Positions 1 to 64,000 of a stretch of 64,000 nucleotides of DNA are shown one piece after another. Below the pieces are notes generated by a model. The model did not search any database, was not told where the DNA came from, and saw only the letters and a list, made by a program, of their open reading frames with translations. The position numbers were made by a program, and so were the translations under genes. Every line of letters starts with the position of its first letter. Positions within the stretch are counted from its first letter, which is position 1. Location of the stretch: the NCBI GenBank assembly GCA_020846005.1, contig JADLEQ010000091.1, forward strand, positions 1 to 64,000, read 5' to 3'. This DNA is from Polyangiaceae bacterium (GTDB taxonomy: Bacteria; Myxococcota_A; Polyangia; Polyangiales; Polyangiaceae).

Positions 1-1
1 C

Positions 2-127
2 GGGGACAACATCACGATGACGATCGAGCTCATCACGACGGTCGCGCTCGAGGAGCAGATGCGTTTCGCCATCCGTGAGGGCGGCAAGACGGTCGGCGCG
101 GGCGTCGTCACCAAGATCCTGGAGTGA
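2..127 (+). CDS. tuf: elongation factor Tu, C-terminal end (partial)
   Basis: The reading frame entering at the left edge encodes the last 41 residues of EF-Tu, the GTPase that brings aminoacyl-tRNA to the ribosome. The end is typical of domain 3, with [14 protein letters not shown] and the terminal VVTKILE. The 5' part lies outside the window. It stops two bases before rpsJ, which is the usual str-to-S10 junction of a long translation superoperon. Known of the family: full proteins have about 395 residues. Identification is secure despite the short fragment. Confidence 0.95.
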
Positions 128-129
128 CC

Positions 130-441
130 ATGGCATCCACCACCAAGATTCGGATTCGGCTTCGCGCCTTCGATCACCAGCTCCTCGACAAGTCGACGAC
201 CGACATCGTCGACACCGCGAGGCGCACCGGCGCGCGCGTCGCCGGCCCCGTCCCCCTCCCGACCTCGATCCGCCGCTACACCGTCCTCCGTGGCCCGCAC
301 GTGGACAAGAAGTCGCGCGAGCAGTTCGAGGTCCGCACCCACCGCCGCCTGATCGATATCCTCGACCCGACGGCCCAGACCCTCGACGCCCTGATGAAGC
401 TGGACTTGTCGGCCGGCGTCGACGTCGAGATCAAGAGCTGA
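130..441 (+). CDS. rpsJ: 30S ribosomal protein S10 (uS10)
   Basis: A 103-residue protein of normal length with the S10 signatures [10 protein letters not shown] at the N-terminus and [20 protein letters not shown] in the middle. It sits in the small-subunit head and in many bacteria also serves as NusE in transcription antitermination. An in-frame GTG lies six bases upstream, but it overlaps the tuf stop and the ATG gives the conserved N-terminus. It is the first gene of the S10 cluster. The next gene is rplD, only 11 bases downstream, so rplC is absent from its usual slot. Confidence 0.97.
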
Positions 442-452
442 GGAGCCCATCG

Positions 453-1100
453 ATGCCCACTCTGGACGTATTCAATCTCCGACGGGAGAAGGTCGGCGAA
501 GTCGCCGTGGCGGACGAGGTGTTCGCCGCGGAGGTGAAGGAGCACCTCTTCCACGAGGTCGTCACCGCTCAGCTCGCCTCTCGCCGCGCGGGCACGCGCG
601 CCGCGAAGGAGCGCTCGGCGGTCGCGGGCTCCTCGCGCAAGCTCTTCAAGCAGAAGGGCACCGGTCGCGCACGCCACGGGTCGGCCCGGGCGCCGATCTA
701 CGTCGGCGGCGGCCGCGCCCACGCGCCGCGCCCGCAAGACTGGTCGCAGCGCCCCCCCCGGCGGGTGCGCATCGGGGCGCTCCGCAGCGCGCTGAGCCTC
801 CTCGTGCGCGAGGGCCGGCTCACGGTGGTCGACGCGTTCGACCTCGGAGAGACGAAGACGAAGAAGCTCGTCGGAGTCCTCTCCGCGCTCCAGGCGCCGA
901 AGAAGACGCTGGTCGTCGACGACCGCGGGAACGAGCACCTGGTGCTCTCGATCCGCAACGTGGACGGCTCGCAGTTCCTGCCCCCCGAAGGCGTCAACGT
1001 CTACGATCTGCTCCGGCACGACCACCTCGTCGTGTCGAAGAGCGCCCTCGAGGCGCTCGAGGCACGCTGCCTCGAGCGCGCACCGGAGCCGAAGTCATGA
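453..1100 (+). CDS. rplD: 50S ribosomal protein L4 (uL4)
   Basis: A 215-residue protein with the L4 core motif [12 protein letters not shown] followed by APIYVGGG and [10 protein letters not shown]4 binds 23S rRNA and sends a loop into the peptide exit tunnel; in enterobacteria it also represses its own operon. The start is the ATG at 453, preceded by a purine-rich GAGGAG; longer in-frame readings upstream run through rpsJ in another frame and are not real. The loop after GGG ([10 protein letters not shown]) differs from the more usual VAFGPKPR type. Its ATG is only 11 bases after rpsJ. The stop overlaps the rplW start. Confidence 0.95.
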
Positions 1101-1390
1101 GCCCCGAGCACGTCATCAAGCGCCCCGTGGCGCTCACCGAGAAGGCCTCGCGCCTGAAGACCGCCAACAAGGTCGTCTTCGAGGTGGCGGAGGCTGCCAA
1201 CAAGGTCCAGATCAAGAACGCCGTGGAGGAGCTCTTCGGGGTCGAGGTCGCGGACGTGAACACCCTGATCCAGCGCGGCAAGCCGAAGCGGATGGGGCGC
1301 GGCATGGCGCTCCGGAAGCGCTGGAAGAAGGCCATCGTGACGTTGCGCGAGGGCCACGACATTCAGTTCTTCAGCGAAGCGGAGGAGTGA
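1097..1390 (+). CDS. rplW: 50S ribosomal protein L23 (uL23)
   Basis: A 97-residue protein of the usual L23 length. It has the N-terminal [11 protein letters not shown] segment and the central VEVADVNTL and GKPKRMGR segments that contact 23S rRNA domain III. L23 sits at the tunnel exit and is the docking site for trigger factor and SRP. The ATG overlaps the rplD stop as ATGA, which indicates translational coupling. Its stop is one base before rplB. Confidence 0.95.
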
Positions 1391-1391
1391 G

Positions 1392-2222
1392 ATGGGCATT
1401 CGAACCACCAGGCCGACGTCTGCGGGCCGGCGCTTCTACACGGTCAGCGATTTCGCTGACGTGACGACCGACCGCCCGCTGAAGAAGCTCCTCGAGCCGA
1501 AACCCTCGACCGGCGGGCGCAACGCTCACGGGCGCATCACCAGCCGCTTCCGCGGCGGAGGCCACAAGCGCCGCTACCGCGTCATCGACTGGAAGCGCGA
1601 CAAGATCGGCGTCCCCGCGAAGGTCGCCCAGATCGAGTACGACCCCAACCGCACCGCGCGCATCGCGCTGCTCCACTACGCGGACGGCGAGAAGACGTAC
1701 ATCCTCGCGCCGGACGGCCTCAAGCAGGGGGACACCGTCGTCTCGAGTCGCAGCGCGGACATCAAGCCCGGCAACTGCCTTCCGCTGGAGCTCATCCCGG
1801 CCGGCACCATGGTGCACAACCTGGAGCTCAAGATCGGCAAGGGCGGTCAGCTCGTCCGCTCGGCGGGCGTCGCGGCGCAGCTCATGGCGAAGGACGGCGA
1901 CTGGGCTCAGGTGAAGCTGCCGAGCGGCGAGGTCCGGAAGCTCCACGTGCGCTGTCGCGCGACCGTCGGGCAGGTGTCCAACGGCGAGCACCAGAACATC
2001 AGCCTGGGCAAGGCGGGCCGTAAGCGCTGGCTCGGGAAGCGCCCGCACAACCGCGGCGTGACGATGAACCCGGTGGACCACCCGATGGGTGGCGGTGAGG
2101 GTCGCACGAGCGGCGGCCGGCACCCCTGCTCCCCCTGGGGCCAGCTCAGCAAGGGCCTGAAGACTCGGAACAACAAGCGGACGGACGTGATGATCGTGAA
2201 GAACCGCAAGGCGAAGGGCTGA
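1392..2222 (+). CDS. rplB: 50S ribosomal protein L2 (uL2)
   Basis: A 276-residue protein of standard length. The N-terminal half has [21 protein letters not shown], and the C-terminal half carries the conserved [19 protein letters not shown] loop near the peptidyl-transferase centre. L2 is needed for subunit association and peptide-bond formation. It follows rplW by one base and precedes rpsS by three, in the order known for S10 operons. Confidence 0.97.
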
Positions 2223-2225
2223 CCG

Positions 2226-2531
2226 ATGGCGCGCAGCGTGAAGAAGGGGCCGTTCATCGACGGCCACCTGATGAAGAAGATTGAGAAGGAGATGGCGGCT
2301 CCGAAGAAGACCGTCATCAAGACGTGGTCCCGCCGCTCGACGATCCTCCCCGAGGCGGTGGGGCTGACCTTCGCGGTCCACAACGGCCGCAAGTTCGTCC
2401 CCGTGTTCGTGAACGAGAACATGGTGGGCCACAAGCTCGGCGAGTTCGCGCCGACCCGTACCTTCCACGGCCACGCCGGCGACAAGAAGGGCCCGGGCAA
2501 GAAGGCGAACCCGACGACCGGCAAGCGCTGA
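2226..2531 (+). CDS. rpsS: 30S ribosomal protein S19 (uS19)
   Basis: A 101-residue protein with the S19 hallmarks [23 protein letters not shown] and [16 protein letters not shown]. It lies in the 30S head with S13 and touches tRNA and the intersubunit bridge. Normally rplV follows directly. Here the rightward cluster stops, with a strong hairpin 30 bases downstream and a leftward lipoprotein gene, before it resumes with rplV about 1.5 kb later. Confidence 0.97.
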
Positions 2532-2560
2532 GCTCGCGGAGCGGCGCCCCGGAGACACGA

Positions 2561-2587
2561 CGGCCCGCCGAGGTGCTCGGCGGGCCG
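2561..2587. terminator. 12-bp perfect hairpin between convergent genes
   Basis: CGGCCCGCCGAG and its exact complement CTCGGCGGGCCG are separated by three bases (GTG). The hairpin lies between the convergent ends of rpsS (stop at 2531) and the lipoprotein gene (stop at 2625), where a bidirectional terminator is expected. There is no T-run on either side, so its efficiency as an intrinsic terminator is uncertain. The stem is seen directly; the function is inferred. Confidence 0.6.
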
Positions 2588-2624
2588 CCTCCTGTTCACG
2601 CGGGGCCGCCTGCGCGGCCGGCGC

Positions 2625-3620
2625 TCACGGGTACCCGGCGTAGGCGTCGATGTTGTCGACGCACGCCCAGAAGTCCTCGTCACACGAGCTGCCGCTGACG
2701 GACGACTGGTACTGCGAGAAGCAGTAGAACATGTCGAGGCGCGTGCCGTCCGTGTAGAGGTCGATGTTGGACTGGCACTCCGCCGTCGCGACGCTGCTGC
2801 AGTTGGCGTTCACGTCCACGCAGTCGAACGTCCCCGCGTCGCCGCCGAAATCCACCGGCCCCGTGTCGCACACGTCCGCGACGACCAGGGCGGCGGTGCA
2901 GGCGCTCACGGCCGTGTCGTGCGCCGCGTCGCAGGGATCCCCGGTGATCGCCGAGATGCACAGGTAGAACGTCTCCCACGCTGCGGTGCGGCCATGGGCG
3001 GCCATGTAGTTGCAGGCGACGACGCCGGCGGGCGGCAGGCTGGCGCTGCCGCACGTCGCCGTCGCGTAGGACAGGCCCGCACACGTGAACGGCCCGACCC
3101 CGGTGCTGGTGTCGCCGAGGCAGCTCGCGCCGCCCGCGCCGCCGGCGCCCGCCGACCCGCTCGCCCCGGCCGTCCCGCCGGCGCCGGCCGTGCCGCTCGC
3201 GCCGGCCGTGCCGCTCGCGCCGGCCGTGCCGCCCGACCCTGCCGCGCCGCTGCCGCCGGCGCTCCCGCCCGACCCCGCAGCGCCGCTCGCACCGGAGGCG
3301 CCGCTCGCACCGGAGGCGCCGCTCGCACCCGACGCGCCGCTCGCGCCCGACGCGCCGCTCGCGCCCGACGCGCCGCTCGCGCCCGACGCGCCGCTGCTAC
3401 CGCTGGAGCCCGCCGTCCCCCCGGAGCCGCTCGCTCCGCTGGCCCCGGCGGAACCGCTCGAGCCGGAGCTGCCCGCGCTCCCGTCGCCGCCGGAGGTGCC
3501 CGCGGTCCCGGCGTCGTCCGTCGGGGTGTCGACCTCCTCGGTCGTGCACGCCGCGACGGCGGCCGCGGCGCCCACGAGGAGCGCGCTCAGCGAAAGAAAG
3601 CGGTCGAATTGCATCTTCAT
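2625..3620 (-). CDS. lipoprotein with collagen-like Gly-Ala-Ser repeats
   Basis: A 331-residue predicted lipoprotein. The start at 3620 is chosen because it gives a clean signal (MKMQFDRFLSLSALLVGAA, lipobox ending VAAC) and has GAGGAG eight bases upstream; the frame is open to 3692. Residues about 40-170 are triplet repeats with Gly at every third position (GAS, GTA, GSA types) and no proline. The C-terminal half is a compact domain with many cysteines (for example in FTCAG, TATCGS and CNYMAAHG), probably disulfide-bonded. Such Gly/Ser/Ala stalks followed by a Cys-rich domain are common in lipoproteins of Polyangia. No function can be assigned. It is transcribed against the ribosomal cluster and splits it. 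Confidence 0.85.
   Translation of the reverse strand: MKMQFDRFLSLSALLVGAAAAVAACTTEEVDTPTDDAGTAGTSGGDGSAGSSGSSGSAGASGASGSGGTAGSSGSSGASGASGASGASGASGASGASGASGASGASGASGASGAAGSGGSAGGSGAAGSGGTAGASGTAGASGTAGAGGTAGASGSAGAGGAGGASCLGDTSTGVGPFTCAGLSYATATCGSASLPPAGVVACNYMAAHGRTAAWETFYLCISAITGDPCDAAHDTAVSACTAALVVADVCDTGPVDFGGDAGTFDCVDVNANCSSVATAECQSNIDLYTDGTRLDMFYCFSQYQSSVSGSSCDEDFWACVDNIDAYAGYP
3280..3387 (-). repeat. 18-bp tandem repeat, six copies
   Basis: Six consecutive 18-bp units related to GCGCCGCTCGCGCCCGAC (as read on the + strand) encode two GAS triplets each within the lipoprotein stalk. Units differ by one to three bases, so the array probably grows and shrinks by slippage. It is coding, not a CRISPR array: there are no spacers. 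Confidence 0.85.
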
Positions 3621-4047
3621 GAAATGACTCCTCGAGGTGGAACGCTCGCGATTGCTCGCTTGGACGACTCCCGGGACCCCGGTCTTCACCACCGACCCGC
3701 GGGCGTGGCTGGCTCAGCCTGCCGACACCGCGGGCGTGACGCCCGAGGGTCCCATGACCCGCCAGCTCGGCTCGGCTAGCATACTCTCGCGCCGGGCTCC
3801 GAATTCCCCGCCCGAGCGGCCCGACCCGCGACCTCGAGCGCGCCTGGCCGCGCGTTCAGCAGCGCATTTCTCTTGCGATCGCTCGGCGCCCTGCTAGTCC
3901 TCCGCTCCCTTTCACCGCCGCGCGGGCCCGCACCCAGTGCCCCTGCACGGCGACGCCGGTCAGACCTCCGGGCCCGCCCGGAGCGTGACCAGCGCGGAAG
4001 GCGACCCCCGCTCGCTCGCGACCCGCGTCGCACCAGTGAGGCCCCTC
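3621..4047. other. divergent intergenic region, lipoprotein and rplV
   Basis: These 427 bases separate the starts of the leftward lipoprotein gene and rightward rplV. No open frame here looks like a protein. The region must hold the promoter that restarts the ribosomal cluster from rplV and the lipoprotein promoter. A small inverted repeat (CGGGCGT..ACGCCCG) lies near 3730-3745, and GCTAG elements occur at about 3775 and 3891, but I could not assign a convincing -35/-10 pair to either gene. Confidence 0.6.
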
Positions 4048-4389
4048 ATGATCAGTCAAGCCAAGGCCCGGTTCACCCGCATCTCGACCCGCAAGGCGCG
4101 GATGGTGATCGACCTCGTGCGCGGGCGGAACGCAGCCGAGGCGCTGCAGCTCCTCGAGTACACGCCGAAGGCCGCGGCGCCGATCGTGCGCAAGCTCATC
4201 GCCAGCGCCGTCGCGAACGCGAAGCAGGTCCAACCCAACTCCGACGCGGACGATTTCGTCATCAGCGTCGCCACGGTCGACAAGGCCTCCACCCAGCACC
4301 TGCGCCGCTGGCGTCCCCGCGCCATGGGGCGCGCGACGCGCGTCGAGAAGGGCGCGAGCCACATCTGCATCCAGCTCGACGAGACCTGA
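4048..4389 (+). CDS. rplV: 50S ribosomal protein L22 (uL22)
   Basis: A 113-residue protein. The start is the ATG at 4048, with GTGAGG about seven bases upstream; the frame is open further upstream, but only this start gives the normal length. Motifs are ARFTRISTRKARMVIDLVRG near the N-terminus and RRWRPRAMGRATRVEKGASHI near the C-terminus, which form the tunnel-lining beta hairpin. It opens the second part of the split cluster and so needs its own promoter. rpsC follows after 36 bases. Confidence 0.96.
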   Translation: MISQAKARFTRISTRKARMVIDLVRGRNAAEALQLLEYTPKAAAPIVRKLIASAVANAKQVQPNSDADDFVISVATVDKASTQHLRRWRPRAMGRATRVEKGASHICIQLDET

Positions 4390-4425
4390 GCTCCCCCCTC
4401 ATCCAACGCACCGAGAAACGGCACC

Positions 4426-5118
4426 ATGGGACAGAAGACTCATCCGTACGGCTTCCGCCTCGGCGTCATCAAGACGTGGACCAGCAAGTGGTACGAGGAC
4501 AAGCAGTACGTCCGCTGGCTGCACGAGGACATCCGCATCAAGCGAGCGGTGAAGGAGTACCTCTTCAACGCCAACGTGGCGAGCGTCGAGGTCGAGCGGG
4601 CTGCGAACAAGGCGAAGGTCATCGTCTACACGGCCCGCCCGGGCATGGTGATCGGCAAGGGCGGCCGCGGGATCGAGATCCTGAAGAGCGGCAACCTCGA
4701 CAGCGCGCAGAAGGGCGAGACGAAGTTCGCCGGCGTGCAGAGCTTCACGCAGAACGAGGTCTTCATCGACGTGCAGGAGGTCCGCAAGGCGGAGACGAAC
4801 GCGCAGCTCGTCGCGGAGAACGTCGCGACCCAGCTCGAGCGCCGCATCGCCTTCCGGCGCGCGATGAAGAAGGCGCTGACGACGGCGATGAAGTTCGGCG
4901 CCAAGGGCGTCCGCATCCGCTGCGCGGGGCGGCTCGGCGGGGCCGAGATCGCTCGCGTCGAGACGTATCGTGAAGGTCGCGTCCCCCTGCACACGCTGCG
5001 GGCCGACGTCGACTTCGGGCTCGCCGAGGCGCGCACCACCTACGGGGTGATCGGCGTCAAGGTGTGGATCTTCAAGGGCGAGGTCCTGCAGCGCAAGGCC
5101 CGCCACGCCGCGGAGTGA
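4426..5118 (+). CDS. rpsC: 30S ribosomal protein S3 (uS3)
   Basis: A 230-residue protein, typical for S3. It has [13 protein letters not shown] at the N-terminus, the KH-domain [15 protein letters not shown] (about residues 73-87) and the C-terminal domain with [13 protein letters not shown]. It lies at the mRNA entry channel of the 30S subunit and contributes to helicase activity. Its usual partner rplP follows after six bases. Confidence 0.97.
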
Positions 5119-5124
5119 TCCGAA

Positions 5125-5538
5125 ATGCTCTCCCCCAAGCGCACCAAGTTCCGTAAGCAACAGAAGGGCCGCAACCGCGGCGTCGCCTGGCGTGGTTCCG
5201 ATGTCTCCTTCGGGGACTTCGCGCTCCAGGCGGTCGCGCCGTCGCGCCTCACGGCACGGCAGATCGAGGCGGGGCGTATGGCGATCCAGCGCCACGTCAA
5301 GCGCCAAGGCAAGCTGTGGATCCGGGTGTTCCCGGACAAGCCGGTGACGAAGAAGCCGCTCGAGGTCCGCATGGGTAGCGGCAAGGGTGCGGTCGAGCTG
5401 TGGGTGGCGCTCGTCAAGCCCGGCCGCGTCATCTTCGAGATGGCCGGCGTGCCGGAGAAGCTCGCGCGCGAGGCGTTCGCCCTCGCGGCCTCCAAGCTGC
5501 CGGTCGAGACCCGCGTGCTCGTCAGGAGTGAGCTCTGA
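5125..5538 (+). CDS. rplP: 50S ribosomal protein L16 (uL16)
   Basis: A 137-residue protein of standard length, with [16 protein letters not shown] at the start and the [19 protein letters not shown] block. L16 sits near the A and P sites and helps place aminoacyl-tRNA. The [18 protein letters not shown] segment is conserved. The stop overlaps the rpmC ATG by one base. Confidence 0.97.
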
Positions 5539-5762
5539 TGAATGCCAAGGATCTGCGTGAGCGACCCGAACAGGAGCTCCTCGAGCTCCGCACGAGCCTG
5601 CGGAAGGATCTCTTCGGGTACCGGATGAAGAACGGCGTCAAGCAGCTGGCCGACACCAGCCTGCTGCGGAAGACGCGGCGCGATCTCGCGCGGATCGAGT
5701 CGATCCTGGGCGAGCGTTCCAAGGCGGCCGCGAGCGCAGCGGCGAAGGGAGCCGAGTCGTGA
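5538..5762 (+). CDS. rpmC: 50S ribosomal protein L29 (uL29)
   Basis: A 74-residue protein with the L29 pattern [26 protein letters not shown] and the C-terminal helix with [16 protein letters not shown]29 sits by the tunnel exit next to L23. The alanine-rich tail after residue 62 is a little longer than in E. coli (63 residues). It is coupled to rplP upstream, and its stop overlaps the GTG start of rpsQ. Confidence 0.93.
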
Positions 5763-6064
5763 GCGACACCAGTTCCGCAGCGGCGCCGTCCGCCGCGACC
5801 CAGCCGACGCGCCGCCGCATGGTCGGGCGCGTGGCGAGCGACAAGATGGACAAGACGGTCGTGGTCGAGGTCGTCCGCTACAAGCTCGACCCGGTCTACC
5901 GGAAGTACGTCCGGGCTCGCACCCGCTACAAGGCGCACGACGAGAAGAACGAGTATCGCGTGGGCGACCGCGTCGAGATCGTGGAGCACCGCCCCCTCAG
6001 CAGGGAGAAGCGCTGGAAGGTGGCCCGGCTCGTGGAGCGCGCGGAGCGGGAGGGCGGCCAATGA
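5759..6064 (+). CDS. rpsQ: 30S ribosomal protein S17 (uS17)
   Basis: A 101-residue S17. The conserved OB-fold part starts around residue 20 ([20 protein letters not shown]) and includes [19 protein letters not shown] and KRWKV. S17 binds 16S rRNA early in 30S assembly. The GTG start overlaps the rpmC stop (GTGA), and about 20 Ala/Ser-rich residues precede the conserved core, which is longer than usual. The stop overlaps the rplN ATG. Confidence 0.94.
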
Positions 6065-6429
6065 TCCAGATGCAGACGTTCCTGGACATCGCCGACAACT
6101 CCGGCGCGCGGCTCGTCCAGTGCATCAAGGTCCTGGGCGGGTCCCAGCGTCGATACGCCGGGCTGGGCGACGTGATCGTGGTCGCGATCAAGGAGGCCCT
6201 GCCGGGCAGCAAGGTCAAGAAGGGTGACACCGCCAAGGCGGTCGTGGTCCGGACGACCCGCGAGTACCGGCGGCCCGACGGCAGCTACATCAAGTTCGAC
6301 GACAACTCCGCCGTGCTGATCAACGCGCAGATGGAGCCGGTGGGGACGCGCATCTTTGGCCCCGTCGCCCGCGAGCTCCGCGGCAAGCGCTTCATGAAGA
6401 TCATCTCGCTCGCTCCGGAGGTGCTGTGA
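6061..6429 (+). CDS. rplN: 50S ribosomal protein L14 (uL14)
   Basis: A 122-residue protein, exactly the usual L14 length. Motifs are [28 protein letters not shown] and the C-terminal [13 protein letters not shown] with [12 protein letters not shown]14 forms intersubunit bridges and is the binding site for the silencing factor RsfS. It overlaps rpsQ upstream by four bases and rplX downstream by one. Confidence 0.97.
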
Positions 6430-6740
6430 TGGCGAGGCTCAGGAAGGGCGATCAGGTCGTAGTGATGCGCGGCGAGCACAAGGGCGCCCGCGGCGCCGTC
6501 CAGCGAGTGCTCGAGGAGCGCGGGCTCGTCGTCATCGAGGGCGTGAACCAGGTGAAGCGCCACGTGAAGGCCGGCCCGCAACGCGGAGGCGGGATCCTCG
6601 AGATGGAGGCCCCGCTCCCGGCGAGCAAGGTCATGCTGGTCGACCCGGTGACGGGGAAGCCGACCCGCGTCCGGCGGCGAGTCGAAGAAGGCAAGAAGGT
6701 GCGCGTCGCCAAGAGCGGCGCCGTGATCCAGGGCAACTGA
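6429..6740 (+). CDS. rplX: 50S ribosomal protein L24 (uL24)
   Basis: A 103-residue L24 with the KOW motif near the N-terminus ([20 protein letters not shown]). The middle [12 protein letters not shown] and C-terminal [20 protein letters not shown] segments are typical. L24 is an assembly initiator of the large subunit. The ATG at 6429 overlaps the rplN stop; an in-frame GTG three bases earlier is less likely. Confidence 0.96.
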
Positions 6741-6741
6741 C

Positions 6742-7305
6742 ATGAGCGAAGCTGCCGAAGTCCAGGAGCCGCGCCTCAGCGTGGCGTACCGCGAGAAGGC
6801 CACCCCGGCGCTGATGAAGCGCTTCGGCTATCGCAACCCGATGCAGGTGCCGCGGCTCAGCAAGATCGTGATCAACATGGGGCTCGGCGAGGCCGTCTCC
6901 AACCCGAAGATCATCGACGCCGCGGTCACGGAGCTCACCGCCCTCGCGGGCCAGAAGCCGGTCGTCACCCGCGCGAAGAAGTCGATCGCGACCTTCAAGC
7001 TGCGCGAGAAGATGCCCATCGGCGCGATGGTCACGCTCCGCCGCGGACGCATGTGGGAGTTCCTCGACCGCCTGGTGACCCTCGCCCTGCCGCGGGTGCG
7101 CGACTTCCGCGGGACCAACCCGCGCGGCTTCGACGGCGCGGGCAACTACACGCTGGGGCTGAAGGAGCACACCGTCTTCCCCGAGATCAATTTCGACAGG
7201 GTCGAGCACATGAAGGGGATGAACATCACGTTCGTCACCACGGCCGAGACGAACGAGGAAGCGAAGGAGCTCCTCGCCCAGCTCGGCATGCCGTTCAGGA
7301 GCTGA
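6742..7305 (+). CDS. rplE: 50S ribosomal protein L5 (uL5)
   Basis: A 187-residue L5 of normal size. Signatures are [11 protein letters not shown], the [25 protein letters not shown] loop that contacts tRNA and 5S rRNA, and [23 protein letters not shown]5 binds 5S rRNA in the central protuberance. The gene lies one base after rplX and six bases before rpsN. Confidence 0.97.
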
Positions 7306-7311
7306 GAACAG

Positions 7312-7497
7312 ATGGCACGCGCTTCTCAATGGGCGAAGCTGAACCGCCCCCCCAAGTTCTCGACGCGCGCGGTAACGCGCTGCCACCGATGCGGCCGCTC
7401 GCGGGCGGTGTACCGGGATTTCAAGCTCTGTCGGGTGTGTCTGCGCGAGCTCGGGCTGCGCGGAGAGCTCCCCGGCGTCACCAAGGCGAGCTGGTGA
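7312..7497 (+). CDS. rpsN: 30S ribosomal protein S14, zinc-binding type (uS14)
   Basis: A 61-residue S14 of the short, zinc-ribbon type. Four cysteines form CHRCG and CRVCLREL, as in the C+ form. The end [11 protein letters not shown] is the standard S14 terminus. It packs in the 30S head near S3 and S10. The zinc ligands are all present, so this organism does not appear to use a zinc-free copy at this locus. Confidence 0.96.
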
Positions 7498-7504
7498 GGT
7501 TGGC

Positions 7505-7906
7505 ATGGTGACCGATCCGATCGCCGACCTGCTCGCACGCATCCGCAACGCGGCGCTCGCGCGCCACGAGGTGGCTCGCATGCCCGCCAGCAAGCTCAAG
7601 CTGCGCATCCTCGAGATCCTGAAGAAGGAAGGCTTCGTCGCCGACGTTCGTCAGGAGGAGTGGGGCGAGAGCAAGCGCCAGACCCTCACCGTCACCCTGA
7701 AGTACGCCCGCGAGCGCGGCGCGGCCTTCCAGGGGCTGCGCCGAGTCTCTCGGCCAGGGCGCCGAGTCTACGTGCGCCACGACCAGATCCCGCGCGTACT
7801 CTCCGGCCTGGGGATCTCGATCTTGAGCACCTCGCTCGGGCTGATGACCGACCGCGAGGCACGCCAGCGCAAGGTGGGCGGCGAGCTCCTCTGCGAGGTG
7901 TGGTGA
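7505..7906 (+). CDS. rpsH: 30S ribosomal protein S8 (uS8)
   Basis: A 133-residue S8. It begins MVTDPIADLLARIRNA and has the C-terminal GLGISILSTSLGLMTDREAR and GELLCEVW typical of the family. S8 binds the central domain of 16S rRNA; in E. coli it is the translational repressor of the spc operon. The stop TGA overlaps the ATG of rplF. Confidence 0.97.
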   Translation: MVTDPIADLLARIRNAALARHEVARMPASKLKLRILEILKKEGFVADVRQEEWGESKRQTLTVTLKYARERGAAFQGLRRVSRPGRRVYVRHDQIPRVLSGLGISILSTSLGLMTDREARQRKVGGELLCEVW

Positions 7907-8493
7907 TGACCCAGCTGGCGACGCCCACGGCGGGCAAGCAGTCTCGTCTCGGCAAGCGGCCCATCCCGATCCCGAAGGGCGTCACCGTCACGCTCGGGGC
8001 GGATCGAGTGGACGTCCAGGGTCCGAAGGGCAAGCTCGGGATCGTGCTGCCGCCGTCGGTCAGCCTGGCGCGGGAGGGCGACACGATCACGGTCACCAGC
8101 AGCGCGACGGAGCGCGACGGCCGCCGCCTCCAGGGGCTCGGTCGGGCGCTCGTCGCGAGCCTCGTGCAGGGCGCCGCGGTCGGGTTCGAGCGGACGCTCG
8201 AGCTCCACGGCACCGGCTATCGCGCTGAGCTGAAGGGGCGCTCGCTCCACCTGCAGCTCGGCTTCTCGCACCCGACCGTCTACGAGATCCCGGCGGAGCT
8301 CACCTGCACCATCCCGCCCGAGTCCAAGGGCACGCTGATCATCCTGACTTCGGCCAACAAGTCGCTCCTCGGGCAGGTCGCGGCGGATTTGCGGGGCGTC
8401 CGCCCGGCGGAGCCGTACGGCGGCAAGGGCGTCCGGTATCGAGGCGAAACCATCCGCCGCAAGGCGGGCAAGGCCGGCAAGGGCCGGAAGTGA
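7906..8493 (+). CDS. rplF: 50S ribosomal protein L6 (uL6)
   Basis: A 195-residue L6. The first 15 residues ([15 protein letters not shown]) are an extra tail before the conserved [13 protein letters not shown]. The family signature near the C-terminus ([20 protein letters not shown]) is present. L6 stabilises the base of the stalk region near the factor-binding site. The start is the ATG overlapping the rpsH stop. Confidence 0.96.
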
Positions 8494-8506
8494 ACGGAGG
8501 CGATCG

Positions 8507-8866
8507 ATGAGCGCACGGCTCCAGGGGCGCGCGCGGCGGAAGCTGCGCATCAGGCGCAAGATCAACGGCACCGCGGAGCGCCCGCGGCTCACCGTGTTTC
8601 GGAGCGCCCGTCACATCTACGCGCAGGTCGTGGACGATGCGCGCGGCGTCACCGTCGCGCACGCGTCCACCCTCTCCAACGACCTGGCGACCACGCTCTC
8701 CGAGGACGACAAGACGGCCGCCGCGCGCAAGGTCGGCGCGCTGATCGCCCGAGTCTGCCTCGAGCGGAAGATCGACAAGGTCGTCTTCGACCGCAATGGT
8801 TACCTCTACCACGGCAGGGTGAAGGCACTCGCCGAGGCCGCCCGCGAGGCGGGCCTTCAGTTCTGA
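8507..8866 (+). CDS. rplR: 50S ribosomal protein L18 (uL18)
   Basis: A 119-residue L18 with [24 protein letters not shown] and the C-terminal [26 protein letters not shown]. It binds 5S rRNA with L5. The ATG has GGAGG about ten bases upstream. rpsE follows after 23 bases. Confidence 0.96.
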
Positions 8867-8889
8867 ATCGGCCCAGGAACGGACCTCCC

Positions 8890-9453
8890 ATGGACAACTT
8901 CGACGAAGAGAAACTGAAGGAGCGCGTGGTTCACATCAACCGCGTCGCCAAGGTCGTGAAGGGCGGGCGTCGGTTCAGCTTCGCGGCGCTGGTGGTCGTG
9001 GGCGACGAGGCCGGCTGGGTCGGCGTCGGGCTCGGCAAGGCGAACGAGGTGCCCGAGGCGATCCGCAAGGGCAACGACCAGGCGCGGAAGAACCTGTTCA
9101 AGGTGCCCATGATCGGCGCCACCGTACCCCACACGGTGATCGGTGAGTTCGGCGCGGGTCGGGTCCTGCTCCGTCCGGCGGCCCCCGGCACGGGCGTCAT
9201 CGCCGGTGGGGCGGTGCGCGCGGTGGTGGAGTCCGCAGGGATCCAGGACGTATTGAGCAAGTGTCTGGGCTCCTCGAACAAGTACAACGTCGTCAACGCG
9301 ACCCTCGCCGCGCTCCGGGCGCTGCGCGCCCCGGAGGCGATCGCGGCGGCTCGCGATCTCGAGCTGGACGCCGTGCTCCACGGCTACCCCGTGCTGGCGA
9401 TGTCGACGCGTCCGACGCGCCAGGCCGCGGTGCCGGAGGGAGGTGCGACGTGA
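8890..9453 (+). CDS. rpsE: 30S ribosomal protein S5 (uS5)
   Basis: A 187-residue S5. The double-stranded-RNA-binding N-terminal domain has [27 protein letters not shown], and the following [15 protein letters not shown] and [14 protein letters not shown] are family signatures. S5 takes part in decoding fidelity and mRNA unwinding. The C-terminal 20 residues are longer than in E. coli. The stop overlaps the GTG start of rpmD. Confidence 0.97.
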
Positions 9454-9659
9454 GCGCCGCCAAGAATCGACTCGTCGTGCGTCAGGTGAGGAGCCTCATC
9501 GGGCGCCCGCATCCCCAGCACCGGGTGATCGCCGGTCTCGGGCTGCGTGGCGTCGGGACGACGGTCGTCGTCGACGACACGCCATCGTTCCGCGGCATGA
9601 TCAAGAAGGTGCTGCACCTCGTCGAGGTGCGCCAGGATTCCGAGGAGGCTCGCCCGTGA
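9450..9659 (+). CDS. rpmD: 50S ribosomal protein L30 (uL30)
   Basis: A 69-residue L30. The start is the GTG at 9450 overlapping the rpsE stop; the frame is open upstream, but only this start gives the normal length and the typical [29 protein letters not shown] beginning. L30 is absent in some bacterial groups, so its presence is informative. The stop overlaps the start of rplO. Confidence 0.94.
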
Positions 9660-10147
9660 ATCGTCCCCTCTCCCGACTCACCCCGCCGGTCGGCGCGGTG
9701 AAGACCTCCAAGCGCGTCGGTCGTGGCATCGGCTCGGGCCTGGGCAAGACCTGCGGCCGCGGCCAGAAGGGCCAGAAGGCCCGGCACGGCGGCAACATCG
9801 GCAAGCTCCACTTCCAGGGTGGGCAGACTCCCATGCAGCGCCGGTTGCCGAAGCGCGGCTTCCGAGTGCCGTTCCCCGTCGAGACGATCGCGATCAACGT
9901 CGGCCAGCTCGAGCGGTTCGACGACGGCGCGACGGTCGACGAGGCGGCGCTCCGCACGGCCCGGCTCGTCCAGGGCCACGCTGTTGCCCGCATCAAGATC
10001 CTGGGCGACGGAGAGCTCACGAAGAAGCTCGCGGTGACCGCGCACGCGTTCAGCGCCTCGGCCCGCGCCCGCATCGAGGCCCTCGGCGGCACGGCGACGG
10101 CCATCGCCCCGGCAGACGCGACGCCCACCGGGGCCGCCGAGGCGTGA
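9656..10147 (+). CDS. rplO: 50S ribosomal protein L15 (uL15)
   Basis: A 163-residue L15 starting at the GTG that overlaps the rpmD stop. Motifs are the GRGIGSGLGKTCGRGQKGQKAR loop, QGGQTPMQRRLPKRGF and a C-terminal domain with AHAFSASARARIEALGG. L15 joins late in 50S assembly. It ends with an Ala-rich tail. A 106-base gap follows before secY. Confidence 0.95.
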   Translation: MNRPLSRLTPPVGAVKTSKRVGRGIGSGLGKTCGRGQKGQKARHGGNIGKLHFQGGQTPMQRRLPKRGFRVPFPVETIAINVGQLERFDDGATVDEAALRTARLVQGHAVARIKILGDGELTKKLAVTAHAFSASARARIEALGGTATAIAPADATPTGAAEA

Positions 10148-10253
10148 CGAGTCGTCCGCGGAGTGCGGCCATGGTGGGCTCGTCAGCGCTCCGCGACCGG
10201 CGCCGCTCCGCGGCGGGTGTGCGCTCGCAGCCCTGGGAGGCCGCGGGGGGCTG

Positions 10254-11585
10254 ATGGCGCTCTTCGAGGGCTTCTCGAACATCACCCGGGTGCCGGAGCT
10301 CCGGCGGCGGATACTCTTCTCGCTCGGGGTCATCGCGATCTACCGCGTGGGCGTGTTCATCACGACGCCCGGGGTGGATCGCGCGGTGATGCGCAGCGTC
10401 GTCCGGGGGCAGTCCGGTCTGCTCGGGCTGTTCAACCTATTCTCCGGCGGTGCGGTGGAGAACCTCTCCATCTTCGCGCTCGGCATCATGCCGTACATCT
10501 CCGCCAGCATCATCATGCAGCTCCTCGGCATGGTGTCGAAGCAGGTGGAGGAGATGCGCAAGGAGGGCGAGGCGGGCCGGCGCAAGCTCGAGCAGTACAC
10601 GCGCTACGGCACGATCGTCCTCTCGATCTTCCAAGGGTTCGGCGTCGCTGCTTGGCTCGAGAGCATGAACGACGCCGACATGGGTGGCGGCCGCTTCGGC
10701 GACGTCGTCGCGAACCCGGGGTGGGGCTTCCGAGTGCTCACGATCGTGACGCTCACCACCGGCACGGCCTTCCTGATGTGGCTGGGGGAGCAGGCGACGG
10801 AGCGCGGGATCGGCAACGGCACATCGCTCATCATCCTCGCGAGCATCGTGAGCGGGATCCCGATGGGCGTCGGGCAATACTGGGCCAGCACCGCCGGCGA
10901 CGTGCCGCCCCTCACCGTGACCGTGCTCCTCGGCGTGCTCGTGACGACGATCGCGGTCATCGTCCTCTTCGAGCGGGCACAGCGGAGGATCCCGATTCAG
11001 TACGCGCGCCGGCAGGTGGGGCGGCGCGTCTACGGCGGGCAGAGCGCGCACCTCCCGCTCAAGGTGAACATGGCGAGCATGATCCCGCCGATCTTCGCCT
11101 CGAGCCTCCTCATGTTCCCGGCCACGCTGGCCGGGATGAACCTGCCCGGCATGAACACGCTGAGCGCGATCCTGAATCGTGGCGACTGGGCATTCCAGCT
11201 CGTCTTCGCGGGGTTGATCGTCTTCTTCTGCTTCTTCTACACGGCCGTCACCTTCCAGCCCGTGGACGTGGCGGACAACCTCAAGAAGCAGCAGGCGAAT
11301 ATCCCGGGCATCCGCCCCGGCAAGCAGACGGCCGAGTACATCGACCGCGTGGTGACGCGCCTCACCGTCGGCGGCGCCATCTACGTCGCCGTCATCTGTG
11401 TCGTACCATCGGTCATTGCTCAGGCGTTCAGGGTGCCGTTCCAGTTCGGCGGGACGAGCCTGATGATCGTCGTGGGGGTGGCGCTCGAGACGGTGACGCA
11501 GATCGAAGCGCACCTCATCACGCGGAGCTACGAGGGGCTGACGGGGCCCCGCACCCAGCGCTTGAGCGGGAGGAGACCGACATGA
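10254..11585 (+). CDS. secY: protein translocase subunit SecY
   Basis: A 443-residue membrane protein, the central channel subunit of the Sec translocon. About ten hydrophobic segments can be seen, starting near residue 19 (ILFSLGVIAIYRVGVFI). Typical SecY segments include PYISASIIMQLL, the cytosolic GNGTSLIILASIV, YARRQVGRRVYGGQSAHLPLKVNMASMIPPIFA, and GIRPGKQTAEYIDRVVTRLT near the C-terminus. It ends the spc part of the cluster. The stop overlaps the adk ATG as ATGA. Confidence 0.97.
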   Translation: MALFEGFSNITRVPELRRRILFSLGVIAIYRVGVFITTPGVDRAVMRSVVRGQSGLLGLFNLFSGGAVENLSIFALGIMPYISASIIMQLLGMVSKQVEEMRKEGEAGRRKLEQYTRYGTIVLSIFQGFGVAAWLESMNDADMGGGRFGDVVANPGWGFRVLTIVTLTTGTAFLMWLGEQATERGIGNGTSLIILASIVSGIPMGVGQYWASTAGDVPPLTVTVLLGVLVTTIAVIVLFERAQRRIPIQYARRQVGRRVYGGQSAHLPLKVNMASMIPPIFASSLLMFPATLAGMNLPGMNTLSAILNRGDWAFQLVFAGLIVFFCFFYTAVTFQPVDVADNLKKQQANIPGIRPGKQTAEYIDRVVTRLTVGGAIYVAVICVVPSVIAQAFRVPFQFGGTSLMIVVGVALETVTQIEAHLITRSYEGLTGPRTQRLSGRRPT

Positions 11586-12205
11586 GACTCGTGCTTCTCG
11601 GGCCGCCCGCGAGCGGCAAGGGAACCCAGGCCGTCGGGCTGGCGGAGGCCCACGGGATCCCGAAGATCTCCACGGGCGACATGCTGCGGGCCCACAAGGC
11701 CCAGGGCACCGAGCTCGGCCGGCGTGCCGCCGAGTACATGAGCGCCGGCAAGCTCGTGCCCGACGAGCTGGTCATCGCCATGGTGGACGAGCGCCTGGGT
11801 CAGCCGGACGCGGCCACGGGCTTCCTGCTGGACGGCTTCCCGCGCACGGTCCCGCAGGCCGAGGCCCTCGCCGCGCTCCTCGAGCGCCGGGGGACGCCGC
11901 TCACCGCCGCGCTCCAGATCGACGTCCCCCGGGAGCTCCTGGTCGAGCGCGCGACGCTGAGGCGGACAGACAAGCGGACTGGACGCATCTATCACTTGAA
12001 GTATAGTCCGCCCCCCCCGGACGCCGAGCTCGAACACCGAGCCGACGACCAGGAGGCCACGGTCGTGAGGCGCCTCGACGAGTACGACGCGCTCACGGCG
12101 GCGCTCTTGCCCTACTACCAAGCGAAGGGGCTCTTGCGCCGAGTGGAAGGCGTGGGCAGCCCCGCCGAGATCGCCGAGCGCATCCGCTCCGCCATCGCAG
12201 GATGA
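11582..12205 (+). CDS. adk: adenylate kinase, shortened LID
   Basis: A 207-residue adenylate kinase (ATP + AMP to 2 ADP). The P-loop is GPPASGKGT (residues 7-15), the AMP-binding segment STGDMLR follows, and GFLLDGFPRT is the family signature. The LID runs from about residue 122 (RRTDKRTGRIYHLKYSPPPP) to RADDQEATVVRRL and is roughly seven residues shorter than the E. coli LID; it has no zinc-binding cysteines. Arginines of the LID and hinge are kept, so activity is expected. The start overlaps the secY stop. The secY-adk-infA order is classic. Confidence 0.95.
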   Translation: MRLVLLGPPASGKGTQAVGLAEAHGIPKISTGDMLRAHKAQGTELGRRAAEYMSAGKLVPDELVIAMVDERLGQPDAATGFLLDGFPRTVPQAEALAALLERRGTPLTAALQIDVPRELLVERATLRRTDKRTGRIYHLKYSPPPPDAELEHRADDQEATVVRRLDEYDALTAALLPYYQAKGLLRRVEGVGSPAEIAERIRSAIAG

Positions 12206-12215
12206 ACCCGAACCA

Positions 12216-12458
12216 GTGAGCAGGAACGACGAGGAGGCCGCGAGAGAGACGAACGGTGTGGTGACGGCGGTGCTACCGCGAGCGATGTACGAGGTCCGCC
12301 TCGACGACGGTCGCCTCTTGCGCTGCAGCGTCTCCCCCACGGCTCGCCACGCCAGCGTCCGGTTTCTCCGCGGAGCTCGCGTCCGCGTCGCCCCCGCCAC
12401 CCACGACCCGACCCGAGGATTCGTCCTCGCCTCGACCCGAAACACCTCGACGAAGTAG
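12216..12458 (+). CDS. infA: translation initiation factor IF-1
   Basis: An 80-residue S1/OB-fold protein. The order [31 protein letters not shown] and HDPTRGFVL matches IF-1, which binds the 30S A site during initiation. It is more divergent than usual: the segment that reads HISGKMR in most IF-1 proteins is SVSPTARH here. The start is a GTG with no clear Shine-Dalgarno, ten bases after adk. Position between adk and rpmJ supports the call. Confidence 0.85.
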
Positions 12459-12463
12459 CCGCC

Positions 12464-12577
12464 ATGAAGGTCCGCCCCAGCGTCAAGAAGATCTGCGACA
12501 AGTGCAAGCTCGTGCGCCGCGCCGGCGTGGTGCGCGTGATTTGCTCGAACCCGCGCCACAAGCAGCGGCAGGGCTGA
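12464..12577 (+). CDS. rpmJ: 50S ribosomal protein L36, zinc-binding type (bL36)
   Basis: A 37-residue gene. It reads [19 protein letters not shown] and then [16 protein letters not shown]. The four zinc ligands are C11, C14, C27 and H32, so it is the zinc-containing form. It sits six bases after infA and 22 before rpsM, its conserved position in bacterial alpha operons. Confidence 0.96.
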
Positions 12578-12599
12578 AACAGGAACTCGGAGCAAGCAG

Positions 12600-12968
12600 A
12601 TGGCACGCATCGCAGGAGTCGATCTTCCCCGCCGCAAGCAGCTCGCGTACGCGCTGCCCTACATCTACGGCATTGGCCCGAAGACGGCGCGCGTCGTCTG
12701 CGAGCGCGCCAACGTCCCGCCGACGAAGCAGGTGGAAGAGCTGAGCGAGGCCGACGTGAAGGCGATCCGCGACGTGCTCGACGCCGGCTTCCGGGTCGAG
12801 GGCGATCTCCGCCGCGACGAGCAGCAGGCGATCAAGCGCCTGATGGACCTCGGCTGCTACCGCGGCTTGCGCCATCGAAAGGGGCTGCCCGTCCGCGGGC
12901 AGCGCACGCACACGAACGCACGGACACGCAAGGGACCCCGCAAGGGCCTGATGCGAACCAAGAAGTGA
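12600..12968 (+). CDS. rpsM: 30S ribosomal protein S13 (uS13)
   Basis: A 122-residue S13. It begins [26 protein letters not shown] and ends with [25 protein letters not shown] followed by a basic tail that reaches the P-site tRNA. S13 makes the intersubunit bridges to L5. It starts the alpha part (rpsM, rpsK, rpsD, rpoA, rplQ). Confidence 0.97.
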
Positions 12969-12981
12969 ACGGACACCGAGC

Positions 12982-13392
12982 ATGGCCACAGCACAGGCAA
13001 ACGCGCCCAAGAAGGGCCGCGCCACCAAGAAGGTGGTGCGCAAGAACGTCCCGGCGGGCATCTGTCACATCCGCAGCACGTTCAACAACACGATCGTGAC
13101 GATCACGGACGTGAAGGGCGCGGCGATCGCGTGGGCGAGCGCCGGGTCGCGCGGCTTCAAGGGCTCGCGCAAGAGCACGCCGTTCGCCGCCCAGCTCGCC
13201 GCCGAGGAGGCCGCGCGTCGCGCGCAGGAGCACGGGATGCGCTCGGTCGCCGTGTTCGTGAAGGGGCCGGGGGCCGGTCGCGAGAGCGCCCTCCGAGCGC
13301 TGCAGACGGCCGGGTTCAAGGTGACCCTGATTCGCGACGTGACCCCGATCCCCCACAACGGTTGCCGCCCGCCGAAGCGGCGTCGCGTCTGA
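12982..13392 (+). CDS. rpsK: 30S ribosomal protein S11 (uS11)
   Basis: A 136-residue S11. The core [18 protein letters not shown] and the C-terminal [26 protein letters not shown] are the family signatures. It lines the mRNA exit path on the 30S platform. The first 20 residues ([17 protein letters not shown]) are an Ala/Lys-rich tail. rpsD follows after ten bases. Confidence 0.97.
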
Positions 13393-13402
13393 GGAAACCC
13401 CC

Positions 13403-14032
13403 ATGGCACGCTACATCGGTCCGGTCTGCAAGCTCTGCCGCCGCGAGGGCACCAAGCTCTATCTGAAGGGCGAGCGCTGCTTCAGCGAGAAGTGCTCCAT
13501 CTCCCGGCGCCCCTACCCGCCCGGCCAGCATGGCCAGGGCCGGATCAAGCTCTCCGAGTACGGCCTCCGGCTGCGCGAGAAGCAGAAGATGCGCCGCGTC
13601 TACGGCCTGCTCGAGCGGCAGTTCCGCCGCTACTACGCGACCGCAACGACGATGTCCGGCCGCACGGGCGAGGAGATGCTGTCGCTCCTCGAGAGCCGGC
13701 TCGACAACGTCGTGCATCGCATGGGGTTCGCGGCTACGCGCGCGCAGGCGCGGCAGCTCGTCCGCCACGACCACGTCGAGGTGAACGGGAAGGGCGTGAA
13801 CATCCCGAGCTATCGCGTACGGCCAGGAGACGTGATCTCGATCTGTGAGGCGTCGCGGAAGATCGCGTACGTGCAGGGCGCGCTCGCCGCCGCGGAGAAC
13901 CGCCAGCGCGCGAGCTGGGTCGAGGTGAACAAGGACGCCTTCACCGGCACGTTCAAGGGGTTGCCGGTGCGGGACGAGCTGAACGAGCCGATGATCCGCG
14001 AGCAGTACGTCGTCGAGTACTACTCGCGGTGA
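13403..14032 (+). CDS. rpsD: 30S ribosomal protein S4, zinc-type N-terminus (uS4)
   Basis: A 209-residue S4. The N-terminal domain has CKLCRREG followed by GERCFSEKC, four cysteines that fit a zinc site as in the C+ form of S4. The S4 RNA-binding domain has [36 protein letters not shown]4 nucleates 30S assembly and in E. coli represses the alpha operon. It ends with the usual VEYYSR. Confidence 0.97.
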
Positions 14033-14038
14033 GCGCCC

Positions 14039-14056
14039 GGGCGGCGGACGCCGCCC
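14039..14056 (+). other. 7-bp hairpin between rpsD and rpoA
   Basis: GGGCGGC and GCCGCCC pair around a GGAC loop, six bases after the rpsD stop. There is no T-run, so it may be a weak attenuator, an mRNA processing site, or chance in GC-rich DNA. The rest of the 130-base rpsD-rpoA gap holds nothing I can identify apart from a purine-rich stretch before the rpoA start. Confidence 0.35.
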
Positions 14057-14162
14057 TGGAGCGCGCCTCCAAGATGCGGGCAGGCCGCGCGGCGCTCAGG
14101 GAGCGGGTTCCCGAGAGCGCCGGGGACGGTCGCGCAGACCGAAGCCACGAAAGGACACCAGC

Positions 14163-15188
<1,026 letters not shown>

Positions 15189-15212
15189 GCCGGACCGGAT
15201 CGGGAGCGACAC

Positions 15213-15692
15213 ATGCGACACCTCAAAGCTGGTCGGCAGTTCGGCCGTGACACCGCTCACCGCCGCGCGATGCTGCGGGCGCTCACCGCGAACCTCGTCG
15301 CGCACGAGCGCATCGAGACGACGGACGCGAAGGCGAAGGAGCTGCGCCGCGTGGCGGAGCGCCTCATCACGCGGGCGGTCCGCCTGGGCGCGGTCGCCTA
15401 CACGCCTTGGGCCGAGCTGGCGCCCCGCGATCAGGCGCGACGCCGCGCGGCGCAGCAGCGCATGGGCCAGTACCTCCGCCGCTTCGCCGTGGTAGAGGCC
15501 GCGGGCGCATCGAAGAAGATCGATCTGGTCGAGAAGGTCTTCCTCGATCTCGCGAAGCGCTACCAGGGGCGCCCCGGCGGGTACACGCGCATCGTCAAGC
15601 TCGGGCCGCGGCGGGGCGACAACGCGCCGATGGCCATCATCGAGTTCGTCGAGGCCGCCTCTGCCGGCGCGCCCGCCACACCGGCGAGCTGA
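15213..15692 (+). CDS. rplQ: 50S ribosomal protein L17 (bL17)
   Basis: A 159-residue L17. It begins [37 protein letters not shown], the hallmark of the family, and ends its core with [26 protein letters not shown]. There is a short Ala-rich tail. L17 lies near the tunnel exit. It closes the ribosomal superoperon; the convergent rdgB gene ends 14 bases downstream. A 6-bp GGGCGG/CCGCCC stem at 15696-15715 could help terminate both. Confidence 0.97.
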
Positions 15693-15705
15693 GTCGGGCG
15701 GGCGC

Positions 15706-16323
15706 TCAGCCGCCCCTGACGAACGACCCGAGGTGAGGCCGCAGGGCGCGCGCCGCGCGCGCTCGGTGGCTCACCCTCGCCTTGTCCTCGCGCGACACCT
15801 CGGCGAGCGTCCTCCCGCCGAGCTCGGGCGAGACGAACACTGGATCGTAGCCGAAGCCGGCGTCGCCGCGCGGGGCGAGCGCGATCCACCCGTCGCAGCA
15901 CCCCTCGGCGGTGAGGAACTCGCCGCCGGGGAGGGCCAGCGCGAGGACACAGCGAAACCTCGCGCTCCGCGCCCAGGGATCGGGCAGGTGGGCGAGAGCG
16001 GCCAGCAACGCGTCGATGTTCTCCTGGTCGCTCGCCGCTGCGCCCGCGAAGCGCGCAGAGCGCACCCCCGGGCGGCCATCGAGGGCGTCGACCTCGAGCC
16101 CGCTGTCGTCGGCGAGCGACGGGAGGCCGGTCGCCGCCAGGACGGCGCGCGCCTTCACCGCGGCGTTCGCGAGGAACGTGTCCCCGTCCTCGTCGACCAC
16201 CAGCGGCCGCCCGAGCGTGTCGACCACGGAGCTCAGCTCGAGGTGCGGCTGCGCGAGGAGCTCTGCGAGCTCGGCGACCTTCCCGCGGTTGGTGGTCGCG
16301 AGGACGATCCGGTTCGCCCTCAT
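15706..16323 (-). CDS. rdgB: RdgB/HAM1 family non-canonical purine NTP pyrophosphatase
   Basis: A 205-residue enzyme that hydrolyses dITP, dXTP and ITP to the monophosphate, keeping deaminated purines out of nucleic acids. Motifs are ATTNRGKVAEL near the N-terminus (TNxxK substrate loop), LANAAVKARA, ADDSGLEVDALDGRPGVRSARFAG with the metal-binding acidic residues, and GFGYDPVF. The start at 16323 gives the usual N-terminus and overlaps the stop of the upstream sensor-kinase gene by three bases. It is the last gene of a four-gene leftward unit. Confidence 0.95.
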   Translation of the reverse strand: MRANRIVLATTNRGKVAELAELLAQPHLELSSVVDTLGRPLVVDEDGDTFLANAAVKARAVLAATGLPSLADDSGLEVDALDGRPGVRSARFAGAAASDQENIDALLAALAHLPDPWARSARFRCVLALALPGGEFLTAEGCCDGWIALAPRGDAGFGYDPVFVSPELGGRTLAEVSREDKARVSHRARAARALRPHLGSFVRGG

Positions 16324-17864
16324 GCCGCCTCGATGGGCGCCCCGGGAGCGGGGCGCGGCAGCCGCACGATGAACCGAGTGCCGTGGGGCGCGCGTGGCTC
16401 GCACTCGATGGCGCCCCCGTGCGCCTCGACGATCTGGCGAGTGATGGCGAGGCCCAGCCCCGTCCCGTGACCCTTCGTAGTGAAGAACGGCTCGAAGAGC
16501 CGTTCACGCACCTGCTCGTCGATGCCGGGCCCCTCGTCCTCGAGCGACACCTCGAGCGGGCGCGCGGGCGGCGCGTCGGTCCGGATCCGGAGCGTCCCGC
16601 CGTCGGGCATCGCGTCCGCCGCGTTGCGCATCAGGTTGAACAGCGCCTGGCGCAGCCGCGGCTCGTCGATGCGTGCGGCGTCCTCGCCCCCGCCGTGCTC
16701 CACGACCACGCGGATCCCCCGCCGCTCGAGGTCGAGTCGGAGGAACGCGACGGCGTCGTCCACCGCCTCGGCGAGGCTCCATCGCTCGAGCTGCAGCGGC
16801 TGCTGACGTGCCACGGTGAGGTACTGATCGCTCAGCACCCGAAGGCGCTGGATCTCGGCGTCGATGGCCAGGAGGAGTGAGCGCGCCTCCGTCGCCCCCG
16901 CCGGCAGGTCCTCCTCCAGGAGCTGTACGTTCAGGGCGAGCGCGGAGAGCGGGTTCCGGATCTCGTGGGTGACGTGCGCCGCCATCTTCCCGATCGCCGC
17001 GAGGCGCTCCTGGCTCACGAGCTGGGCCTTCGCGGCGTCGATGGCCGCCACCATCGACTCGAACGTCCGCGACAGCTCACCCAGCTCGTCGCCCGTCCCG
17101 AGCTCGGGCCGCGCGGTGAGATCACCGCGCGCGACCGCCTGCGCGCGGGCGGTGAGCGCCCGCAGCGGCGCGAGCACGTGACGCGCCCAGAGCGCGATGC
17201 CGACGCCGACGCCGACGCCGGCGAGCGCGAGCCCCAGCAGGAGGCGGAGGGCGAGGCGCTCCCGGGCGCGTGCCTCCGCGACCAGGTCGTCCATGCTCCC
17301 CTGGATGCGGAGCTCCAGGGCCGCGAGGCGCTCCTTCGCGCGCCGTCCACGCTCCTCGATCGTGCTCTGCTCGACCTCCGCCAGCGTGGAGTCCTCGCGC
17401 TCCAGGGCGTCGAACAGCCGGCGGAGCCCGTCGCGGTCCGGATCGAGCGACCGCTCGATCTCGCCGGCCTCCCCCATCAGCTCGCGACCCACCTCGCTGG
17501 GCGCCCCGCTCGCGCCCGCGACCAGCGCACGGTGGATCGCCGCCCGGACCTTCGCGAAGGATCGCGGCCGCGAGCCGTCGAGCGTGCTCGTGAGCCAGGC
17601 GCGCTCGCGGTAAGGGTCGCGAGACTGCGCGAGGTGCGCGATCTTCTCGTTCCAGGCGTCCTGCTCGCCGACCGCGTCGCGCAGCGCCAGCGCGAGCGGG
17701 AGGTGACCGGAACGCAGCAGCTCCGCCTCGACCGCCGCGCGTTCGAGCGCGACCGCGCCGTACCCCGTCACGACGACGAACGCCGCGGTGAGCACGACGT
17801 AGGAGAGCAGCACGCGACCGGCGATCGTGCGGCGGCGCCGGTCGCGCACCCGGGCGTCAGTCAT
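16320..17864 (-). CDS. membrane sensor histidine kinase with HAMP domain
   Basis: A 514-residue sensor kinase. An N-terminal membrane helix (VLLSYVVLTAAFVVVTGYGAVAL), a periplasmic or extracytoplasmic region of about 170 residues rich in charged helices, and a second helix (LALRLLLGLALAGVGVGVGIALW) precede a HAMP domain. HisKA has the H-box HVTHEIRNPLSAL. HATPase_c has N-box FNLMRNAADAMPDGG, G1 DEGPGID and G2 GTGLGLAI. All catalytic boxes are intact. No response regulator lies nearby. The start at 17864 overlaps the stop of the upstream iron-sulfur gene by eight bases, so the two are translationally coupled. The ligand is unknown. Confidence 0.9.
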   Translation of the reverse strand: MTDARVRDRRRRTIAGRVLLSYVVLTAAFVVVTGYGAVALERAAVEAELLRSGHLPLALALRDAVGEQDAWNEKIAHLAQSRDPYRERAWLTSTLDGSRPRSFAKVRAAIHRALVAGASGAPSEVGRELMGEAGEIERSLDPDRDGLRRLFDALEREDSTLAEVEQSTIEERGRRAKERLAALELRIQGSMDDLVAEARARERLALRLLLGLALAGVGVGVGIALWARHVLAPLRALTARAQAVARGDLTARPELGTGDELGELSRTFESMVAAIDAAKAQLVSQERLAAIGKMAAHVTHEIRNPLSALALNVQLLEEDLPAGATEARSLLLAIDAEIQRLRVLSDQYLTVARQQPLQLERWSLAEAVDDAVAFLRLDLERRGIRVVVEHGGGEDAARIDEPRLRQALFNLMRNAADAMPDGGTLRIRTDAPPARPLEVSLEDEGPGIDEQVRERLFEPFFTTKGHGTGLGLAITRQIVEAHGGAIECEPRAPHGTRFIVRLPRPAPGAPIEAA

Positions 17865-18945
17865 CGCCCCCGAGCGCGCGATCCACGATCTCGGCGAAAT
17901 CGACCACGCGTGCACCGCGTGAGCGCAGGCGTACGAGCGATCCGGCGCACCCGACGACGAGCTCCCCGCCGCCCGCCTCCTGGTGCTCCGCGATCCGCGC
18001 GTCTGCGATGGCCCGCGACTCGTCCGGGTAAGTAAGGGGCAGGAGCCCGCCACCGCCGGAGCAGCGGGACTGCTCTCGCGCCCAGGGAAGCTCTGCGGGC
18101 GCGCGCCCGAGCGCGCGCCCGAGCGCGGCGCGCGGCTCGTCGTAGACTCCGAGGCCGCGGCCGAGCCGGCACGGGTCGAGCCAGCGGAGCGCCCGCCCCG
18201 CGAGCTCCGGGACGATGGCGATCCGCGGGCCCGCGCCCGCCGCCAGCTCGGCCAGTGAGGTGGGGCGGCGTCCGGTCGCCTCGGCGAGGTGCAGCGCGCA
18301 GCCCGGATCGCCGACCACGAGCCGCCGCGCCCCGACCTCGGCGACCAGCTCGGCGAGCGCGTTGGCGGCCCCGCTCGCGTCGCCGGCCTCGGCGAGCGCG
18401 AGGCCGCAGCACCCTCGGGCGACGTGCACTCCGCCCGCGAGCCGGGCGGCGACGCGCACGATGCTGCGCGCGACGGCCGGGGCGTGGCGCAGGTAGCCGC
18501 ACCCCACGAGCACCACGGCGGTGGCGTCGGCGCGGACGCCCGGGAGCGCGCCGAGCGCCGCGAGCGTCGGCGCCGCCTCGGCGCGCCGGCGAGCGTGTCC
18601 GGCCGCGACGGCGCGGGCCGCGGCCGGCTCGTTGCCCGTGCTCGCGTGGTCCGCGCGCGCGGCGCGGAGCACGCTCCCGACGGGGTTGTGGTGCGCGCAC
18701 CTCCCCGAGCACGCGCCGCACCCCGTGCACGCCCAAGCAGTCCTCGCCACCTCCTCGTCGGTGGCGACCAGCCCGCGGTCGCCCCACCACGCGAGCGTCA
18801 TCTTGCCCCAGGGCGTGAGCGCCTCGTTCGGAGCGGCCTCGGCGACCGGGCAGGCGGACCGGCAGAGCTTCGGGCAGTAGCCGCACGTCTCGAGCTCCGC
18901 CGCCCGAGCAGACAGAAGGGAACGGCGCGCGGGAGGGGTGGACAT
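17857..18945 (-). CDS. iron-sulfur protein with CCG (HdrD/GlcF-like) domains
   Basis: A 362-residue cytosolic protein. Two N-terminal 4Fe-4S motifs are seen: CGYCPKLCRSACP and CTGCGACSGRCAHHNP. Two cysteine-rich CCG-type repeats follow: the first has VGCGYL and RGCCGLALAEAGD, and the second has DPCRLGRG and then RCSGGGGLLP and GCAGS, where two of the usual cysteines are replaced. Proteins of this build (heterodisulfide reductase D, GlcF, LutA) pass electrons between quinones, flavins or disulfides. Which partner this one uses is unknown. It lies between two sensor-kinase genes. The start at 18945 has GGAG eight bases upstream; a GTG at 18978 is also in frame. Confidence 0.82.
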   Translation of the reverse strand: MSTPPARRSLLSARAAELETCGYCPKLCRSACPVAEAAPNEALTPWGKMTLAWWGDRGLVATDEEVARTAWACTGCGACSGRCAHHNPVGSVLRAARADHASTGNEPAAARAVAAGHARRRAEAAPTLAALGALPGVRADATAVVLVGCGYLRHAPAVARSIVRVAARLAGGVHVARGCCGLALAEAGDASGAANALAELVAEVGARRLVVGDPGCALHLAEATGRRPTSLAELAAGAGPRIAIVPELAGRALRWLDPCRLGRGLGVYDEPRAALGRALGRAPAELPWAREQSRCSGGGGLLPLTYPDESRAIADARIAEHQEAGGGELVVGCAGSLVRLRSRGARVVDFAEIVDRALGGDD

Positions 18946-18995
18946 CGGGCTCCGAGGCTTCGGGGCGGAGGCTAGCACCTCCGCGCGAGCTCACG

Positions 18996-20795
18996 TCAGC
19001 GCCCCGCGCCCCTCGGCAGGCGCAGCTCGAAAGCCGCTCCACTGGCGGTGCTGTGCACACGGATCGTCCCGCCGTGCTCGTCCACGATCTTCTTCACGAT
19101 GGCGAGGCCGAGGCCCGTGCCGCCCGTCTTCCCCGCCGTGACGAACGACTGAAACAGGCGGCCCTCGACCTCGGGAGGTATACCGGGGCCTGTATCTGCG
19201 ACCGTGAGGACGAGGTCGTCGCCCTCGGCGCGTGCGCCGATCTTCAAGGTCCCCCCACCGTCCGCCATCGCCTCGACGGCGTTCCGCGCCAGGTTGTGGA
19301 GCGCGCGCGCCACGCGGGTCTCATCGAACCGCGCCGACAGTCGGGTGTCCACGTCGAACACCAGCTCGATCGGCTTGCCCTCCACCTCGCGGCCCAGGTC
19401 CCGCGCGAGGTCGGCGAAGAACTTGCGCAGGTGGACTCGACGGACGAAGAGCGTCTTCTCCCCGCGCGCGAACTCCAGCACCTCCCGCTGCATGGCGACC
19501 AGGGCGTCGAATTGCCGGAGGATCTCCTCCAAGTACTCCGCTCGCTGCTGTCGCTCGTCGGCATCCAGCATGAGCTGCGCGTAGCCGCTGATGACGGTCA
19601 TCGGTGTCTTGAAGTCGTGGACGACCTGGGAGAGCAGCCGGCCGATCGCCTCGAGGCGCTCTTGCCGGGCGCGCTGCTCGCCGGCCTGGAAGAGCCGCAC
19701 CGCCGTCGCGAGGTTCGCGGTGACGAGCCGGGCGAGCGCGAGGTCCTCCTCCCCGAAGCCGGGCGCCTCGCGCATGCCGAACAGCCCGATCGCGCCGATC
19801 GGCGCGCTCTCGCCCTCGAGCGGGAGCGCGAACACCTCCGCGAAGTGGAACGGGAGCCGCCCCTCGACGTGGACGTGGAACCTCGGGTCGGAGGGACCGT
19901 CGGGTACCGACAGGGCGCCTCCCGTGCGCAAGGCCGCGGCGAGGAAGCCTTCGCCCGCCTTCACGCCGAAGCAGGCGAGCGCGTCCGGGCGTTCGCCGTC
20001 GAGCACGTACTGAACCAGATCGCCGGACTCCGGCTGGACGAGGAGGAGCGCAGCGCCCCGCGCACCACACGCCATCACCAGTCGCTCGAGCGCGGCGGTC
20101 GCCAGCGACTCGAGCGAGGTCGCGCTCGACGTCGCGCGCTCGAGGTCGAACAGCAGCTCCAGGTCGCGCACCCGCCGCTCGAGAGCGATCTGGGTGTCGA
20201 GGAGCTCGCGGTTCTTCTGGAGCTGGCTCACGAGCAGGCTCGAGTTGTCGATCGCGACCGCGGCCTGGGTGCCGAGCACCGCGATCATCTCCTCGTCCTC
20301 GACGCTGAACTCCGGCTTGCCCTGGCGGTTCGACGCCTCGATCACGCCGATGGTTCGCCCGAGGTGGTTGCGCAGCGGGACGGCGAGGAGGCTCCCGGTA
20401 CGGAACCCCGTCAGGAGGTCCCACTCCGGCTCGAAGCGCGGGTCCGCGTGGGCGTCGCGCAGGCGCACCGCTCGCCCCGACTGCGCCACTCGGCCGGCGA
20501 TGCCCGAACCCAGCCGGACCCTCACGTGGGTCACGTCCGGCCCGACGAGGACGCGGCTCACGAGCTCGTTGCGTGGCGCGTCGAGGAGGTAGAGCATCGC
20601 GCGATCCGCGCGCACGAGCTCCTTCAGCTTCTCCAGGATGAGCTCGAGCAGCTCGTCGAGCTCGGAGCTGGCGCCCAGGGCGACGCCGACCTCGCACAGC
20701 GCCGCGACCGTCCGCCGTTCACGCGCGAGGGCGTCCTCGAGCTCACGGACACGACGCTCGGCCGCGTCGATCGCGCTCTTCGCGTCACGCGCCAC
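18996..20795 (-). CDS. cytosolic sensor histidine kinase with two GAF domains
   Basis: About 599 residues with no membrane segment. After a short coiled coil (AERRVRELEDALARERRTV), a GAF domain covers about residues 30-180 (LGSGIAGRVAQSGRAVRL, ASNRQGKPEFS). A second GAF-like domain, about 200-350, has GEGFLAAALRTGG and GAIGLFGMREAPGFGEEDLALARLV. HisKA has the H-box VVHDFKTPMTVISGYAQLML. HATPase_c has the N-box LHNLARNAVEAM, ADTGPGIPP and GGTGLGLAIVKKI. It is probably an intracellular redox or ligand sensor. The start is uncertain: the GTG at 20795 is used here, and a GTG at 20837 is also possible. It is the first gene of the unit ending in rdgB. Confidence 0.85.
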   Translation of the reverse strand: MARDAKSAIDAAERRVRELEDALARERRTVAALCEVGVALGASSELDELLELILEKLKELVRADRAMLYLLDAPRNELVSRVLVGPDVTHVRVRLGSGIAGRVAQSGRAVRLRDAHADPRFEPEWDLLTGFRTGSLLAVPLRNHLGRTIGVIEASNRQGKPEFSVEDEEMIAVLGTQAAVAIDNSSLLVSQLQKNRELLDTQIALERRVRDLELLFDLERATSSATSLESLATAALERLVMACGARGAALLLVQPESGDLVQYVLDGERPDALACFGVKAGEGFLAAALRTGGALSVPDGPSDPRFHVHVEGRLPFHFAEVFALPLEGESAPIGAIGLFGMREAPGFGEEDLALARLVTANLATAVRLFQAGEQRARQERLEAIGRLLSQVVHDFKTPMTVISGYAQLMLDADERQQRAEYLEEILRQFDALVAMQREVLEFARGEKTLFVRRVHLRKFFADLARDLGREVEGKPIELVFDVDTRLSARFDETRVARALHNLARNAVEAMADGGGTLKIGARAEGDDLVLTVADTGPGIPPEVEGRLFQSFVTAGKTGGTGLGLAIVKKIVDEHGGTIRVHSTASGAAFELRLPRGAGR

Positions 20796-21035
20796 GCCGC
20801 GATCAGACCACAGCTCGGGGTGGCGCGGGAGCCCCACCTCGCCGCGGGGCGAGGCGCGCCGGGGGAGCGCCTCCGGCGCCGCGCCCGCCCGCCTGTCGGG
20901 TCCGCGGCGTCGCGCCCCGCCGCCCGAGGCGAGGTCGGGCGTCGCGCCCCCCGGGCGCCCGATCGTCGCGCCCGCTCGGGCCTCCGGGCCCGCCGAGTTG
21001 CCGCGCCCCGAGCCGTTGGCTACACCCAGCCCCGG

Positions 21036-21314
21036 ATGTCGCTGAAACAGCTCCAGCTGGTGGTCCGCGGGCGCGTCCAGGGGGTGTATTTCCGAGCGTC
21101 GACCCAGCGTGAGGCGCGGCGGCTCGGGCTCTCTGGCTGGGTGCGGAACCGGCCCGATGGCTCCGTCGAGATCCTGGCCGAGGGCGAGGAGACCGCCGTC
21201 CGCGAGCTCTTCGGCTGGGCCCAGAAGGGCCCCAGCGCCGCTCGCGTCGAGCGCGTGGACACCCGATGGCGCAGCTTCACCGGCGAGTTCCCCGACTTCC
21301 GTATCACGGAGTGA
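21036..21314 (+). CDS. acyP: acylphosphatase
   Basis: A 92-residue acylphosphatase, which hydrolyses carboxyl-phosphate bonds as in acetyl phosphate. The family signatures are LVVRGRVQGVYFRASTQREA (with the catalytic Arg) and GLSGWVRNRPDGSVEILAEG (with the catalytic Asn). Length is normal. Its stop overlaps the GTG start of the next gene (GTGA), so the two genes form a small coupled unit. Confidence 0.95.
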   Translation: MSLKQLQLVVRGRVQGVYFRASTQREARRLGLSGWVRNRPDGSVEILAEGEETAVRELFGWAQKGPSAARVERVDTRWRSFTGEFPDFRITE

Positions 21315-22888
21315 CGGCGACGTGGGCTCCGGCCCCGCGCGCGGCGCGCCTCGGCGCCCGCGCGGCCGTCCTCGGCGTCTCGCTCGCGCTCGCGCGGCCC
21401 TCCTCCGCCGGGCAGGACGCGGCCGCCGCGCCCGCCGCCAGCGCCACGCGCCTCCCGCTCCCGCCGCTCCCTCGCCCGGCGCCGCTCGCGCCCCCGGAGT
21501 CGACCCCGGCCACGCTCGCCGAGGTGGATCGGCTCCTCGAGCGAGTCTCGGGCCCGGACGCCGCAACGCGCGAGGAGGCCGCGCGCGAGCTCCGTGAGGC
21601 GCCGCCCGCCTGGGTCGGCGCCATCCGGAAGCGGGTCGACGACCTCGCCGGGAGCGCCGACCGCGGCGCGATGCGAGCCTTGCTCGAACGCGCGCGGAAG
21701 AAGGCGCTCGCGCAGCTCCGCGCTCGCGCGAAGGCCGCGGGGGAGAAGGCGCCGGCCGCCCCGGAGTGGATGGCGATGCTCGTCGAGCATGCCGAGCCTG
21801 AGAAGCCGGCGTACGTCGCCCTCGCGCGCCTCGTCGCGCTCACCCGGATGCTCGTGGCCATCGATACCGTGGAGGCCGCGCGCGAGCTCGTCGAGGTCCA
21901 CGTCCGCTTCGGCGAGTTGATGCGTGTCGACGTGCAGGTGCAGCTCGAGAAGATGGGCGATCGCTCCCTCGCCGCGCTGCTCGAGGCGAGGCGGCACCGG
22001 GCGGAGAAGATCGGGCGCTGGGCGGACCGGCAGCTCGACGCCCGCGGCAAGAGCGTCCCCGGCGAGACGGTGCGCGTCGAGGATCCGCGGGCGCTCGCCG
22101 ACGTGCTGCGCGCCTGGGGGCGGGTCCGCGACCCGCTGGCCGCGCGGATCGTGATCTCCTTCGCCTCGAGCGAGCGGGCGCAGGTCCGCGAGGCTGCGCG
22201 CGAAGGGGTCGCGCTCCTCGGCGAGGCGGGCGTGCACGCGCTCCGCGACGCTTACGAGGACACCGTCGGCCGACGCGCGCCGCGTGAGTGGACGTGGGAG
22301 CGGATCGCGCGTGAGCTCTTCGCGGAGCTCGACCGGATGCGGCTGGCGGAGCCCTACGCCCGCTTCGAGGCCGCGCAGGCCGCGCTGGAGGCGAGGGACT
22401 GGGTGGCCGCCCGCCAAGCGCTCGACGCCGTGCTCGCGCACGGACCGAACTTCGGCCAGCGCGCGACGCTCGCCGCCGCGTACACGTCGATCGCCGTAGC
22501 CTTCTTCGACTCCGATCCCGCTGCGGCGCTCGACGCCGCCGGGCGCGCGGAGCGCCTCGCGGAGGACGAGACGCTCCGCGCGAAGGCCGCCAGCCTCCGG
22601 CTGACGCTCGAGGCCACCGCGCTCCTCGCGAACGGCGTCGCCGACGCCACCCTCGTCGAGCGCGCGCTCGAGCTCGATCCCGCCAATGAGCGGGCCCGCG
22701 CGCTCCGCGATCGCGCGCAGCGCGGGGAGCTCGATCGTGGGCCCGAGCGCCGCCGCTACTGGGCCGCGTCGGCCATCGCCCTGGTCGCGGTCCTCGCCAT
22801 CGGGTTCGTGGCGCTCGGGCGCCGTCGCGGCGCGGCGGAGCGCCCGGCGCCGGCCGCCGATCCCCCGAGCGGCGGCGACGGCGGCTAG
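21311..22888 (+). CDS. secreted or periplasmic helical-repeat protein with C-terminal membrane anchor
   Basis: A 525-residue protein I do not recognise. The GTG at 21311, which overlaps the acyP stop, gives an N-terminal signal-like segment (RLGARAAVLGVSLALARPSSAG). A proline-rich stretch follows, then about 400 residues of Ala/Arg/Glu-rich helices. Parts resemble HEAT units (AAREGVALLGEAGVHALRDAYED) and parts resemble TPR units (AAQAALEARDWVAARQALDAVLA, ALELDPANERARAL). One membrane helix near the C-terminus (YWAASAIALVAVLAIGFVALG) is followed by a short Pro-rich tail. Function is unknown; a scaffold or partner-binding role is likely from the repeats. Its end overlaps the end of moaC by four bases. 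Confidence 0.8.
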   Translation: MTATWAPAPRAARLGARAAVLGVSLALARPSSAGQDAAAAPAASATRLPLPPLPRPAPLAPPESTPATLAEVDRLLERVSGPDAATREEAARELREAPPAWVGAIRKRVDDLAGSADRGAMRALLERARKKALAQLRARAKAAGEKAPAAPEWMAMLVEHAEPEKPAYVALARLVALTRMLVAIDTVEAARELVEVHVRFGELMRVDVQVQLEKMGDRSLAALLEARRHRAEKIGRWADRQLDARGKSVPGETVRVEDPRALADVLRAWGRVRDPLAARIVISFASSERAQVREAAREGVALLGEAGVHALRDAYEDTVGRRAPREWTWERIARELFAELDRMRLAEPYARFEAAQAALEARDWVAARQALDAVLAHGPNFGQRATLAAAYTSIAVAFFDSDPAAALDAAGRAERLAEDETLRAKAASLRLTLEATALLANGVADATLVERALELDPANERARALRDRAQRGELDRGPERRRYWAASAIALVAVLAIGFVALGRRRGAAERPAPAADPPSGGDGG

Positions 22889-23460
22889 CGGCGCCGGGCG
22901 CGCGGCCTGGCGCCGCCGCTCGCCGCTCCCGCGGCGTGAGCGCCGGCGCCCCGCACGAAGTCTCCGCTCCGCCCACCGTGCTTCTCGCGGAGCAGCACCC
23001 CGTGGATCGTCATCTCGCGATCGATGGCCTTGCCCATGTCGACGACGGTGAGGGCGGCGACGGACACCGCGGTCAGCGCCTCCATCTCGACGCCCGTGCG
23101 GCCTCGGCAGCGCACTCGGGCCTCGACGACGACGGTGCGCGGCTCGAGTTGGAGCGAGAGCTCGACCGCGTCCAGCGCGAGCGGGTGGCAGAGCGGGATG
23201 AGCTCGCTCGTGCGCTTCGCGGCCTGGATGCCGGCGATGCGGGCCACCTCGAGCACCGAGCCCTTCTTCACGCGGTCCTCTCGGATCGCGCGCTCGAGCT
23301 CCGGGGAGATGGTGACCCGCGCCTCGGCGATCGCCGAACGGCTCGTCTCGGGCTTCTCCCCCACGTCGACCATGTGGGCGTGGCCCTCCGGGCTCACGTG
23401 CGTGAGGCGGCCCGCCGCCCCGCGGGCGCCGGGGGAGGCACGTCGCTTCGCGCCGCTCAT
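22885..23460 (-). CDS. moaC: cyclic pyranopterin monophosphate synthase (MoaC)
   Basis: A 191-residue MoaC, which converts the MoaA product to cyclic pyranopterin monophosphate in molybdenum cofactor synthesis. Motifs are LTHVSPEGHAHMVDVGEKPETSRSA at the start of the domain, KRTSELIPLCHPLAL, TGVEMEALTAVSVAALTVVDMGKAIDR (active-site Asp and Lys) and a final GGRSGDF. The first 18 and last 20 residues are Ala/Arg-rich extensions. No moaA or other moa gene is seen in the window. The start overlaps the stop of the upstream beta-barrel-like gene. Confidence 0.95.
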   Translation of the reverse strand: MSGAKRRASPGARGAAGRLTHVSPEGHAHMVDVGEKPETSRSAIAEARVTISPELERAIREDRVKKGSVLEVARIAGIQAAKRTSELIPLCHPLALDAVELSLQLEPRTVVVEARVRCRGRTGVEMEALTAVSVAALTVVDMGKAIDREMTIHGVLLREKHGGRSGDFVRGAGAHAAGAASGGARPRARRR

Positions 23461-24374
23461 CGCGACCCGAAGAGATCGAAGTGTCCACCCACGGCGAGGC
23501 TCGCGGTGCCGTGCCCGGCGTCGAGATCGCGTGGGCCGAGCGCGCTCCGGGAGGAGCCGTTCGGCGAGACCCAGTCCACGTCGCCGAACGCTCCTCCGCT
23601 CAGCATGGCGACGGGCGACAGCGAGAACAGCCGGCTGACGCGGATGTCGGCCCCGAGCGCCATGCGGAACTCCAGCGAGTTCGTGCCCTCCAGCGCGGTG
23701 CCGTTCGACCAGCGCGCGCGGAAGCGCCGGGCGCCGATCGCGATCTCCGTGAGGAATCCGACCCGGCTCGGATCCGACGAGAAGCGCAGACCGATCGCGC
23801 CGAAGTCGGACTCGGCGCTGCTCGGCGCCCCGATCGTCGGCTCGACGGCCGCCCCGCTGCCCAGCGTGGCGTGCTCGAACAGCCCGAACACGACGTAGCT
23901 GCGCGCAAGGCGCACGCCCAGGTCGAGCTCGAGCGTGGGGCCGGACGTCGCGTAGTCCGACCACGGGACGCCTTCGTAGAAGTTGGGCTCCACCTCGCGC
24001 GCCCACAGACTCCCGAACGGGAAGCTCCAGCCCCCGCGCCCGCCGATCCAGAGCGAGGACCGCGGGGCCACGTGACGGGGGCGCGGCGGCGGAGGCGGCT
24101 CCGGCACGACATAGGGTGGGGGAGGCTCGTAGGGGGCGGGCGGCGGGGGCGGCGGCGGGCGCCGAGCGCGGCGCGCGGGCGCGGCGCGCGGGCGCTCCGC
24201 GGTGGTGGGCGCCGGAGGGGCGCCGGCCGGGGCGGTCGACGCCGCTGGCTCCGCGGAGGCGGACGGCGCGGCCGGGGCCGGCCCCGGCGACGTCGGGGGA
24301 GCCGCCTGGGCCATCGCGAGGGCGGTCGCGAACAGGGGCACGGCGGCGAGGCCACGCGGCAGCGTGCGGTGCAT
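23457..24374 (-). CDS. probable outer-membrane beta-barrel protein with proline-rich linker
   Basis: A 305-residue exported protein. An N-terminal signal peptide (LAAVPLFATALAMAQA) is followed by about 80 residues rich in Pro and Ala with a polyproline tract. The remaining 200 residues alternate hydrophobic and polar residues and are rich in Gly and aromatics (SSLWIGGRGGWSFPFGSLW, YVVFGLFEHATLG, FLTEIAIGARRFRARW), as in small outer-membrane barrels. It ends ...GGHFDLFGSR rather than with a terminal Phe. Function is unknown. It is probably transcribed with moaC. A TAGGCT box six bases before its ATG suggests a leaderless transcript. Confidence 0.75.
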   Translation of the reverse strand: MHRTLPRGLAAVPLFATALAMAQAAPPTSPGPAPAAPSASAEPAASTAPAGAPPAPTTAERPRAAPARRARRPPPPPPPAPYEPPPPYVVPEPPPPPRPRHVAPRSSLWIGGRGGWSFPFGSLWAREVEPNFYEGVPWSDYATSGPTLELDLGVRLARSYVVFGLFEHATLGSGAAVEPTIGAPSSAESDFGAIGLRFSSDPSRVGFLTEIAIGARRFRARWSNGTALEGTNSLEFRMALGADIRVSRLFSLSPVAMLSGGAFGDVDWVSPNGSSRSALGPRDLDAGHGTASLAVGGHFDLFGSR

Positions 24375-24380
24375 GGTCGG

Positions 24381-24386
24381 AGCCTA
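24381..24386 (-). promoter_or_regulatory. TAGGCT box six bases before the start codon (leaderless-type -10)
   Basis: On the minus strand TAGGCT, then six bases, then the ATG of the beta-barrel-like gene. The same arrangement is seen before the genes starting at 40168, 63044 and 42133. A -10 element at this distance would put the transcription start at or next to the start codon. No Shine-Dalgarno is present. No clear -35 is seen. Role inferred. Confidence 0.45.
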
Positions 24387-24420
24387 GCGTGGCCGCGGGC
24401 CGGATCGAGGGCGCGCGGCG

Positions 24421-24450
24421 TTGACCCCCCCGGAGCCAGCGTGCTAGGCC
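24421..24450 (+). promoter_or_regulatory. possible promoter of the F0 ATP synthase genes
   Basis: TTGACC at 24421-24426 and TAGGCC at 24445-24450 are 18 bases apart, a plausible sigma-70-type pair in a GC-rich organism. If real, transcription begins near 24457, downstream of the first candidate GTG of the atpZ-like gene, and the true start codon would then be the GTG at 24471. The conflict with the Shine-Dalgarno-like GGAG before 24441 is not resolved from sequence alone. Confidence 0.35.
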
Positions 24451-24734
24451 GCGTGCGCTTCGGGTTGCTCGTGCAGCAACACTGGAAGGGAATCGGTAAC
24501 TACGGCACCGTCGGTCTCGAGCTCGGCCTGAGCGTCCTCCTCCCGCTGCTCCTCGGTGACTGGGCAGACGGGAGGTTCGGCACCCGGCCCTGGCTCGCGG
24601 TCGTCGGTGCCGCCCTCGGCCTGGCCGCGGGCGTCCGCTCTCTCCTGCGCGTGCTCGCCAGAGCGAACCGCGAAGCCGAGGCGGCCGAGCGCGCCGACCG
24701 CGAAGCCCGATCCAGGTTTCATGAGCCCCCCTGA
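24441..24734 (+). CDS. AtpZ/AtpI-like F0F1 ATP synthase-associated membrane protein
   Basis: About 97 residues with two membrane helices (YGTVGLELGLSVLLPLLLGDWAD and WLAVVGAALGLAAGVRSLL). The GLELGLSVLLPLLLGDWADGRFGTRPW pattern matches the AtpZ/AtpI-type proteins that help c-ring assembly or Mg/Ca uptake with ATP synthase. The C-terminal tail is charged and probably coiled. Start candidates are GTG 24441, 24453 and 24471; the first has a GGAG upstream. It overlaps the next gene by 14 bases and opens the F0 gene group. Confidence 0.75.
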   Translation: MLGRVRFGLLVQQHWKGIGNYGTVGLELGLSVLLPLLLGDWADGRFGTRPWLAVVGAALGLAAGVRSLLRVLARANREAEAAERADREARSRFHEPP

Positions 24735-25134
24735 GCCGTCCGCCCCGCGACCCGAGCCGGTGTCGCTCGCGCTGCGCGGCGTGGCCCTGACGGGCGCCGC
24801 GTGCGCGTTCTTCGTCCTGCCCTGGCTGGGCGCGCGCGCGTCCGTCGGAGTGCTCGCTGGCGCGGGTCTCGGCGCAGCCAACCTCTGGCTCATCTCGAAG
24901 ATCGTGCGCGCGCTGGTCGGCTCTTCGAGCCCGGGATCCGCTGCGGGGTGGCCCCTGGTCGCCGTGCCGAAGCTGTGCCTCCTGGCCGGCGCGGTGTGGC
25001 TGGTGCTGCGCGGCGGGTTCGTGTCCGCGCTTCCGTTCGTGGTGGGCGTCGGCGCCGTCCCGCTCGGGATCGTCGCCGCCCAGCTGTTCTCGACTTCCGA
25101 GGTGCCCGCGGTGGGCGCGGCGGACGACGCCTGA
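24721..25134 (+). CDS. atpI: ATP synthase subunit I-like membrane protein
   Basis: A 137-residue protein with four hydrophobic segments (GAACAFFVLPWLG, VGVLAGAGLGAANLWLI, LLAGAVWLVLRGGFVSALPFVV and VPLGIVAAQLF). Size, topology and place directly before atpB match ATP synthase subunit I, which helps assemble the c-ring. Sequence conservation in this family is weak, so the call leans on context. The ATG at 24721 overlaps the previous gene. atpB follows after seven bases. Confidence 0.7.
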   Translation: MSPPEPSAPRPEPVSLALRGVALTGAACAFFVLPWLGARASVGVLAGAGLGAANLWLISKIVRALVGSSSPGSAAGWPLVAVPKLCLLAGAVWLVLRGGFVSALPFVVGVGAVPLGIVAAQLFSTSEVPAVGAADDA

Positions 25135-25141
25135 GGTTCCG

Positions 25142-25942
25142 ATGCCCGATCACTCCTCCTTCCTCACGTTCCTGCTCGAGCACATCCGGGAGACGCTCTC
25201 GCACAACGCGCACGCCCTCGGGCAGTCCGTCATCGGCAAGCACCCGCCCACGTGGCAGAGCTTCGAGCCGGTCTCGGCCGCGATCCTGGTCGCGATGCTG
25301 CTGATCGGGCTCGGGTTCGGCGTGCGCTCGCGCCTCGCCGACGTGGAGGAGGCCGTCATTCCGGAGGACAAGCTCACCCTCCGCACGTTCTTCGAGATCT
25401 TCCTCGGGTACTTCTACGATCTCGCGAAGAGCGTGATGGATGCCCAACGGGCCAAGGAGTACTTCCCGCTCATCGCGACGGCGTCGTCGTTCGTGTTCTT
25501 TGCCAACGTGCTGGCGCTGGTGCCCGGCATGCCCGTCGCGACCAGCAGCCTCAACGTGACGCTGGGCACGTCGCTCGTCGTCTTCGTGCTGTTCAACTGG
25601 TACGGGATCCAGAAGAACGGCCTCGGGTACATCAAGCACCTGGCCGGGCCGGCGTGGTACCTCGCGTGGCTCGTGTTTCCGATCGAGCTCATCTCGCTGT
25701 GCGTGCGCCCCATCACGCTCGCCGTCCGCCTCATGCTCAACATGGCGGTCGACCACCTGATCCTCGGGATCTTCCTGTCGCTCGTGGCGATCCTCGTCCC
25801 GCTCCCGGTGATGCTCCTCGGCGTCATCGTGGTCATCGTCCAGACGCTGGTGTTCACCCTCCTCAGCTGCATCTACATCGGCATGGCGACGGAGCATGAG
25901 CATCACGAGGGCGGCGAGCACGGCCACGGCCACGCCCACTGA
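25142..25942 (+). CDS. atpB: ATP synthase F0 subunit a
   Basis: A 266-residue membrane protein that forms the two ion half-channels beside the c-ring. The helix with the essential Arg is seen in [22 protein letters not shown], and a later helix has [25 protein letters not shown]. The last 20 residues are His/Glu/Gly-rich ([15 protein letters not shown]), an unusual tail that could bind metal. The N-terminal 40 residues are also longer than usual. A 245-base gap with no gene separates it from atpE. Confidence 0.95.
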
Positions 25943-26187
25943 CGCGAGCCGCGAGGCGAATCCCCCATGCGCCCGGCGCCCGGCCCCGCCCACGAACCCG
26001 CCGTCTCGCGGCGCGCCGAGCGCGCTCGGGCTGTCGGGCCGGCGCACCGGTCGCCGCTCGGCGGGAGCGCCGGCGCGGGGCCCCAGACGCTGAACACCCG
26101 CACCCCCGACCAAAACGGCCCGCTCGGGCTGGCGACACGAAGGAAAAGCGGCTAAGGGGCCGCGCGACCGAAGGAGATTCCGCACCC

Positions 26188-26514
26188 ATGTCCAAGAAGA
26201 AGCTTGCTCTCAGCACCGTCGCTCTCGTCACGCTCGCGTCGCAGAGCGCGCTGGCCGCCGAGGGCGCGCCGTCGAACGAGAACGACTACAAGGCCATCGC
26301 CGTCCTGGCTGCCGGGCTCGCGATCGGCCTGGCCGTGCTCGGTGGCGCGCTCGCGCAGGGCCGCGCGGCAGCGGCGGCGCTCGAGGGCATCAGCCGCAAC
26401 CCCGGCGCCGCGCCCCGCATCCAGACTCCGATGATCCTGGGCCTCGCGCTCATCGAGTCGCTGGTGCTGTTCGCGTTCGCGATCGCCTTCTTGCTCCAGG
26501 GCAAGGCGGGCTGA
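26188..26514 (+). CDS. atpE: ATP synthase F0 subunit c with N-terminal signal-like leader
   Basis: A 108-residue c subunit. The first 23 residues ([21 protein letters not shown]) look like a cleavable signal peptide. The mature hairpin has helix 1 [23 protein letters not shown], the polar loop with [16 protein letters not shown], and helix 2 [24 protein letters not shown] with the ion-carrying Glu. A Gln at the end of helix 1 and a Ser after the Glu align with ligands of sodium-binding c subunits, but the next Thr of those proteins is Leu here. GAAGGAG lies about 13 bases upstream. No genes for subunits b, delta, alpha, gamma, beta or epsilon follow. Confidence 0.95.
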
Positions 26515-26567
26515 GCCCGGCGCTGCCGCGCGAGCTGGCCGGCGCGCCGCGCCGAACACGCCGCGGA

Positions 26568-28268
26568 CTATCGTCTGCGGCGGAAGGCGCGATAGGCGTC
26601 GGCCAGCGCGTGCGCGACGATCAGCACGAGGGCGAGCAGCAGCAGCAGCGCGCCGCTCACCTCGAAGCGCGCGGCGGTGAGCCACGAGCCGCCTAGCACG
26701 AGCGACCCGACGAGCAGGCCCATCAGCACGCGGCGGCCGAGCCGGTCTGCGTCGAACGCCGCCGCGGTGTCTTCCGTCCGCACGACGAGCCTCCCGCGGC
26801 GGAGGTCGTCGAGGACCTCCTGGAGCTGCTGGGGGATGTCGTAGGAGACGCCCGTGAGCTTCTCGAGGCGGCGGAGCAGCTCGTTGCCGATCCGCTCGGG
26901 CGAGTAGCGCCGCCGCAGGATCTCGAGGAAGTGGGGCTTCGCCTCCTCGTAGACGTCGAGCTCCGGGTCGAGCACCTTCCCCACACCCTCGACCGTCATC
27001 AGCGCCTTGCCCACCAGGAGGAAGTCGGGCGGGATCTCGAGCCCGTACTTGGTCGCGCCCTGCACGAGGTCTCGGATCATCGCGGAGAGCTCGATGTCCT
27101 TGAGCTTCTTGCCGAGGTACTTCTCCGCCAGGAGGGCGACCTCGGCCCGGTACGCCTCCATGTCGATCTTCCGCGTGGGCGTGCCGAGCTGGTACATGGC
27201 GTCGGCGATCCCCTCGTAGTCCTTGCGTACCGCGCCGACCATCATGTCGACCGTCAGATCGCGCATCCTCGGGCTGAGCCGCCCGACCATGCCGAGGTCG
27301 ATCATGCCGATCACGGGGGCGTCGCGCGTGCCGAGGACGAGTACGTTCCCGGGGTGAGGGTCCGCGTGGAAGAAGCCGTCCTCGAAGATCATCTTCACGA
27401 TCACGTCGAGGGCGACGCGCGCCAGGCGCTTGCCGTCGTGGCCTGCGGCCACCGCCTGATCGATCTTGCACCCCGGCAGGAACTCGAGCGTCAGGATCTG
27501 CTTGCTGGACGCCTCCCGGTAGACGTGCGGGAAATGCACGCCGGCGAACCCGGCGAAGGCCTGCCCGAAACGGACGCCGTTCTCCGCCTCCGTCGCGAAG
27601 TCGAGCTCGGCGGTGATGGCGCGATCGAACTGCTGGACGAGCCCGACCGGCGAGTAGATCCGGCTCTCGGGGACCGCGCGCTCGAGCAGCGCGGCCAGCG
27701 TGTGCAAGAGGTCCAGGTCGCTGGCGATGGTCGTGGCGATCCCCGGCCGTTGCACCTTCACCACGACCTCGGCCGGGGCCTCTGCGGTCCGCAGGCGGGC
27801 GCGATGCACCTGGGCGATGCTGGCCGCGGCCAGCGGGCGCTCGTCGAACGCCTCGTAGACGTCGCTCACCGCGGCGCCGAGCGAGCGCTCGAGCTGCGCC
27901 CTCACCTGGTCGAACGGCACCGGGGGGACGGAGTCCTGGAGCTTGCGCAGCTCGGCGATCACGTCCTCTGGGACCAGGTCGGGACGGGTCGACGCCATCT
28001 GGCCGAGCTTCACGAAGCTCGGGCCCAGATCCTCCAGCACCCGACGCACGCGGACCGCCCGCGGGCTCTGGCGCGCCTCCGCCTCCCCTTGGGCCGACTC
28101 CTCGGGGGTGGGCGCGGCGAGGTCCGCCTCCTCCGACGCGTCCGCGGCTGGCTCGCGCCGCCGCGCGCCGAGCCGCTGCACCACCTCGCCGAAGCCGTGG
28201 CGCACCAGCACGCGCGAGATGTCGCGGAGGCGCCCGAGATCGCGCGCGGCGGTGACGATCGAGACCAT
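26568..28268 (-). CDS. UbiB/ABC1 (ADCK-type) atypical kinase
   Basis: A 566-residue ABC1-family protein, the group that supports ubiquinone and other prenyl-lipid metabolism through ATPase activity. Motifs are LGPSFVKLGQMASTRPDLVP (KxGQ motif), PLAAASIAQVHRARL (Ala-rich nucleotide loop), VVVKVQRPG with the VAIK-type Lys, EFLPGCKID, GFFHADPHPGNVLV (catalytic loop) and IDLGMVGRLS (DFG equivalent). Two hydrophobic helices at the C-terminus (VLMGLLVGSLVLGGSWL, ALLLLLALVLIVAHAL) anchor it in the membrane. An Ala/Glu-rich insert is present near residue 40-65. Its upstream neighbour on the same strand is the TerB-like gene, 23 bases away. Confidence 0.92.
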   Translation of the reverse strand: MVSIVTAARDLGRLRDISRVLVRHGFGEVVQRLGARRREPAADASEEADLAAPTPEESAQGEAEARQSPRAVRVRRVLEDLGPSFVKLGQMASTRPDLVPEDVIAELRKLQDSVPPVPFDQVRAQLERSLGAAVSDVYEAFDERPLAAASIAQVHRARLRTAEAPAEVVVKVQRPGIATTIASDLDLLHTLAALLERAVPESRIYSPVGLVQQFDRAITAELDFATEAENGVRFGQAFAGFAGVHFPHVYREASSKQILTLEFLPGCKIDQAVAAGHDGKRLARVALDVIVKMIFEDGFFHADPHPGNVLVLGTRDAPVIGMIDLGMVGRLSPRMRDLTVDMMVGAVRKDYEGIADAMYQLGTPTRKIDMEAYRAEVALLAEKYLGKKLKDIELSAMIRDLVQGATKYGLEIPPDFLLVGKALMTVEGVGKVLDPELDVYEEAKPHFLEILRRRYSPERIGNELLRRLEKLTGVSYDIPQQLQEVLDDLRRGRLVVRTEDTAAAFDADRLGRRVLMGLLVGSLVLGGSWLTAARFEVSGALLLLLALVLIVAHALADAYRAFRRRR

Positions 28269-28291
28269 GTCGGGTGGCTACGCCGCGGCGC

Positions 28292-28732
28292 CTACTCGTT
28301 GCCCACCTGACTCAGCCCGGTGGCGAGCTTGGCGCGCAGCGCCGTGAGGTCGAGGCCGCGATCGCCGCCTGCGAGCGCGTGGGTCGCCGCGCGGGCTCGC
28401 TCGCGCGCGACCGCGGACAACCCGAGCCGATCTCCGAGCAGCTGGAGCGCCGCCGCCTCGCCAGGATCGACCCGACCATCGATCTCGGTGATCCACGCCG
28501 CGACGGCGTAGGTGAACAGCCGCGTGGCGCGCGTCATCCGGAGCGTCTCGATCTCCTCGACGCCGATGCGTCGGCCGAGCGCGGCCTCGATCTCCCCGGC
28601 GGCCGCGGCGTCCAGCCCGAGCTGTCGCGCGGCGGAGCGGATGCCGGCCGCCTCTTCGGGCGCCACGGCGCCGTCCGCCCAGGCCATCGCCACGAGCGCG
28701 AGCAACGTGTCCTTGCCGATCTCGAGGTCCAT
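28292..28732 (-). CDS. TerB-like helical domain protein
   Basis: A 146-residue all-helical soluble protein. The opening KDTLLALVAMAWADGAVAPEEAAGIRSAARQLGL and later WITEIDGRVDPGEAAALQLLGDRLGLS are two TerB-type units with the acidic AWADGxVxPEE pattern that may bind a metal ion. TerB family proteins associate with membranes and stress-response complexes; a tellurite role should not be assumed here. A TACGAT box lies eight bases before the ATG. It precedes the UbiB kinase gene on the same strand and may be co-transcribed with it. Confidence 0.72.
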   Translation of the reverse strand: MDLEIGKDTLLALVAMAWADGAVAPEEAAGIRSAARQLGLDAAAAGEIEAALGRRIGVEEIETLRMTRATRLFTYAVAAWITEIDGRVDPGEAAALQLLGDRLGLSAVARERARAATHALAGGDRGLDLTALRAKLATGLSQVGNE

Positions 28733-28888
28733 GCTCGCGGATCGTAGCGCGAGCCGCGCGGCGGCCGAAGCCGAGGTCGCCCCGGCGCGCCCCCGGGAGG
28801 CGCGCGGCTCGGAGGGGTCGCCCCGCCCCTCCGCCGGTCCCGGGCGGCGGTGTGGACGGGCGGTCGCTTCTGTTCCAAGTTGGAGCGC

Positions 28889-29890
28889 ATGGAACCCCAG
28901 GATGGCGCTCCCTGTGAGGTGTGCGGGCTCGTCCCGCTCGCGCCGAGCCTGACGCGCGCCGCCCGGGTGGTGGCGCACAGCCCGGCGATGCAAGCGTTGT
29001 TGAAGCGGGTGGCCCGCTTCGCGGTCAGCGACGCCCCGGTCGCGATCCGAGGCGAGACGGGGAGCGGAAAGGAGGTGGTGGCGCGGCTGCTGCACGCCAA
29101 CGGCAGCCGGCCGGACGGGCCGTTCGTGGCGGTCAACGTCGCGGCGCTCCCGGCGGAGCTCCTCGAGTCCGAGCTGTTCGGCCATGGGCGGGGGGCGTTC
29201 ACCGGCGCGGGCTCCGGGCGGCGCGGGCTGTTCGAGGAGGCCTCCGGCGGGACGCTCTTCCTGGACGAGATCGGCGAGATGTCGGCGGCGCTCCAAGCGA
29301 AGCTCCTCCGCGCGCTGCAGGACGGCGAGGTGCGCCGCGTCGGCGAGAACCGCGCGTTCGCGGTGGACGCGCGGGTCGTCTGCGCGACCCATCGCGATCT
29401 GCGCGACGCGGTCCGTGACGGCCGCTTCCGTGAGGACCTCTACTATCGGCTCCGTGTCCTCGAGCTGACGGTGCCGCCGCTGCGCGATCGGCACGAGGAC
29501 ATCCTGCCACTCGCCCGGCGGTTCGTGCGGGACGAGCGCAGGCCGCTGCGGGGGTTCACGCCGCCCGCGGAGGCGGCCCTGCTCGCCCACGCGTGGCCCG
29601 GCAACGTTCGGGAGCTCGCCAACGCCGTCCGCCATGGCGCCGCGCTGGCGGCGTCGAGCGAGATCGCGCTCGAGGACCTGCCCGAGGAGCTCGCGGGCTC
29701 GATCGCCCGGCCGGTGGATGCGCCCCGCGGCGACGGTCGGGGCGGCGAGCCGTGGCTCACGCTCGCGGCGCTGGAGCGGGTCCACGTCCTCAGAGTCCTC
29801 GACGCCTGCGGCGGCTCGCAGTCGGAGGCGGCGCGTGTGCTCGGCATCGGGAGAAACACCCTCTGGCGCAAGCTGCGGGCGTGGGCGTGA
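28889..29890 (+). CDS. sigma-54-dependent transcriptional activator without receiver domain
   Basis: A 333-residue activator. After a 40-residue N-terminus with a CEVCG pair, the AAA+ domain has GETGSGKE (Walker A), the sigma-54 contact motif GAFTGA, GGTLFLDEIGEM (Walker B), and FREDLYYRLRVLELTVPPLRDR. The C-terminus is a Fis-type helix-turn-helix (GGSQSEAARVLGIGRNTLWRKLRAW). The whole regulatory domain is reduced to the short Cys-containing segment, so activity may be set by metal, redox state or a partner. The start at 28889 has GGAG six bases upstream. A hemerythrin gene follows on the same strand after 73 bases. Confidence 0.92.
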   Translation: MEPQDGAPCEVCGLVPLAPSLTRAARVVAHSPAMQALLKRVARFAVSDAPVAIRGETGSGKEVVARLLHANGSRPDGPFVAVNVAALPAELLESELFGHGRGAFTGAGSGRRGLFEEASGGTLFLDEIGEMSAALQAKLLRALQDGEVRRVGENRAFAVDARVVCATHRDLRDAVRDGRFREDLYYRLRVLELTVPPLRDRHEDILPLARRFVRDERRPLRGFTPPAEAALLAHAWPGNVRELANAVRHGAALAASSEIALEDLPEELAGSIARPVDAPRGDGRGGEPWLTLAALERVHVLRVLDACGGSQSEAARVLGIGRNTLWRKLRAWA

Positions 29891-29963
29891 GCCGCCGCCC
29901 ACGTTGGCACGAGCGGTGCTACGCGGCGTCCCGAGGCGCGCGCGCCGCGCTCCAGCTCCCACG

Positions 29964-30515
29964 ATGCTGACTCGACTCGGCCGCTCGGCCCGCTCCTCGA
30001 CGACCCTGGTCGGCCTGCTGGTCGACTGCCACGGTCGCATCCGCCAATTCCTCGGCGTCGCCCGCGCCGTCGCCGAGCGCGAAGACGTCGGCGCCGCGGA
30101 CCGCGCGGAGGCGTGCCAGCGCGTCGAGCGCTACTTCCGCGTCGCGCTCCCGCTCCACGTCCGGGACGAGGAGGACGGCCTCGCCCCGCGCCTCACCACG
30201 GCGCCGCCCGCGGTCCTCGAGGCACTCGCGACGATGACGCGGCAACATGCGGAGCACACGCCGCTCCTCGAGGGCCTGCTCGCCGCGCTCGCCGCCGTCG
30301 AGGCGGCGCCGGACGACCTGGCCCGCCGCGCCGCGCTCGCCGGGGTCGTGCGTGAGCTCGAGCCGGAGCTCGAGGCGCACCTGCGCCTGGAAGAGGCCGT
30401 GGTGTTCCCGTACCTCGAGCGCGCGCTCTCGCGCGAGGTCGAGGCGGAGCTCGTCGCTGAGCTCCGCGCGCGCCGCGCGCCCGTCGCCGCCCCCGAGCCG
30501 CCGCGCGCGGACTGA
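29964..30515 (+). CDS. hemerythrin HHE domain protein
   Basis: A 183-residue protein with one four-helix hemerythrin-like domain. Candidate diiron ligands are in LLVDCHGRIRQFL, LPLHVRDEEDGLAPRL, TMTRQHAEHTPLLEGL and ELEAHLRLEEAVVFPYLE (H...H..E, QHxxH and HxxxEE patterns). Proteins of this kind bind O2, NO or iron, or repair iron centres. The start at 29964 is the first ATG close to the domain. It follows a sigma-54 activator, which makes a sensing or regulated-stress role possible but unproven. Confidence 0.8.
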   Translation: MLTRLGRSARSSTTLVGLLVDCHGRIRQFLGVARAVAEREDVGAADRAEACQRVERYFRVALPLHVRDEEDGLAPRLTTAPPAVLEALATMTRQHAEHTPLLEGLLAALAAVEAAPDDLARRAALAGVVRELEPELEAHLRLEEAVVFPYLERALSREVEAELVAELRARRAPVAAPEPPRAD

Positions 30516-30519
30516 CGCC

Positions 30520-31680
30520 TCAGCGCCGCGCCAGGGCACGGGCGTAGAGCGCGAAGAGCTCCTCGTAGTGCCGCGCCGAGCTCGGCTGGGCAGCGGCCGC
30601 GTGCACGGCGCCCGCGCGGAGCTCCTCCCGGGGGCGATCCAGCAGCCGCGCGATCGCCGCCGCGGCCTCGTGGGGCCCGGAGAACGCCGCGTAGCGCTCG
30701 GCGCAGCTCGCGTCCGCGAGCGCGTCGGCGCCCCCCACGTCCGGGACCACCAGCGGCGTCCCCGAGGCCAGCGTCTCGGCGAGCACGAAGCCATAGGTCT
30801 CGCAGGGCGAGGCGTGGACGAGGGCGTCGACGCTGGCGAGGAGCGCCGCGTACTCCGCCCGATCCCGCGTGAACGAGATGAAGGTCGCGTGGGGGAGGTC
30901 GCGCGCCTGCTGCTCGAGCCGGGCGCGCTCGGGGCCGTCGCCCAGCACGACGAGCGCGAGCGGTCGGTCGCGCGCCGCCAGCCGTACGGCCTCCACCACC
31001 CAGCGCTGGCGCTTGTCCACCGCCAGGCGCCCGGCCACCAGGAGCAGCCTCGCGCTCGCGTCGTCGCGCAGCGGGCCGAGGAGCTGCGCTCGGAGCGCTT
31101 CGTCACGGCGCGCGGGCCCGAAGTCCTCGTGCTGGATCCCGAAGCGCACCGTGTGCACGTCGTGGAAGCCACGCGACCTCAGCTGCTCCCGCAGCCAGTC
31201 GCCCGCGACGACGGTGAGGTCGACGCCGCTGCACGCGGCGCGGAGCGCTCGCCAGGCGCCCGCCAGCGCTGCTCGCCGCGCGGGCTCGGGCCACGCCGCG
31301 ACGCGCGGCGCCAGGTAGCAGCCGATCGGGTCCGCGTGGTGCACGTAGGTCCGCAGCGGCACCTCGCGGCAGACGGCGGTCACCCACGCCGGCACGAACG
31401 GGCTCGACGCCTGGAGGACGTCGGGGCGCTCCTCGCGGATGATGGACCGCATCGCGTCGACCCGGAGCGGCGCGTGGTACGTGGGATCGTACGGCATGGT
31501 GGGCCCGCGAAACCGCACGAGCCGCGCGCCGTCCACCCGAGTCTCTTCGTCTCGTGGCCCCGGCGCGACGATCACGATCTCGTGGCCGAGCGCCGCCCCG
31601 GCCGTGGCCATCCGGCCGAGGTACGATCGGACGCCGCCGCCGCGCTCGCTCCAGAACTCGCACAGATCGAGCAGCTTCAT
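30520..31680 (-). CDS. glycosyltransferase family 4 protein
   Basis: A 386-residue GT-B fold glycosyltransferase. The N-terminal acceptor domain has FWSERGGGVRSYLGRMATA and DVLQASSPFVPAWV. The C-terminal donor domain has VAGRLAVDKRQRWVVEAV, VVLGDGPERARLEQQA, and the SPCETYGFVLAETLASGTPLVVPDVGG block with the EX7E motif that holds the nucleotide sugar. The sugar and acceptor cannot be told from sequence; relatives act on lipid or polysaccharide. The ATG at 31680 gives the normal N-terminus. It stands alone, convergent with the hemerythrin gene four bases away. Confidence 0.88.
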   Translation of the reverse strand: MKLLDLCEFWSERGGGVRSYLGRMATAGAALGHEIVIVAPGPRDEETRVDGARLVRFRGPTMPYDPTYHAPLRVDAMRSIIREERPDVLQASSPFVPAWVTAVCREVPLRTYVHHADPIGCYLAPRVAAWPEPARRAALAGAWRALRAACSGVDLTVVAGDWLREQLRSRGFHDVHTVRFGIQHEDFGPARRDEALRAQLLGPLRDDASARLLLVAGRLAVDKRQRWVVEAVRLAARDRPLALVVLGDGPERARLEQQARDLPHATFISFTRDRAEYAALLASVDALVHASPCETYGFVLAETLASGTPLVVPDVGGADALADASCAERYAAFSGPHEAAAAIARLLDRPREELRAGAVHAAAAQPSSARHYEELFALYARALARR

Positions 31681-31863
31681 TCGCGTGGGGCCTCGTCCAG
31701 TGGCCGGGCGGCGCCGGCGAGCGCCGAGCCCGGCCGGCGTGTAACACTCACGCGCCCCACGACCAACCCGTCCGCGGCGAGGTGCGGCTCGGGATGCGTC
31801 GCTCACGGCGGCGCCACGCCCGCCGCTGGCTTCCGCCCGCCCGGCGCGCTAGCCGAGGTCGCG

Positions 31864-32406
31864 GTGCAACCCTGGATGGTGAAGCGCAGCCGGACGCTCC
31901 TCGAGCGACGGTGGCTCCGGGTGCGGGAAGAGCACGTCGTGCTGCCCACCGGGGTCGAGATCGAGGAGTTCCACCTCATCGATGGCTCCGACTGGGCGGC
32001 GACGCTCGCGCTCACGGACGATCGGCGGGTCGTGTTGGTCGAGCAGTATCGCCACGGCCTCGGCGCGGTGAGCCGTGAGCTCCCCGCCGGGGTAATCGAT
32101 CCGGGCGAGGAGGCGCGCGGCGCCGCCGAGCGCGAGCTGCTCGAGGAGACGGGCATGGCGGCGGGCGCGTGGGAGCCGCTCTACGTGACGCACACCGAGC
32201 CGAGCCGGCACACCAACCGAGCACACTTCTTCCTCGCGCGAGGCGCGCGCGCGGTCGCGCGCCCGCGTCCCGAGAGCACCGAGAGCCTGCGCGTCGTGCT
32301 CGTGCCGGTCGAGGAGGTCCTCGCCGGGCTCGGCGGTGGCCTGGTGACCCACGGTCTGCACGTGGCGGCGCTGCTGCTCGCGGAGCGCGCCGGCGCGCTC
32401 CGCTGA
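31864..32406 (+). CDS. Nudix hydrolase
   Basis: A 180-residue Nudix enzyme. The complete Nudix box (G-x5-E-x7-RELLEETG) is seen in GVIDPGEEARGAAERELLEETGM. The strand before it (VVLVEQYRHGLGAVSRELPAG) is typical of ADP-ribose or nucleotide-sugar pyrophosphatases of the NudF type. The GTG at 31864 gives the expected VQPW...SRTLLERRWLRVR N-terminus and has a GAGG upstream; the ATG at 31876 is an alternative. It stands alone, divergent from the glycosyltransferase. Confidence 0.88.
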   Translation: MQPWMVKRSRTLLERRWLRVREEHVVLPTGVEIEEFHLIDGSDWAATLALTDDRRVVLVEQYRHGLGAVSRELPAGVIDPGEEARGAAERELLEETGMAAGAWEPLYVTHTEPSRHTNRAHFFLARGARAVARPRPESTESLRVVLVPVEEVLAGLGGGLVTHGLHVAALLLAERAGALR

Positions 32407-32444
32407 GCCGAGAGCCGGCGCGCCGCCCCCCGCGCCGGGCCGCT

Positions 32445-32462
32445 CGGCGCCGGCCGGCGCCG
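32445..32462. terminator. 18-bp perfect palindrome after the Nudix gene
   Basis: C(GGCGCCGGCCGGCGCC)G is fully self-complementary, about 40 bases after the Nudix stop. It could form a strong stem and act as a terminator, or be a chance product of GC-rich DNA. No T-run follows. The rest of the 221-base gap to the next gene shows nothing clear. Confidence 0.35.
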
Positions 32463-32627
32463 GCCCGGTCGAGAACGCGGGTTCCGCGGCCGGCGGGTCG
32501 TCCCGGCGTCGGCAGCGCGCGCGTCGCGGCGATCCTCGCGCAACGGGGCTCGCCGCGGGGCCGACGCCAGGCAGCGGGCTGCGGCACGCCGGTTGCTCGT
32601 CCCCACCTTGGAGCCCAAGCTTCGACC

Positions 32628-33989
32628 ATGAGCTCGCCGACCGCCCGCCTCGTCACCGCGCTGAGCCTCGCCGCGCTGGTGGTCTCTTCGCTGGTGGGCA
32701 CGGGCGCCTCAGCCGCGCCGGCCAGCGGCGCCGCCGCAGCGCCGGCCAGCAGCGCCGCCGCGCCGCCGGCCCGCAGCGCCGCCGCCGCGCCCGGCCGGCC
32801 GGCGGCGGCGGCGGCGGCTGCTCTGCCGCCGGCGCCGGGCGAGGCATCCGCCGCCGAGGAGCCCGCGGCGGCGGACGCCACCGAGTCCGCCGCGTACGAG
32901 GACGCTGACCCGAGCGCGCTCGCCGACTTCGACGCGGACCTCGCGCCGTACGGGACCTGGGTGCAGCACCCGCGATGGGGCACGGTGTGGGTGCCGGAGC
33001 CGGGCGCGGTCGGAGCCGATTTCCAGCCCTACGTCACGGCGGGCCGCTGGGAGGTGACGGCCGAGGGCGAGTGGATCTGGGTGAGCGATCTCCCGTTCGG
33101 TTGGGTCGTGTTCCACTACGGTCGCTGGGTGTGGGTCGACGGCCTCGGCTGGTCGTGGGTGCCCGGGCGCCAGTACGCGCACGCCTGGGTCGTTTGGCGC
33201 GTGCCAGTGGGCGCGTACGCCTATGTCGGCTGGGCGCCGATGCCTCCGGACTACTACTGGTACGATGGGGTGGCGGTCAGCGTCTCCTGGTTCGTCCCGA
33301 CCCCCTGGATCTTCTGCCACTCCCGCTACGTGTTCCACCGCCACGTGCACCACCACGTCCTCCACGACCGGCGCCTCGCTCGCCACGCCGCTCATTCCAC
33401 GCGGCCGCACGTCCACGCGGGCGCGGGCGTGCGCTCGCCGAGCTTCGCGTCCGCGCGCGTCCCTGCGGCGGCGCGCCCGTCGCAGCGCGCGGCGGCCCAT
33501 CCGCGGGCGGCTGCGGCCGCGTCGCCGCGCGGGGCGGCCCCCGCGTCGCGCGGCGACGCCCGCCCCTCGGCGGGTCGCGGCGAGCGCGCCGCGCCCCCGC
33601 GCGCGCTGCCCGGAGAGCGCCCGGCGTCGAGCGCGACGAGCGGCGCTCGCGCCCGCGATCCGGTGCGGTGGTCGCCGCGCGGCCCCGCGGCCGCCGCGCG
33701 GCCCGCGCCGCGCGCCGGCGCGCCGTGGCGTCCCGGCGCGGGCGCGAACGGCCCGCGCCGCACCCCGCCTGCCGACGCCGCGTCCCGCCGCGTCGGGCCG
33801 CCGTCGGGGGGCTCGTATCGCGCGGCGCCGCCGTCGGGGGGCTCGTACCGCGCGGCGCCGCCGTCGGGGGGGGCGTATCGCTCCGCGCCGCCGTCGGGGG
33901 GCTCGTATCGCGCCGCGCCGCCGTCGTCCTCCCCGCCTTCCCGGAGCGGGCCCTCGCGATCTTCGCCGGGGCGCTCGCGCCGCCGCTGA
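32628..33989 (+). CDS. exported Trp/Tyr-rich (DUF6600-like) protein with repetitive tail
   Basis: A 453-residue exported protein. A signal peptide (LVTALSLAALVVSSLVGTGASA) is followed by an Ala/Pro linker. Residues about 105-220 form a Trp-rich region: LAPYGTWVQHPRWGTVWVPE, EWIWVSDLPFGWVVFHYGRWVWVDGLGWSWVPG and YAYVGWAPMPP, the pattern of DUF6600 proteins. A His-rich stretch (FHRHVHHHVLHDRRLARH) follows. The C-terminal 180 residues are Ala/Arg/Pro-rich, very basic, and end in four PPSGGSYRAA repeats. Function is unknown; a cell-surface location is likely. It precedes a lipoprotein gene by 15 bases. Confidence 0.78.
   Translation: MSSPTARLVTALSLAALVVSSLVGTGASAAPASGAAAAPASSAAAPPARSAAAAPGRPAAAAAAALPPAPGEASAAEEPAAADATESAAYEDADPSALADFDADLAPYGTWVQHPRWGTVWVPEPGAVGADFQPYVTAGRWEVTAEGEWIWVSDLPFGWVVFHYGRWVWVDGLGWSWVPGRQYAHAWVVWRVPVGAYAYVGWAPMPPDYYWYDGVAVSVSWFVPTPWIFCHSRYVFHRHVHHHVLHDRRLARHAAHSTRPHVHAGAGVRSPSFASARVPAAARPSQRAAAHPRAAAAASPRGAAPASRGDARPSAGRGERAAPPRALPGERPASSATSGARARDPVRWSPRGPAAAARPAPRAGAPWRPGAGANGPRRTPPADAASRRVGPPSGGSYRAAPPSGGSYRAAPPSGGAYRSAPPSGGSYRAAPPSSSPPSRSGPSRSSPGRSRRR
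33798..33917 (+). repeat. 30-bp tandem repeat, four copies
   Basis: Four consecutive 30-bp units beginning CCGCCGTCGGGGGG encode PPSGGSYRAA or close variants near the C-terminus of the DUF6600-like protein. The third unit has SGGAYRS. Near-identical DNA suggests recent duplication. Confidence 0.9.
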
Positions 33990-34004
33990 CTCTGGAGCCC
34001 TCGC

Positions 34005-34574
34005 ATGCCGCCTCGTGTCACCGTCCCGCTCTGGTCGCTCGGCGTGCTCGCCGCGGCGCTGCTCGCTTGCGACTACGGCCACGACGGCCCGCGGCCTCAG
34101 GACGACGGAGCCGGCGGGACGGGCGGCGCCACGGTGATCGAGGAGGGCCGAATCGACGCCGACGCCACGCTCGTGGACGTCGAGCCGGGGCAGGGCGCGG
34201 GGTTCTTCATCGAATACGAGGCAGGGGGCACCTGGCGGTTCCGCGCCGCGTGCGACACGGCGATCAGCGGGTACGCGTGCCTGTGGGACGTCATCGTCTC
34301 GCCGGTGGAGTCGCCCGCCCTCCTCGGGTTCTCGACCGACGCCCTCGACGCCAGCGACTCGCTGCTGTGGGAGGCCGGGGGTGTGCGGATGATCGCGTCG
34401 ACCGGCATGGAGATCGACTCTTTCACGGTGAGCGCGCCGCCCGGCGAGGCGCTCCGGTTCGATGTCTATCTCGACGACCAACCCGCTCCGAGGTTCGTGT
34501 ACTGGGTCGGCGACGGCGCGCTGAACGCGGGCGCTCCCTCCAACCCCGTCGATCTCGTCCCCTCGGCGCCCTAG
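34005..34574 (+). CDS. lipoprotein of unknown function
   Basis: A 189-residue predicted lipoprotein. The signal is VPLWSLGVLAAALLAC, with the lipobox Cys at residue 22, then an acidic Gly-rich linker (DDGAGGTGGA). The rest has alternating hydrophobic residues as in a beta sandwich (GFFIEYEAGGTWRFRAACDTAISGYACLWDV), with two or more cysteines that could pair. I do not recognise the domain. GGAG lies eight bases before the ATG. It probably shares a transcript with the DUF6600-like gene. It converges with ppk1 41 bases away. Confidence 0.8.
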   Translation: MPPRVTVPLWSLGVLAAALLACDYGHDGPRPQDDGAGGTGGATVIEEGRIDADATLVDVEPGQGAGFFIEYEAGGTWRFRAACDTAISGYACLWDVIVSPVESPALLGFSTDALDASDSLLWEAGGVRMIASTGMEIDSFTVSAPPGEALRFDVYLDDQPAPRFVYWVGDGALNAGAPSNPVDLVPSAP

Positions 34575-34615
34575 GCCGGCGGCGCGGAGCACGCCCTGGC
34601 GCCACCGACGCGAGC

Positions 34616-36862
34616 TCAGTCGTCGTCCCGCGCGCGCTTCCGCTTGCGCCGCTCCTTCGGGCGTAGCTTCTCCATCGCCTCGAGGGGCGTGCGGATCGGG
34701 GCGAGCTGCCGGCTCCCCATCGAGAACGGCGCCTCGTCGCGCTCACGCGCGCTCTGCCGCGCGAGCTCCATGAACCGCTGCTGGCTGCGGAGCGAGCCGC
34801 GCTCCGCGACGCGCGCGTAGGTGCCGTCCTGGCGCAACACCCAGCCCTTCGCGTCGTCGCGCCGCATCGTCCCGAGGATCTCCTCCGTGACACGCTCTCG
34901 GATCCGCTCGTCGAGGATCGGGAACATCACCTCGACGCGACGGCGGAAATTCCGCGGCATCCAGTCCGCGCTGGCACAGAACACCTCCGGCGCTCCCCCG
35001 TTTACGAAGTGGTAGATGCGCGAATGCTCGAGGAAGCGGTCGATCACGGCGTGCACGCGGATGCGCTCGCTCACGCCGGAGATGCCCGGCCGTAGGCAGC
35101 AGATGCCCCGCACCAGCAGGTCGATCGACACGCCCGCCTGCGCGGCCTCGTAGAGCGCCGCGATCACGTCGGCGTCCACGATCGAGTTCATCTTGGCCAC
35201 GATGCCGGCGGGGCGCCCCGCGGCTGCGTGGGCCGTCTCGCGCGCGATCAGGCCCAGGACGGCCTCGTGGAGGCCGAGCGGCGCCACGATGAGGTGGTTC
35301 CACCTGCGCGGCGCGGAGTACCCGGTGAGGAGGTTGAACAGCGCGGTCGCGTCCTCTCCGATCTCGTGTCGTGCGGTGAAGAGCGAGAGATCGGTGTAGA
35401 GCCGCGCCGTCTGCTGGTTGTAGTTGCCGGTCGCCAGGTGCACGTACCGGCGCAGACCATCCGGCTCGCGCCGGACCACCAGCAGCACCTTGGCGTGCGT
35501 CTTCAGCCCGAGGAGCCCGTACATGACGTTCACGCCGGAGCGCTCGAGCGCGCGGGCCCACTGGATGTTGCTCTCCTCGTCGAAGCGAGCCTTCAGCTCG
35601 ACCAGCGCCGTGACCTGCTTTCCCGCCTCGGCAGCTCGCTGGAGCGCGCGGACCATCGGGCTCTCGCCGCCGGTCCGGTAGAGCGTCTGCTTGATGGCGA
35701 GGACGTTCGGGTCGTCGGCCGCCTGAAAGAGGAAGTCGACGACGGCCTCGAACGACTCGTACGGGTGGTGGAGCAGCACGTCCCGCTCGCGGATCGTGGC
35801 GAAGAAGTCGTCCGAGTCGCGGAGCGGCGGGACGTACTGGGGCGTGTACGGCTCGTCCCGCAAGTCCCGTCGCTCGTCGCCGGCGACGAGGTGCGTCATG
35901 TCGGCCAGGTTGAGCGGGCCGTCGACGCGAAAGACGTCGAGCTCGGCGTCGAGCCTGAGGGCCCGGCAGAGGAACTCGACGGACCGCGACGGGGCCTGCG
36001 CCGTCACGCCGAGCATCACCGCCGCGCCGAGCTCTCGCCGGCGAAGCTCGGCCTGCATCGCGAGGAGGAGATCCTCGCCCTCGTCCTCGTCGATCTCGAT
36101 GTCGAAATTTCGGATCACCCGGAACGCGAACGCGCCCGAGACCCGCATCGCGGGGAAGATCTTCTCGAGGTGCCGGATGATGACGTTCTCGAGGGCCACG
36201 AAGGCGCGGCGTGTGCCCTCGCGGGGCACGCGCAGCATGCGCGCCAGCGTCGTCGGCACCTGGACGATGCCGAAGCCGGGCGAGCTCGCGCCGGGCTCGC
36301 GGTCGAACGCCACAGCGACGTTCACGCTCTTGTTCCGTAGGTGCGGGAACGGGTGCACCGGGTCGATCGCGATCGGCGTGAGCACCGGGAAGATGTCACG
36401 CTCGAAGCGCTCGTCGAGGAGGCGCTGCTCTTCGACCGAGAGCTCGTGCGGCTCGAGCAGCACGATGCCGGCCTCGCGCAGGCCGGGGAGGACACCCTCG
36501 CCCCAGATCCGGTAGCTCTCCACTACCAGCTCGTGCGCTCGCTTGCCGATGGACCGGAGCTGCTGCTCCGGGGTCGCGCCGTCCGGGGGCAGCTCGTCGA
36601 GCTCGCCGCTCCGCTGCGCCTGGAGCCCGGCGACCCGCACCATGAAGAACTCGTCGAGGTTCGAGGCGAAGATCGCGAGGAACTTGAGCCGCTCGTACAG
36701 CGGCACCGTGGAGGTGGCCGCCTCGGCGAGGACGCGCGCGTTGAACTCGAGCCACGACGTCTCGCGGTTGATGTAGAGCCGCGGGTCGTCGAGTCGCGCG
36801 ACCCGACTCAGCGGCGCGACGCTCGGCGGGCCCGGTGAGTCGTGCGCCGAGGCGTGCGTCAT
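34616..36862 (-). CDS. ppk: polyphosphate kinase 1
   Basis: A 748-residue PPK1, which makes polyphosphate from ATP reversibly. The N-terminal domain has [19 protein letters not shown] and [20 protein letters not shown]. The catalytic core has [20 protein letters not shown], the autophosphorylated His in GLKTHAK (H456), [17 protein letters not shown], and the second-half [21 protein letters not shown] and [10 protein letters not shown]. The last 25 residues are a very basic tail ([15 protein letters not shown]) beyond the usual end. It is divergent from prkA across 120 bases; both genes belong to stress and starvation physiology in other bacteria. Confidence 0.97.
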
Positions 36863-36970
36863 GTGCAGGTCCCGCCGAGGCTAGCCCGTCGCGCGACGCT
36901 CCACAACGACGCCCCCCGGGCCGCTCGGCGGCCAACGGATCGGCGGGCGCGGCGCGGCTCCGGCGCGTGG

Positions 36971-36976
36971 TACAAC
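36971..36976 (+). promoter_or_regulatory. TACAAC box six bases before the prkA start
   Basis: TACAAC, then six bases (CGCCGC), then ATG. It is at the same distance as the TAGGGT/TAGGCT boxes seen before other single genes. There is no Shine-Dalgarno between box and ATG, which fits a leaderless transcript. The last base is C rather than T, so it is the weakest of the set. Confidence 0.4.
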
Positions 36977-36982
36977 CGCCGC

Positions 36983-39076
<2,094 letters not shown>

Positions 39077-39280
39077 GCTCCTTCGGGGGCACCCGGCGGC
39101 CCTGCCCGGCGTCGGCGCCAGGCCGGCGCGACCTCAGGACCCGGCGCCGGCGTGAACGGGCGGCTTCAGTCTCCCGTGCGGCGTCGCTCGGGGCGTTCGC
39201 TGCGGGCGGATTCCAGCGCGCCCGGCACGCCGGGCGCCTGGCACGTCGCCTGCTTCCTGGAGGGTCGCAGGAGGTCTCTC

Positions 39281-40111
39281 GTGAACCACAGGCTGCTGCT
39301 CTCGACCATCCCCGTGCTCGCCGCCGCTCTCGCCGGGTGCCCCCCGAAGGACGAAGAGCGGCTCACCTACGGCGAGGCCCTCGCCGCGCTGGAGGAGTCC
39401 AGCCTGGACGCCCAGGCGTCGGGTGTCACCTCGAGCGCGATCGAGATCTCGACCCACTTCACGATCGGGCAGGCGGTGGAGGCCGCCGCTGATGAACTCC
39501 GAGCGTACGTCGCTTCCCAGCTCCCGTGCGCGGAGATCACCCTGTCGAAGGCGACCCTCCAGGTCGAGTACGGCGCCCGACCTGGCAACTGCGTGTATGA
39601 GGGGCAGACGCTCACCGGCACGACGACGGTGACGATCGGGCGCAACGACGACGGCGAGGTCGTCGTCGAGCACACATGGACGAAGCTCTCGAACGGCCGG
39701 TTCGAGGTCACCGGGGACGCCACGGTGACGTGGAGCGCCGCCGACCGCACCCGCCGTGTCGCCCACCGCGCCGAGTGGACGCGCCTCTCGGACGGTCGCA
39801 CGGGCACCGGCAGCGGCGATCGGACGCAGTCGACGCTCGCCGGCGGCCTCGTCGAGGGCCTCCGCGTGGACGGTTCGAGGTCGTGGACGGGCCGGTCCGG
39901 GAGGTGGGATCTGTCGATCGAGGGCGTCGAGGTGCGCTGGATCGATCCGGTCCCGCAAGCGGGGCGGTACGTGCTCGTCACCCCGGAGGACAAGGCGCTC
40001 GCGCTCGCCTTCGATCGGAGGGACGCGAACACGATCACCGTGACCGTGTCCGGCGCGCGGCGGGAGTTCCGCTTCGACGTGACGGCGCTCGGGATCGCCG
40101 ACGCCGACTGA
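39281..40111 (+). CDS. lipoprotein of unknown function
   Basis: A 276-residue predicted lipoprotein with signal RLLLSTIPVLAAALAGC. The GTG at 39281 is chosen because it has a perfect AGGAGG seven bases upstream, one of the few strong Shine-Dalgarno sites in this region. The body is rich in Thr, Ser and Gly and alternates as beta strands (GQTLTGTTTVTIGRNDDGEVVVEHTW, NGRFEVTGDATVTWS). Two cysteines (QLPCAEI and GNCVYEG) may form a disulfide. I do not recognise the fold. The 204-base region after prkA contains nothing else I can identify. Confidence 0.82.
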   Translation: MNHRLLLSTIPVLAAALAGCPPKDEERLTYGEALAALEESSLDAQASGVTSSAIEISTHFTIGQAVEAAADELRAYVASQLPCAEITLSKATLQVEYGARPGNCVYEGQTLTGTTTVTIGRNDDGEVVVEHTWTKLSNGRFEVTGDATVTWSAADRTRRVAHRAEWTRLSDGRTGTGSGDRTQSTLAGGLVEGLRVDGSRSWTGRSGRWDLSIEGVEVRWIDPVPQAGRYVLVTPEDKALALAFDRRDANTITVTVSGARREFRFDVTALGIADAD

Positions 40112-40155
40112 CGCGGGAGCGGCGGGTGCCGGCCGTCGCGGCCGGCGCCCGATGC

Positions 40156-40161
40156 TAGGGT
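40156..40161 (+). promoter_or_regulatory. TAGGGT box six bases before the start codon (leaderless-type -10)
   Basis: TGCTAGGGT, then six bases (CCCGGC), then the GTG at 40168. An identical TGCTAGGGT with six-base spacing precedes the ATG at 63044. There is no Shine-Dalgarno and no obvious -35. Probably the -10 element of a leaderless transcript; inferred. Confidence 0.5.
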
Positions 40162-40167
40162 CCCGGC

Positions 40168-40968
40168 GTGGCGTGCCGCTCCGTGCTCCCGGTCGCTGCG
40201 GCCGCCGCCTGGGTCGTCGCCACCGCGCCGGCGCTCGCCGGCAAGCCGCGCCCGCCCCCCCGCGACTCGACCGAGCAGCGCCTCGAGCCCTACGTGCGGC
40301 GCCCCCTCGACCCGGACGACGAGCCGCTCCGATACGCCCACCGAGTCGTCGATCCGGTCGGCCCGCGGTGGCACGACGGCTTCTACTTCCGGCTCGCCTT
40401 CGGCGGCGGGTGGCTCCGCTCCGCGTTCGACGCGCGGAGCAGCCGCTTCACCGAGGCGCCCGGCGAGACGCACACTCGGTTCGAGGGGAAGGCGTCCGGG
40501 TTCGCGGGGGCGACGGAGCTCGCCGTGGGCGCGACGCCCGTCCCCGGGCTGGCGGTGGGTGGCGGCGTCTTCACGGTGATCGCGCCTTCGCTCGGCACGA
40601 CCGGCGTCCAGGTCGGGTCGGGGCAGTACGAGTACGCCACCAGCCAGCTCGCGCTGTTCGCCGCCGCTGCCGATCTCTACCCCGACCCCGCAGCCGGGTT
40701 CCACGTCCAGGGCGCGCTCGGCCTGGGGGTCTACGTCCCCGGGCAGGCGGACGCTCGGACGTACGGCCCGCGGGCGCGGGCTCACACGGCGCTCGGGCCC
40801 GGGATCGCTGGGGGGATAGGGTACGACGCCTTCGTCGAGTCGGAGTGGAGCCTCGGCGTCGCCGGCCGCGTGCAGGTCGCGTGGGTGGAGGGCACCGATC
40901 CCGAGTCCGTGGAGTGGTCGCACACGGTCACCGGGTGGGTGCTCGCGATGACCGCGACGTACCACTGA
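40168..40968 (+). CDS. probable outer-membrane beta-barrel protein
   Basis: A 266-residue exported protein. The signal peptide is SVLPVAAAAAWVVATAPALA. After a Pro/Arg/Asp-rich linker the sequence is Gly- and aromatic-rich with alternating strands (GFYFRLAFGGGWLRSAF, ATELAVGATPVPGLAVGGGVFTVI, FHVQGALGLGVYVPG, GIGYDAFVESEWSLGVAGRVQVAWV) and ends WVLAMTATYH. This is the pattern of small outer-membrane barrels of Myxococcota. Function is unknown. It stands alone, convergent with the Cys-rich gene 18 bases downstream. Confidence 0.78.
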   Translation: MACRSVLPVAAAAAWVVATAPALAGKPRPPPRDSTEQRLEPYVRRPLDPDDEPLRYAHRVVDPVGPRWHDGFYFRLAFGGGWLRSAFDARSSRFTEAPGETHTRFEGKASGFAGATELAVGATPVPGLAVGGGVFTVIAPSLGTTGVQVGSGQYEYATSQLALFAAAADLYPDPAAGFHVQGALGLGVYVPGQADARTYGPRARAHTALGPGIAGGIGYDAFVESEWSLGVAGRVQVAWVEGTDPESVEWSHTVTGWVLAMTATYH

Positions 40969-40986
40969 CGCGCCGATCCTCGGGGC

Positions 40987-41634
40987 TCAGAACCAGCCGC
41001 GGAGGCCGAGCTGCCAACGGCCGGCGCCCGCGTGTGCGCCCACCTGGACGCGTGGCGCGCCGGCGGGCGCGGGGCCCTCGCGCTCGAGCGCCGCGCCCGC
41101 GCCGATCCAGCCCCCCAGCAGGAGGGCGCCGCCCGCCGCCTGGAGCGCCGCGTCGCCCACGAGCAAGGACTCCCCCCAGGCGCCGTGGTCGCGGCTGCGG
41201 CGCGCGAGGAGCGGCCCCACGATCGGGACGTAGTTGGCGCCGAGCCGCCCCGGGAGGACGAGCGCGCTCGCGTAGGCCGCGGCGTAGCCCACACCGAGGA
41301 ACCACAGCCCCGCCACCCGCGCGGTCGCCGGCGCGTCCGTCTGGCTCCGGACGACGCGGTAGCCACGGGGCACCGGCTCGCCCGCCCGGTGCGGCCGCTC
41401 GACGCACTCCCCGTCCGCGCAGCGGCCGCTCGCGCAATCCGTCGACTTCCTGCAGGCGCGGTCGCGCGCGCAGCGCGGGCAGTCGCCGCCGCAGTCGATG
41501 TCCGACTCGGGCCCGGAGCGGACGCCGTCGTAACAGCTGCTCGGCGCGCTCGTGGCCGGGGCCGGCGCCAGCCCGATCGTGCCCGCGCCGAGCGCTCCGA
41601 CGAGCAGCCGGCGAAGCTTGCGCGTCCTCACCAC
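40987..41634 (-). CDS. exported protein with cysteine-rich motif and hydrophobic C-terminal part
   Basis: A 215-residue protein. The signal is LLVGALGAGTIGLAPAPATSA. Next comes a Cys-rich module, CYDGVRSGPESDIDCGGDCPRCARDRACRKSTDCASGRC, which is the 'DGxxxxxESDxDCGGxC' module common in myxobacterial surface proteins, here with ten cysteines. The second half has two or three hydrophobic segments (VAGLWFLGVGYAAAYASALVL, AALQAAGGALLLGGWIGAGAAL) and ends VGAHAGAGRWQLGLRGWF. Function is unknown. It lies four bases after a lipoprotein gene on the same strand and is probably co-transcribed with it. Confidence 0.75.
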   Translation of the reverse strand: MVRTRKLRRLLVGALGAGTIGLAPAPATSAPSSCYDGVRSGPESDIDCGGDCPRCARDRACRKSTDCASGRCADGECVERPHRAGEPVPRGYRVVRSQTDAPATARVAGLWFLGVGYAAAYASALVLPGRLGANYVPIVGPLLARRSRDHGAWGESLLVGDAALQAAGGALLLGGWIGAGAALEREGPAPAGAPRVQVGAHAGAGRWQLGLRGWF

Positions 41635-41638
41635 GACC

Positions 41639-42133
41639 TCATCGCGGAGCGAACGCGCGGACCGGCCCCGCCGGGGCTCCCGAGCCCGCAGACCCGACCG
41701 GCGCGCTCGGCGCGGCGCTCGCCGCTCCGACGGCGCGGGCGTCGGGGGCTTCGCGCGCCGCGCGCAGCCGGAGCTCGGCCCACCCGCGCTGCAGCAGCGC
41801 CTTGCGCTCCGCGACGAGCGCCCCGGGGGTGTGCTGCTCCACCTCGTACGCGTACGTGAGCCAGCGCTCCGCGCGGTCGAGATCTCCGAGCGCCATCAGC
41901 GTGAGCCCCCGGTAGAGGCCATACTCGGCCTGCTCGCGGGGGCCCTCGGCCGGCAGCCGGTACTCGGTGCGCTCGAACACCTCCGCCGCTTCGACGTAGC
42001 GTCCCTCGGCGTACAGCGCGCCGCCGTGCTTCACGTACGCCGTGCACGACGCCCCGAAAGCTACCCCGAGAGCCAGGACCGCGCCGCGGACCCACGCGCC
42101 GCGGCGCGACGAGCAGGCAGGCCGCCATCGCAC
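41639..42133 (-). CDS. small lipoprotein with TPR-like helices
   Basis: A 164-residue predicted lipoprotein. The GTG at 42133 gives a basic N-terminus, the hydrophobic WVRGAVLALGVAFGASC and a lipobox Cys. About two TPR-like units follow: HGGALYAEGRYVEAAEVFERTEYR and AEYGLYRGLTLMALGDLDRAERWLTYAYEVE. The tail is Ala/Gly/Pro-rich. Such proteins often scaffold envelope complexes; the partner is unknown. A TACCGT box lies six bases before the start, so the mRNA may be leaderless. It leads a two-gene unit with the Cys-rich protein. Confidence 0.75.
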   Translation of the reverse strand: MRWRPACSSRRGAWVRGAVLALGVAFGASCTAYVKHGGALYAEGRYVEAAEVFERTEYRLPAEGPREQAEYGLYRGLTLMALGDLDRAERWLTYAYEVEQHTPGALVAERKALLQRGWAELRLRAAREAPDARAVGAASAAPSAPVGSAGSGAPAGPVRAFAPR

Positions 42134-42139
42134 CCTGCA

Positions 42140-42145
42140 ACGGTA
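42140..42145 (-). promoter_or_regulatory. TACCGT box six bases before the start codon (leaderless-type -10)
   Basis: On the minus strand TACCGT, then six bases (TGCAGG), then the GTG at 42133. It has the same spacing as the boxes before 40168, 63044 and 24374. The similarity to TATAAT is limited to the TA and final T. Confidence 0.4.
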
Positions 42146-42206
42146 GCTCGCCGGCCGCCCCTTGCCCAGGCGTGTCCGGCGCTCGCCCCGGCCCCGTCAC
42201 GCTCGG

Positions 42207-42306
42207 TTGGGGCGTCGGGTTGGGGCGTCGGGCTGGGGCGTCGGGCTGGGGCGTCGGGCTGGGGCGTCGGGCTGGGGCGTCGGGTTGGGGCGTCGGGTTG
42301 GGGCGC
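42207..42306. repeat. 13-bp tandem repeat, seven full copies plus a partial one
   Basis: Units of 13 bases, GCGTCGGG(C/T)TGGG, repeat head-to-tail seven times with only C/T changes, and an eighth unit is degraded. The array lies in the 286-base gap between divergent genes (lipoprotein leftward, coiled-coil gene rightward) and is noncoding as far as I can see. It is G-rich on the + strand, with runs of three or four G in every unit, so it could form G-quadruplexes in the DNA or in a transcript reading into the gene at 42420. Confidence 0.9.
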
Positions 42307-42419
42307 GGGTTCGTGGGATCGGCTGGCGCCTGAGCGGCTGGTGCTCGCGCCGCTTGGCGGCGTGGCCGCGGACCGGTTAGAACCTCTCTGCGGGCCGCCC
42401 GCGCCCGCAGGGAGCCACG

Positions 42420-42689
42420 ATGGGACTGAAGGACAATCTGCAGAAGAAGGGCCTCGAGATGCTCGGGGATCCGCGCGTGGCCAAGATGATGCAGGACGAG
42501 CGCGTGATGAAGGCCATGATGGCCGCCATGCAGGTGTCCGGGAAGGTGAGCTCGTTCACGACCGAGCAGACCGACCGCTTCGCCAAGACCTTCCGCCTGG
42601 GCACCGCCCAGGAGGTGAAGGAGCTCCAGCGGGCCCTGAAGAACCTCGAGGCGGAGGTCGCCCGGCTCCGGAAGAAGGTCGACGGCTGA
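42420..42689 (+). CDS. small coiled-coil protein, possibly phasin-like
   Basis: An 89-residue soluble protein. The first 45 residues are Met-rich and helical (LGDPRVAKMMQDERVMKAMMAAMQVSGK). The C-terminal 35 form a charged coiled coil (QEVKELQRALKNLEAEVARLRKKVDG). The pattern recalls the short phasin-like proteins of granule surfaces, but I cannot confirm that. Ten methionines in the first half is unusual for such a GC-rich genome. It converges with an alpha/beta hydrolase gene 20 bases downstream. Confidence 0.75.
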   Translation: MGLKDNLQKKGLEMLGDPRVAKMMQDERVMKAMMAAMQVSGKVSSFTTEQTDRFAKTFRLGTAQEVKELQRALKNLEAEVARLRKKVDG

Positions 42690-42708
42690 GGCCGGCGCAG
42701 CCCAGCCG

Positions 42709-43797
42709 TCACGCGGCCGTCTGGCGCGAGCCTCCTGCTGCGCGCTCGAGCAGCCACGAGGTCACGAGCGGCCACGTGAGCCGAGGGGCGTCGCGCCCCA
42801 CGAGCATGTCGACGTGACCGAAGGGCAGGGCGCGGTACGTCTTGTCGCTCGATCGTGACCGCTCGAACGCGGGGCGCACCGACTCGGGCGGCGCGAGGTC
42901 GTCGTGTTCGCCCGCGATGACGAGGAGCGGCACGTCCTGCGACTCGAACCGCGCCGCGTAGCCGAAGAGCCCCTGGTCGCCCTCGTGGCGGCGCTCGCGG
43001 ATCTCGTTGGCCCACTCGAACATCCCCCGCATCGTCGAGATGCTTCCGCGGTCCATCGCGAGCCGCATGTGCTCGTCCAGGACACCGGGCTCCATCGAGC
43101 CGCGGTGGAAACCCCGGAGCGGCAGCGGGTGCACCGGGCTCTCGACCAGCGCGCGCGCGGTCCGGACGAAGGCGCCGTAGGCGTGCGCCGGCACCGGGAG
43201 GTTCGGCAACCCGAACCGGCGATCGAGCGCGACGAACGCGCGAGCGAGGGCGCCGAGCCAGCGGGACCCGAGCGCGAAGTGGTACGGCGACCCGAACGAG
43301 ACGATCCCGGCGACTCGCTGCGGCCGATCGCAGGCGACGCAGTACGACACCACGCCCCCGAGCGAGTGCCCGACCAGGAACACCGGCCGGGGGCCCGAGA
43401 GCTCCGCGATGGCGTCGAGCGCGGCCGGGACGTCCTCGGTCACGAAGTCGCGAACGTCACCCGGGCGGTGCGCGCCGAGGTGCGCGCTCCTCCCGCGGCC
43501 GCGGAGGTCGGCGTTGAACACGTCGAACCCCGCGCGGGCGAGGTGGTTCGCCAGGCTCCGGGACGGCAGATGGAAGGCGTAGCGGTTCTGAGCGTAGCCG
43601 TGCAGCAGGAGGACGGGCGCGCGGGTGGGCGCGGCCGCGGCGTCGAGATCCCCGCCCGGCGGCGCCGGGAGCCGCGCCAGCCGCTTGCGCACCATGGCGA
43701 TCGGCATCGACCCGGACGCCAGCACGTACTCCTTCACGAACTTGTCGCGGTCGTCGTGATCGACCGACTGCTCGACGACCTGGCCGTGGAGGATCAC
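42709..43797 (-). CDS. alpha/beta hydrolase
   Basis: A 362-residue alpha/beta hydrolase. The oxyanion-hole segment is LLLHGYAQNRYAFH, the nucleophile elbow GHSLGG, the acid is in VIAGEHDDLAPPESV, and the His is in LPFGHVDMLVG; all three catalytic residues are in order. Length and the long segment between them (residues about 190-280) resemble PhaC-like or lipase-like members, but the substrate is unknown. The GTG at 43797 has AGGAAG nine bases upstream; a later Met (MPIAMV, residue 31) is an alternative. It stands next to the Met-rich coiled-coil gene. Confidence 0.85.
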   Translation of the reverse strand: MILHGQVVEQSVDHDDRDKFVKEYVLASGSMPIAMVRKRLARLPAPPGGDLDAAAAPTRAPVLLLHGYAQNRYAFHLPSRSLANHLARAGFDVFNADLRGRGRSAHLGAHRPGDVRDFVTEDVPAALDAIAELSGPRPVFLVGHSLGGVVSYCVACDRPQRVAGIVSFGSPYHFALGSRWLGALARAFVALDRRFGLPNLPVPAHAYGAFVRTARALVESPVHPLPLRGFHRGSMEPGVLDEHMRLAMDRGSISTMRGMFEWANEIRERRHEGDQGLFGYAARFESQDVPLLVIAGEHDDLAPPESVRPAFERSRSSDKTYRALPFGHVDMLVGRDAPRLTWPLVTSWLLERAAGGSRQTAA

Positions 43798-43948
43798 CGA
43801 ACGGGCTTCCTACCCGACGCTCGGCCTCGGGGAAAGGGACGCGCCGACGCTCGGCGGGGGGAGCGCCAGCCGCAGGCGCGTGTCTTGCGGTCTTCCGGGT
43901 GGGCGTGGCAGAGTCCGGCCGTGCGCCGGCTCGCGGCGCCAGGGAGCC

Positions 43949-44899
43949 ATGTCGATGTCGATGTCGAGGATCGCGATCATCACCGTGCTCGGTTTGTGGA
44001 GCGTGCCTGCGTTCGCGCAGCCGGAGCCGCCCGCGACGCCAGCGCCGGGCGTGGACCCCACCCCCGCGGCGCCAGCCCCCGGCGTGGACCCGACACCTCC
44101 TGGCCCGGCCGCGCCCGCGCCTGCCCCGGCGGCCGACGAGCCTGGCGCCGAGGACATGCCGCCGGCCGCGAGCGCCGGCGCCAGCGACGACGCGGTCGCC
44201 GACGCGGAGCAGGGCGGCTCGCCCGTGGAGAGCGAGGGCAAGGCGTACCACTTCGTCGGCCTGCGCTACCGCGCGATCGTGGTCCCGAAGTTCATGATGA
44301 ACCTGTTCGGGGACGGTGGGCGCGACGTGGTCGTCCACTCGTTCGGCCCCGAGTACGTGCTGCGCAAGGATCGCTTCGAGTACGACTTCTCCCTCACGTA
44401 CGCCGACTACTCGATGGACCGCACGCCGTTCAAGGCGTCGAGCGACGGCGAGGCGGCCTGGGAGGTCGTCGAGAGCAAGATCAAGGTCATCTACGCGATG
44501 GCCGATTTCATGTGGAGCACCGAGTTCGCCCCCGAGTTCTCCCTGAACTACGGCGTCGGCTTCGGCGTGGGCCTCGTGTTCGGTGACCTGCACAGGGTCC
44601 AGGCGTACCCGAACACGCCGGGCAACGCGCCGAGCAGCGACCCGAGCGACTACATCGAGTGCCCCGGCCCGAACCACCCGACGGGCGGCATCAACTACTG
44701 CGGCGACGACAACGAGCACTACGGCGACTACACCGAGCCGTCCTGGGCGGACGGCGGCTCCAAGCCCATCATCTTCCCGTGGCTCGCGCCGCAATTCGGC
44801 TTCCGGTACAAGCCGCACCGCAATTTCGTCTCGAGGCTGGACATCGGCTTCGGGACCAGCGGGTTCTTCGCCGGCATCGGCGCCGACTACGGCCTCTGA
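43949..44899 (+). CDS. probable outer-membrane beta-barrel protein
   Basis: A 316-residue exported protein. The signal is SRIAIITVLGLWSVPAFA, then a Pro/Ala repeat (TPAPGVDPTPAAPAPGVDPTP) and an acidic linker. The barrel-like part begins near residue 96 (YHFVGLRYRAIVVPKFMMNLF), has many aromatic, Gly-rich strands (FSLNYGVGFGVGLVFGD) and ends FFAGIGADYGL. Two cysteines in SDYIECPGPNHPTGGINYCGDDN could close a surface loop. AGGGAG lies upstream of the ATG. Function is unknown. It is divergent from the hydrolase, and the large regulator gene follows after 54 bases. Confidence 0.78.
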   Translation: MSMSMSRIAIITVLGLWSVPAFAQPEPPATPAPGVDPTPAAPAPGVDPTPPGPAAPAPAPAADEPGAEDMPPAASAGASDDAVADAEQGGSPVESEGKAYHFVGLRYRAIVVPKFMMNLFGDGGRDVVVHSFGPEYVLRKDRFEYDFSLTYADYSMDRTPFKASSDGEAAWEVVESKIKVIYAMADFMWSTEFAPEFSLNYGVGFGVGLVFGDLHRVQAYPNTPGNAPSSDPSDYIECPGPNHPTGGINYCGDDNEHYGDYTEPSWADGGSKPIIFPWLAPQFGFRYKPHRNFVSRLDIGFGTSGFFAGIGADYGL

Positions 44900-44953
44900 G
44901 CGCGGCCGCGGGCGCCGGAGCGGCCCCGCGCCGCGCCTGTGCGCGCGTTCGCC

Positions 44954-47900
44954 ATGACCTCCGCCCCTTCCTTTCCTCCGCGCTTCGCCCAGCTCCGTCG
45001 CCTGGGGCAAGGCGGCGGCGGCGAGGTCTGGGCGGCCGTGGACCCAGGCGGCGCGGCCGTCGCGCTGAAGGTGCTGGGCGAGGACGCGAGCGAGCCGGAG
45101 CGAGCGGCGCTCGTGCGCGAGGCGATCGCGCTCTCGGGCCTCGAGGGGCTCGGCGCCCCCAGAGTGCTGGGGTTCGGTCGCCTCGGCGACGGCCGGGCGT
45201 ACCTGGTCCGCGAGCTCGTGGACGGCGACAGCCTCGAGGCGCACCTCGAGGCGGCGACCGATCCGTCGCTCGTGCTCACCGCCCTCGCCGGCGCCGCCGA
45301 CCAGCTCACCGTCCTGCACCGCGCCGGGCTCCTGCACGGGGACGTGAAGCCCGCGAACGTCGTCGTCGGGGCGGACGGTCGCGTCACGTTGGTCGATCTC
45401 GGGCTCGCGGCGCCGTGGCGGGAGGGCGGCGCCCCGGTGAGCGGGCTCACCCCACGGTACGCCGCGCCGGAGCTGTTCGACGGCCGGCCCCTGACGGTGC
45501 GGGCCGAGGTCTACGCCCTCGGGGTGATGCTGGACGAGGCGTGCGAGCGCCTCGCCGTCGACCCGGCGCTGCACCGCGAGCTCGAGGCGGTGGCCGCGCG
45601 CGCCACGCGCGAGGCGCCGCTCGAGCGCTACCCGTCGGCGGACGAGTTCGCCTCGGCGCTCCGCCGCGGGGCGGGGCTCCCCGCCGGTTCGCCTGCGGCG
45701 TCGAGCCGCCTCCCCTGGCCCGTGACGGGCATCGACGGCGCCGCCGAATCGCTCCGTGACCAGATCGAGCGACTGGGAGCCGGCGAGGTGCTCGCGGTGG
45801 TGGGGCCAGACGGGTCCGGGCGGACGACGCTGCTCCGGAGGGTGGCCTGGACGCTCGCCATCGAGGGCGCAGCTCCGCTCTGGGTAGATGGCGCGGTGGT
45901 TGGCGCGGGCCGGCTGCTCGAGCGTGAGCTTGAGCCGGGGGCGCCGCCGGACGTCGTGATCGTCGTCGACGACGCGTCGCGCCTCGACGCCGACGCGCGC
46001 AGCGTGGTCGAGCGCGCACGGCAGCGCGGCGCACGGATCGTCGCGACCGGCGCCGAGTGGCTGACGCCGGAGGTGACGTTCGTCGTCCCCCCGCTACCGG
46101 ACGAGGTCGCGCGAGAGCTCGTCCGCCGCGCCGCGCCGGCGCTCACCGAGCGCCTCGCCCGGCACCTCGTGACGTGCGTCGGAGCACGACCGGGGCCGCT
46201 GCGCGAGGCGCTGCGCTCCCTCGGCGACGAGCCGGTGGCGAGCGAGCGGGACATCGACGCCGCCCTGGGCCCGGCGCCGAGCGCCGCGGCCGCGGATCCG
46301 GGGGCCCTCGCGCAGGTGCACGCGGCGCTCGAGCGCGGGCGGTTCAGCGAGGCGCGCGACGCCCTCGCGGGGGTGCGTGGGGCCGATCCGCTCGATCGCG
46401 CGGTCGTCGAGGCGCGCGTCCTCGTCGGCCTGGGCGACGCGCGCGCGGCGCTGGCGGTGCTGGAGGCGGCGAGCCCGCTGGCTGCCGCCGTGGAGCCGCC
46501 GCGCAGCCGCGCCTATCGCCTGGCCCTGGCCCGGGCGTGCCTCGGCACGGGGGACTACCGGCGAACCACCGAGCTGGCCGCCGAGGTCGCCGTCGAGCCC
46601 GACCCGCTCGGCCTCGAGGCAGGCGCCTACGAGGCGCTGGCGCGATCGTTCCAAGGGGACCACGACCGCGCCTGCGCCGCGCTGCGGGTCCTGCTCGCGC
46701 GCGCGGGGCAGGTCGAGGGGCCGCGGATCGAGGCGGTGGTGCGGTCGTGCCTCGGGATCGCGCTGCAGCGCGCGGAGCGGATCGACGACGCGCTGGCCGC
46801 CTACGAGGGCGCCATCGCGGCCGCGGAGCGGGCGGCCGAGGCCGGGCTGCTCGCGAGCGCCCGCCTGAACCTCGCCGGGCTCTTCAAGATGCGGGGCGAG
46901 GTCGCCCGGGCGATCGAGCACTTCGAGGGAGCGATCGAGATGGGGCGGCGCTCCGGGCGCCTGTCGACGGTGCGGCAGGCGGTCCTCGATCTCGCGAACA
47001 CCGATCTGCACCTCGGCCGGATCGGGCGCGCGCGTGCCGGGATCGAGGCGCTCGCCGCCGTCCGCGCCGAGCTGTCGGCGGGGGCGTCCGCCCAGCTGCT
47101 CGGGCTCGAGGCGGAGCTCGCGCTCGCGCTCGGCCAGCCGGAGGCCGCGGCGACGCGCTTCGCGGAGTCCGCCCGCGCGTGGGAGGCGATGGGGCGTCGC
47201 GCCGACGCGGCCGAGGCGCTGCTCGAGGCCGTCCTGGCCGCGCCGCGGTTGCCCGCCCGCGCGGCGGACCTCGGCGGGGCCGTGGAGCGCGCTCGCGTCC
47301 TGCTCGGCAGCGAGGTGGGACATCGCGCCCTGCTCGAGCTCGCTGAGGCGCGCGTCGCGTGGCTCGCCCGCGACGAGCCGCGCGCCCGCGCCGCGCTCGA
47401 CCGAGCGCTGAGCGAGGCGCGCGCGCGCGGGCAGCGCGATTGGCTCTGGCGCGCGCTGGTCGATCGCGCCGAGATCGCGGCCGAGGCGGGGCAGTCGCTG
47501 CTGGCGCGCCGCGATCGCGAGGACGCGCTCGCCGTGGTCGAGGCCATGGCGGTCGAGCTCCCTCGCGATCTGCGCGAGGTGTACTGGGACGCGCCGGGGC
47601 GCCGCCGGCTCCGGCAGCTGGTGGACGCTCAGCTCGCGGCGGCCCCCACCGAGATCGGCCCGGGGCCGCTCTCGCGCCGGCCGACGCGCAGCTCGTCGCT
47701 CACGGGCCCGGCGCCGACGCCGCTCGAGCAGCGCCTCGCGCGGCTGCTGGAGATCAACGCCGATCTCGCCGGCGTGCTCGACGTGGATCGCCTGACGGCG
47801 AAGGTAGTGGATCACGCCGTCGAGCTCGTGCGCGGTGATCGGGGCTTCGTCGTGCTCCGCGCCGCCGGCGGCGCCCTCACCGTGCACGCCGCGCGCGAGC

Positions 47901-49369
47901 GCTCGGGCGGCGACGTGCACGCCGAGTTCTCGCGTTCGATCGCCGCCGCCGCCATCGAGTCCGGTGAGCCTATCGTGACCTTGAGCGCGCGCCGGGACGC
48001 CCGCATGGCGGAGTACGCGTCCGTCCACCAGCTCGCGATCGAGGGCGTCGCGTGCGTCCCCATCCGGTCCCCCGCGGGGGGGGCGATCGGGGCGTTGTAC
48101 GTGGAGCGCTCGGCCTCGCCAGCCGCGCTCGAGGCCGAGCTCCCCACGCTGCGCGCGTTCGCGGACCAGGCCGCGATCGCGCTGGAGAACGCCCGGCTGG
48201 TCGGGGAGAACCGCGCCCGGGCCGACGCGCTCGCGGACGCGAACACGGAGCTCGAGGCCGCGCAGGCGCGGCTGCGGGAGCTGCTCGGGGATCGCACCGA
48301 GAAGTTGAAGGCGGCGCGCCGCCAGCTCCGGGAGACGAAGGGCGTGCTCTACGGGCACTTCGGCTACCACGGCCTCGTGGGGACGAGCGCGGCCATGCGG
48401 CGGCTCTACTCCATCGTCGACCGAGTGAAGGACACCGACGTCCCGGTGCTGATCCGTGGCGAGAGCGGCACCGGGAAGGAGGTCGTGGCGCGCGCGCTCC
48501 ACGAGGCGTCGCCCCGCTCGCGCGGCCGGCTCCTCGGCATCAACTGCGGCGCCATCCCCGAGCACTTGCTCGAGAGCGAGCTGTTCGGGCACGTCCGGGG
48601 GGCCTTCACGGGCGCCGATCGCGAGCGCCGCGGGCTGCTGCGCGAGGCGACGGGAGGGACCGTCCTGCTCGATGAGATCGGCGAGATGCCGCAGAAGATG
48701 CAGGCCGGCCTGCTCCGGGTCCTCCAGGAGCGGCGCGTCCGCGCCGTCGGCGGCACCGAGGAGGTGCCGATCGACGTTCGCTTCGTGTTCGCCACCCACC
48801 GCGACCTCGAGGCCATGGTCCTCGACGGCCGGTTCCGCGAGGACCTCCTCTATCGCATCCAGGTGGTCGAGCTCGGCGTGCCCCCCCTGCGGGAGCGCGC
48901 CGACGACATCCCCCAGCTGGTGGATCACTTCCTCGGGCTGTTCGCGTCGCGCCACCAGCGCGAGCGGAAGATCGTGACGCGCGACGCGATGCGGCGGCTC
49001 CAGGAGCACCCGTGGCCCGGGAACGTCCGCCAGCTGGAGAACGTCCTCTTGAACGCCTGGGTGCTCGCCGAGGCCGACGAGATCGGCCCCCAGGACCTCG
49101 ACCTCCCGCCGGCCGACCCGCGCGCCCGGGCCGAGCCGGGAGGCGGTCCGCGGGTCTCCGGTCGCCCGGCGAGAGCGCAGGCTGAGCCGGGCGGGGCGAC
49201 GCCCGCCGCGGCGCGTCGCGGGACCTTGTCGGAGCACCGGCGCGAGGAGCGCGCGCGGATCCTCGCGGCCCTGGAATCGTGTGCCTGGAATCGATTCAAA
49301 GCGGCCGAGCTCGTGGGCATCCCGCGGCGGACGTTCTATCGACGCCTGCGCGAGTACGGCATCCAGTAG
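44954..49369 (+). CDS. Ser/Thr kinase - NTPase - TPR - GAF - sigma-54 activator fusion protein
   Basis: A 1471-residue regulator. Residues 10-240 form a eukaryotic-like kinase: Gly loop GQGGGGEVW, K39, E56, catalytic D130 and N135 in HGDVKPANVV (HGD in place of HRD), D148 in VDLG, and YAAPELF. Residues about 260-430 look like a STAND-type NTPase with GPDGSGRTT (284-292), where the Walker Lys is Arg, and VVIVVDDASRLD. TPR-like helices fill about 430-900 (GDYRRTTELAAEVAV, DDALAAYEGAIAAAERAAEAG). A GAF domain covers about 930-1082. The AAA+ sigma-54 domain has RGESGTGKE (1168-1176) and GAFTGA (1216-1221). A Fis helix-turn-helix ends the protein (FKAAELVGIPRRTFYRRL). It probably links several signals to transcription at -12/-24 promoters. 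An FHA-DUF4388 gene follows. Confidence 0.92.
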   Translation: MTSAPSFPPRFAQLRRLGQGGGGEVWAAVDPGGAAVALKVLGEDASEPERAALVREAIALSGLEGLGAPRVLGFGRLGDGRAYLVRELVDGDSLEAHLEAATDPSLVLTALAGAADQLTVLHRAGLLHGDVKPANVVVGADGRVTLVDLGLAAPWREGGAPVSGLTPRYAAPELFDGRPLTVRAEVYALGVMLDEACERLAVDPALHRELEAVAARATREAPLERYPSADEFASALRRGAGLPAGSPAASSRLPWPVTGIDGAAESLRDQIERLGAGEVLAVVGPDGSGRTTLLRRVAWTLAIEGAAPLWVDGAVVGAGRLLERELEPGAPPDVVIVVDDASRLDADARSVVERARQRGARIVATGAEWLTPEVTFVVPPLPDEVARELVRRAAPALTERLARHLVTCVGARPGPLREALRSLGDEPVASERDIDAALGPAPSAAAADPGALAQVHAALERGRFSEARDALAGVRGADPLDRAVVEARVLVGLGDARAALAVLEAASPLAAAVEPPRSRAYRLALARACLGTGDYRRTTELAAEVAVEPDPLGLEAGAYEALARSFQGDHDRACAALRVLLARAGQVEGPRIEAVVRSCLGIALQRAERIDDALAAYEGAIAAAERAAEAGLLASARLNLAGLFKMRGEVARAIEHFEGAIEMGRRSGRLSTVRQAVLDLANTDLHLGRIGRARAGIEALAAVRAELSAGASAQLLGLEAELALALGQPEAAATRFAESARAWEAMGRRADAAEALLEAVLAAPRLPARAADLGGAVERARVLLGSEVGHRALLELAEARVAWLARDEPRARAALDRALSEARARGQRDWLWRALVDRAEIAAEAGQSLLARRDREDALAVVEAMAVELPRDLREVYWDAPGRRRLRQLVDAQLAAAPTEIGPGPLSRRPTRSSSLTGPAPTPLEQRLARLLEINADLAGVLDVDRLTAKVVDHAVELVRGDRGFVVLRAAGGALTVHAARERSGGDVHAEFSRSIAAAAIESGEPIVTLSARRDARMAEYASVHQLAIEGVACVPIRSPAGGAIGALYVERSASPAALEAELPTLRAFADQAAIALENARLVGENRARADALADANTELEAAQARLRELLGDRTEKLKAARRQLRETKGVLYGHFGYHGLVGTSAAMRRLYSIVDRVKDTDVPVLIRGESGTGKEVVARALHEASPRSRGRLLGINCGAIPEHLLESELFGHVRGAFTGADRERRGLLREATGGTVLLDEIGEMPQKMQAGLLRVLQERRVRAVGGTEEVPIDVRFVFATHRDLEAMVLDGRFREDLLYRIQVVELGVPPLRERADDIPQLVDHFLGLFASRHQRERKIVTRDAMRRLQEHPWPGNVRQLENVLLNAWVLAEADEIGPQDLDLPPADPRARAEPGGGPRVSGRPARAQAEPGGATPAAARRGTLSEHRREERARILAALESCAWNRFKAAELVGIPRRTFYRRLREYGIQ

Positions 49370-49554
49370 GCCGGCAGCCGCGGGCTGGCCCGCGTCGGCG
49401 GGGTCGACCCGGTGGGTCGCGCGACCCTGCCGATCCGCGCGAGCCGAGCCCGGTTTGGCCCCCGGGCCAGGGCGCCGTGCTTGACCACCTGTGCAGGGCC
49501 CACCTATTGTCGGGCTTCGCCATAGCGGGCTCCTGCCCGCCGCAGCCGCTTCCG

Positions 49555-50529
49555 ATGCCGGAACGTCCCCCGCCGAGATCCAGCGGCTCGGCCCCGAAGC
49601 CGCGCTATGCGTTGCGGTTCATTTCGGGCAAGTACGCGGGCGGCGAATTCCCGCTCGACGAGGGGCGCGAGGTCGTGATCGGGCGCTCCAGCGACCTCGA
49701 CATGGTCCTCGTCGAGGAGATGGTGTCGCGGCGCCACGCGAGGATCCTGCAGTCGGCGACCGGCATCCTGATCGAGGACCTCGGGTCGACGAACGGGACG
49801 TTCGTGAACGGCGAGAAGGTGCTCCGCGTCCAGCTGAAAGAGGGCGATCGCGTGCTCGTCGGCACGAGCATCCTCAAGGTGATCACGCTCGCGCCGAACC
49901 AGCCCTCCCCGACGCGCACCATGGCCGCCACGGTGCAGGGGCCCTCGCCCCAGCGCGCGGCGATGGGCAGCTCGGACGAAGGGGTCGCGCGCATGGCCGG
50001 GTCGCTCGAGGAGATCCCGCTGCCCGATCTGCTCCAGCTCTTCGGCACCTCGCGCAAGTCCGGCGTGCTGGTCTTGCGCACGGCGGCGGACGTCGGCCGT
50101 ATCTGGCTGGAGAAGGGCGTCCTGCGGTATGTCGGGATCGACTCGCTCCCCGAACTCGCGCCGCTGAAGGCCGCGTATCGGCTCCTCGACTGGAAGACGG
50201 GTACCTTCGCGCTGGAGCCCCCGGAGGAGCGACCGTTCCCCGAGCCCCTGGACGCGAGCGTGCAGGAGGTCCTGATGGAGGGCTTCCGTCAGCAGGACGA
50301 GCTCGCCAACCTCGCCTCGCGCCTGCCCGATCGGTCGTCCCGGCTCGTCCTGCGCGCCCCGCTGGAGGCCCCCCTCCACCTCCTCGAGCCCGAGCACCTC
50401 GAGGTGTTGCAGACCGCGCTCAACTCGGCGAGCCTGGGCGCGCTGATGGACCGCGCGCGCCAGCCCGATCTCCGGGTCGCCGAGATCGTCCTCGACCTCA
50501 CCAAGCGCGGGTACCTGACGACCAGCTGA
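49555..50529 (+). CDS. FHA domain - DUF4388 protein
   Basis: A 324-residue cytosolic protein. An FHA domain, about residues 20-110, has FPLDEGREVVIGRSSDLDMVL, SRRHARIL and DLGSTNGTFVNGEKV, the residues that bind phosphothreonine. A DUF4388 (PatA N-terminal-like) domain begins at about residue 140: AGSLEEIPLPDLLQLFGTSRKSGVLVL, IWLEKGVLRYV. The rest is helical. Such proteins read out Ser/Thr kinase activity, and the gene lies 185 bases after the kinase fusion protein, so that protein is a plausible partner (inference). It converges with hisD, 34 bases away. Confidence 0.88.
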   Translation: MPERPPPRSSGSAPKPRYALRFISGKYAGGEFPLDEGREVVIGRSSDLDMVLVEEMVSRRHARILQSATGILIEDLGSTNGTFVNGEKVLRVQLKEGDRVLVGTSILKVITLAPNQPSPTRTMAATVQGPSPQRAAMGSSDEGVARMAGSLEEIPLPDLLQLFGTSRKSGVLVLRTAADVGRIWLEKGVLRYVGIDSLPELAPLKAAYRLLDWKTGTFALEPPEERPFPEPLDASVQEVLMEGFRQQDELANLASRLPDRSSRLVLRAPLEAPLHLLEPEHLEVLQTALNSASLGALMDRARQPDLRVAEIVLDLTKRGYLTTS

Positions 50530-50563
50530 CGCCGCCCCGCGCCGCGACGCGCCGCGGGCGGGC

Positions 50564-51847
50564 TCAGCCGCCGCGGCGCGTCCGTGCCGCGACGGCGCGG
50601 GCGTGCGCCTCCAGCCCTTCAGCCCGGGCGAACACCTCGATCGCGTCGCCCTGCGCGCGCAGCAGCGCCTCGTCGTACTCGATCACCGACGAGCGCGACA
50701 CGAAGTGGTGCACGCCGAGCGGCGCGCCGAACCGCGCGGCGCCGCCGGTCGGCAGGACGTGGGACGGCCCGGCCACATAGTCCCCGGCCGCCTCTGGCGT
50801 CCACGCACCGACGAAGATCGCGCCGGCGCGTCGGATGCGCGCCGCGAGCTCGGCCGCGTCTCGCACGTGCAACGCGACGTGCTCGGCAGCGAGTCGGTCC
50901 GCCACGGCGGCGGCGGCGGCTCGATCGGTGACCACCAGCGCGTGACCGTTCGCGCGCAGGGCGGCCTCCGCGATCGCGCGACGAGGCAGCGTCTCGAGCT
51001 GGACGTCGAGCTCGCGCAGCACGGCGGCGACCAGCTCCGGGGAGTCGGTGAGCAGGAGCGGATACGCGGCCTCGTCGTGCTCCGCCTGCGACAGCAGGTC
51101 GGCCGCCACGAGGCCCGCGTCCGCCTCGGCGTCGGCGACGACGAGGATCTCGCTCGGTCCGGCCAGCCCGTCGATGGAGACCTCGCCGAAGACCAACCGC
51201 TTGGCGGCCGTCACGTAGAGGTTTCCCGGGCCAACGATCACGTCGACCCGCGGGACCGTCTCCGTGCCGTACGCGAGCGCCCCGATCGCCTGCGCGCCGC
51301 CGGCGTCGACGAGCGCGTCGACGCCAGCGAGGGCGCACGCCGCGCGCACGGCAGGGGTCGCCTGCGGGGTCGCGACGATCACCTGCTCGACGCCTGCTAC
51401 GCGCGCCGGCAGCGCGCTCATGAGCACGCTGGAGGGGTAGCTCGCCTTGCCCCCGGGCGTGTAGACGCCGGCGCGGCGCACCGCGGTCACGCGGCCCTCG
51501 AGACGTGCGCCGCGCTCGCTGTGGACGAAGCCGCCCCCGGCCGCCGCCTGCCGCTCGTGGTACGCCCGGATGCGCGCGGCGGCGAGCTGCAGCGCTCCCC
51601 GCACCTCGGGCGCGAGCTCCGCCAGCGCGGCCTCGCCGCCGTAGTCGCGCACCAGGACCTCCCGCACCTCCCGCCGCTCGAAGCGCGCCACGGCCGCGCG
51701 GACGGCCGCGTCGCCCCCGGACCGCACGGAGGCCAGCACCTCGCGTACCGCCGGCTCCACTCGCTCCAGGTCGAGCGCGCCCCGCCGCTCGAGGTCGCGC
51801 AGGAGCGGCTCGAGGGCGGCCCCCGCCGTGGTGCGGAGCCGATCCAC
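50564..51847 (-). CDS. hisD: histidinol dehydrogenase
   Basis: A 427-residue HisD, which oxidises histidinol to histidine in two NAD-dependent steps. Motifs are RRAGVYTPGGKASYPSSVLMSALPARVAGV, IVGPGNLYVTAAKRLVFG, DGLAGPSEILVVADAEA, the zinc-binding SQAEHDEAA (Gln and His), AGDYVAGPSHVLPTGG (Asp), and the late GVHHFV. The GTG at 51847 gives the usual length and is two bases after the stop of the SMI1-like gene. No other histidine gene is in the window, so hisD stands apart from a his operon here. Confidence 0.93.
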   Translation of the reverse strand: MDRLRTTAGAALEPLLRDLERRGALDLERVEPAVREVLASVRSGGDAAVRAAVARFERREVREVLVRDYGGEAALAELAPEVRGALQLAAARIRAYHERQAAAGGGFVHSERGARLEGRVTAVRRAGVYTPGGKASYPSSVLMSALPARVAGVEQVIVATPQATPAVRAACALAGVDALVDAGGAQAIGALAYGTETVPRVDVIVGPGNLYVTAAKRLVFGEVSIDGLAGPSEILVVADAEADAGLVAADLLSQAEHDEAAYPLLLTDSPELVAAVLRELDVQLETLPRRAIAEAALRANGHALVVTDRAAAAAVADRLAAEHVALHVRDAAELAARIRRAGAIFVGAWTPEAAGDYVAGPSHVLPTGGAARFGAPLGVHHFVSRSSVIEYDEALLRAQGDAIEVFARAEGLEAHARAVAARTRRGG

Positions 51848-51849
51848 CG

Positions 51850-52491
51850 TCAGGTCCAGTGCCCGGCGCGCGCCGCCGCCGGGTCCAGCTCGCGCAGCCG
51901 CGGCGCGAACGCGTCGCGGAACACCTGCTCGTCCTCGACGTCGACGTCGTCGGCCGGGAAGCCGCGCGCGACGTCCATCCCCGCGGCCAGGATGCGGACG
52001 AAGAGCGCGAAGCTCGACGCCGCGAGGCGCGGCTTCCAGGTCTCGGTGCCGCTCATCGCGGTGAGGACTGGGCAGTCGCCCTCGGCGTCGGGCGCCGCGG
52101 TGTCGAGGAAGTACGGATCGCCGAGGACGGCGCTGTGGCCGATCACGACCCAAGCGGGTCGCCAGCCGGTCGCGCCGGGAGCCTGGGCCGCGTCGCCCGG
52201 CGCCGGGAGGCCGAAGCCGACCTGCTCCTCGAGCAGGCGCTCCGCCGGGATCAGCCGCACCCGCTCGACCGGGGTCCGCGCCTCCACGTCCACGGGGTTC
52301 GCTTCGGCGAGGAACTCACGGAACCTCCGGGGCACCTTCAGCTTGGCCCGCGCCTCGGCGATCACCGCGGCGTCGGCGCGGCCGAAACGCGCGACGACGC
52401 TGCAGCTCTCGAGCGCAGCCCGGAGCGCTTGAACCGATTCGGCGAGATCGCTGTCCACGGACGGGCCCGGAGCGAGGGGAGAGCGCTGCAT
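51850..52491 (-). CDS. SMI1/KNR4 (SUKH) family-like protein
   Basis: About 213 residues of a soluble protein. The order of features matches the SMI1/KNR4 fold: an early LKVPRRFREFLAEANP helix, RVRLIPAERLLEEQVG, the WVVIGHSAVLGDPYFLDTAA strand-turn, then DCPVLTAMSGTETWKPRLAASSFALFVRIL. Members are often immunity proteins against nuclease toxins, but many are housekeeping. Here the gene is embedded between prmC and hisD, and no toxin gene is seen. The start is uncertain; the ATG at 52491 gives a reasonable length but has no Shine-Dalgarno. Confidence 0.65.
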   Translation of the reverse strand: MQRSPLAPGPSVDSDLAESVQALRAALESCSVVARFGRADAAVIAEARAKLKVPRRFREFLAEANPVDVEARTPVERVRLIPAERLLEEQVGFGLPAPGDAAQAPGATGWRPAWVVIGHSAVLGDPYFLDTAAPDAEGDCPVLTAMSGTETWKPRLAASSFALFVRILAAGMDVARGFPADDVDVEDEQVFRDAFAPRLRELDPAAARAGHWT

Positions 52492-52573
52492 ACCAAAGCA
52501 GGCACCGGATCGCATCCATCGGCACGTGAAGCTGCACACGCGTTCAGCCTGTGCCCGGCGCCGCGCTCGCGGC

Positions 52574-53446
52574 TCAGGCGCGCCTCCCGCTGACCACCCG
52601 CTCGTGGCCCGCGAAGTCCCGGCGCCGGCGCACCTCCACGAAGCCGGCGCCGCGCAGCAGCCCCTCGGCGCGCTCTGCTTGGTCGTGGTGGAGCTCCAGC
52701 GCGAGCGTGCCGCCCGGCGTCAGCCGCTCTCGAGCCCCCGCCGCGATCCGCCGCACGAGCACCAGCCCGTCGCTCCCGCCATCGAGCGCGAGCCGCGGCT
52801 CCCACGCCCGCACGTCCGGCTCCAGCTGGTCCACCTCGGCGGACGGCACGTAGGGTGGATTCGCGGTGACCAGCTCGAAGCGCTCGCCCGCGCCGAGGGC
52901 CTCCCACAGGTCGCCGCGGAGCCACCGGACGCCCCACACCGCGCCGAGGCGCAGGGCGTTGCGGCGCGCCACCTCGAGCGCGTCCGCAGACGCGTCGGCG
53001 CCGGTGATCGCCCAGGTCGGCCGCTCATGCGCGAAGGCGATCGCGACGCAGCCGCTGCCCGTGCAGAGATCGAGCAGCCGCCCGTGCAGCGAGCGGTCGC
53101 GGGTGCGCTCGAGCGCCTCCTCGACCAGCGCCTCGGTGTCGGGGCGCGGGACCAGCACGCGCCCGTCGACCTCGAAATCGAGACCCCAGAACTCGCGCCG
53201 GCCGAGCAGGTACGCGACCGGCTCTCGTGCGCGTCGCCGCTGGATGAGCGCCCGCATGCGCCCGAGCTCCGCGGCGGCCAGCGGCCGCTCCGCGTCGAGG
53301 ATCAGCCGGATCCGATCGACGCCGAGGACGTGCGCGAGGAGGAGCTCCGCCTCGAGCCGCGGGCTGGGCAGGCCGCGCTCCCGAAAGTCCTGGCTGGCCC
53401 ACTCGAGCACGCGGCGGATCGACCACACCTCGGGCGCGGCCGTCAC
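52574..53446 (-). CDS. prmC: peptide chain release factor glutamine methyltransferase (PrmC)
   Basis: A 290-residue PrmC, which methylates the GGQ glutamine of release factors RF1 and RF2. The N-terminal helical domain has RRVLEWASQDFRERGLPSPRLEAELLLAHVLG. Then come REFWGLDFEVDGRVLVPRPDTEALVE, the SAM site LLDLCTGSGCVAIAFA, and the catalytic NPPY in VTANPPYVPSAEVDQL. The GTG start overlaps the stop of the phosphohexomutase gene (GTGA). Usually prmC follows prfA; that gene is not nearby here. Confidence 0.93.
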   Translation of the reverse strand: MTAAPEVWSIRRVLEWASQDFRERGLPSPRLEAELLLAHVLGVDRIRLILDAERPLAAAELGRMRALIQRRRAREPVAYLLGRREFWGLDFEVDGRVLVPRPDTEALVEEALERTRDRSLHGRLLDLCTGSGCVAIAFAHERPTWAITGADASADALEVARRNALRLGAVWGVRWLRGDLWEALGAGERFELVTANPPYVPSAEVDQLEPDVRAWEPRLALDGGSDGLVLVRRIAAGARERLTPGGTLALELHHDQAERAEGLLRGAGFVEVRRRRDFAGHERVVSGRRA

Positions 53447-54852
53447 GTCGGCGATCGCTCGACGGCGTGGCGCGCTCGATCGACGACGCTCTCGACGCGC
53501 GCGCGGATCTCGTCCAGTCGGGCGGGCGACGGCGCCTCGCACCGCAGCACGAGGATGGGGCCCGTGTTCGACGCACGTACCAGCGCCCAAGCGCCGTCGG
53601 GCCACGTAACGCGCACGCCGTCGATCTCGAGGAGCTCGCCCTCTCCGGCCAGCAAGCGGGTCGCCTCAGAGACGACGTCGCGCTTGCTCGCGTCGTCGCA
53701 CGGGACGCGGAGCTCCGGCGTGGAGACGCCCGCTGGGAGGTCGCGGAGCTGCTCCCCGACCGTCCGCGGCCCGCGGCCGAGCCGCTCGCAGAGCCGGAGC
53801 GCGGCGTAGATGCCGTCATCGAACCCGAGGTAGCGGTCGGCGAAGAAGAAGTGACCGCTCATCTCTCCCGCGAGCAGGGCGCTCTCCTCTCGCATCTTCT
53901 TCTTGATGAGCGAGTGCCCCGTCTTCCACAGGATGGGGCGCCCGCCGTGGCGCGCGATGTCGGCGAACGCGTGCGTGGAGCATTTCACTTCGCCGATCAC
54001 CGCCGCCCCCGGGTGCTGGGTGAGGACATCGCGCGCGAAGAGCGCCAGCAGGCGATCGCCCCACACGACGCTCCCGTCCGCGTCGACGACGCCGAGGCGG
54101 TCCCCGTCGCCATCCCACGCGATGCCGACGTGCGCGTCGAGCGCGCGGACCCGCGCGACCAGCTCGCGCAGGTTCTCCGGCACGGTCGGGTCCGGGTGGT
54201 GGTGCGGGAACGAGCCGTCCATCTCGCAGTGCAGGAGCTCCGGCTCGAGCCCGGCGGCGCGCAGCGCGCGCGCACCGAGCGGCCCGGCCGCGCCGTTGCC
54301 CGCGTCGACCACCACGCGCAGGTCCCGCGGCAGCGCCAGCCCCTGCACGAGCCGCTCCACGTACGCGTCGTCGACCGGGACGGTCTGGACGGAGCCCCCG
54401 CCGCGCGCGTCTCCGTCGCTCGCCGCGCGTCGCGCCAGCTCCTGGAGGTCGGCACCGAAGAACGGCCCGCTCCGACGGAGCAGCTTGAACCCGTTGTCCT
54501 CCGCGGGGTTGTGGCTCCCCGTGATCATCACGCCCGCGTCGGCGTCGAGGTGGTGAGCCGCGAAGTAGAGGAGGGGGGTAGGGCCGACCCCGACGTCGAG
54601 GACCTCGACGCCCGCCCCGACGAGCCCGGCGACGAGCCGCTCGAACAAGCGGGGCGACGACAGCCGGCAGTCTCGTCCGACGGTGATCCGGGGCCGCGCC
54701 GCCGTCCCCTCGGCGATCGTGGCGCCGAACGCGCGCCCGATGCGCTCCACCAGCCCGTCGCCGAGGTCGCGGTCCGCCACGCCCCTCACGTCGTATTCGC
54801 GGAAGACATGGGTGGGGTCGGGCGAGCGGGTCGCGGGGTCGTCAGGGATCAT
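53443..54852 (-). CDS. phosphomannomutase/phosphoglucomutase
   Basis: A 469-residue alpha-D-phosphohexomutase, which moves phosphate between C6 and C1 of hexoses for surface polysaccharide and LPS precursors. Domain markers are HVFREYDVRG, the phosphoserine loop GVMITGSHNPAEDNGFK, the metal-binding DGDGDRLG, the sugar-binding GEMSGHFFF, and RASNTGPILVLR in domain 4. These fit the PMM/PGM (AlgC/ManB) subgroup; the exact sugar is not certain. A possible TATGCT box lies 11 bases before the ATG. It leads prmC, the SMI1-like gene and hisD. Confidence 0.92.
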   Translation of the reverse strand: MIPDDPATRSPDPTHVFREYDVRGVADRDLGDGLVERIGRAFGATIAEGTAARPRITVGRDCRLSSPRLFERLVAGLVGAGVEVLDVGVGPTPLLYFAAHHLDADAGVMITGSHNPAEDNGFKLLRRSGPFFGADLQELARRAASDGDARGGGSVQTVPVDDAYVERLVQGLALPRDLRVVVDAGNGAAGPLGARALRAAGLEPELLHCEMDGSFPHHHPDPTVPENLRELVARVRALDAHVGIAWDGDGDRLGVVDADGSVVWGDRLLALFARDVLTQHPGAAVIGEVKCSTHAFADIARHGGRPILWKTGHSLIKKKMREESALLAGEMSGHFFFADRYLGFDDGIYAALRLCERLGRGPRTVGEQLRDLPAGVSTPELRVPCDDASKRDVVSEATRLLAGEGELLEIDGVRVTWPDGAWALVRASNTGPILVLRCEAPSPARLDEIRARVESVVDRARHAVERSPT

Positions 54853-54893
54853 CGCGGCGCGGCAGCATATCCCCGCGGCCCCGCCGTGGGTGC

Positions 54894-55292
54894 TCACTTC
54901 GCCATCGTCGTGGCGCACCGCCGGGGCTCGGTGCAGCGCGCTCGGGCGTCCGGGTCGGTGGGGTGCCAGCCGGCCGGCACGTGGCGGAGCCTCCACGCGG
55001 CGCCGTCCGCCTCCCAGAACAGCCGCGGCCGGGAGCGGTGGCACCCGTCGGGCGGCTCGACCCAGGCGCCGTCCGTCCACGACCAGCCCTCGTCCCACGA
55101 CCAAGCGCCATCGACCCACACGCAGGGAGCGCCGGGATCGGGCGGGACCGACTCGACGCGCGCCGGCGGCGGGGCCTCCGGGACCGTCACCGCCAGGTCA
55201 CCGACGGGCTCCGGCCCGTACGCCGGCCGGCGCAGCTCCGCCCCGCAGGCCAGCGTGGCGCACGCGACGAGCGTCAGCCGCCGAGGACCCAT
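54894..55292 (-). CDS. small lipoprotein with tryptophan-rich WxW repeats
   Basis: A 132-residue predicted lipoprotein. The signal is short (RRLTLVACATLAC) with the lipobox Cys at about residue 16. The middle has WVDGAWSWDEGWSWTDGAWVEPP, a Trp-rich pattern shared with YXWXXXX-type and DUF6600 proteins, and another DUF6600-like gene lies at 32628. The C-terminal part has several Cys. Function is unknown. The start overlaps the prepilin peptidase stop by 19 bases, which indicates one transcript. Confidence 0.72.
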   Translation of the reverse strand: MGPRRLTLVACATLACGAELRRPAYGPEPVGDLAVTVPEAPPPARVESVPPDPGAPCVWVDGAWSWDEGWSWTDGAWVEPPDGCHRSRPRLFWEADGAAWRLRHVPAGWHPTDPDARARCTEPRRCATTMAK

Positions 55293-56242
55293 CGCTCCCA
55301 CGCCTCGAAGATCGCCTCCTCGAACAGGAGCAGCTCCAGGATCGCCAGCGCGAGGAACGGCCCCAGCGCCATGCGCGCTCCGCGCCAGCCGGGCTCGGGC
55401 TCCTCGGCGATAGGGTCGCTCGCGAGCTCGCGCTCGAGCGCGGCGCGCTCCTCCGGGCTCGCTTGCTCGAGCGCCACGCGCATCGCCGCGCGCTCGGCCC
55501 GGACCGCCTCGGGTTCGTCGATGCGTCCGCGGCCGGCGTAGAGCGCGATCACCGCGAGCGTCCCCTGCACCGCGCCGGCGACCAGCGTGAACACGGCGCC
55601 GCGCCACCCGAACCATGCGCCGGCGAGCAGGCAGAGCTTGGCGTCGCCGAGCCCCATGCCGGGCTTGCCGCGGACCGCGCGGTGCAAGAGATCGAACGGG
55701 AGCCACACGACGGCGAAGCCGACCGCCGCGCCGAGGATGGAGTCGGGCACCTCCGTCCCGGGCCGCAAGGCGAGCGCTGCGCTCGCGCCGCCGAGGGCAG
55801 CGCCGCCGACGGACACCTCGTCGGGGACGAGCATGTGCTCGAGATCGATGAAGGCCGCCGCGACCAGCCCCAGGCCGAGCGCGAGCTGCGTGGCGAACCC
55901 CGCCACGGCGCGCCAGTCGCCGAGCCCCGGCAGCAGCGCCAGCGCCCGCTCGGCGAGCGCCCACGCGAGCAGCCCGCCGACCGCCTCGACCGCGGGGTAG
56001 CGGGGCGAGATGCGCGCGCCGCAGCAACGCGCGCGCCCTCGGAGCAGCAGCCAGCCGAGGACGGGCAGGTTGTCGTACGCCGCGATCGGCTCCCCGCAGG
56101 CACCGCACCTCGACCGCGGCGACACGACGCTCTCCCCGCGAGGCCAGCGGTGGATCACGACGTTCGTGAAGCTCCCGAACACCAGCCCCAGCGCCACGCA
56201 CGTCGCCACGACGAAGGCGTGGGGCAGCTCGGCGAGGATCAT
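55274..56242 (-). CDS. pilD: prepilin peptidase (type IV leader peptidase)
   Basis: A 322-residue membrane aspartic protease that cuts and N-methylates type IV prepilins and pseudopilins. The N-terminal part has LGLVFGSFTNVVIHRWPRG, then the four-cysteine zinc site CGACGEP...CCGARISPRYP. The catalytic aspartates are in AAFIDLEHMLVPDE and GMGLGDAKLCLLAGAWFG (GxGD). It has several hydrophobic helices. A 70-residue acidic segment before the last helix (about residues 235-300, ALEQASPEERAALEREL) is unusual. It shares a 49-base divergent gap with the ClpB-like gene. Confidence 0.92.
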   Translation of the reverse strand: MILAELPHAFVVATCVALGLVFGSFTNVVIHRWPRGESVVSPRSRCGACGEPIAAYDNLPVLGWLLLRGRARCCGARISPRYPAVEAVGGLLAWALAERALALLPGLGDWRAVAGFATQLALGLGLVAAAFIDLEHMLVPDEVSVGGAALGGASAALALRPGTEVPDSILGAAVGFAVVWLPFDLLHRAVRGKPGMGLGDAKLCLLAGAWFGWRGAVFTLVAGAVQGTLAVIALYAGRGRIDEPEAVRAERAAMRVALEQASPEERAALERELASDPIAEEPEPGWRGARMALGPFLALAILELLLFEEAIFEAWERWVLGG

Positions 56243-56291
56243 GGCGGGCGGGCTCGTCGGGGCGGCGGTTCCCGTTGTACCTTGGCGGGCG

Positions 56292-58883
56292 ATGCCGCGC
56301 GACCAGCCGACGACGCTCACCCTCGATCGATACTCGCCGGAGGCGAGGGGCCTCGTCGCGGGCGCGCAGGCGCTCGCCGACGAGCGGCGCCACGCCGAGG
56401 TGACCCCGCTCCACCTCCTCGCGCGCGCGCTCGATCGGGAGCCCGCGGTCGTGGAGGTCCTGCGGCGATCGGGCGCCGCCGTCGGCGAGCTCCCGGCCGC
56501 CGTCGAGCGCGCGCTCGGCACCCAGGCGCGGTCCACCGAGCCCTCGTGGCTCTCCGGGGCGACCATCGATCTGCTGGAGCGAGCCGAACGCGACGCCGCG
56601 CGCGAGCGCGCCCCCGAGGTCGGCGTCGCGCAGCTGCTGAACGCGTTGTCCCAGGAGATCCGTGGCGCGGCGGGGGAGCTGCTCGCCGCCGCCGGGGTGA
56701 CGCCCGGCTCGCTGCGCGGGCACATGGCGCCCCTCACCCAGTCGAGGTCCGGCGCGGGCAAGGGCGCGCCGGCCTCGGGGCAGCGCGCCGCCACCCGTGA
56801 TCTCGTGGACGAGGCGCGGCGTGGGATCGCCGACCCGGTGCTCTGCCGCGACGCCGAGGTGCGGCGGGTCCTGACGATCCTCGAGCGTCGCGCCAAGCAG
56901 CACCCGCTCCTCGTCGGGGAGCACGGCGTGGGCAAGGGCGCGGTCGTGCGAGCGCTCGCGCTCCGCGTCGCGCGCGGGGACGTCCCGGCCCCGCTGATCG
57001 GGGTCCGCCTCCTCGAACTCGACGCCGGGGTGCTCGCCGCAGGGGCGCGACTCCGGGGAGAGATCGAGGAGCGCGTGCGACAGCTCCTCGCCGAGGTGAG
57101 CGGCGCCGACACCATCCTCGTCGCGCGAGGGATCGAGCAGCTCTTCGGCCAGGGACCGGCCGGATCGGGTGTCGGTGATCTGCTCCGACCCGCGCTCTCG
57201 CGCGGCGAGGTGCGCCTCATCGCCACGACCACGCCGGAGGGGCTCCGGCGGATCAGCGATCGGGATCCCGCGCTCCCGCTGCTCTTCTCCGTCGTGCCGG
57301 TGGCCGAGCCCGGCGTCGAGCCGGCGATCGAGATCGTCCGCGGGCTCGCGTCACGCTTCGAGCTTCATCACGATCTCGTCGTGACCGAGGGCGCCATCGT
57401 AGCGGCGGTCCGGCTGGCCCGCCGCTACGTCCGGGAGCGCGCGTTGCCCGACAGCGCGCTCGATCTCCTCGACGAAGCGGCGGCGGCGCGGCGCGTGGAG
57501 GTGGACGGCGTGCCGTGGGTCGTCGACGGGACGCGCAGTCGCGTGGCGGCGCTCGAGCTGCAGGTGCAGACGCTCGCGGGCGCCACGGATCCGACGAGCG
57601 TGGCGGCTCGCGATCGCCTCGGCGCCGAGCTCGAGCGGCTGCGGCCCGAGGCGCGAGAGCAGCAGGCGGCGCTCGAGTCGCGCCGCGGCGCGGCGGCGGC
57701 GCTCCGGGCGCTCCGGCGCGAGCTGGCGGAGGCGGAGGGGGCGCTCGAACGTGCGCGTGAGGGGCGCGAGCTCGCGCGGCAGGGCGAGCTCGAGCACGTG
57801 GCGCTCCCGGATCTCCGCCAGCGGGTGGGGCGCGCCGAGGAGGCGCTCCGCGCCTTCGGCGGCGAGGTCGATCGTTCCCTGGACGAGCACGCGGTCGCCG
57901 CGACGCTGGAGGTGTGGACCGGCATCCCCGTAGCGCGGATGCTGGAGGGCGAGGCCGAGAAGCTGCTCGGGATGGAGGCCCGGCTCGAGGAGCGGGTCGT
58001 CGGGCAAGCGGACGCCGTGAGCGCGGTGTCCCGGGCGGTACGCCGCAGCCGCGTGGGGTTGCGGGACCCGGGCAAGCCGATCGGCAGCTTCCTGTTTCTC
58101 GGCCCGAGCGGTGTCGGGAAGACGGAGCTGGCGAAGGCGCTGGCCGAGTACTTGTTCGACGACGAACAGGCGATGACGCGCCTGGACATGAGCGAGTTCA
58201 TGGAGCGTCACATGGCGCAGCGGCTGATCGGCGCGCCGCCCGGCTACGCCGACAGCGAGCAAGGTGGGTTCCTCACGGAGGCGGTCCGGCGTCGCCCGTA
58301 CTCCGTCCTCCTCTTCGACGAGGTCGAGAAGGCGCATCAGGACGTGTGGAACCTCCTCCTCCAGGTCCTCGACGACGGCCGGCTCACCGACGGTCGTGGC
58401 CGCCCGGCCGACTTCTCCAACACCGTGGTGATCTTGACCAGCAACCTCGGCTCGGATCGGATCCTGGTCGCCGGGACCGACGCTCTGGCGACCGACGGCG
58501 GACGTGACGCACTGCGTGATGTGCTCCTGGAGGAGCTCCGCGGCTTCTTTCGCCCAGAGTTCCTGAACCGCATCGACGAGGTGGTGGTGTTCCAGCCGCT
58601 CGGGCGGAGCGAGCTCGCCCGCATCGCGGACATCCAGCTCCGGCGCCTGGGGCGGCAGCTCGCCGAGCGCCGCCTGGAGCTCGCGCTGAGCCCCGAGGCG
58701 CGCGAGCGCCTGCTCGATCTCGGCTACGAACCCGCGCTCGGGGCCCGACCGCTGCGGCGCGCGATCCTGCGCCACGTGCAGGACCCACTCGCGACCGCCG
58801 TGCTCGCCGGGCGGCTCCCGGACGGCGCGCGGGTCGAGGTCCGGCTGGTGGGTGACGAGTTCGTGCTCGCCGAGTCGAGCTGA
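56292..58883 (+). CDS. ClpB-like AAA+ protein with degenerate first ATPase domain
   Basis: An 863-residue ClpB-type protein. Residues 10-145 form the Clp N domain. D1 (about 180-400) has GEHGVGKG (209-216), where the Walker A Thr is Gly; the Walker B region reads ILVARGIEQLFG, with A278-R279 in place of Asp-Glu; the pore segment GARLRGEIEER lacks the Tyr; and L330-L331 stand where ClpB has the arginine-finger pair. A full middle domain follows (about 415-535). D2 is intact: GPSGVGKT (604-611), VLLFDEVEKA with D676-E677, pore APPGYADSEQGG. It keeps EVWTGIPVARM. It is probably a chaperone-like motor driven by D2 only. TACCTT lies eight bases before the ATG. Confidence 0.9.
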   Translation: MPRDQPTTLTLDRYSPEARGLVAGAQALADERRHAEVTPLHLLARALDREPAVVEVLRRSGAAVGELPAAVERALGTQARSTEPSWLSGATIDLLERAERDAARERAPEVGVAQLLNALSQEIRGAAGELLAAAGVTPGSLRGHMAPLTQSRSGAGKGAPASGQRAATRDLVDEARRGIADPVLCRDAEVRRVLTILERRAKQHPLLVGEHGVGKGAVVRALALRVARGDVPAPLIGVRLLELDAGVLAAGARLRGEIEERVRQLLAEVSGADTILVARGIEQLFGQGPAGSGVGDLLRPALSRGEVRLIATTTPEGLRRISDRDPALPLLFSVVPVAEPGVEPAIEIVRGLASRFELHHDLVVTEGAIVAAVRLARRYVRERALPDSALDLLDEAAAARRVEVDGVPWVVDGTRSRVAALELQVQTLAGATDPTSVAARDRLGAELERLRPEAREQQAALESRRGAAAALRALRRELAEAEGALERAREGRELARQGELEHVALPDLRQRVGRAEEALRAFGGEVDRSLDEHAVAATLEVWTGIPVARMLEGEAEKLLGMEARLEERVVGQADAVSAVSRAVRRSRVGLRDPGKPIGSFLFLGPSGVGKTELAKALAEYLFDDEQAMTRLDMSEFMERHMAQRLIGAPPGYADSEQGGFLTEAVRRRPYSVLLFDEVEKAHQDVWNLLLQVLDDGRLTDGRGRPADFSNTVVILTSNLGSDRILVAGTDALATDGGRDALRDVLLEELRGFFRPEFLNRIDEVVVFQPLGRSELARIADIQLRRLGRQLAERRLELALSPEARERLLDLGYEPALGARPLRRAILRHVQDPLATAVLAGRLPDGARVEVRLVGDEFVLAESS

Positions 58884-58994
58884 GTCCCCATCCGTGGCGA
58901 CGCGCTGCGTCCCGCGGGGGGCTGGCGTGTGGGGATCTGTGTGCGGCGCCGTGTGCGGCACGGCGAGGGATGCAGTCCGCGGCACCGCGTGCCG

Positions 58995-59024
58995 TTGGCG
59001 CTCGCCGTGCGCTCGTGCGATAAT
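58995..59024 (+). promoter_or_regulatory. sigma-70-type promoter of the radical SAM gene cluster
   Basis: TTGGCG at 58995-59000 and GATAAT at 59019-59024 are 18 bases apart, and TGC directly before GATAAT makes an extended -10. Transcription would begin near 59031, giving a 5' leader of about 54 bases with GAGGAG about nine bases before the ATG at 59085. A second, weaker pair (TTGACG at 59032 and GAAGAT at 59055) overlaps the leader. The 201-base gap after the ClpB-like gene holds nothing else clear. Confidence 0.6.
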
Positions 59025-59084
59025 CATCGCGTTGACGCAGAGTCGGCCTTCGCCGAAGATGCAGTCTCAACGAGGAGACGCGAG

Positions 59085-59594
59085 ATGAGCAACGAAGTGA
59101 ACCGCCGTTCGTTCGTGGGTGCGCTCGGCGTGGGCGCGGCCGCGGCCGCCGCGAGCAGCACCGCTGCCGTGCACGCGGCGCCCGCCACGGGCGCGATCGT
59201 GCTGACTCCGCAGGAACAGGCGCAACGCGCCGAAGCGCTGGAGAGCGCCGTCGCGCCGCTGACGTCGGGCTCACGCCTCGGCCGCTGGACGGTCGAGCGG
59301 GTGCTCCCCGTCGCGGCCGGCGCGCAGAGCTTGGTGCTCCGCGACGCGAGCGGGGGCCTCTTCCAACTCGACGTCTGCTCGAGGGCTCCCGGCGTCTCCA
59401 GCCCGGCCTCCACCGACCGCTTCCAGGTGTTCGTCGCCAACGGCGGCGACGGCGCGACGGCGACGGTCGAGGACCACGGCCTCGCGGCCATGGCGCTGGC
59501 CGAGGTCATCCGCGCCAACGAGCAGCGACTCGACGGCCGAGGCTTCGAGGCCCTGGCAGCTCGGGAGCACCTGGCGCGCATCCACACGGTCTGA
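59085..59594 (+). CDS. Tat-exported protein of unknown function
   Basis: A 169-residue protein. It starts with a twin-arginine signal (VNRRSFVGALGVGAAAAAASS, cleavage likely after VHAAPA). The mature part, about 130 residues, has WTVERVLPVAAGAQSLVLRDASGG, a single Cys (QLDVCSRAPG), and a C-terminal helical stretch (LAAMALAEVIRANEQRLDGRGFEALAAREHLARIHTV). I do not recognise the domain. Tat export implies folding or cofactor loading in the cytosol. It is the first gene after a good promoter and only two bases before the radical SAM gene, so it is the best local candidate for a substrate or partner of that enzyme. Confidence 0.82.
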   Translation: MSNEVNRRSFVGALGVGAAAAAASSTAAVHAAPATGAIVLTPQEQAQRAEALESAVAPLTSGSRLGRWTVERVLPVAAGAQSLVLRDASGGLFQLDVCSRAPGVSSPASTDRFQVFVANGGDGATATVEDHGLAAMALAEVIRANEQRLDGRGFEALAAREHLARIHTV

Positions 59595-59596
59595 GC

Positions 59597-60355
59597 GTGC
59601 GCGTCGTCCAGCTCGGCTTCGAGTGCAACAACGCCTGCGTGTTCTGCGCGCAGGGGGCGCTCGCGCGCCTCGCGCCCCCCGTCACGGACACCGCCGTCGA
59701 GGCGGCGCTCGCCGGTGTCCGCGCGGGCGAGCCGCTGGCGTTCGTCGGCGGTGAGCCGACGCTGCACCCCGAGCTCGATCGCTGGATCGCGGCCGCTCGG
59801 CGCCGCGGCGCCTCGCAGGTGCTCCTGCAGACGAACGGCCGCCTGCTCGCGGTGCCGGGGCGCGCGGCGGCGCTCGCGGCGGCCGGGCTCACCGCCCTCG
59901 ATCTCTCACTCCACGGCGACACCGCCCCCGTGCACGATCACCACACCGGCGTCCCGGGCTCGTTCGAGCAGAGCTGCGCCGGGGCTCGCGCGGGGCGGTC
60001 GGCGGGGCTCGCGCTCGGCGTCACCGCCGTCGTGACCAAGTCCAACCTGCGCCACCTGAGCGGCGTCGTCCGCCTGGCGCACCGGCTCGGCGCCGACGCG
60101 ATCCGCCTGGCCCCGGCGCAGGCGCACGGCCGCGCGTTCGCCGCCGCGCCGCGCGTGCTCCCCGCGCCGCAGCTGGCGCGCCCGCACGTCGCCGCGGCGC
60201 TCCGCGTCGCGGCAGAGCTCGGGCTCGCCGGCCTCCTCGGGGATCGCGTCACCCCCGGCCTCGAGCAGCGGTTCGCCGGGCTCGGCGTCGCCGAGCCCGC
60301 TCCCGGCGGTCGCGCGCTGGCCTCCCGCGCCACCGCTCCACCTCTGGCGCTCTGA
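59597..60355 (+). CDS. minimal radical SAM enzyme
   Basis: A 252-residue radical SAM protein. The cluster motif C10-x3-C14-x2-C17 is in FECNNACVFCAQG, followed by the SAM-binding FVGGEPTLHPEL (GGEP), LQTNGRLL and the strand TALDLSLHGDTAPVHDHHTG. The C-terminal third is short, with no extra cysteine pairs, so it lacks a SPASM or twitch domain. It resembles the core of MoaA- or PqqE-like enzymes but cannot be placed in a known family by eye. It starts with GTG, two bases after the Tat protein gene. The missing auxiliary cluster may be supplied by the Cys-containing protein at 63044 (inference). Confidence 0.9.
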   Translation: MRVVQLGFECNNACVFCAQGALARLAPPVTDTAVEAALAGVRAGEPLAFVGGEPTLHPELDRWIAAARRRGASQVLLQTNGRLLAVPGRAAALAAAGLTALDLSLHGDTAPVHDHHTGVPGSFEQSCAGARAGRSAGLALGVTAVVTKSNLRHLSGVVRLAHRLGADAIRLAPAQAHGRAFAAAPRVLPAPQLARPHVAAALRVAAELGLAGLLGDRVTPGLEQRFAGLGVAEPAPGGRALASRATAPPLAL

Positions 60356-60395
60356 TCCGTCCGCCCTCTCCACGTCCACGAACAGGGGAATACTC

Positions 60396-62225
60396 ATGAC
60401 TCGGCACCTCGCTTCTCGCAGGATCCTCGCGTACGGCGCCCTCGGCTCGCTGCTCGGACTGTTCGCGGTCGCGTGCGCTTCTGGAGGCGAGGATGATCCG
60501 GGTCGCGGCGGCTCGGGCGCCGCGAGCGGCACCGGCGGCTCGTCCGGCGACGCCGGCGACACCGACGGCTCGTCGGGCACTGGCGGCTTCGGCGGCTCCT
60601 CCGGCTCCTCGGGAGCGGCGGGCGCCGGCGGCGGCGGAGCGGGCTCTGGCGGCGTCGGCGCGGCGGGCTCTGGCGGCGTCGGCGCGGCGGGCTCCGGTGG
60701 CGTCGGTGCGGCGGGCGCCGGCGGCGGCGGCACCGGCGGCGGCGGCACCGGCGGCGGCGGCACCGGCGGCGGCGGCACCGGCGGCGGCGGCACCGGCGGC
60801 GGTGGCACCGGCGGCGGTGGCACCGGCGGCGTCGGCGCGGCGGGCGCCGGCGGCACCGGGGGCGCGTGCGTCCCCAACAGCGGCCCCGAGCAGTGCAACG
60901 GTATCGACGACGACAGCAACGGCCAGGTCGACGAGGGCAACCCGGGGGGCGGCTGCCCCTGCAACGTGCCGGGGCTGTCCGGCGTCTGCGCGGACGGGAT
61001 CGACACGTGCAGCAGCGGCGTGATCATCTGCCTCGCCACCAACACGCCCTCCTCCGAGACGTGCAACGGCCTCGACGACAACTGCAACGGCGTCCCCGAC
61101 GAGGGTAACCCCGGCGGCGGCGGCGCTTGCGACACCGGGCAACCCGGGATCTGCGCCGTCGGGACGTACGCCTGCGGCGCCGGGCAGCTCGAGTGTCTGC
61201 AGAACGTGCAGGCGCTGCCGTCCGAGGTCTGCAACCTCCTGGACGACAACTGCAACGGCTCGGTGGACGAGAACCTCGGCGGTGGCGCGTGTGACACGGG
61301 GGATGATGGCGAGTGCGCAGCCGGCATCGAGAGCTGCACCAGCGGCCAGACGGTCTGCGCCGCGATCAACTCGCCTACGCAGGAGCTCTGCAACGGCAAG
61401 GACGACGACTGCGACGGCCAGTTCGACCAGGGCAACCCCGAGGGCGGCGTCGCGTGTACGGTCGCGGGGCAATCGGGCATCTGCGCGACCGGACTCAGCC
61501 AGTGCCAGACGGGCGGCAACCTCGTCTGCATCCAGACGGTCTCCGGCACGTCCGAGGCCTGCAACGGCCTCGACGACGACTGCAACGGGACCGCCGACGA
61601 CGACGCGAACGTCGTGGCGATGTGCGCTCGCGCCGCCGGCTGCGGCACGCTCACGCTGCCGAACGTCAGCTCGGCGGCCTGCGCCTCCGGCGCCTGCACG
61701 CTCTCGTGCAGCGGCGCGTACGAGAACAACGACGGCGATCTCTGCAACGGGTGCGAGTCGCTCGGGTGCGCGTCGGTCCCCGCCGGCGGGGACACGTGTG
61801 GCACCGCGAACGGCGTCTCGGTGTCGGGCCCGACTCAGCGCGACGGTACGCTCACCGTGCAGAACGAGACGCGCTACTACCTCGTGACGTTCACGCCGCC
61901 CGCGGCGGGTCTCGCCTTCAACCCGACCATCAGCATGGCGGCTGGCAGCTCGGACTACCAGATGGATGTGCTCACCGGCTGCGGGACGCCGATCGCCTGC
62001 CCGTCGCCCGGCGCCCACGCGGGCGGAGGCGGAGACGGCACGAACAAGGTGACGTGGAGCATGAACTTCACCTACACCCCGGGCTTCGAGACGGCGTGCC
62101 TCGGCAACGGCAACTGCTCGTCGGCGACGACACCGCCTACGAGCGTCGTCGTGAAGGTCACGCGCATCTCGGCGATCACGACCGGGAACAAGTGTAACCC
62201 GTACACGATCTCGTTCAGCCAGTAG
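60396..62225 (+). CDS. lipoprotein with Gly-rich stalk and MopE-type metal-binding repeats
   Basis: A 609-residue predicted lipoprotein. The signal is ALGSLLGLFAVAC. Residues about 30-150 are a Gly/Ser/Thr stalk with seven GGGGT units. Five MopE-type repeats follow (CNGxDDDCNGxxDEG pattern): CNGIDDDSNG, CNGLDDNCNG, CNLLDDNCNG, CNGKDDDCDG and CNGLDDDCNG, spaced by Cys-rich linkers. The acidic Asp/Asn loops are calcium- or copper-binding in relatives such as Methylococcus MopE. The last 150 residues look like a beta-sandwich (ETRYYLVTFTPPAAGLAFNPTISM). It lies 40 bases after the radical SAM gene and may share its transcript. Confidence 0.88.
   Translation: MTRHLASRRILAYGALGSLLGLFAVACASGGEDDPGRGGSGAASGTGGSSGDAGDTDGSSGTGGFGGSSGSSGAAGAGGGGAGSGGVGAAGSGGVGAAGSGGVGAAGAGGGGTGGGGTGGGGTGGGGTGGGGTGGGGTGGGGTGGVGAAGAGGTGGACVPNSGPEQCNGIDDDSNGQVDEGNPGGGCPCNVPGLSGVCADGIDTCSSGVIICLATNTPSSETCNGLDDNCNGVPDEGNPGGGGACDTGQPGICAVGTYACGAGQLECLQNVQALPSEVCNLLDDNCNGSVDENLGGGACDTGDDGECAAGIESCTSGQTVCAAINSPTQELCNGKDDDCDGQFDQGNPEGGVACTVAGQSGICATGLSQCQTGGNLVCIQTVSGTSEACNGLDDDCNGTADDDANVVAMCARAAGCGTLTLPNVSSAACASGACTLSCSGAYENNDGDLCNGCESLGCASVPAGGDTCGTANGVSVSGPTQRDGTLTVQNETRYYLVTFTPPAAGLAFNPTISMAAGSSDYQMDVLTGCGTPIACPSPGAHAGGGGDGTNKVTWSMNFTYTPGFETACLGNGNCSSATTPPTSVVVKVTRISAITTGNKCNPYTISFSQ
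60720..60824 (+). repeat. 15-bp tandem repeat, seven copies
   Basis: Seven consecutive GGCGGCGGCGGCACC-type units encode GGGGT in the lipoprotein stalk. They differ only by silent GGC/GGT changes in the last copies. Just upstream, three copies of a GSGGVGAA-coding unit form a second short array. Confidence 0.9.
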
Positions 62226-62299
62226 CAGCGGCGGAGCGGGCCCTCGCCCCCGCCCCGTGGTACTCTCGGCGCGCGGCGACCCGCCGCTGGAGATCTCCC

Positions 62300-62758
62300 G
62301 TGACCGAACTCGCCGTGACGAAGGCCTCCGGACAGCTCGTGATCGAGCTCGACGAGAAGCTCTACCCGCTCGACGCCATCTATGGCGCCTCGTACATCTT
62401 CATCGATCGCTGCTATCTCCATCTCGACCGGCCGGCGGCGGGGCGGATCTCCGTGCAGCTTCGGCTCAAGCCCGGGGTGGAGCGAGAGCTCGACGACCTC
62501 GCCGGCGAATTCGAGAACGAGCTCCTCGGCCAGGCGTGGCGGCGGCTGATCCTCGACGAGAACCGCCAGCTCGTCGAGGACGTGACGACGCGCGCGCTCG
62601 CCGGGGCCGCCGGCCCGGCCGGGCTGGATGATCTCCTGGCGATGGATGTCGACGACGACACCGCGTTCGAGGATCCGCTCGGGATCGCGATGAGCTGGGA
62701 GGAGAAGTACAAGAAGAAGGCGACCGAGCCGACCTCGGGGGGCGAGGGGCCGGCGTGA
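62300..62758 (+). CDS. HxsD-like protein
   Basis: A 152-residue soluble protein. The pattern YPLDAIYGASYIFIDRCYLHLD, then a strand with VQLRLKPG, then EFENELLGQAWRRLILDENRQLVEDVTTRAL follows the HxsD family of the His-Xaa-Ser radical SAM systems, whose conserved core has the form F.NxLLxxxLRexI. The C-terminal 50 residues are an extra acidic tail (LLAMDVDDDTAFEDP) ending in a Lys-rich patch. HxsD proteins are small partners of radical SAM enzymes with no known catalytic role. The GTG at 62300 has GGAG about nine bases upstream. Its stop overlaps the GTG of the next gene. Confidence 0.65.
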   Translation: MTELAVTKASGQLVIELDEKLYPLDAIYGASYIFIDRCYLHLDRPAAGRISVQLRLKPGVERELDDLAGEFENELLGQAWRRLILDENRQLVEDVTTRALAGAAGPAGLDDLLAMDVDDDTAFEDPLGIAMSWEEKYKKKATEPTSGGEGPA

Positions 62759-62979
62759 TCGAGCTGAAGCTCCACCGGGACCTCTACGCCCGCGCGGCGG
62801 TCGACGCCGCGGTCGCGGCGTTCGGCGACTACGCCCAGGTCGATCTCGAGCCGCGCGACGACGCGTACGTGCTCCGCTGCGCCGCGGTCGGCGACACCGA
62901 CGAGGCCCAGCTCGTGCTCGAGCTCGGGAACTTCGCGCTCGGCCTCACGATCGAGGGGCGCGGCTCGAGCGGCGGCTGA
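62755..62979 (+). CDS. second small HxsD-like protein
   Basis: A 74-residue protein whose GTG overlaps the stop of the preceding HxsD-like gene. ELKLHRDLYARAAVDAAVAAFGDYAQVDLEP, VLRCAA and QLVLELGNFALGL match the same layout in short form: a first strand ending in Y, a helix AAVxAA, two strands, and a final helix with N-x-A-L in place of N-x-L-L. The two proteins may form a heterodimer that clamps a substrate leader, as PqqD-like proteins do; this is inference from size and context. It could also be an unrelated small protein. Confidence 0.55.
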   Translation: MIELKLHRDLYARAAVDAAVAAFGDYAQVDLEPRDDAYVLRCAAVGDTDEAQLVLELGNFALGLTIEGRGSSGG

Positions 62980-63031
62980 GGCCGGGGAGGTCCGTCGCCC
63001 GCCGGTGACGTGCGGGGGCCGACGCGCCTGC

Positions 63032-63037
63032 TAGGGT
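63032..63037 (+). promoter_or_regulatory. TAGGGT box six bases before the start codon (leaderless-type -10)
   Basis: TGCTAGGGT, then six bases (GGATCC), then the ATG at 63044. It is identical to the box before the GTG at 40168. It suggests an internal promoter for the methyltransferase gene and what follows, in addition to read-through from the promoter at 58995. No Shine-Dalgarno is present. Function inferred. Confidence 0.5.
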
Positions 63038-63043
63038 GGATCC

Positions 63044-63991
63044 ATGCGTGCGCCCGTCGAGCCGCCGCGCGCCAACTCCTTCAACTTCGTGCCGGTGCGT
63101 GACCTCGCCCGGGTGCGAGGTGCCCCCTGCCCCCTCCGAGCCCTCCCCGATCCCGGGCCGCTCGGGCTCGGGGACCGCGCGCGCCAGCTCTGGCTTCGCG
63201 CCCCGGATCGGCTGCGGCTGTTTCAGACGTTCACCGCTGACTTCGACCAGCGGGAGCTCGCGCGCGTGAAGTGGGATCACGGGCAGCTCTACGCGGACGT
63301 GTCGCGCAAGGCCGCGCCGGACGACTTCGCGGCCGACCTGGTGAAGCTCCGTCCCGCCCGTGAGTGCGCCACCTGCGAGCGTCGCCACGGCTGCGCGGGT
63401 GCCTACGTGTTCGAGCCGGGTGACGTGTTCACGCGGGACGACGCCGCCGTCCGCGCGCATCTCGAGGGGCTGCGCGGCGCCGTGCTCGATCTGGGGTGTG
63501 GCGAGGGGCGCTACCTCGGCGCGCTCCGGCCGGCCGTCGAGCGGGGCGAACTGCGCTACCTCGGCGTCGACCCGGACACAGCGGCGCTGGAGCGCCTCCG
63601 GCAGCTCCACCCGTGGGCCGACGTGCGGTCGCCCGAGGAGCTCGGCGCGGCGTGCCCGGCGGCGCTGGATCACCTCCTCGTCCTGCGGAGCTGGAACCAC
63701 CTGGCCGAGCCGCGGTCCGTGCTGAGCGACCTGGTCGCGCGCCTCCGACCTGGAGGCACCGTCCTCGTCGTGGACAACGTGGCGTTCGGGCTGCTCCGCG
63801 ATCGCGAGCACGCCCGGAGGGCCGAGGCCGGACCGGCGAGGTTCGAGCATTTCCGCAACGACGCTGCCGCGGACGCCGCCGCTCGCCTGGAGGGGCTACC
63901 GCTCGCGAGGCTCGAGCTCCACGAGGTCCACCCGAGCTGCAGCAACCAGTGGCTCCTGCGCTACGAGAGGCTCCCGGAGGTCGATCCATGA
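63044..63991 (+). CDS. methyltransferase fused to a cysteine-cluster domain like the C-terminal part of radical SAM enzymes
   Basis: A 315-residue two-domain protein. Residues 1-135 hold four cysteines, C29 (RGAPCPLR) and C108-x2-C111-x5-C117 (RECATCERRHGCAGAY). That spacing and the CxGAY ending match the auxiliary Fe-S segment at the end of many radical SAM proteins, but the radical SAM core is absent. Residues about 143-315 form a class I methyltransferase: motif I VLDLGCGEG (147-155), the acidic motif II LGVDPDT, and LRPGGTVLVVDNVAFG. Its stop overlaps the ATG of the next gene (ATGA), so a complex with that product is likely. Substrate unknown. Confidence 0.8.
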   Translation: MRAPVEPPRANSFNFVPVRDLARVRGAPCPLRALPDPGPLGLGDRARQLWLRAPDRLRLFQTFTADFDQRELARVKWDHGQLYADVSRKAAPDDFAADLVKLRPARECATCERRHGCAGAYVFEPGDVFTRDDAAVRAHLEGLRGAVLDLGCGEGRYLGALRPAVERGELRYLGVDPDTAALERLRQLHPWADVRSPEELGAACPAALDHLLVLRSWNHLAEPRSVLSDLVARLRPGGTVLVVDNVAFGLLRDREHARRAEAGPARFEHFRNDAAADAAARLEGLPLARLELHEVHPSCSNQWLLRYERLPEVDP

Positions 63992-64000
63992 ATGTCCGGA
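63988..64000 (+). CDS. start of a further gene, cut by the window edge
   Basis: The ATG at 63988 overlaps the stop of the methyltransferase gene, and the frame reads MNVR before the window ends. A second ATG in another frame follows at 63992. Nothing can be said of the product from four residues. Because the preceding protein has a lone Cys-cluster domain and HxsD-like genes usually stand beside radical SAM genes, a radical SAM enzyme would be the expected product (inference). Confidence 0.4.

Follow-up and report, generated by a model that had tools for sequence, protein, structure and literature searches.

The S10 ribosomal cluster is among the most conserved gene clusters in bacteria and forms a near-universal operon. 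In its canonical order rplV follows rpsS directly on the same strand, and rplC lies between rpsJ and rplD. In the DNA analysed here (the window, 64,000 nucleotides from the start of contig JADLEQ010000091.1 of the Polyangiaceae bacterium assembly GCA_020846005.1), rpsS and rplV are parted by a leftward gene for a collagen-like lipoprotein. Is this gene an isolated insertion into an otherwise intact operon, or is the joint between rpsS and rplV a place at which the operon has come apart in a wider group of relatives? The features needed for the discussion are the following.

130-2531, plus strand: rpsJ, rplD, rplW, rplB and rpsS, the first half of the S10 cluster, without rplC
2226-2531, plus strand: rpsS (S19), the end of the first half (PF00203, E 2.4e-37)
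2561-2587, no strand assigned: hairpin of 12 pairs with a 3-base loop, located where rpsS and the lipoprotein gene converge (sequence reading)
2625-3620, minus strand: lipoprotein gene, 331 amino acids (sequence, Pfam, alignment and structure model)
3621-4047, no strand assigned: spacer of 427 bases from which the lipoprotein gene and rplV diverge (sequence)
3872-3896, plus strand: promoter-like site CTTG-N16-TGCTA before rplV (motif scan of rplV-upstream regions)
3907-4047, plus strand: putative 5' leader of rplV, strongly folded (fold z -2.78)
4048-4389, plus strand: rplV (L22), the start of the second half (PF00237, E 1.5e-29)
4426-6429, plus strand: rpsC, rplP, rpmC, rpsQ and rplN, the second half, continuing downstream (sequence and gene order)

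The window runs from the end of tuf (recognised by reading) through rpsJ-rplD-rplW-rplB-rpsS, the leftward gene and rplV-rpsC-rplP-rpmC-rpsQ-rplN into the spc genes. It departs from the canonical order at two points, while the remaining S10 gene order is retained. Between the tblastn matches of rpsS and rplV there are 1519 bases and one reverse gene, and rplC is missing after rpsJ, where rplD starts 12 bases further on (gap at 442-452). The L3 gene (rplC) of this genome is found on contig C41 (locus L196, 1393-2055), divergent from an L19-like gene, and all of the 62 family and 10 order stretches compared likewise leave no room for it between rpsJ and rplD. The preliminary description of this DNA had placed a leftward collagen-like lipoprotein gene between rpsS and rplV, a 12-bp hairpin 3' of rpsS and a 427-base region upstream of rplV, and each of these elements is confirmed at the coordinates given above. 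The hairpin region (2545-2605) folds better than all of 200 shuffles on either strand, with z of -3.66 on the plus and -4.50 on the minus strand. The hairpin is terminator-like yet carries no T run, and it is not among the sites of a consensus terminator scan of the window, which picked out just one site, a weak one at 3852-3865. Inspection of the insert by eye showed no transposase.

In order to place the arrangement among relatives, 193 genomes (the window's own and those of its genus, family, order and class) were searched for S19 and L22, and the places of the two were compared using about 150 listed matches for each, out of 168 and 174 genomes. The family count is based on the 90 genomes of the family (f1, whose named members are Polyangiaceae such as Sorangium and Minicystis) with a listed S19, for which 12 places of rplV were added by hand. 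In 57 of these 90 the two genes are at least 0.7 kb apart, part of the separations being between different contigs of draft genomes: 20 have a gap of 0.7-40 kb, in 31 the genes are on separate contigs and one side has 5 kb or more of other sequence, and in 6 they lie megabases apart on one contig. Gaps below 150 bases occur in only 2 of the 90 and gaps of 150-700 bases in 12, and the other 19 have no assignable distance (14 with different contigs and too little sequence, 5 with rplV unlisted). Among the matches listed for the order outside the family, the gap is below 200 bases in 34 of 44 placed genomes, the rest comprising 5 at 200-999 bases, 1 above 5 kb and 4 on different contigs; for class relatives it is below 200 bases in 5 of 7 placed among those listed. 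The open joint is thus neither the rare single insertion that had been proposed, since most placed family members have it and in 25 genomes from 13 genera a lipoprotein homologue stands divergently before rplV, nor an arrangement ordinary to all Myxococcota, since 39 of the 51 listed and placed order and class relatives keep the genes less than 200 bases apart.

The locus and its surroundings were compared in stretches from 69 genomes of the family and 11 of the order, out of the 193. One genome, G087, is counted twice in the 80 regions and the 79 tree tips that they provide, and one stretch (L123) repeats part of G007. G087 itself carries two S10 clusters with different inserts on contigs C54 and C82 (L059, L060), which may reflect either a duplicated cluster or a bin of mixed origin. 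The eight remaining junctions between rpsJ and rplN were all found joined in the 62-69 family stretches available per junction, the rplP-rpsQ distance including rpmC, and every missing neighbour coincides with the end of a stretch. The break is therefore confined to rpsS/rplV in the sampled stretches. Named genomes were also scanned with an alignment of L22, flanks of up to 10 kb being counted from the rplV side, and the result illustrates the variety at this joint. Of the best 80 out of 288 loci, 18 show nothing but a spacer, 9 carry the lipoprotein gene directly divergent from rplV and 7 have other genes between rpsS and rplV; a further 22 show no rpsS within 10 kb, including L198 with a lipoprotein gene near rplV, and 24 are at a contig end.

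A second half of the operon that is parted from the first would need a start of its own, and the preliminary description had held that transcription must begin anew before rplV. The 600 bases before rplV were scanned for motifs in the 80 regions, the window included. The strict form CTTG-N15..18-TGCTA is present in 32 of 80 regions as against a mean of 0.1 and a maximum of 1 in shuffles, a control that is after the fact because the motif was first seen by eye in the same sequences. It does not occur at all on the reverse strand (0 matches). A looser form matches 48 of 80 regions, where shuffles average 1.5 and reach 4 at most; a third form matches 19 of 80, with 5.5 and 12 as the corresponding shuffle values, and the first pattern tried, which had a wrong spacer length, matched none of the 80. 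A scan of 2500-4100 of the window with the standard sigma-70 consensus returned no promoter. With CTTG-N16-TGCTA at 3872-3896, a form so frequent in the upstream regions of relatives, a new promoter before rplV is very probable; this site would be the rplV promoter, with a transcription start near 3907. Genomes with the strict site include those in which rpsS is still the neighbour (G001, G043, G046), those with the lipoprotein gene in between and those with a distant rpsS, a distribution that suggests that the promoter-like site is older than the lipoprotein gene.

In many relatives a further element, CCGU-AACG-GC ... GGU-ACG-ACGG around a variable stem, is found between the promoter-like site and rplV. 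In an alignment of 18 such leaders, 90.5% of cells pair and two-sided changes are seen in 10 of 14 pairs, with a covariation of 0.510 as against 0.174 in shuffled and at most 0.135 in slid alignments. In another family (f8) UCCU/AGGA replaces CCGU/ACGG and the inner loop is unchanged. Searched against the 80 stretches, the leader model gives 38 matches at E<=1 and 25 at E<=0.01; 18 of these 25 are the training set and the other 7 all lie directly before rplV. Across 282 genomes of the phylum at least 8 genomes are matched, a lower bound because the phylum was sampled evenly and the filters were strict, and all 8 belong to the same family with one place each; 6 of them are training genomes, and in the other 2 the match is again directly before rplV. 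This structure may be a new ribosomal-protein feedback element. In the window genome the leader model gave no match above chance, either before rplV or at any other place; the leader RNA thus supports the general model without being part of the window locus. No Rfam family matches the leader: a scan of 1-9000 of the window gave no match, and in seven stretches of relatives the two hits obtained scored below the gathering threshold and lay away from the leader. A different conserved leader end is seen in several relatives from the window's group (for example L052, L053, L060), where CGACNNGTC ... GAAACTGTCG directly precedes the start codon and forms a small hairpin that may hide the ribosome-binding site. 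The window does not carry this leader end.

The lipoprotein gene has a distribution of its own. A profile of its C-terminal domain matches 37 of 193 genomes, 36 of them in the family and one, a weak match, outside (G127, E 7.6e-6). In 24 of the 36 the gene lies directly upstream of rplV in divergent orientation, and counting G022, where a truncated copy lies between, the divergent pair is found in 25 genomes from 13 genera. For the other 11, the contig ends there in G092, and in 10 either the best match is on a different contig or no rplV was located. The window gene shares both properties of the pair, the homologous Cys-rich domain and the divergent position adjoining rplV. The pair is kept even where rpsS is far away (G033, G056, G077, G086, G093).

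Of the 21 splits in the lipoprotein tree, 8 recur in the ribosomal-protein tree, compared with a mean of 0.18 and a maximum of 2 for random labels, and the common splits include the deep one that separates the window's group from the Sorangium-Polyangium group; 13 of the 21 splits are not common to the two. On the 79-tip tree, from which G101 and G075 were omitted as having too little sequence, the trait of a lipoprotein gene facing rplV requires 8 changes against a shuffled mean of 20.8. Because of this tree agreement and the few changes, the window gene most probably descended together with rplV, the gene having been lost several times. The window's genus has one other sampled member, G001, in which a 344-base spacer with no gene separates rpsS from rplV and the genome holds no match to the lipoprotein profile. 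This state could reflect a deletion by which rpsS came to lie close again, or a separate gain of the gene, and part of the ribosomal-protein tree is uncertain, since G000 and G001 are not placed as sisters. The proposal that the insert could serve as a lineage marker holds to the extent that the lipoprotein-rplV pair marks one part of the family, and fails at finer scale owing to losses such as that seen in G001 within the genus itself.

Taken together, these sequence comparisons make it quite likely that the S10 cluster of the family was converted into two transcription units at the rpsS/rplV joint and that the linkage of the two then decayed. The downstream half, rplV-rpsC-rplP-rpmC-rpsQ-rplN, would be started by its own promoter before rplV, followed in many relatives by the structured leader RNA, and the first half would end at the hairpin. 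With co-transcription no longer needed, the halves could have separated repeatedly at this single joint, presumably passing from a bare spacer of 150-700 bases through inserted genes to megabase separation. The lipoprotein gene would have settled divergently before rplV in an ancestor common to much of the family, and since then would have been kept with rplV and not with rpsS. The window would represent the simplest stage at which the gene is present, namely rpsS, lipoprotein gene, rplV. A more elaborate version, that the promoter and the new class of leader RNA made the rplV half self-regulating and so licensed the repeated break-up, with the lipoprotein co-regulated through the shared spacer, is considerably less likely and should be taken as tentative.

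Other explanations of the locus can be weighed against the conversion into two transcription units. If a surface-protein gene had recently and privately entered an otherwise intact S10 cluster, one would see a single gene between rpsS and rplV and a congener without it, as is indeed the case in the window and in G001; yet homologues face rplV in 24 other genomes from 12 other genera, the lipoprotein tree partly follows the ribosomal proteins and the promoter-like site occurs also without the lipoprotein gene, which leaves such a recent event very unlikely. That the locus is an artefact of assembly or binning might be suspected from the draft state of the window genome (119 contigs) and from the many relatives that are metagenome bins. 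It is, however, extremely improbable, as the window contig continues on both sides of the locus and the same arrangement or a wider separation is found in independent assemblies, including single-contig chromosomes. More room must be given to the idea that the lipoprotein gene and rplV are kept together by a shared divergent promoter region that couples an envelope lipoprotein to ribosome synthesis. The pair remains divergent in 25 genomes while rpsS and other neighbours change, and its spacers measure 286-884 bases. Nevertheless, the lipoprotein-side promoter pattern that was tried matched just 1 of 24 spacers, the pair is missing from other family members that have rplV, and plain inheritance of neighbours could suffice, so that such coupling appears somewhat doubtful.

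The megabase separations raise the question of whether the split was driven by inversions around the replication origin that break at this joint and not by changes in transcription. Taking dnaA as our stand-in for the origin, four of the six chromosomes with megabase separation fit an inversion around it, in that one half is located on each side at a distance of 0.7-1.9 Mb and both are read outwards. The positions of rpsS and rplV are +1.11 and -1.94 Mb in G077, +1.70 and -1.93 Mb in G086, +1.51 and -1.77 Mb in G093, and -0.68 and +1.14 Mb in G039. In G033, however, both halves are on one arm (rpsS +2.49, rplV +0.96 Mb), and G056 is not symmetrical (rpsS +5.05, rplV +1.30 Mb, with rplV reading inwards). 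The cases at 0.7-40 kb (20 of 90) resemble stepwise insertion instead, and a repeated break at one joint needs a reason for that joint being tolerated. Inversions as the driving cause are accordingly judged unlikely, and they can act together with the conversion into two transcription units. Contig C1 of G021 holds eleven near-identical places of equal weak similarity to the ATPase part of DnaA (1.0e-10, 334-aa frames), which by eye resemble the helper ATPase of an IS21-type element.

The closest published parallel is that of Gammaproteobacteria, where, according to the available text of Brandis 2021 (PMC8046335), insertions at rpoBC-str and str-S10 are followed by descendants in which the parts are fully disconnected, and gene insertion is suggested to relax selection for linkage in the ribosomal super-cluster. 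The joints described there are between operons, with one within the rpoBC operon (rplL-rsmC), whereas the Polyangiaceae break is inside the S10 operon, is repeated across a family and has a conserved promoter-like site at the joint. Neither Myxo, Sorangium nor Deltaproteobacteria occurs as a term in that available text. In spirochetes, as far as the available text of PMC2481283 describes them, S10-spc-alpha genes have moved elsewhere in Borrelia and Treponema and Leptospira keeps the locus; single genes have moved there, whereas in Polyangiaceae a single cut in the S10 operon leaves two intact blocks. The leader RNA resembles the r-leaders of Eckert and Weinberg 2020 (PMC7247131) in that its structure covaries, stands immediately before ribosomal-protein genes and is narrow in lineage. 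In the available version of that article, Table 1 lists no r-leader starting at rplV and L22 goes unmentioned in the main text, the nearest entry being a borderline L2 leader before rplB-rpsS-rplV-rpsC in Alphaproteobacteria. Unlike those r-leaders, the rplV structure was found in the relatives of the window and not in the window itself. In the open-access literature searched, no title or abstract was found to treat the rpsS/rplV split. Operon break-up is usually visible only as a before and an after. Here one family holds a series at one joint, from close genes through a spacer with the site, one gene and many genes to megabases, and since it holds the whole series, the order of events (promoter first, separation later) is directly testable.

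The family also provides a single-copy lipoprotein whose gene stays beside ribosomal genes, and the features of this protein merit description. Its signal peptide ends in VAAC at residues 22-25, which we take to be the lipobox, and Cys25 is invariant in 7 aligned sequences, in line with a lipoprotein having its cysteine near residue 25. A collagen-like GAS repeat of Gly-X-Y type follows at residues ~33-180, with a match to Pfam Collagen (PF01391) whose best stretch covers residues 38-92 (E 1.3e-10). The Gly-X-Y repeat is common to Pfam Collagen and to the collagen-like adhesins SclA/SclB and Lcl of NCBIfam. Identity as an adhesin of the Scl type was considered and rejected, as the window protein scores 44.6, 44.5 and 35.2 bits against these families, far below the curated cut-offs of 325, 400 and 500.

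In relatives the collagen-like repeat is replaced by other Gly-rich linkers, and the part in common is the Cys-rich, helical C-terminal domain (residues ~160-331). The profile of this domain matches the window protein at E 9.9e-54, the protein being itself one of the 7 profile rows, and the identity to the other rows is 28-42% by one count and 19-42% by another. No sequence match of the domain was found in PDB. Its structure model is confident (pLDDT 87.0, pTM 0.80), and searches with it gave no helpful match, with a best Foldseek E of 7.8 and a best VIA-align Z of 2.8 among 35 chains. The window genome contains one clear copy of the gene. A second match to the domain there (L092, contig C86) is weak (E 0.021) and has an internal stop. 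Another gene is seen in the divergent position next to rplV in G006, G045, G047, G051 and G073, where the neighbour looks by eye like a formylglycine-generating enzyme (L163, L081, L142, L167, L173); a related gene adjoins the lipoprotein gene in G077 and is three genes away in G015.

Follow-up and report, generated by a model that had tools for sequence, protein, structure and literature searches.

A radical SAM and HxsD gene cluster in a Polyangiaceae bacterium is probably the partner and export arm of a dispersed HxsA4-type His-Xaa-Ser system

Genes of the cluster

The window is the whole 64,000-nucleotide stretch of Polyangiaceae DNA that was analysed. It contains a gene cluster at 59085-64000, in which all genes run rightward and the last continues 1.64 kb beyond the window end. 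The features are as follows.

58995-59024, + strand: sigma-70-like promoter TTGGCG-18-GATAAT, 9/12 consensus matches, standing before the cluster
59085-59594, + strand: TatP, 169 aa, with a twin-arginine signal
59597-60355, + strand: rSAM1, minimal 252-aa radical SAM protein with CNNACVFC (PF04055, 57.4 bits)
60396-62225, + strand: lipoprotein with a Gly-rich linker, five MopE Cu-binding-type repeats and a C-terminal domain (PF11617, 67 bits)
62300-62758, + strand: HxsD (TIGR03976, 58.2 bits, cut-off 50)
62755-62979, + strand: HxsD-like, 74 aa (NF038315, 64.8 bits, cut-off 41), 4-base overlap with HxsD
63044-63991, + strand: Cys-cluster (CxxCxxxxxC) and class I methyltransferase protein (Methyltransf_12, 43.9 bits)
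63988 to contig position C91:65643 (L009:8988-10643), + strand: rSAM2, 551-aa radical SAM protein

The preliminary description had placed this run, from the Tat protein through the radical SAM enzyme, MopE lipoprotein, HxsD pair and methyltransferase to an overlapping gene, at or near these positions. From TatP to rSAM2, the intergenic gaps are 2, 40, 74, -4, 64 and -4 bases. That description ended at 64000 because the window ends there; the sequence to the right completes the overlapping gene as rSAM2, which carries two further Cys clusters. Upstream of the cluster, a ClpB-like gene likewise holds its position in a number of relatives' loci. A single promoter had also been proposed for the cluster. 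The promoter-like site is present, and two sites of this quality occur in 7.3 kb, where shuffling predicts 0.1, but its function is unsupported, because the same sigma-70 criterion revealed no equivalent ahead of TatP in the loci of 17 relatives.

TatP scored 16.5 bits against Pfam TAT_signal, under the cut-off of 22.7, and its hydropathy maximum in a 15-residue window was 1.58-2.05 in 9 of 10 sequences. Its conserved domain reads NxGDGxxxTxExxGLAAMALA. Alignment of 20 sequences showed that the invariant residues are mostly Gly, with no invariant Cys and no repeat, and no family model was matched in NCBIfam or PHROG. The predicted fold comprises four strands and one helix, with no significant structural match and no related fold among those listed; the best PDB matches, kinase N-lobes (E 0.05, VIA Z 5.2), were taken as meaningless. 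Profile comparison gave no homology to HxsD, and on this ground TatP was rejected as an HxsD paralogue.

Both HxsD-like proteins that had been proposed exceed the cut-offs of their models, and profile comparison demonstrated that they are homologous to each other (E 1.6e-5). The C-terminal tail of HxsD is conserved in the alignment (AFEDPLGIAMSWEEKYKKK). The HxsD model adopts a beta-beta-alpha-beta-beta-alpha fold, for which Rpb11-type polymerase subunits are the closest structural matches (Foldseek E 1e-3, VIA Z 6.9). The preliminary description had noted no PqqD; family searches gave no PqqD match among the seven cluster proteins, and none was obtained for the HxsD model.

rSAM1 lacks a C-terminal Cys cluster (10 sequences aligned), and its nearest NCBIfam model is HxsC4, at 110 bits versus a cut-off of 500. 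Three relatives' loci (L063, L158 and L163) contain short rSAM1-like ORFs of 139-153 aa and retain TatP. A viperin or defence reading of the radical SAM proteins was rejected, since pVip (PADLOC) matched at 25-54 bits over a partial radical SAM domain and rSAM2 reached 39 bits against NCBIfam NF038283, whose cut-off is 180. Other families of the order have the Cys-cluster/methyltransferase protein in a form of about 610 aa, in which a radical SAM domain precedes the rest. The MopE repeats recognized earlier fall into five stretches of the lipoprotein, whose C-terminal domain is common to 14 Hxs-linked loci; MopE-type repeats are known too in proteins with no visible Hxs link. Neither the lipoprotein, the methyltransferase protein nor TatP reached an NCBIfam cut-off.

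HxsA4, HxsB and gene order in relatives

It had been reported that the locus holds no HxS peptide. This is true of the locus, as a six-frame scan found none in the window or 31 kb downstream (L009, L010), but the same genome encodes one on another contig.

C54:50498-50773: HxsA4 peptide (NF038313, 92.7 bits, cut-off 55)

The peptide matches the HxsA4 model NF038313 and nothing else at E 1e-20. It contains 16 HxS repeats, of which 15 are His-Gly-Ser (HCS comes first, then HGS), and ends SW, with a final Trp; the leader ahead of the repeats contains LPSFSRSARGMLSKTE. The N-terminus is not hydrophobic, the 15-residue hydropathy maximum being at most 0.61 in 48 such peptides. Because the repeat serines alternate TCG and AGC codons, a DNA pattern with TCN serines only misses this gene; allowing both TCN and AGC-type serines gave 14 matches in the genome. 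Moreover, two HxsB maturases exceed the TIGR03978 cut-off of 370, one on C55 (534 bits) and one on C35 (531 bits). The HxsC equivalog TIGR03977 is absent from the genome (best 89 bits versus a cut-off of 267.9), and a solo radical SAM protein at C35:127 kb scored 101.7 bits as a whole protein against this model. Another radical SAM gene on C55 is HxsC-like. The parts missing from the locus are dispersed through the genome, not absent.

The same parts are found together in relatives. Of 54 neighbourhoods, nearly all have HxsD and HxsD-like side by side, 41 contain HxsB, and about half contain HGS peptides, mostly directly behind HxsB; in many relatives, HxsB and HxsA4 directly follow the two HxsD-like genes. 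The order in other classes of the phylum is TatP-HxsD-HxsDlike-HxsB-HxsA4, which is contiguous in six loci from other families or classes (L183, L184, L189, L190, L192 and L193) and extends to the contig end in L179. TatP adjoins HxsA4 in L146, L147 and L149.

Co-inheritance of radical SAM enzymes, HxsD-like partners and export parts, as previously suggested, proved very strong when co-occurrence was tested. Among 183 genomes, HxsD-like is carried by 61, TatP by 61, HxsA4 by 60 and HxsB by 66, and the pairwise overlaps are 55-60 genomes, uncorrected for kinship. Outside the order, HxsA4 exceeds its cut-off in 63 of 75 TatP genomes and lies 1.1-5.6 kb from TatP in 38; TatP was undetected in 24 HxsA4 genomes. 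Most genomes with both genes on one contig have them within about 3 kb. A narrower TatP alignment scan of named genomes yielded ten loci, all in metagenome-assembled genomes titled Polyangiaceae, Myxococcales, Myxococcota or Deltaproteobacteria. TatP is a conserved, phylum-wide companion of HxsA4-type systems that has no family model, a new finding here.

In the clade of the window, neither HxsB nor HxsA4 is encoded at the locus, and the methyltransferase and rSAM2 genes stand beside HxsD and HxsD-like; both HxsA4 and HxsB are kept in this genome and in the relatives that carry this cluster. HxsB and HxsA4 have been uncoupled in this clade and replaced by the methyltransferase and the second radical SAM protein, which is likewise new. 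In some clades, maturase and substrate are no longer encoded at the locus, so mining by gene neighbourhood would overlook the substrate, as happened in the preliminary description.

Proposed function and alternatives

The system belongs to the His-Xaa-Ser kind because HxsA4 and HxsB are encoded elsewhere in the genome and stand behind the HxsD-like genes in relatives. We propose that the cluster is probably the partner and export arm of a dispersed HxsA4-type system. HxsA4, HxsB and the cluster lie on different contigs here, so we infer their joint function from the relatives. Family membership, the occurrence of every part in this genome, co-inheritance and the gene runs held in common are observed directly; the reactions, the binding roles and the export are proposals.

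The substrate would be the signal-less HxsA4 peptide, and HxsB, a SPASM radical SAM enzyme, would modify residues within its HxS repeats. HxsD and HxsD-like, as adjacent homologues, may pair as substrate- or enzyme-binding partners. Further radical steps could be carried out by rSAM1, rSAM2, the HxsC-like enzyme and the C35:127 kb protein, and the methyltransferase may methylate the product or a partner. TatP, which is nearly always co-inherited with HxsA4, most likely either takes the finished peptide over the inner membrane as its hitchhiker or accepts it on the outer side; the MopE-type lipoprotein may serve as an outer partner. Extended to the whole phylum, this would describe a RiPP-like system in which a signal-less HGS-repeat peptide, matured in the cytoplasm by HxsB with its partners, exits on TatP as its dedicated Tat-exported carrier and works outside the cell, where the metal-binding MopE-type lipoprotein would be its surface partner; we regard this larger picture as possible but doubtful. 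The link between HxsA4 and TatP across the phylum provides a first clue to the product's destination and names a small gene set for joint expression.

In an unlikely alternative, TatP is itself a second substrate: rSAM1 would add a modification or cofactor to it, and outside the cell it would then act together with mature HxsA4. Close pairing of TatP and rSAM1 within the order is consistent with this, as is the Tat route, which typically serves proteins whose folding or cofactor insertion takes place in the cytoplasm. However, in other classes (L179, L184, L189 and L192) TatP stands beside HxsD, HxsB and HxsA4 with rSAM1 not adjacent, and some relatives keep TatP although their rSAM1-like ORFs are short. 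Slightly less likely still is the reading closest to the earlier one, a separate new system with no HxS peptide, where an exported protein (TatP or the lipoprotein) would be the target of the radical SAM enzymes and the HxsD pair would be borrowed partners. The clade's own locus, with methyltransferase and rSAM2 in place of HxsB and HxsA4, would fit it, as would the 2-base gap between TatP and rSAM1, which are neighbours in many genomes. The persistence of HxsA4 and two HxsB genes in this genome (and of both families in relatives with the same cluster), the position of HxsB and HxsA4 behind the HxsD pair in many relatives, and the phylum-wide tracking of HxsA4 by TatP, mostly within about 3 kb when on one contig, argue against it, as does the Gly-dominated conservation of TatP, which offers neither an invariant Cys nor a repeat. 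Mere chance neighbourhood with no joint function is extremely improbable: an unconserved promoter and the position-stable ClpB-like gene in several loci would be compatible with it, but the four families, each in 60-66 of 183 genomes, overlap pairwise in 55-60, the same gene runs are repeated in several classes, and the cluster is not a chance grouping because its arrangement recurs in many genomes.

Comparison with known systems

Our definition of the His-Xaa-Ser system follows NCBIfam TIGR03979, TIGR03978, TIGR03977 and TIGR03976 together with PMC9062424, in which the HxsABCD system is credited to Haft and Basu. Like HxsABCD, the system analysed here has HxsD and HxsB over equivalog cut-offs and an HxS-repeat peptide. 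In contrast, this genome has no HxsC equivalog, and the peptide identified in it matches HxsA4, not HxsA; a relative's HxsA4 reached 20.5 bits against the HxsA model TIGR03979, whose cut-off is 121.65. An additional HxsD-like protein, TatP, the methyltransferase and several other radical SAM proteins are further differences, and the parts are dispersed here. In relatives G122 and G148, canonical HxsB and HxsC are encoded at a single locus, next to HxS-repeat ORFs.

The closer likeness is to the HxsA4-type models of NCBIfam, since HxsA4 (NF038313) and HxsD-like (NF038315) both exceed their cut-offs. For rSAM1, rSAM2 and the C55 enzyme, the closest model is HxsC4 (NF038332), which they match at 101-142 bits, below its cut-off of 500. 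With the SPASM radical SAM RiPP maturases of PQQ and mycofactocin, which have PqqD-type partners, the system shares radical SAM enzymes that are accompanied by small partners and by a short peptide as substrate, but its HxsD partner model is nearest to Rpb11-type folds, with no PqqD-type match. No product of any His-Xaa-Ser system was reported in the literature searched. HxsA4-type His-Xaa-Ser systems have already been modelled by NCBI curators, and the system described here belongs to this known but uncharacterised type.

Composition of the gene cluster

The source genome (5.7 Mb, 119 contigs, 99% complete) carries the window as C91:1-64000. Re-reading of the window bore out the preliminary gene descriptions, and sequence to the right of 64000 revealed that the overlapping last gene encodes rSAM2, a 551-aa radical SAM protein that ends at C91:65643 and is followed by convergent genes.

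56286-58883, upstream and in the same direction: ClpB-like ATPase (TIGR03346, 826 bits, cut-off 1232, not equivalog)
58995-59024: promoter-like site
59085-59594: TatP, Tat-signal protein
59597-60355: rSAM1, minimal radical SAM protein
60396-62225: lipoprotein with five MopE-type stretches
62300-62758: HxsD
62755-62979: HxsD-like protein
63044-63991: Cys-cluster/methyltransferase
from 63988: rSAM2

The seven genes are separated by 2, 40, 74, -4, 64 and -4 bases, a spacing that suggests an operon. No equivalent of the promoter-like site was found in relatives by the same criterion. ClpB-related genes occur in 13 neighbourhoods, mostly immediately ahead of TatP.

Profile searches placed two cluster proteins above NCBIfam curated cut-offs, namely HxsD (TIGR03976, 58.2 bits, cut-off 50) and HxsD-like (NF038315, 64.8 bits, cut-off 41). 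The best NCBIfam model for rSAM1 and rSAM2 is HxsC4 (NF038332), at 110 and 101, far under its cut-off of 500. Family-model searches gave no assignment for TatP, and structure searches with its predicted model (pLDDT mostly >90 over residues 61-110 and 131-150) gave no significant match.

Profile comparison showed that HxsD and HxsD-like are homologous (E 1.6e-5). HxsD is predicted to adopt a beta-beta-alpha-beta-beta-alpha fold; among solved structures, Rpb11-type RNA polymerase subunits rank highest against this model (VIA Z 6.9, 98 residues, 4.0 A; Foldseek E 1e-3). Rpb11-type subunits pair with a second subunit, and the likeness would fit an HxsD/HxsD-like pair, albeit as weak support because VIA Z values of about 6.9 are common among unrelated folds. 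The HxsD tail past the 90-residue family domain is strongly conserved (GAAGPPGLDDLL...AFEDPLGIAMSWEEKYKKK, window 62600-62758) and is possibly a binding peptide.

Hxs parts elsewhere in the genome

The preliminary description reported no HxS peptide; the genome does encode one, HxsA4 (His-X-Ser-repeat peptide, NF038313), though away from the cluster, and further parts lie on other contigs.

C55:193167-194573: HxsB (SPASM radical SAM maturase) copy 1, 534 bits, cut-off 370 (whole-genome search, confirmed on protein)
C35:29553-30953: HxsB copy 2, 531 bits, cut-off 370 (likewise)
C54:50498-50773: HxsA4, protein 92.7 bits, cut-off 55
C55, directly ahead of HxsB: HxsC-like radical SAM protein
C35, 127 kb: further radical SAM protein, a TatP companion in other genomes, 348 bits

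A genome-wide search found no HxsC equivalog. The C54 peptide reads ...GKLPSFSRSARGMLSKTEDAVIDKARDNC...VIPAQ-HCS-(HGS)15-W, with 16 HxS units including the initial HCS. In its gene (L133:9499-9837) the serine codons TCG and AGC alternate, which makes the repeat unit 18 bases long at the DNA level; a repeat pattern with TCN serines only misses this gene. Behind the second HxsB, by eye, stands a metallophosphoesterase-like gene both here (C35) and in a relative (G087 C123; L096:8737-11080, L097:777-2966), and neither HxsA nor HxsD was seen near it.

Among the HxsA4 peptides read, repeat number ranges from 7 to 53 (the latter at L049:11577-12251), and all end in Trp (SW or QW) except one that is truncated by the end of its contig. 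They lack a hydrophobic N-terminus, whereas TatP carries a Tat signal.

Occurrence and gene order in relatives

Across 183 genomes of the order Polyangiales, HxsD-like and TatP each occur in 61, HxsA4 over cut-off in 60 and HxsB over cut-off in 66. The proposed co-occurrence check yielded strong overlaps: HxsD-like with TatP in 57, with HxsA4 in 57 and with HxsB in 60, and TatP with HxsA4 in 55 (Fisher probabilities ~1e-30 or smaller, uncorrected for kinship). Of the four HxsD-like genomes with no HxsA4 over cut-off, three (L134, L044, L075) still show a readable HGS peptide. Outside the order, TatP occurs in 75 genomes, 63 of which have HxsA4 over cut-off, and in 38 genomes TatP and HxsA4 are separated by 1.1-5.6 kb. 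TatP was not detected in 24 HxsA4 genomes outside the order; therefore, it is a usual but not obligatory companion of HxsA4.

HxsD adjoins HxsD-like in nearly all of 54 fetched HxsD-like neighbourhoods, which also contain HxsB (41), TatP (30) and, in about half, an HGS-repeat peptide, usually immediately 3' of HxsB. In the window's clade, HxsB and HxsA4 lie away from the cluster, and the Cys-cluster/methyltransferase and rSAM2 occupy the HxsB slot (L050, L057, L061, L063, L080); the methyltransferase also does so in L085 and, up to its contig end, L073. Elsewhere in the order, other families carry a ~610-aa protein (L044) that has a radical SAM domain in its N-terminal part and the methyltransferase as its C-terminal half; the 315-aa window protein therefore looks like a shortened form that retained one Cys cluster.

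TatP directly adjoins HxsA4 in three genomes (L146, L147, L149), in L146 with a MopE-type protein alongside. A single run of TatP, HxsD, HxsD-like, HxsB and HxsA4 is seen in other classes of the phylum (L183, L184, L189, L190, L192, L193; L179 up to its contig end). Judged from this gene order, the contiguous arrangement is therefore probably older than the dispersed one. In L193, two TatP and two HxsA4 genes interleave within one run. The rSAM1-like ORF by TatP is only 139-153 aa in three genomes (L063, L158, L163), its translation beginning past the CxxxCxxC motif in L158 and L163; these look like degenerate radical SAM genes beside a retained TatP.

Proposed mechanism and relation to known systems

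SPASM radical SAM proteins, the class of HxsB, modify peptides in several described systems, and the Tat pathway moves proteins out in folded form, at times with signal-less partners aboard. We propose that HxsD and HxsD-like would bind HxsA4 via its leader, that HxsB would modify it repeat by repeat, that the extra radical SAM enzymes and the methyltransferase may work further on it, and that HxsA4 would then leave the cell with TatP, as a hitchhiker.

The cluster had been put forward as a candidate new system, a reading that does not hold, as the kind is already known as His-Xaa-Ser systems and NCBIfam models exist for HxsA4 and HxsD-like. In the open-access literature searched, two relevant papers mention HxsA-D, and no description of a product was found. 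Within the reach of these searches, three features appear undescribed: the phylum-wide companionship of TatP, the dispersal of the Hxs parts, and the elaboration with methyltransferase, rSAM2 and lipoprotein.
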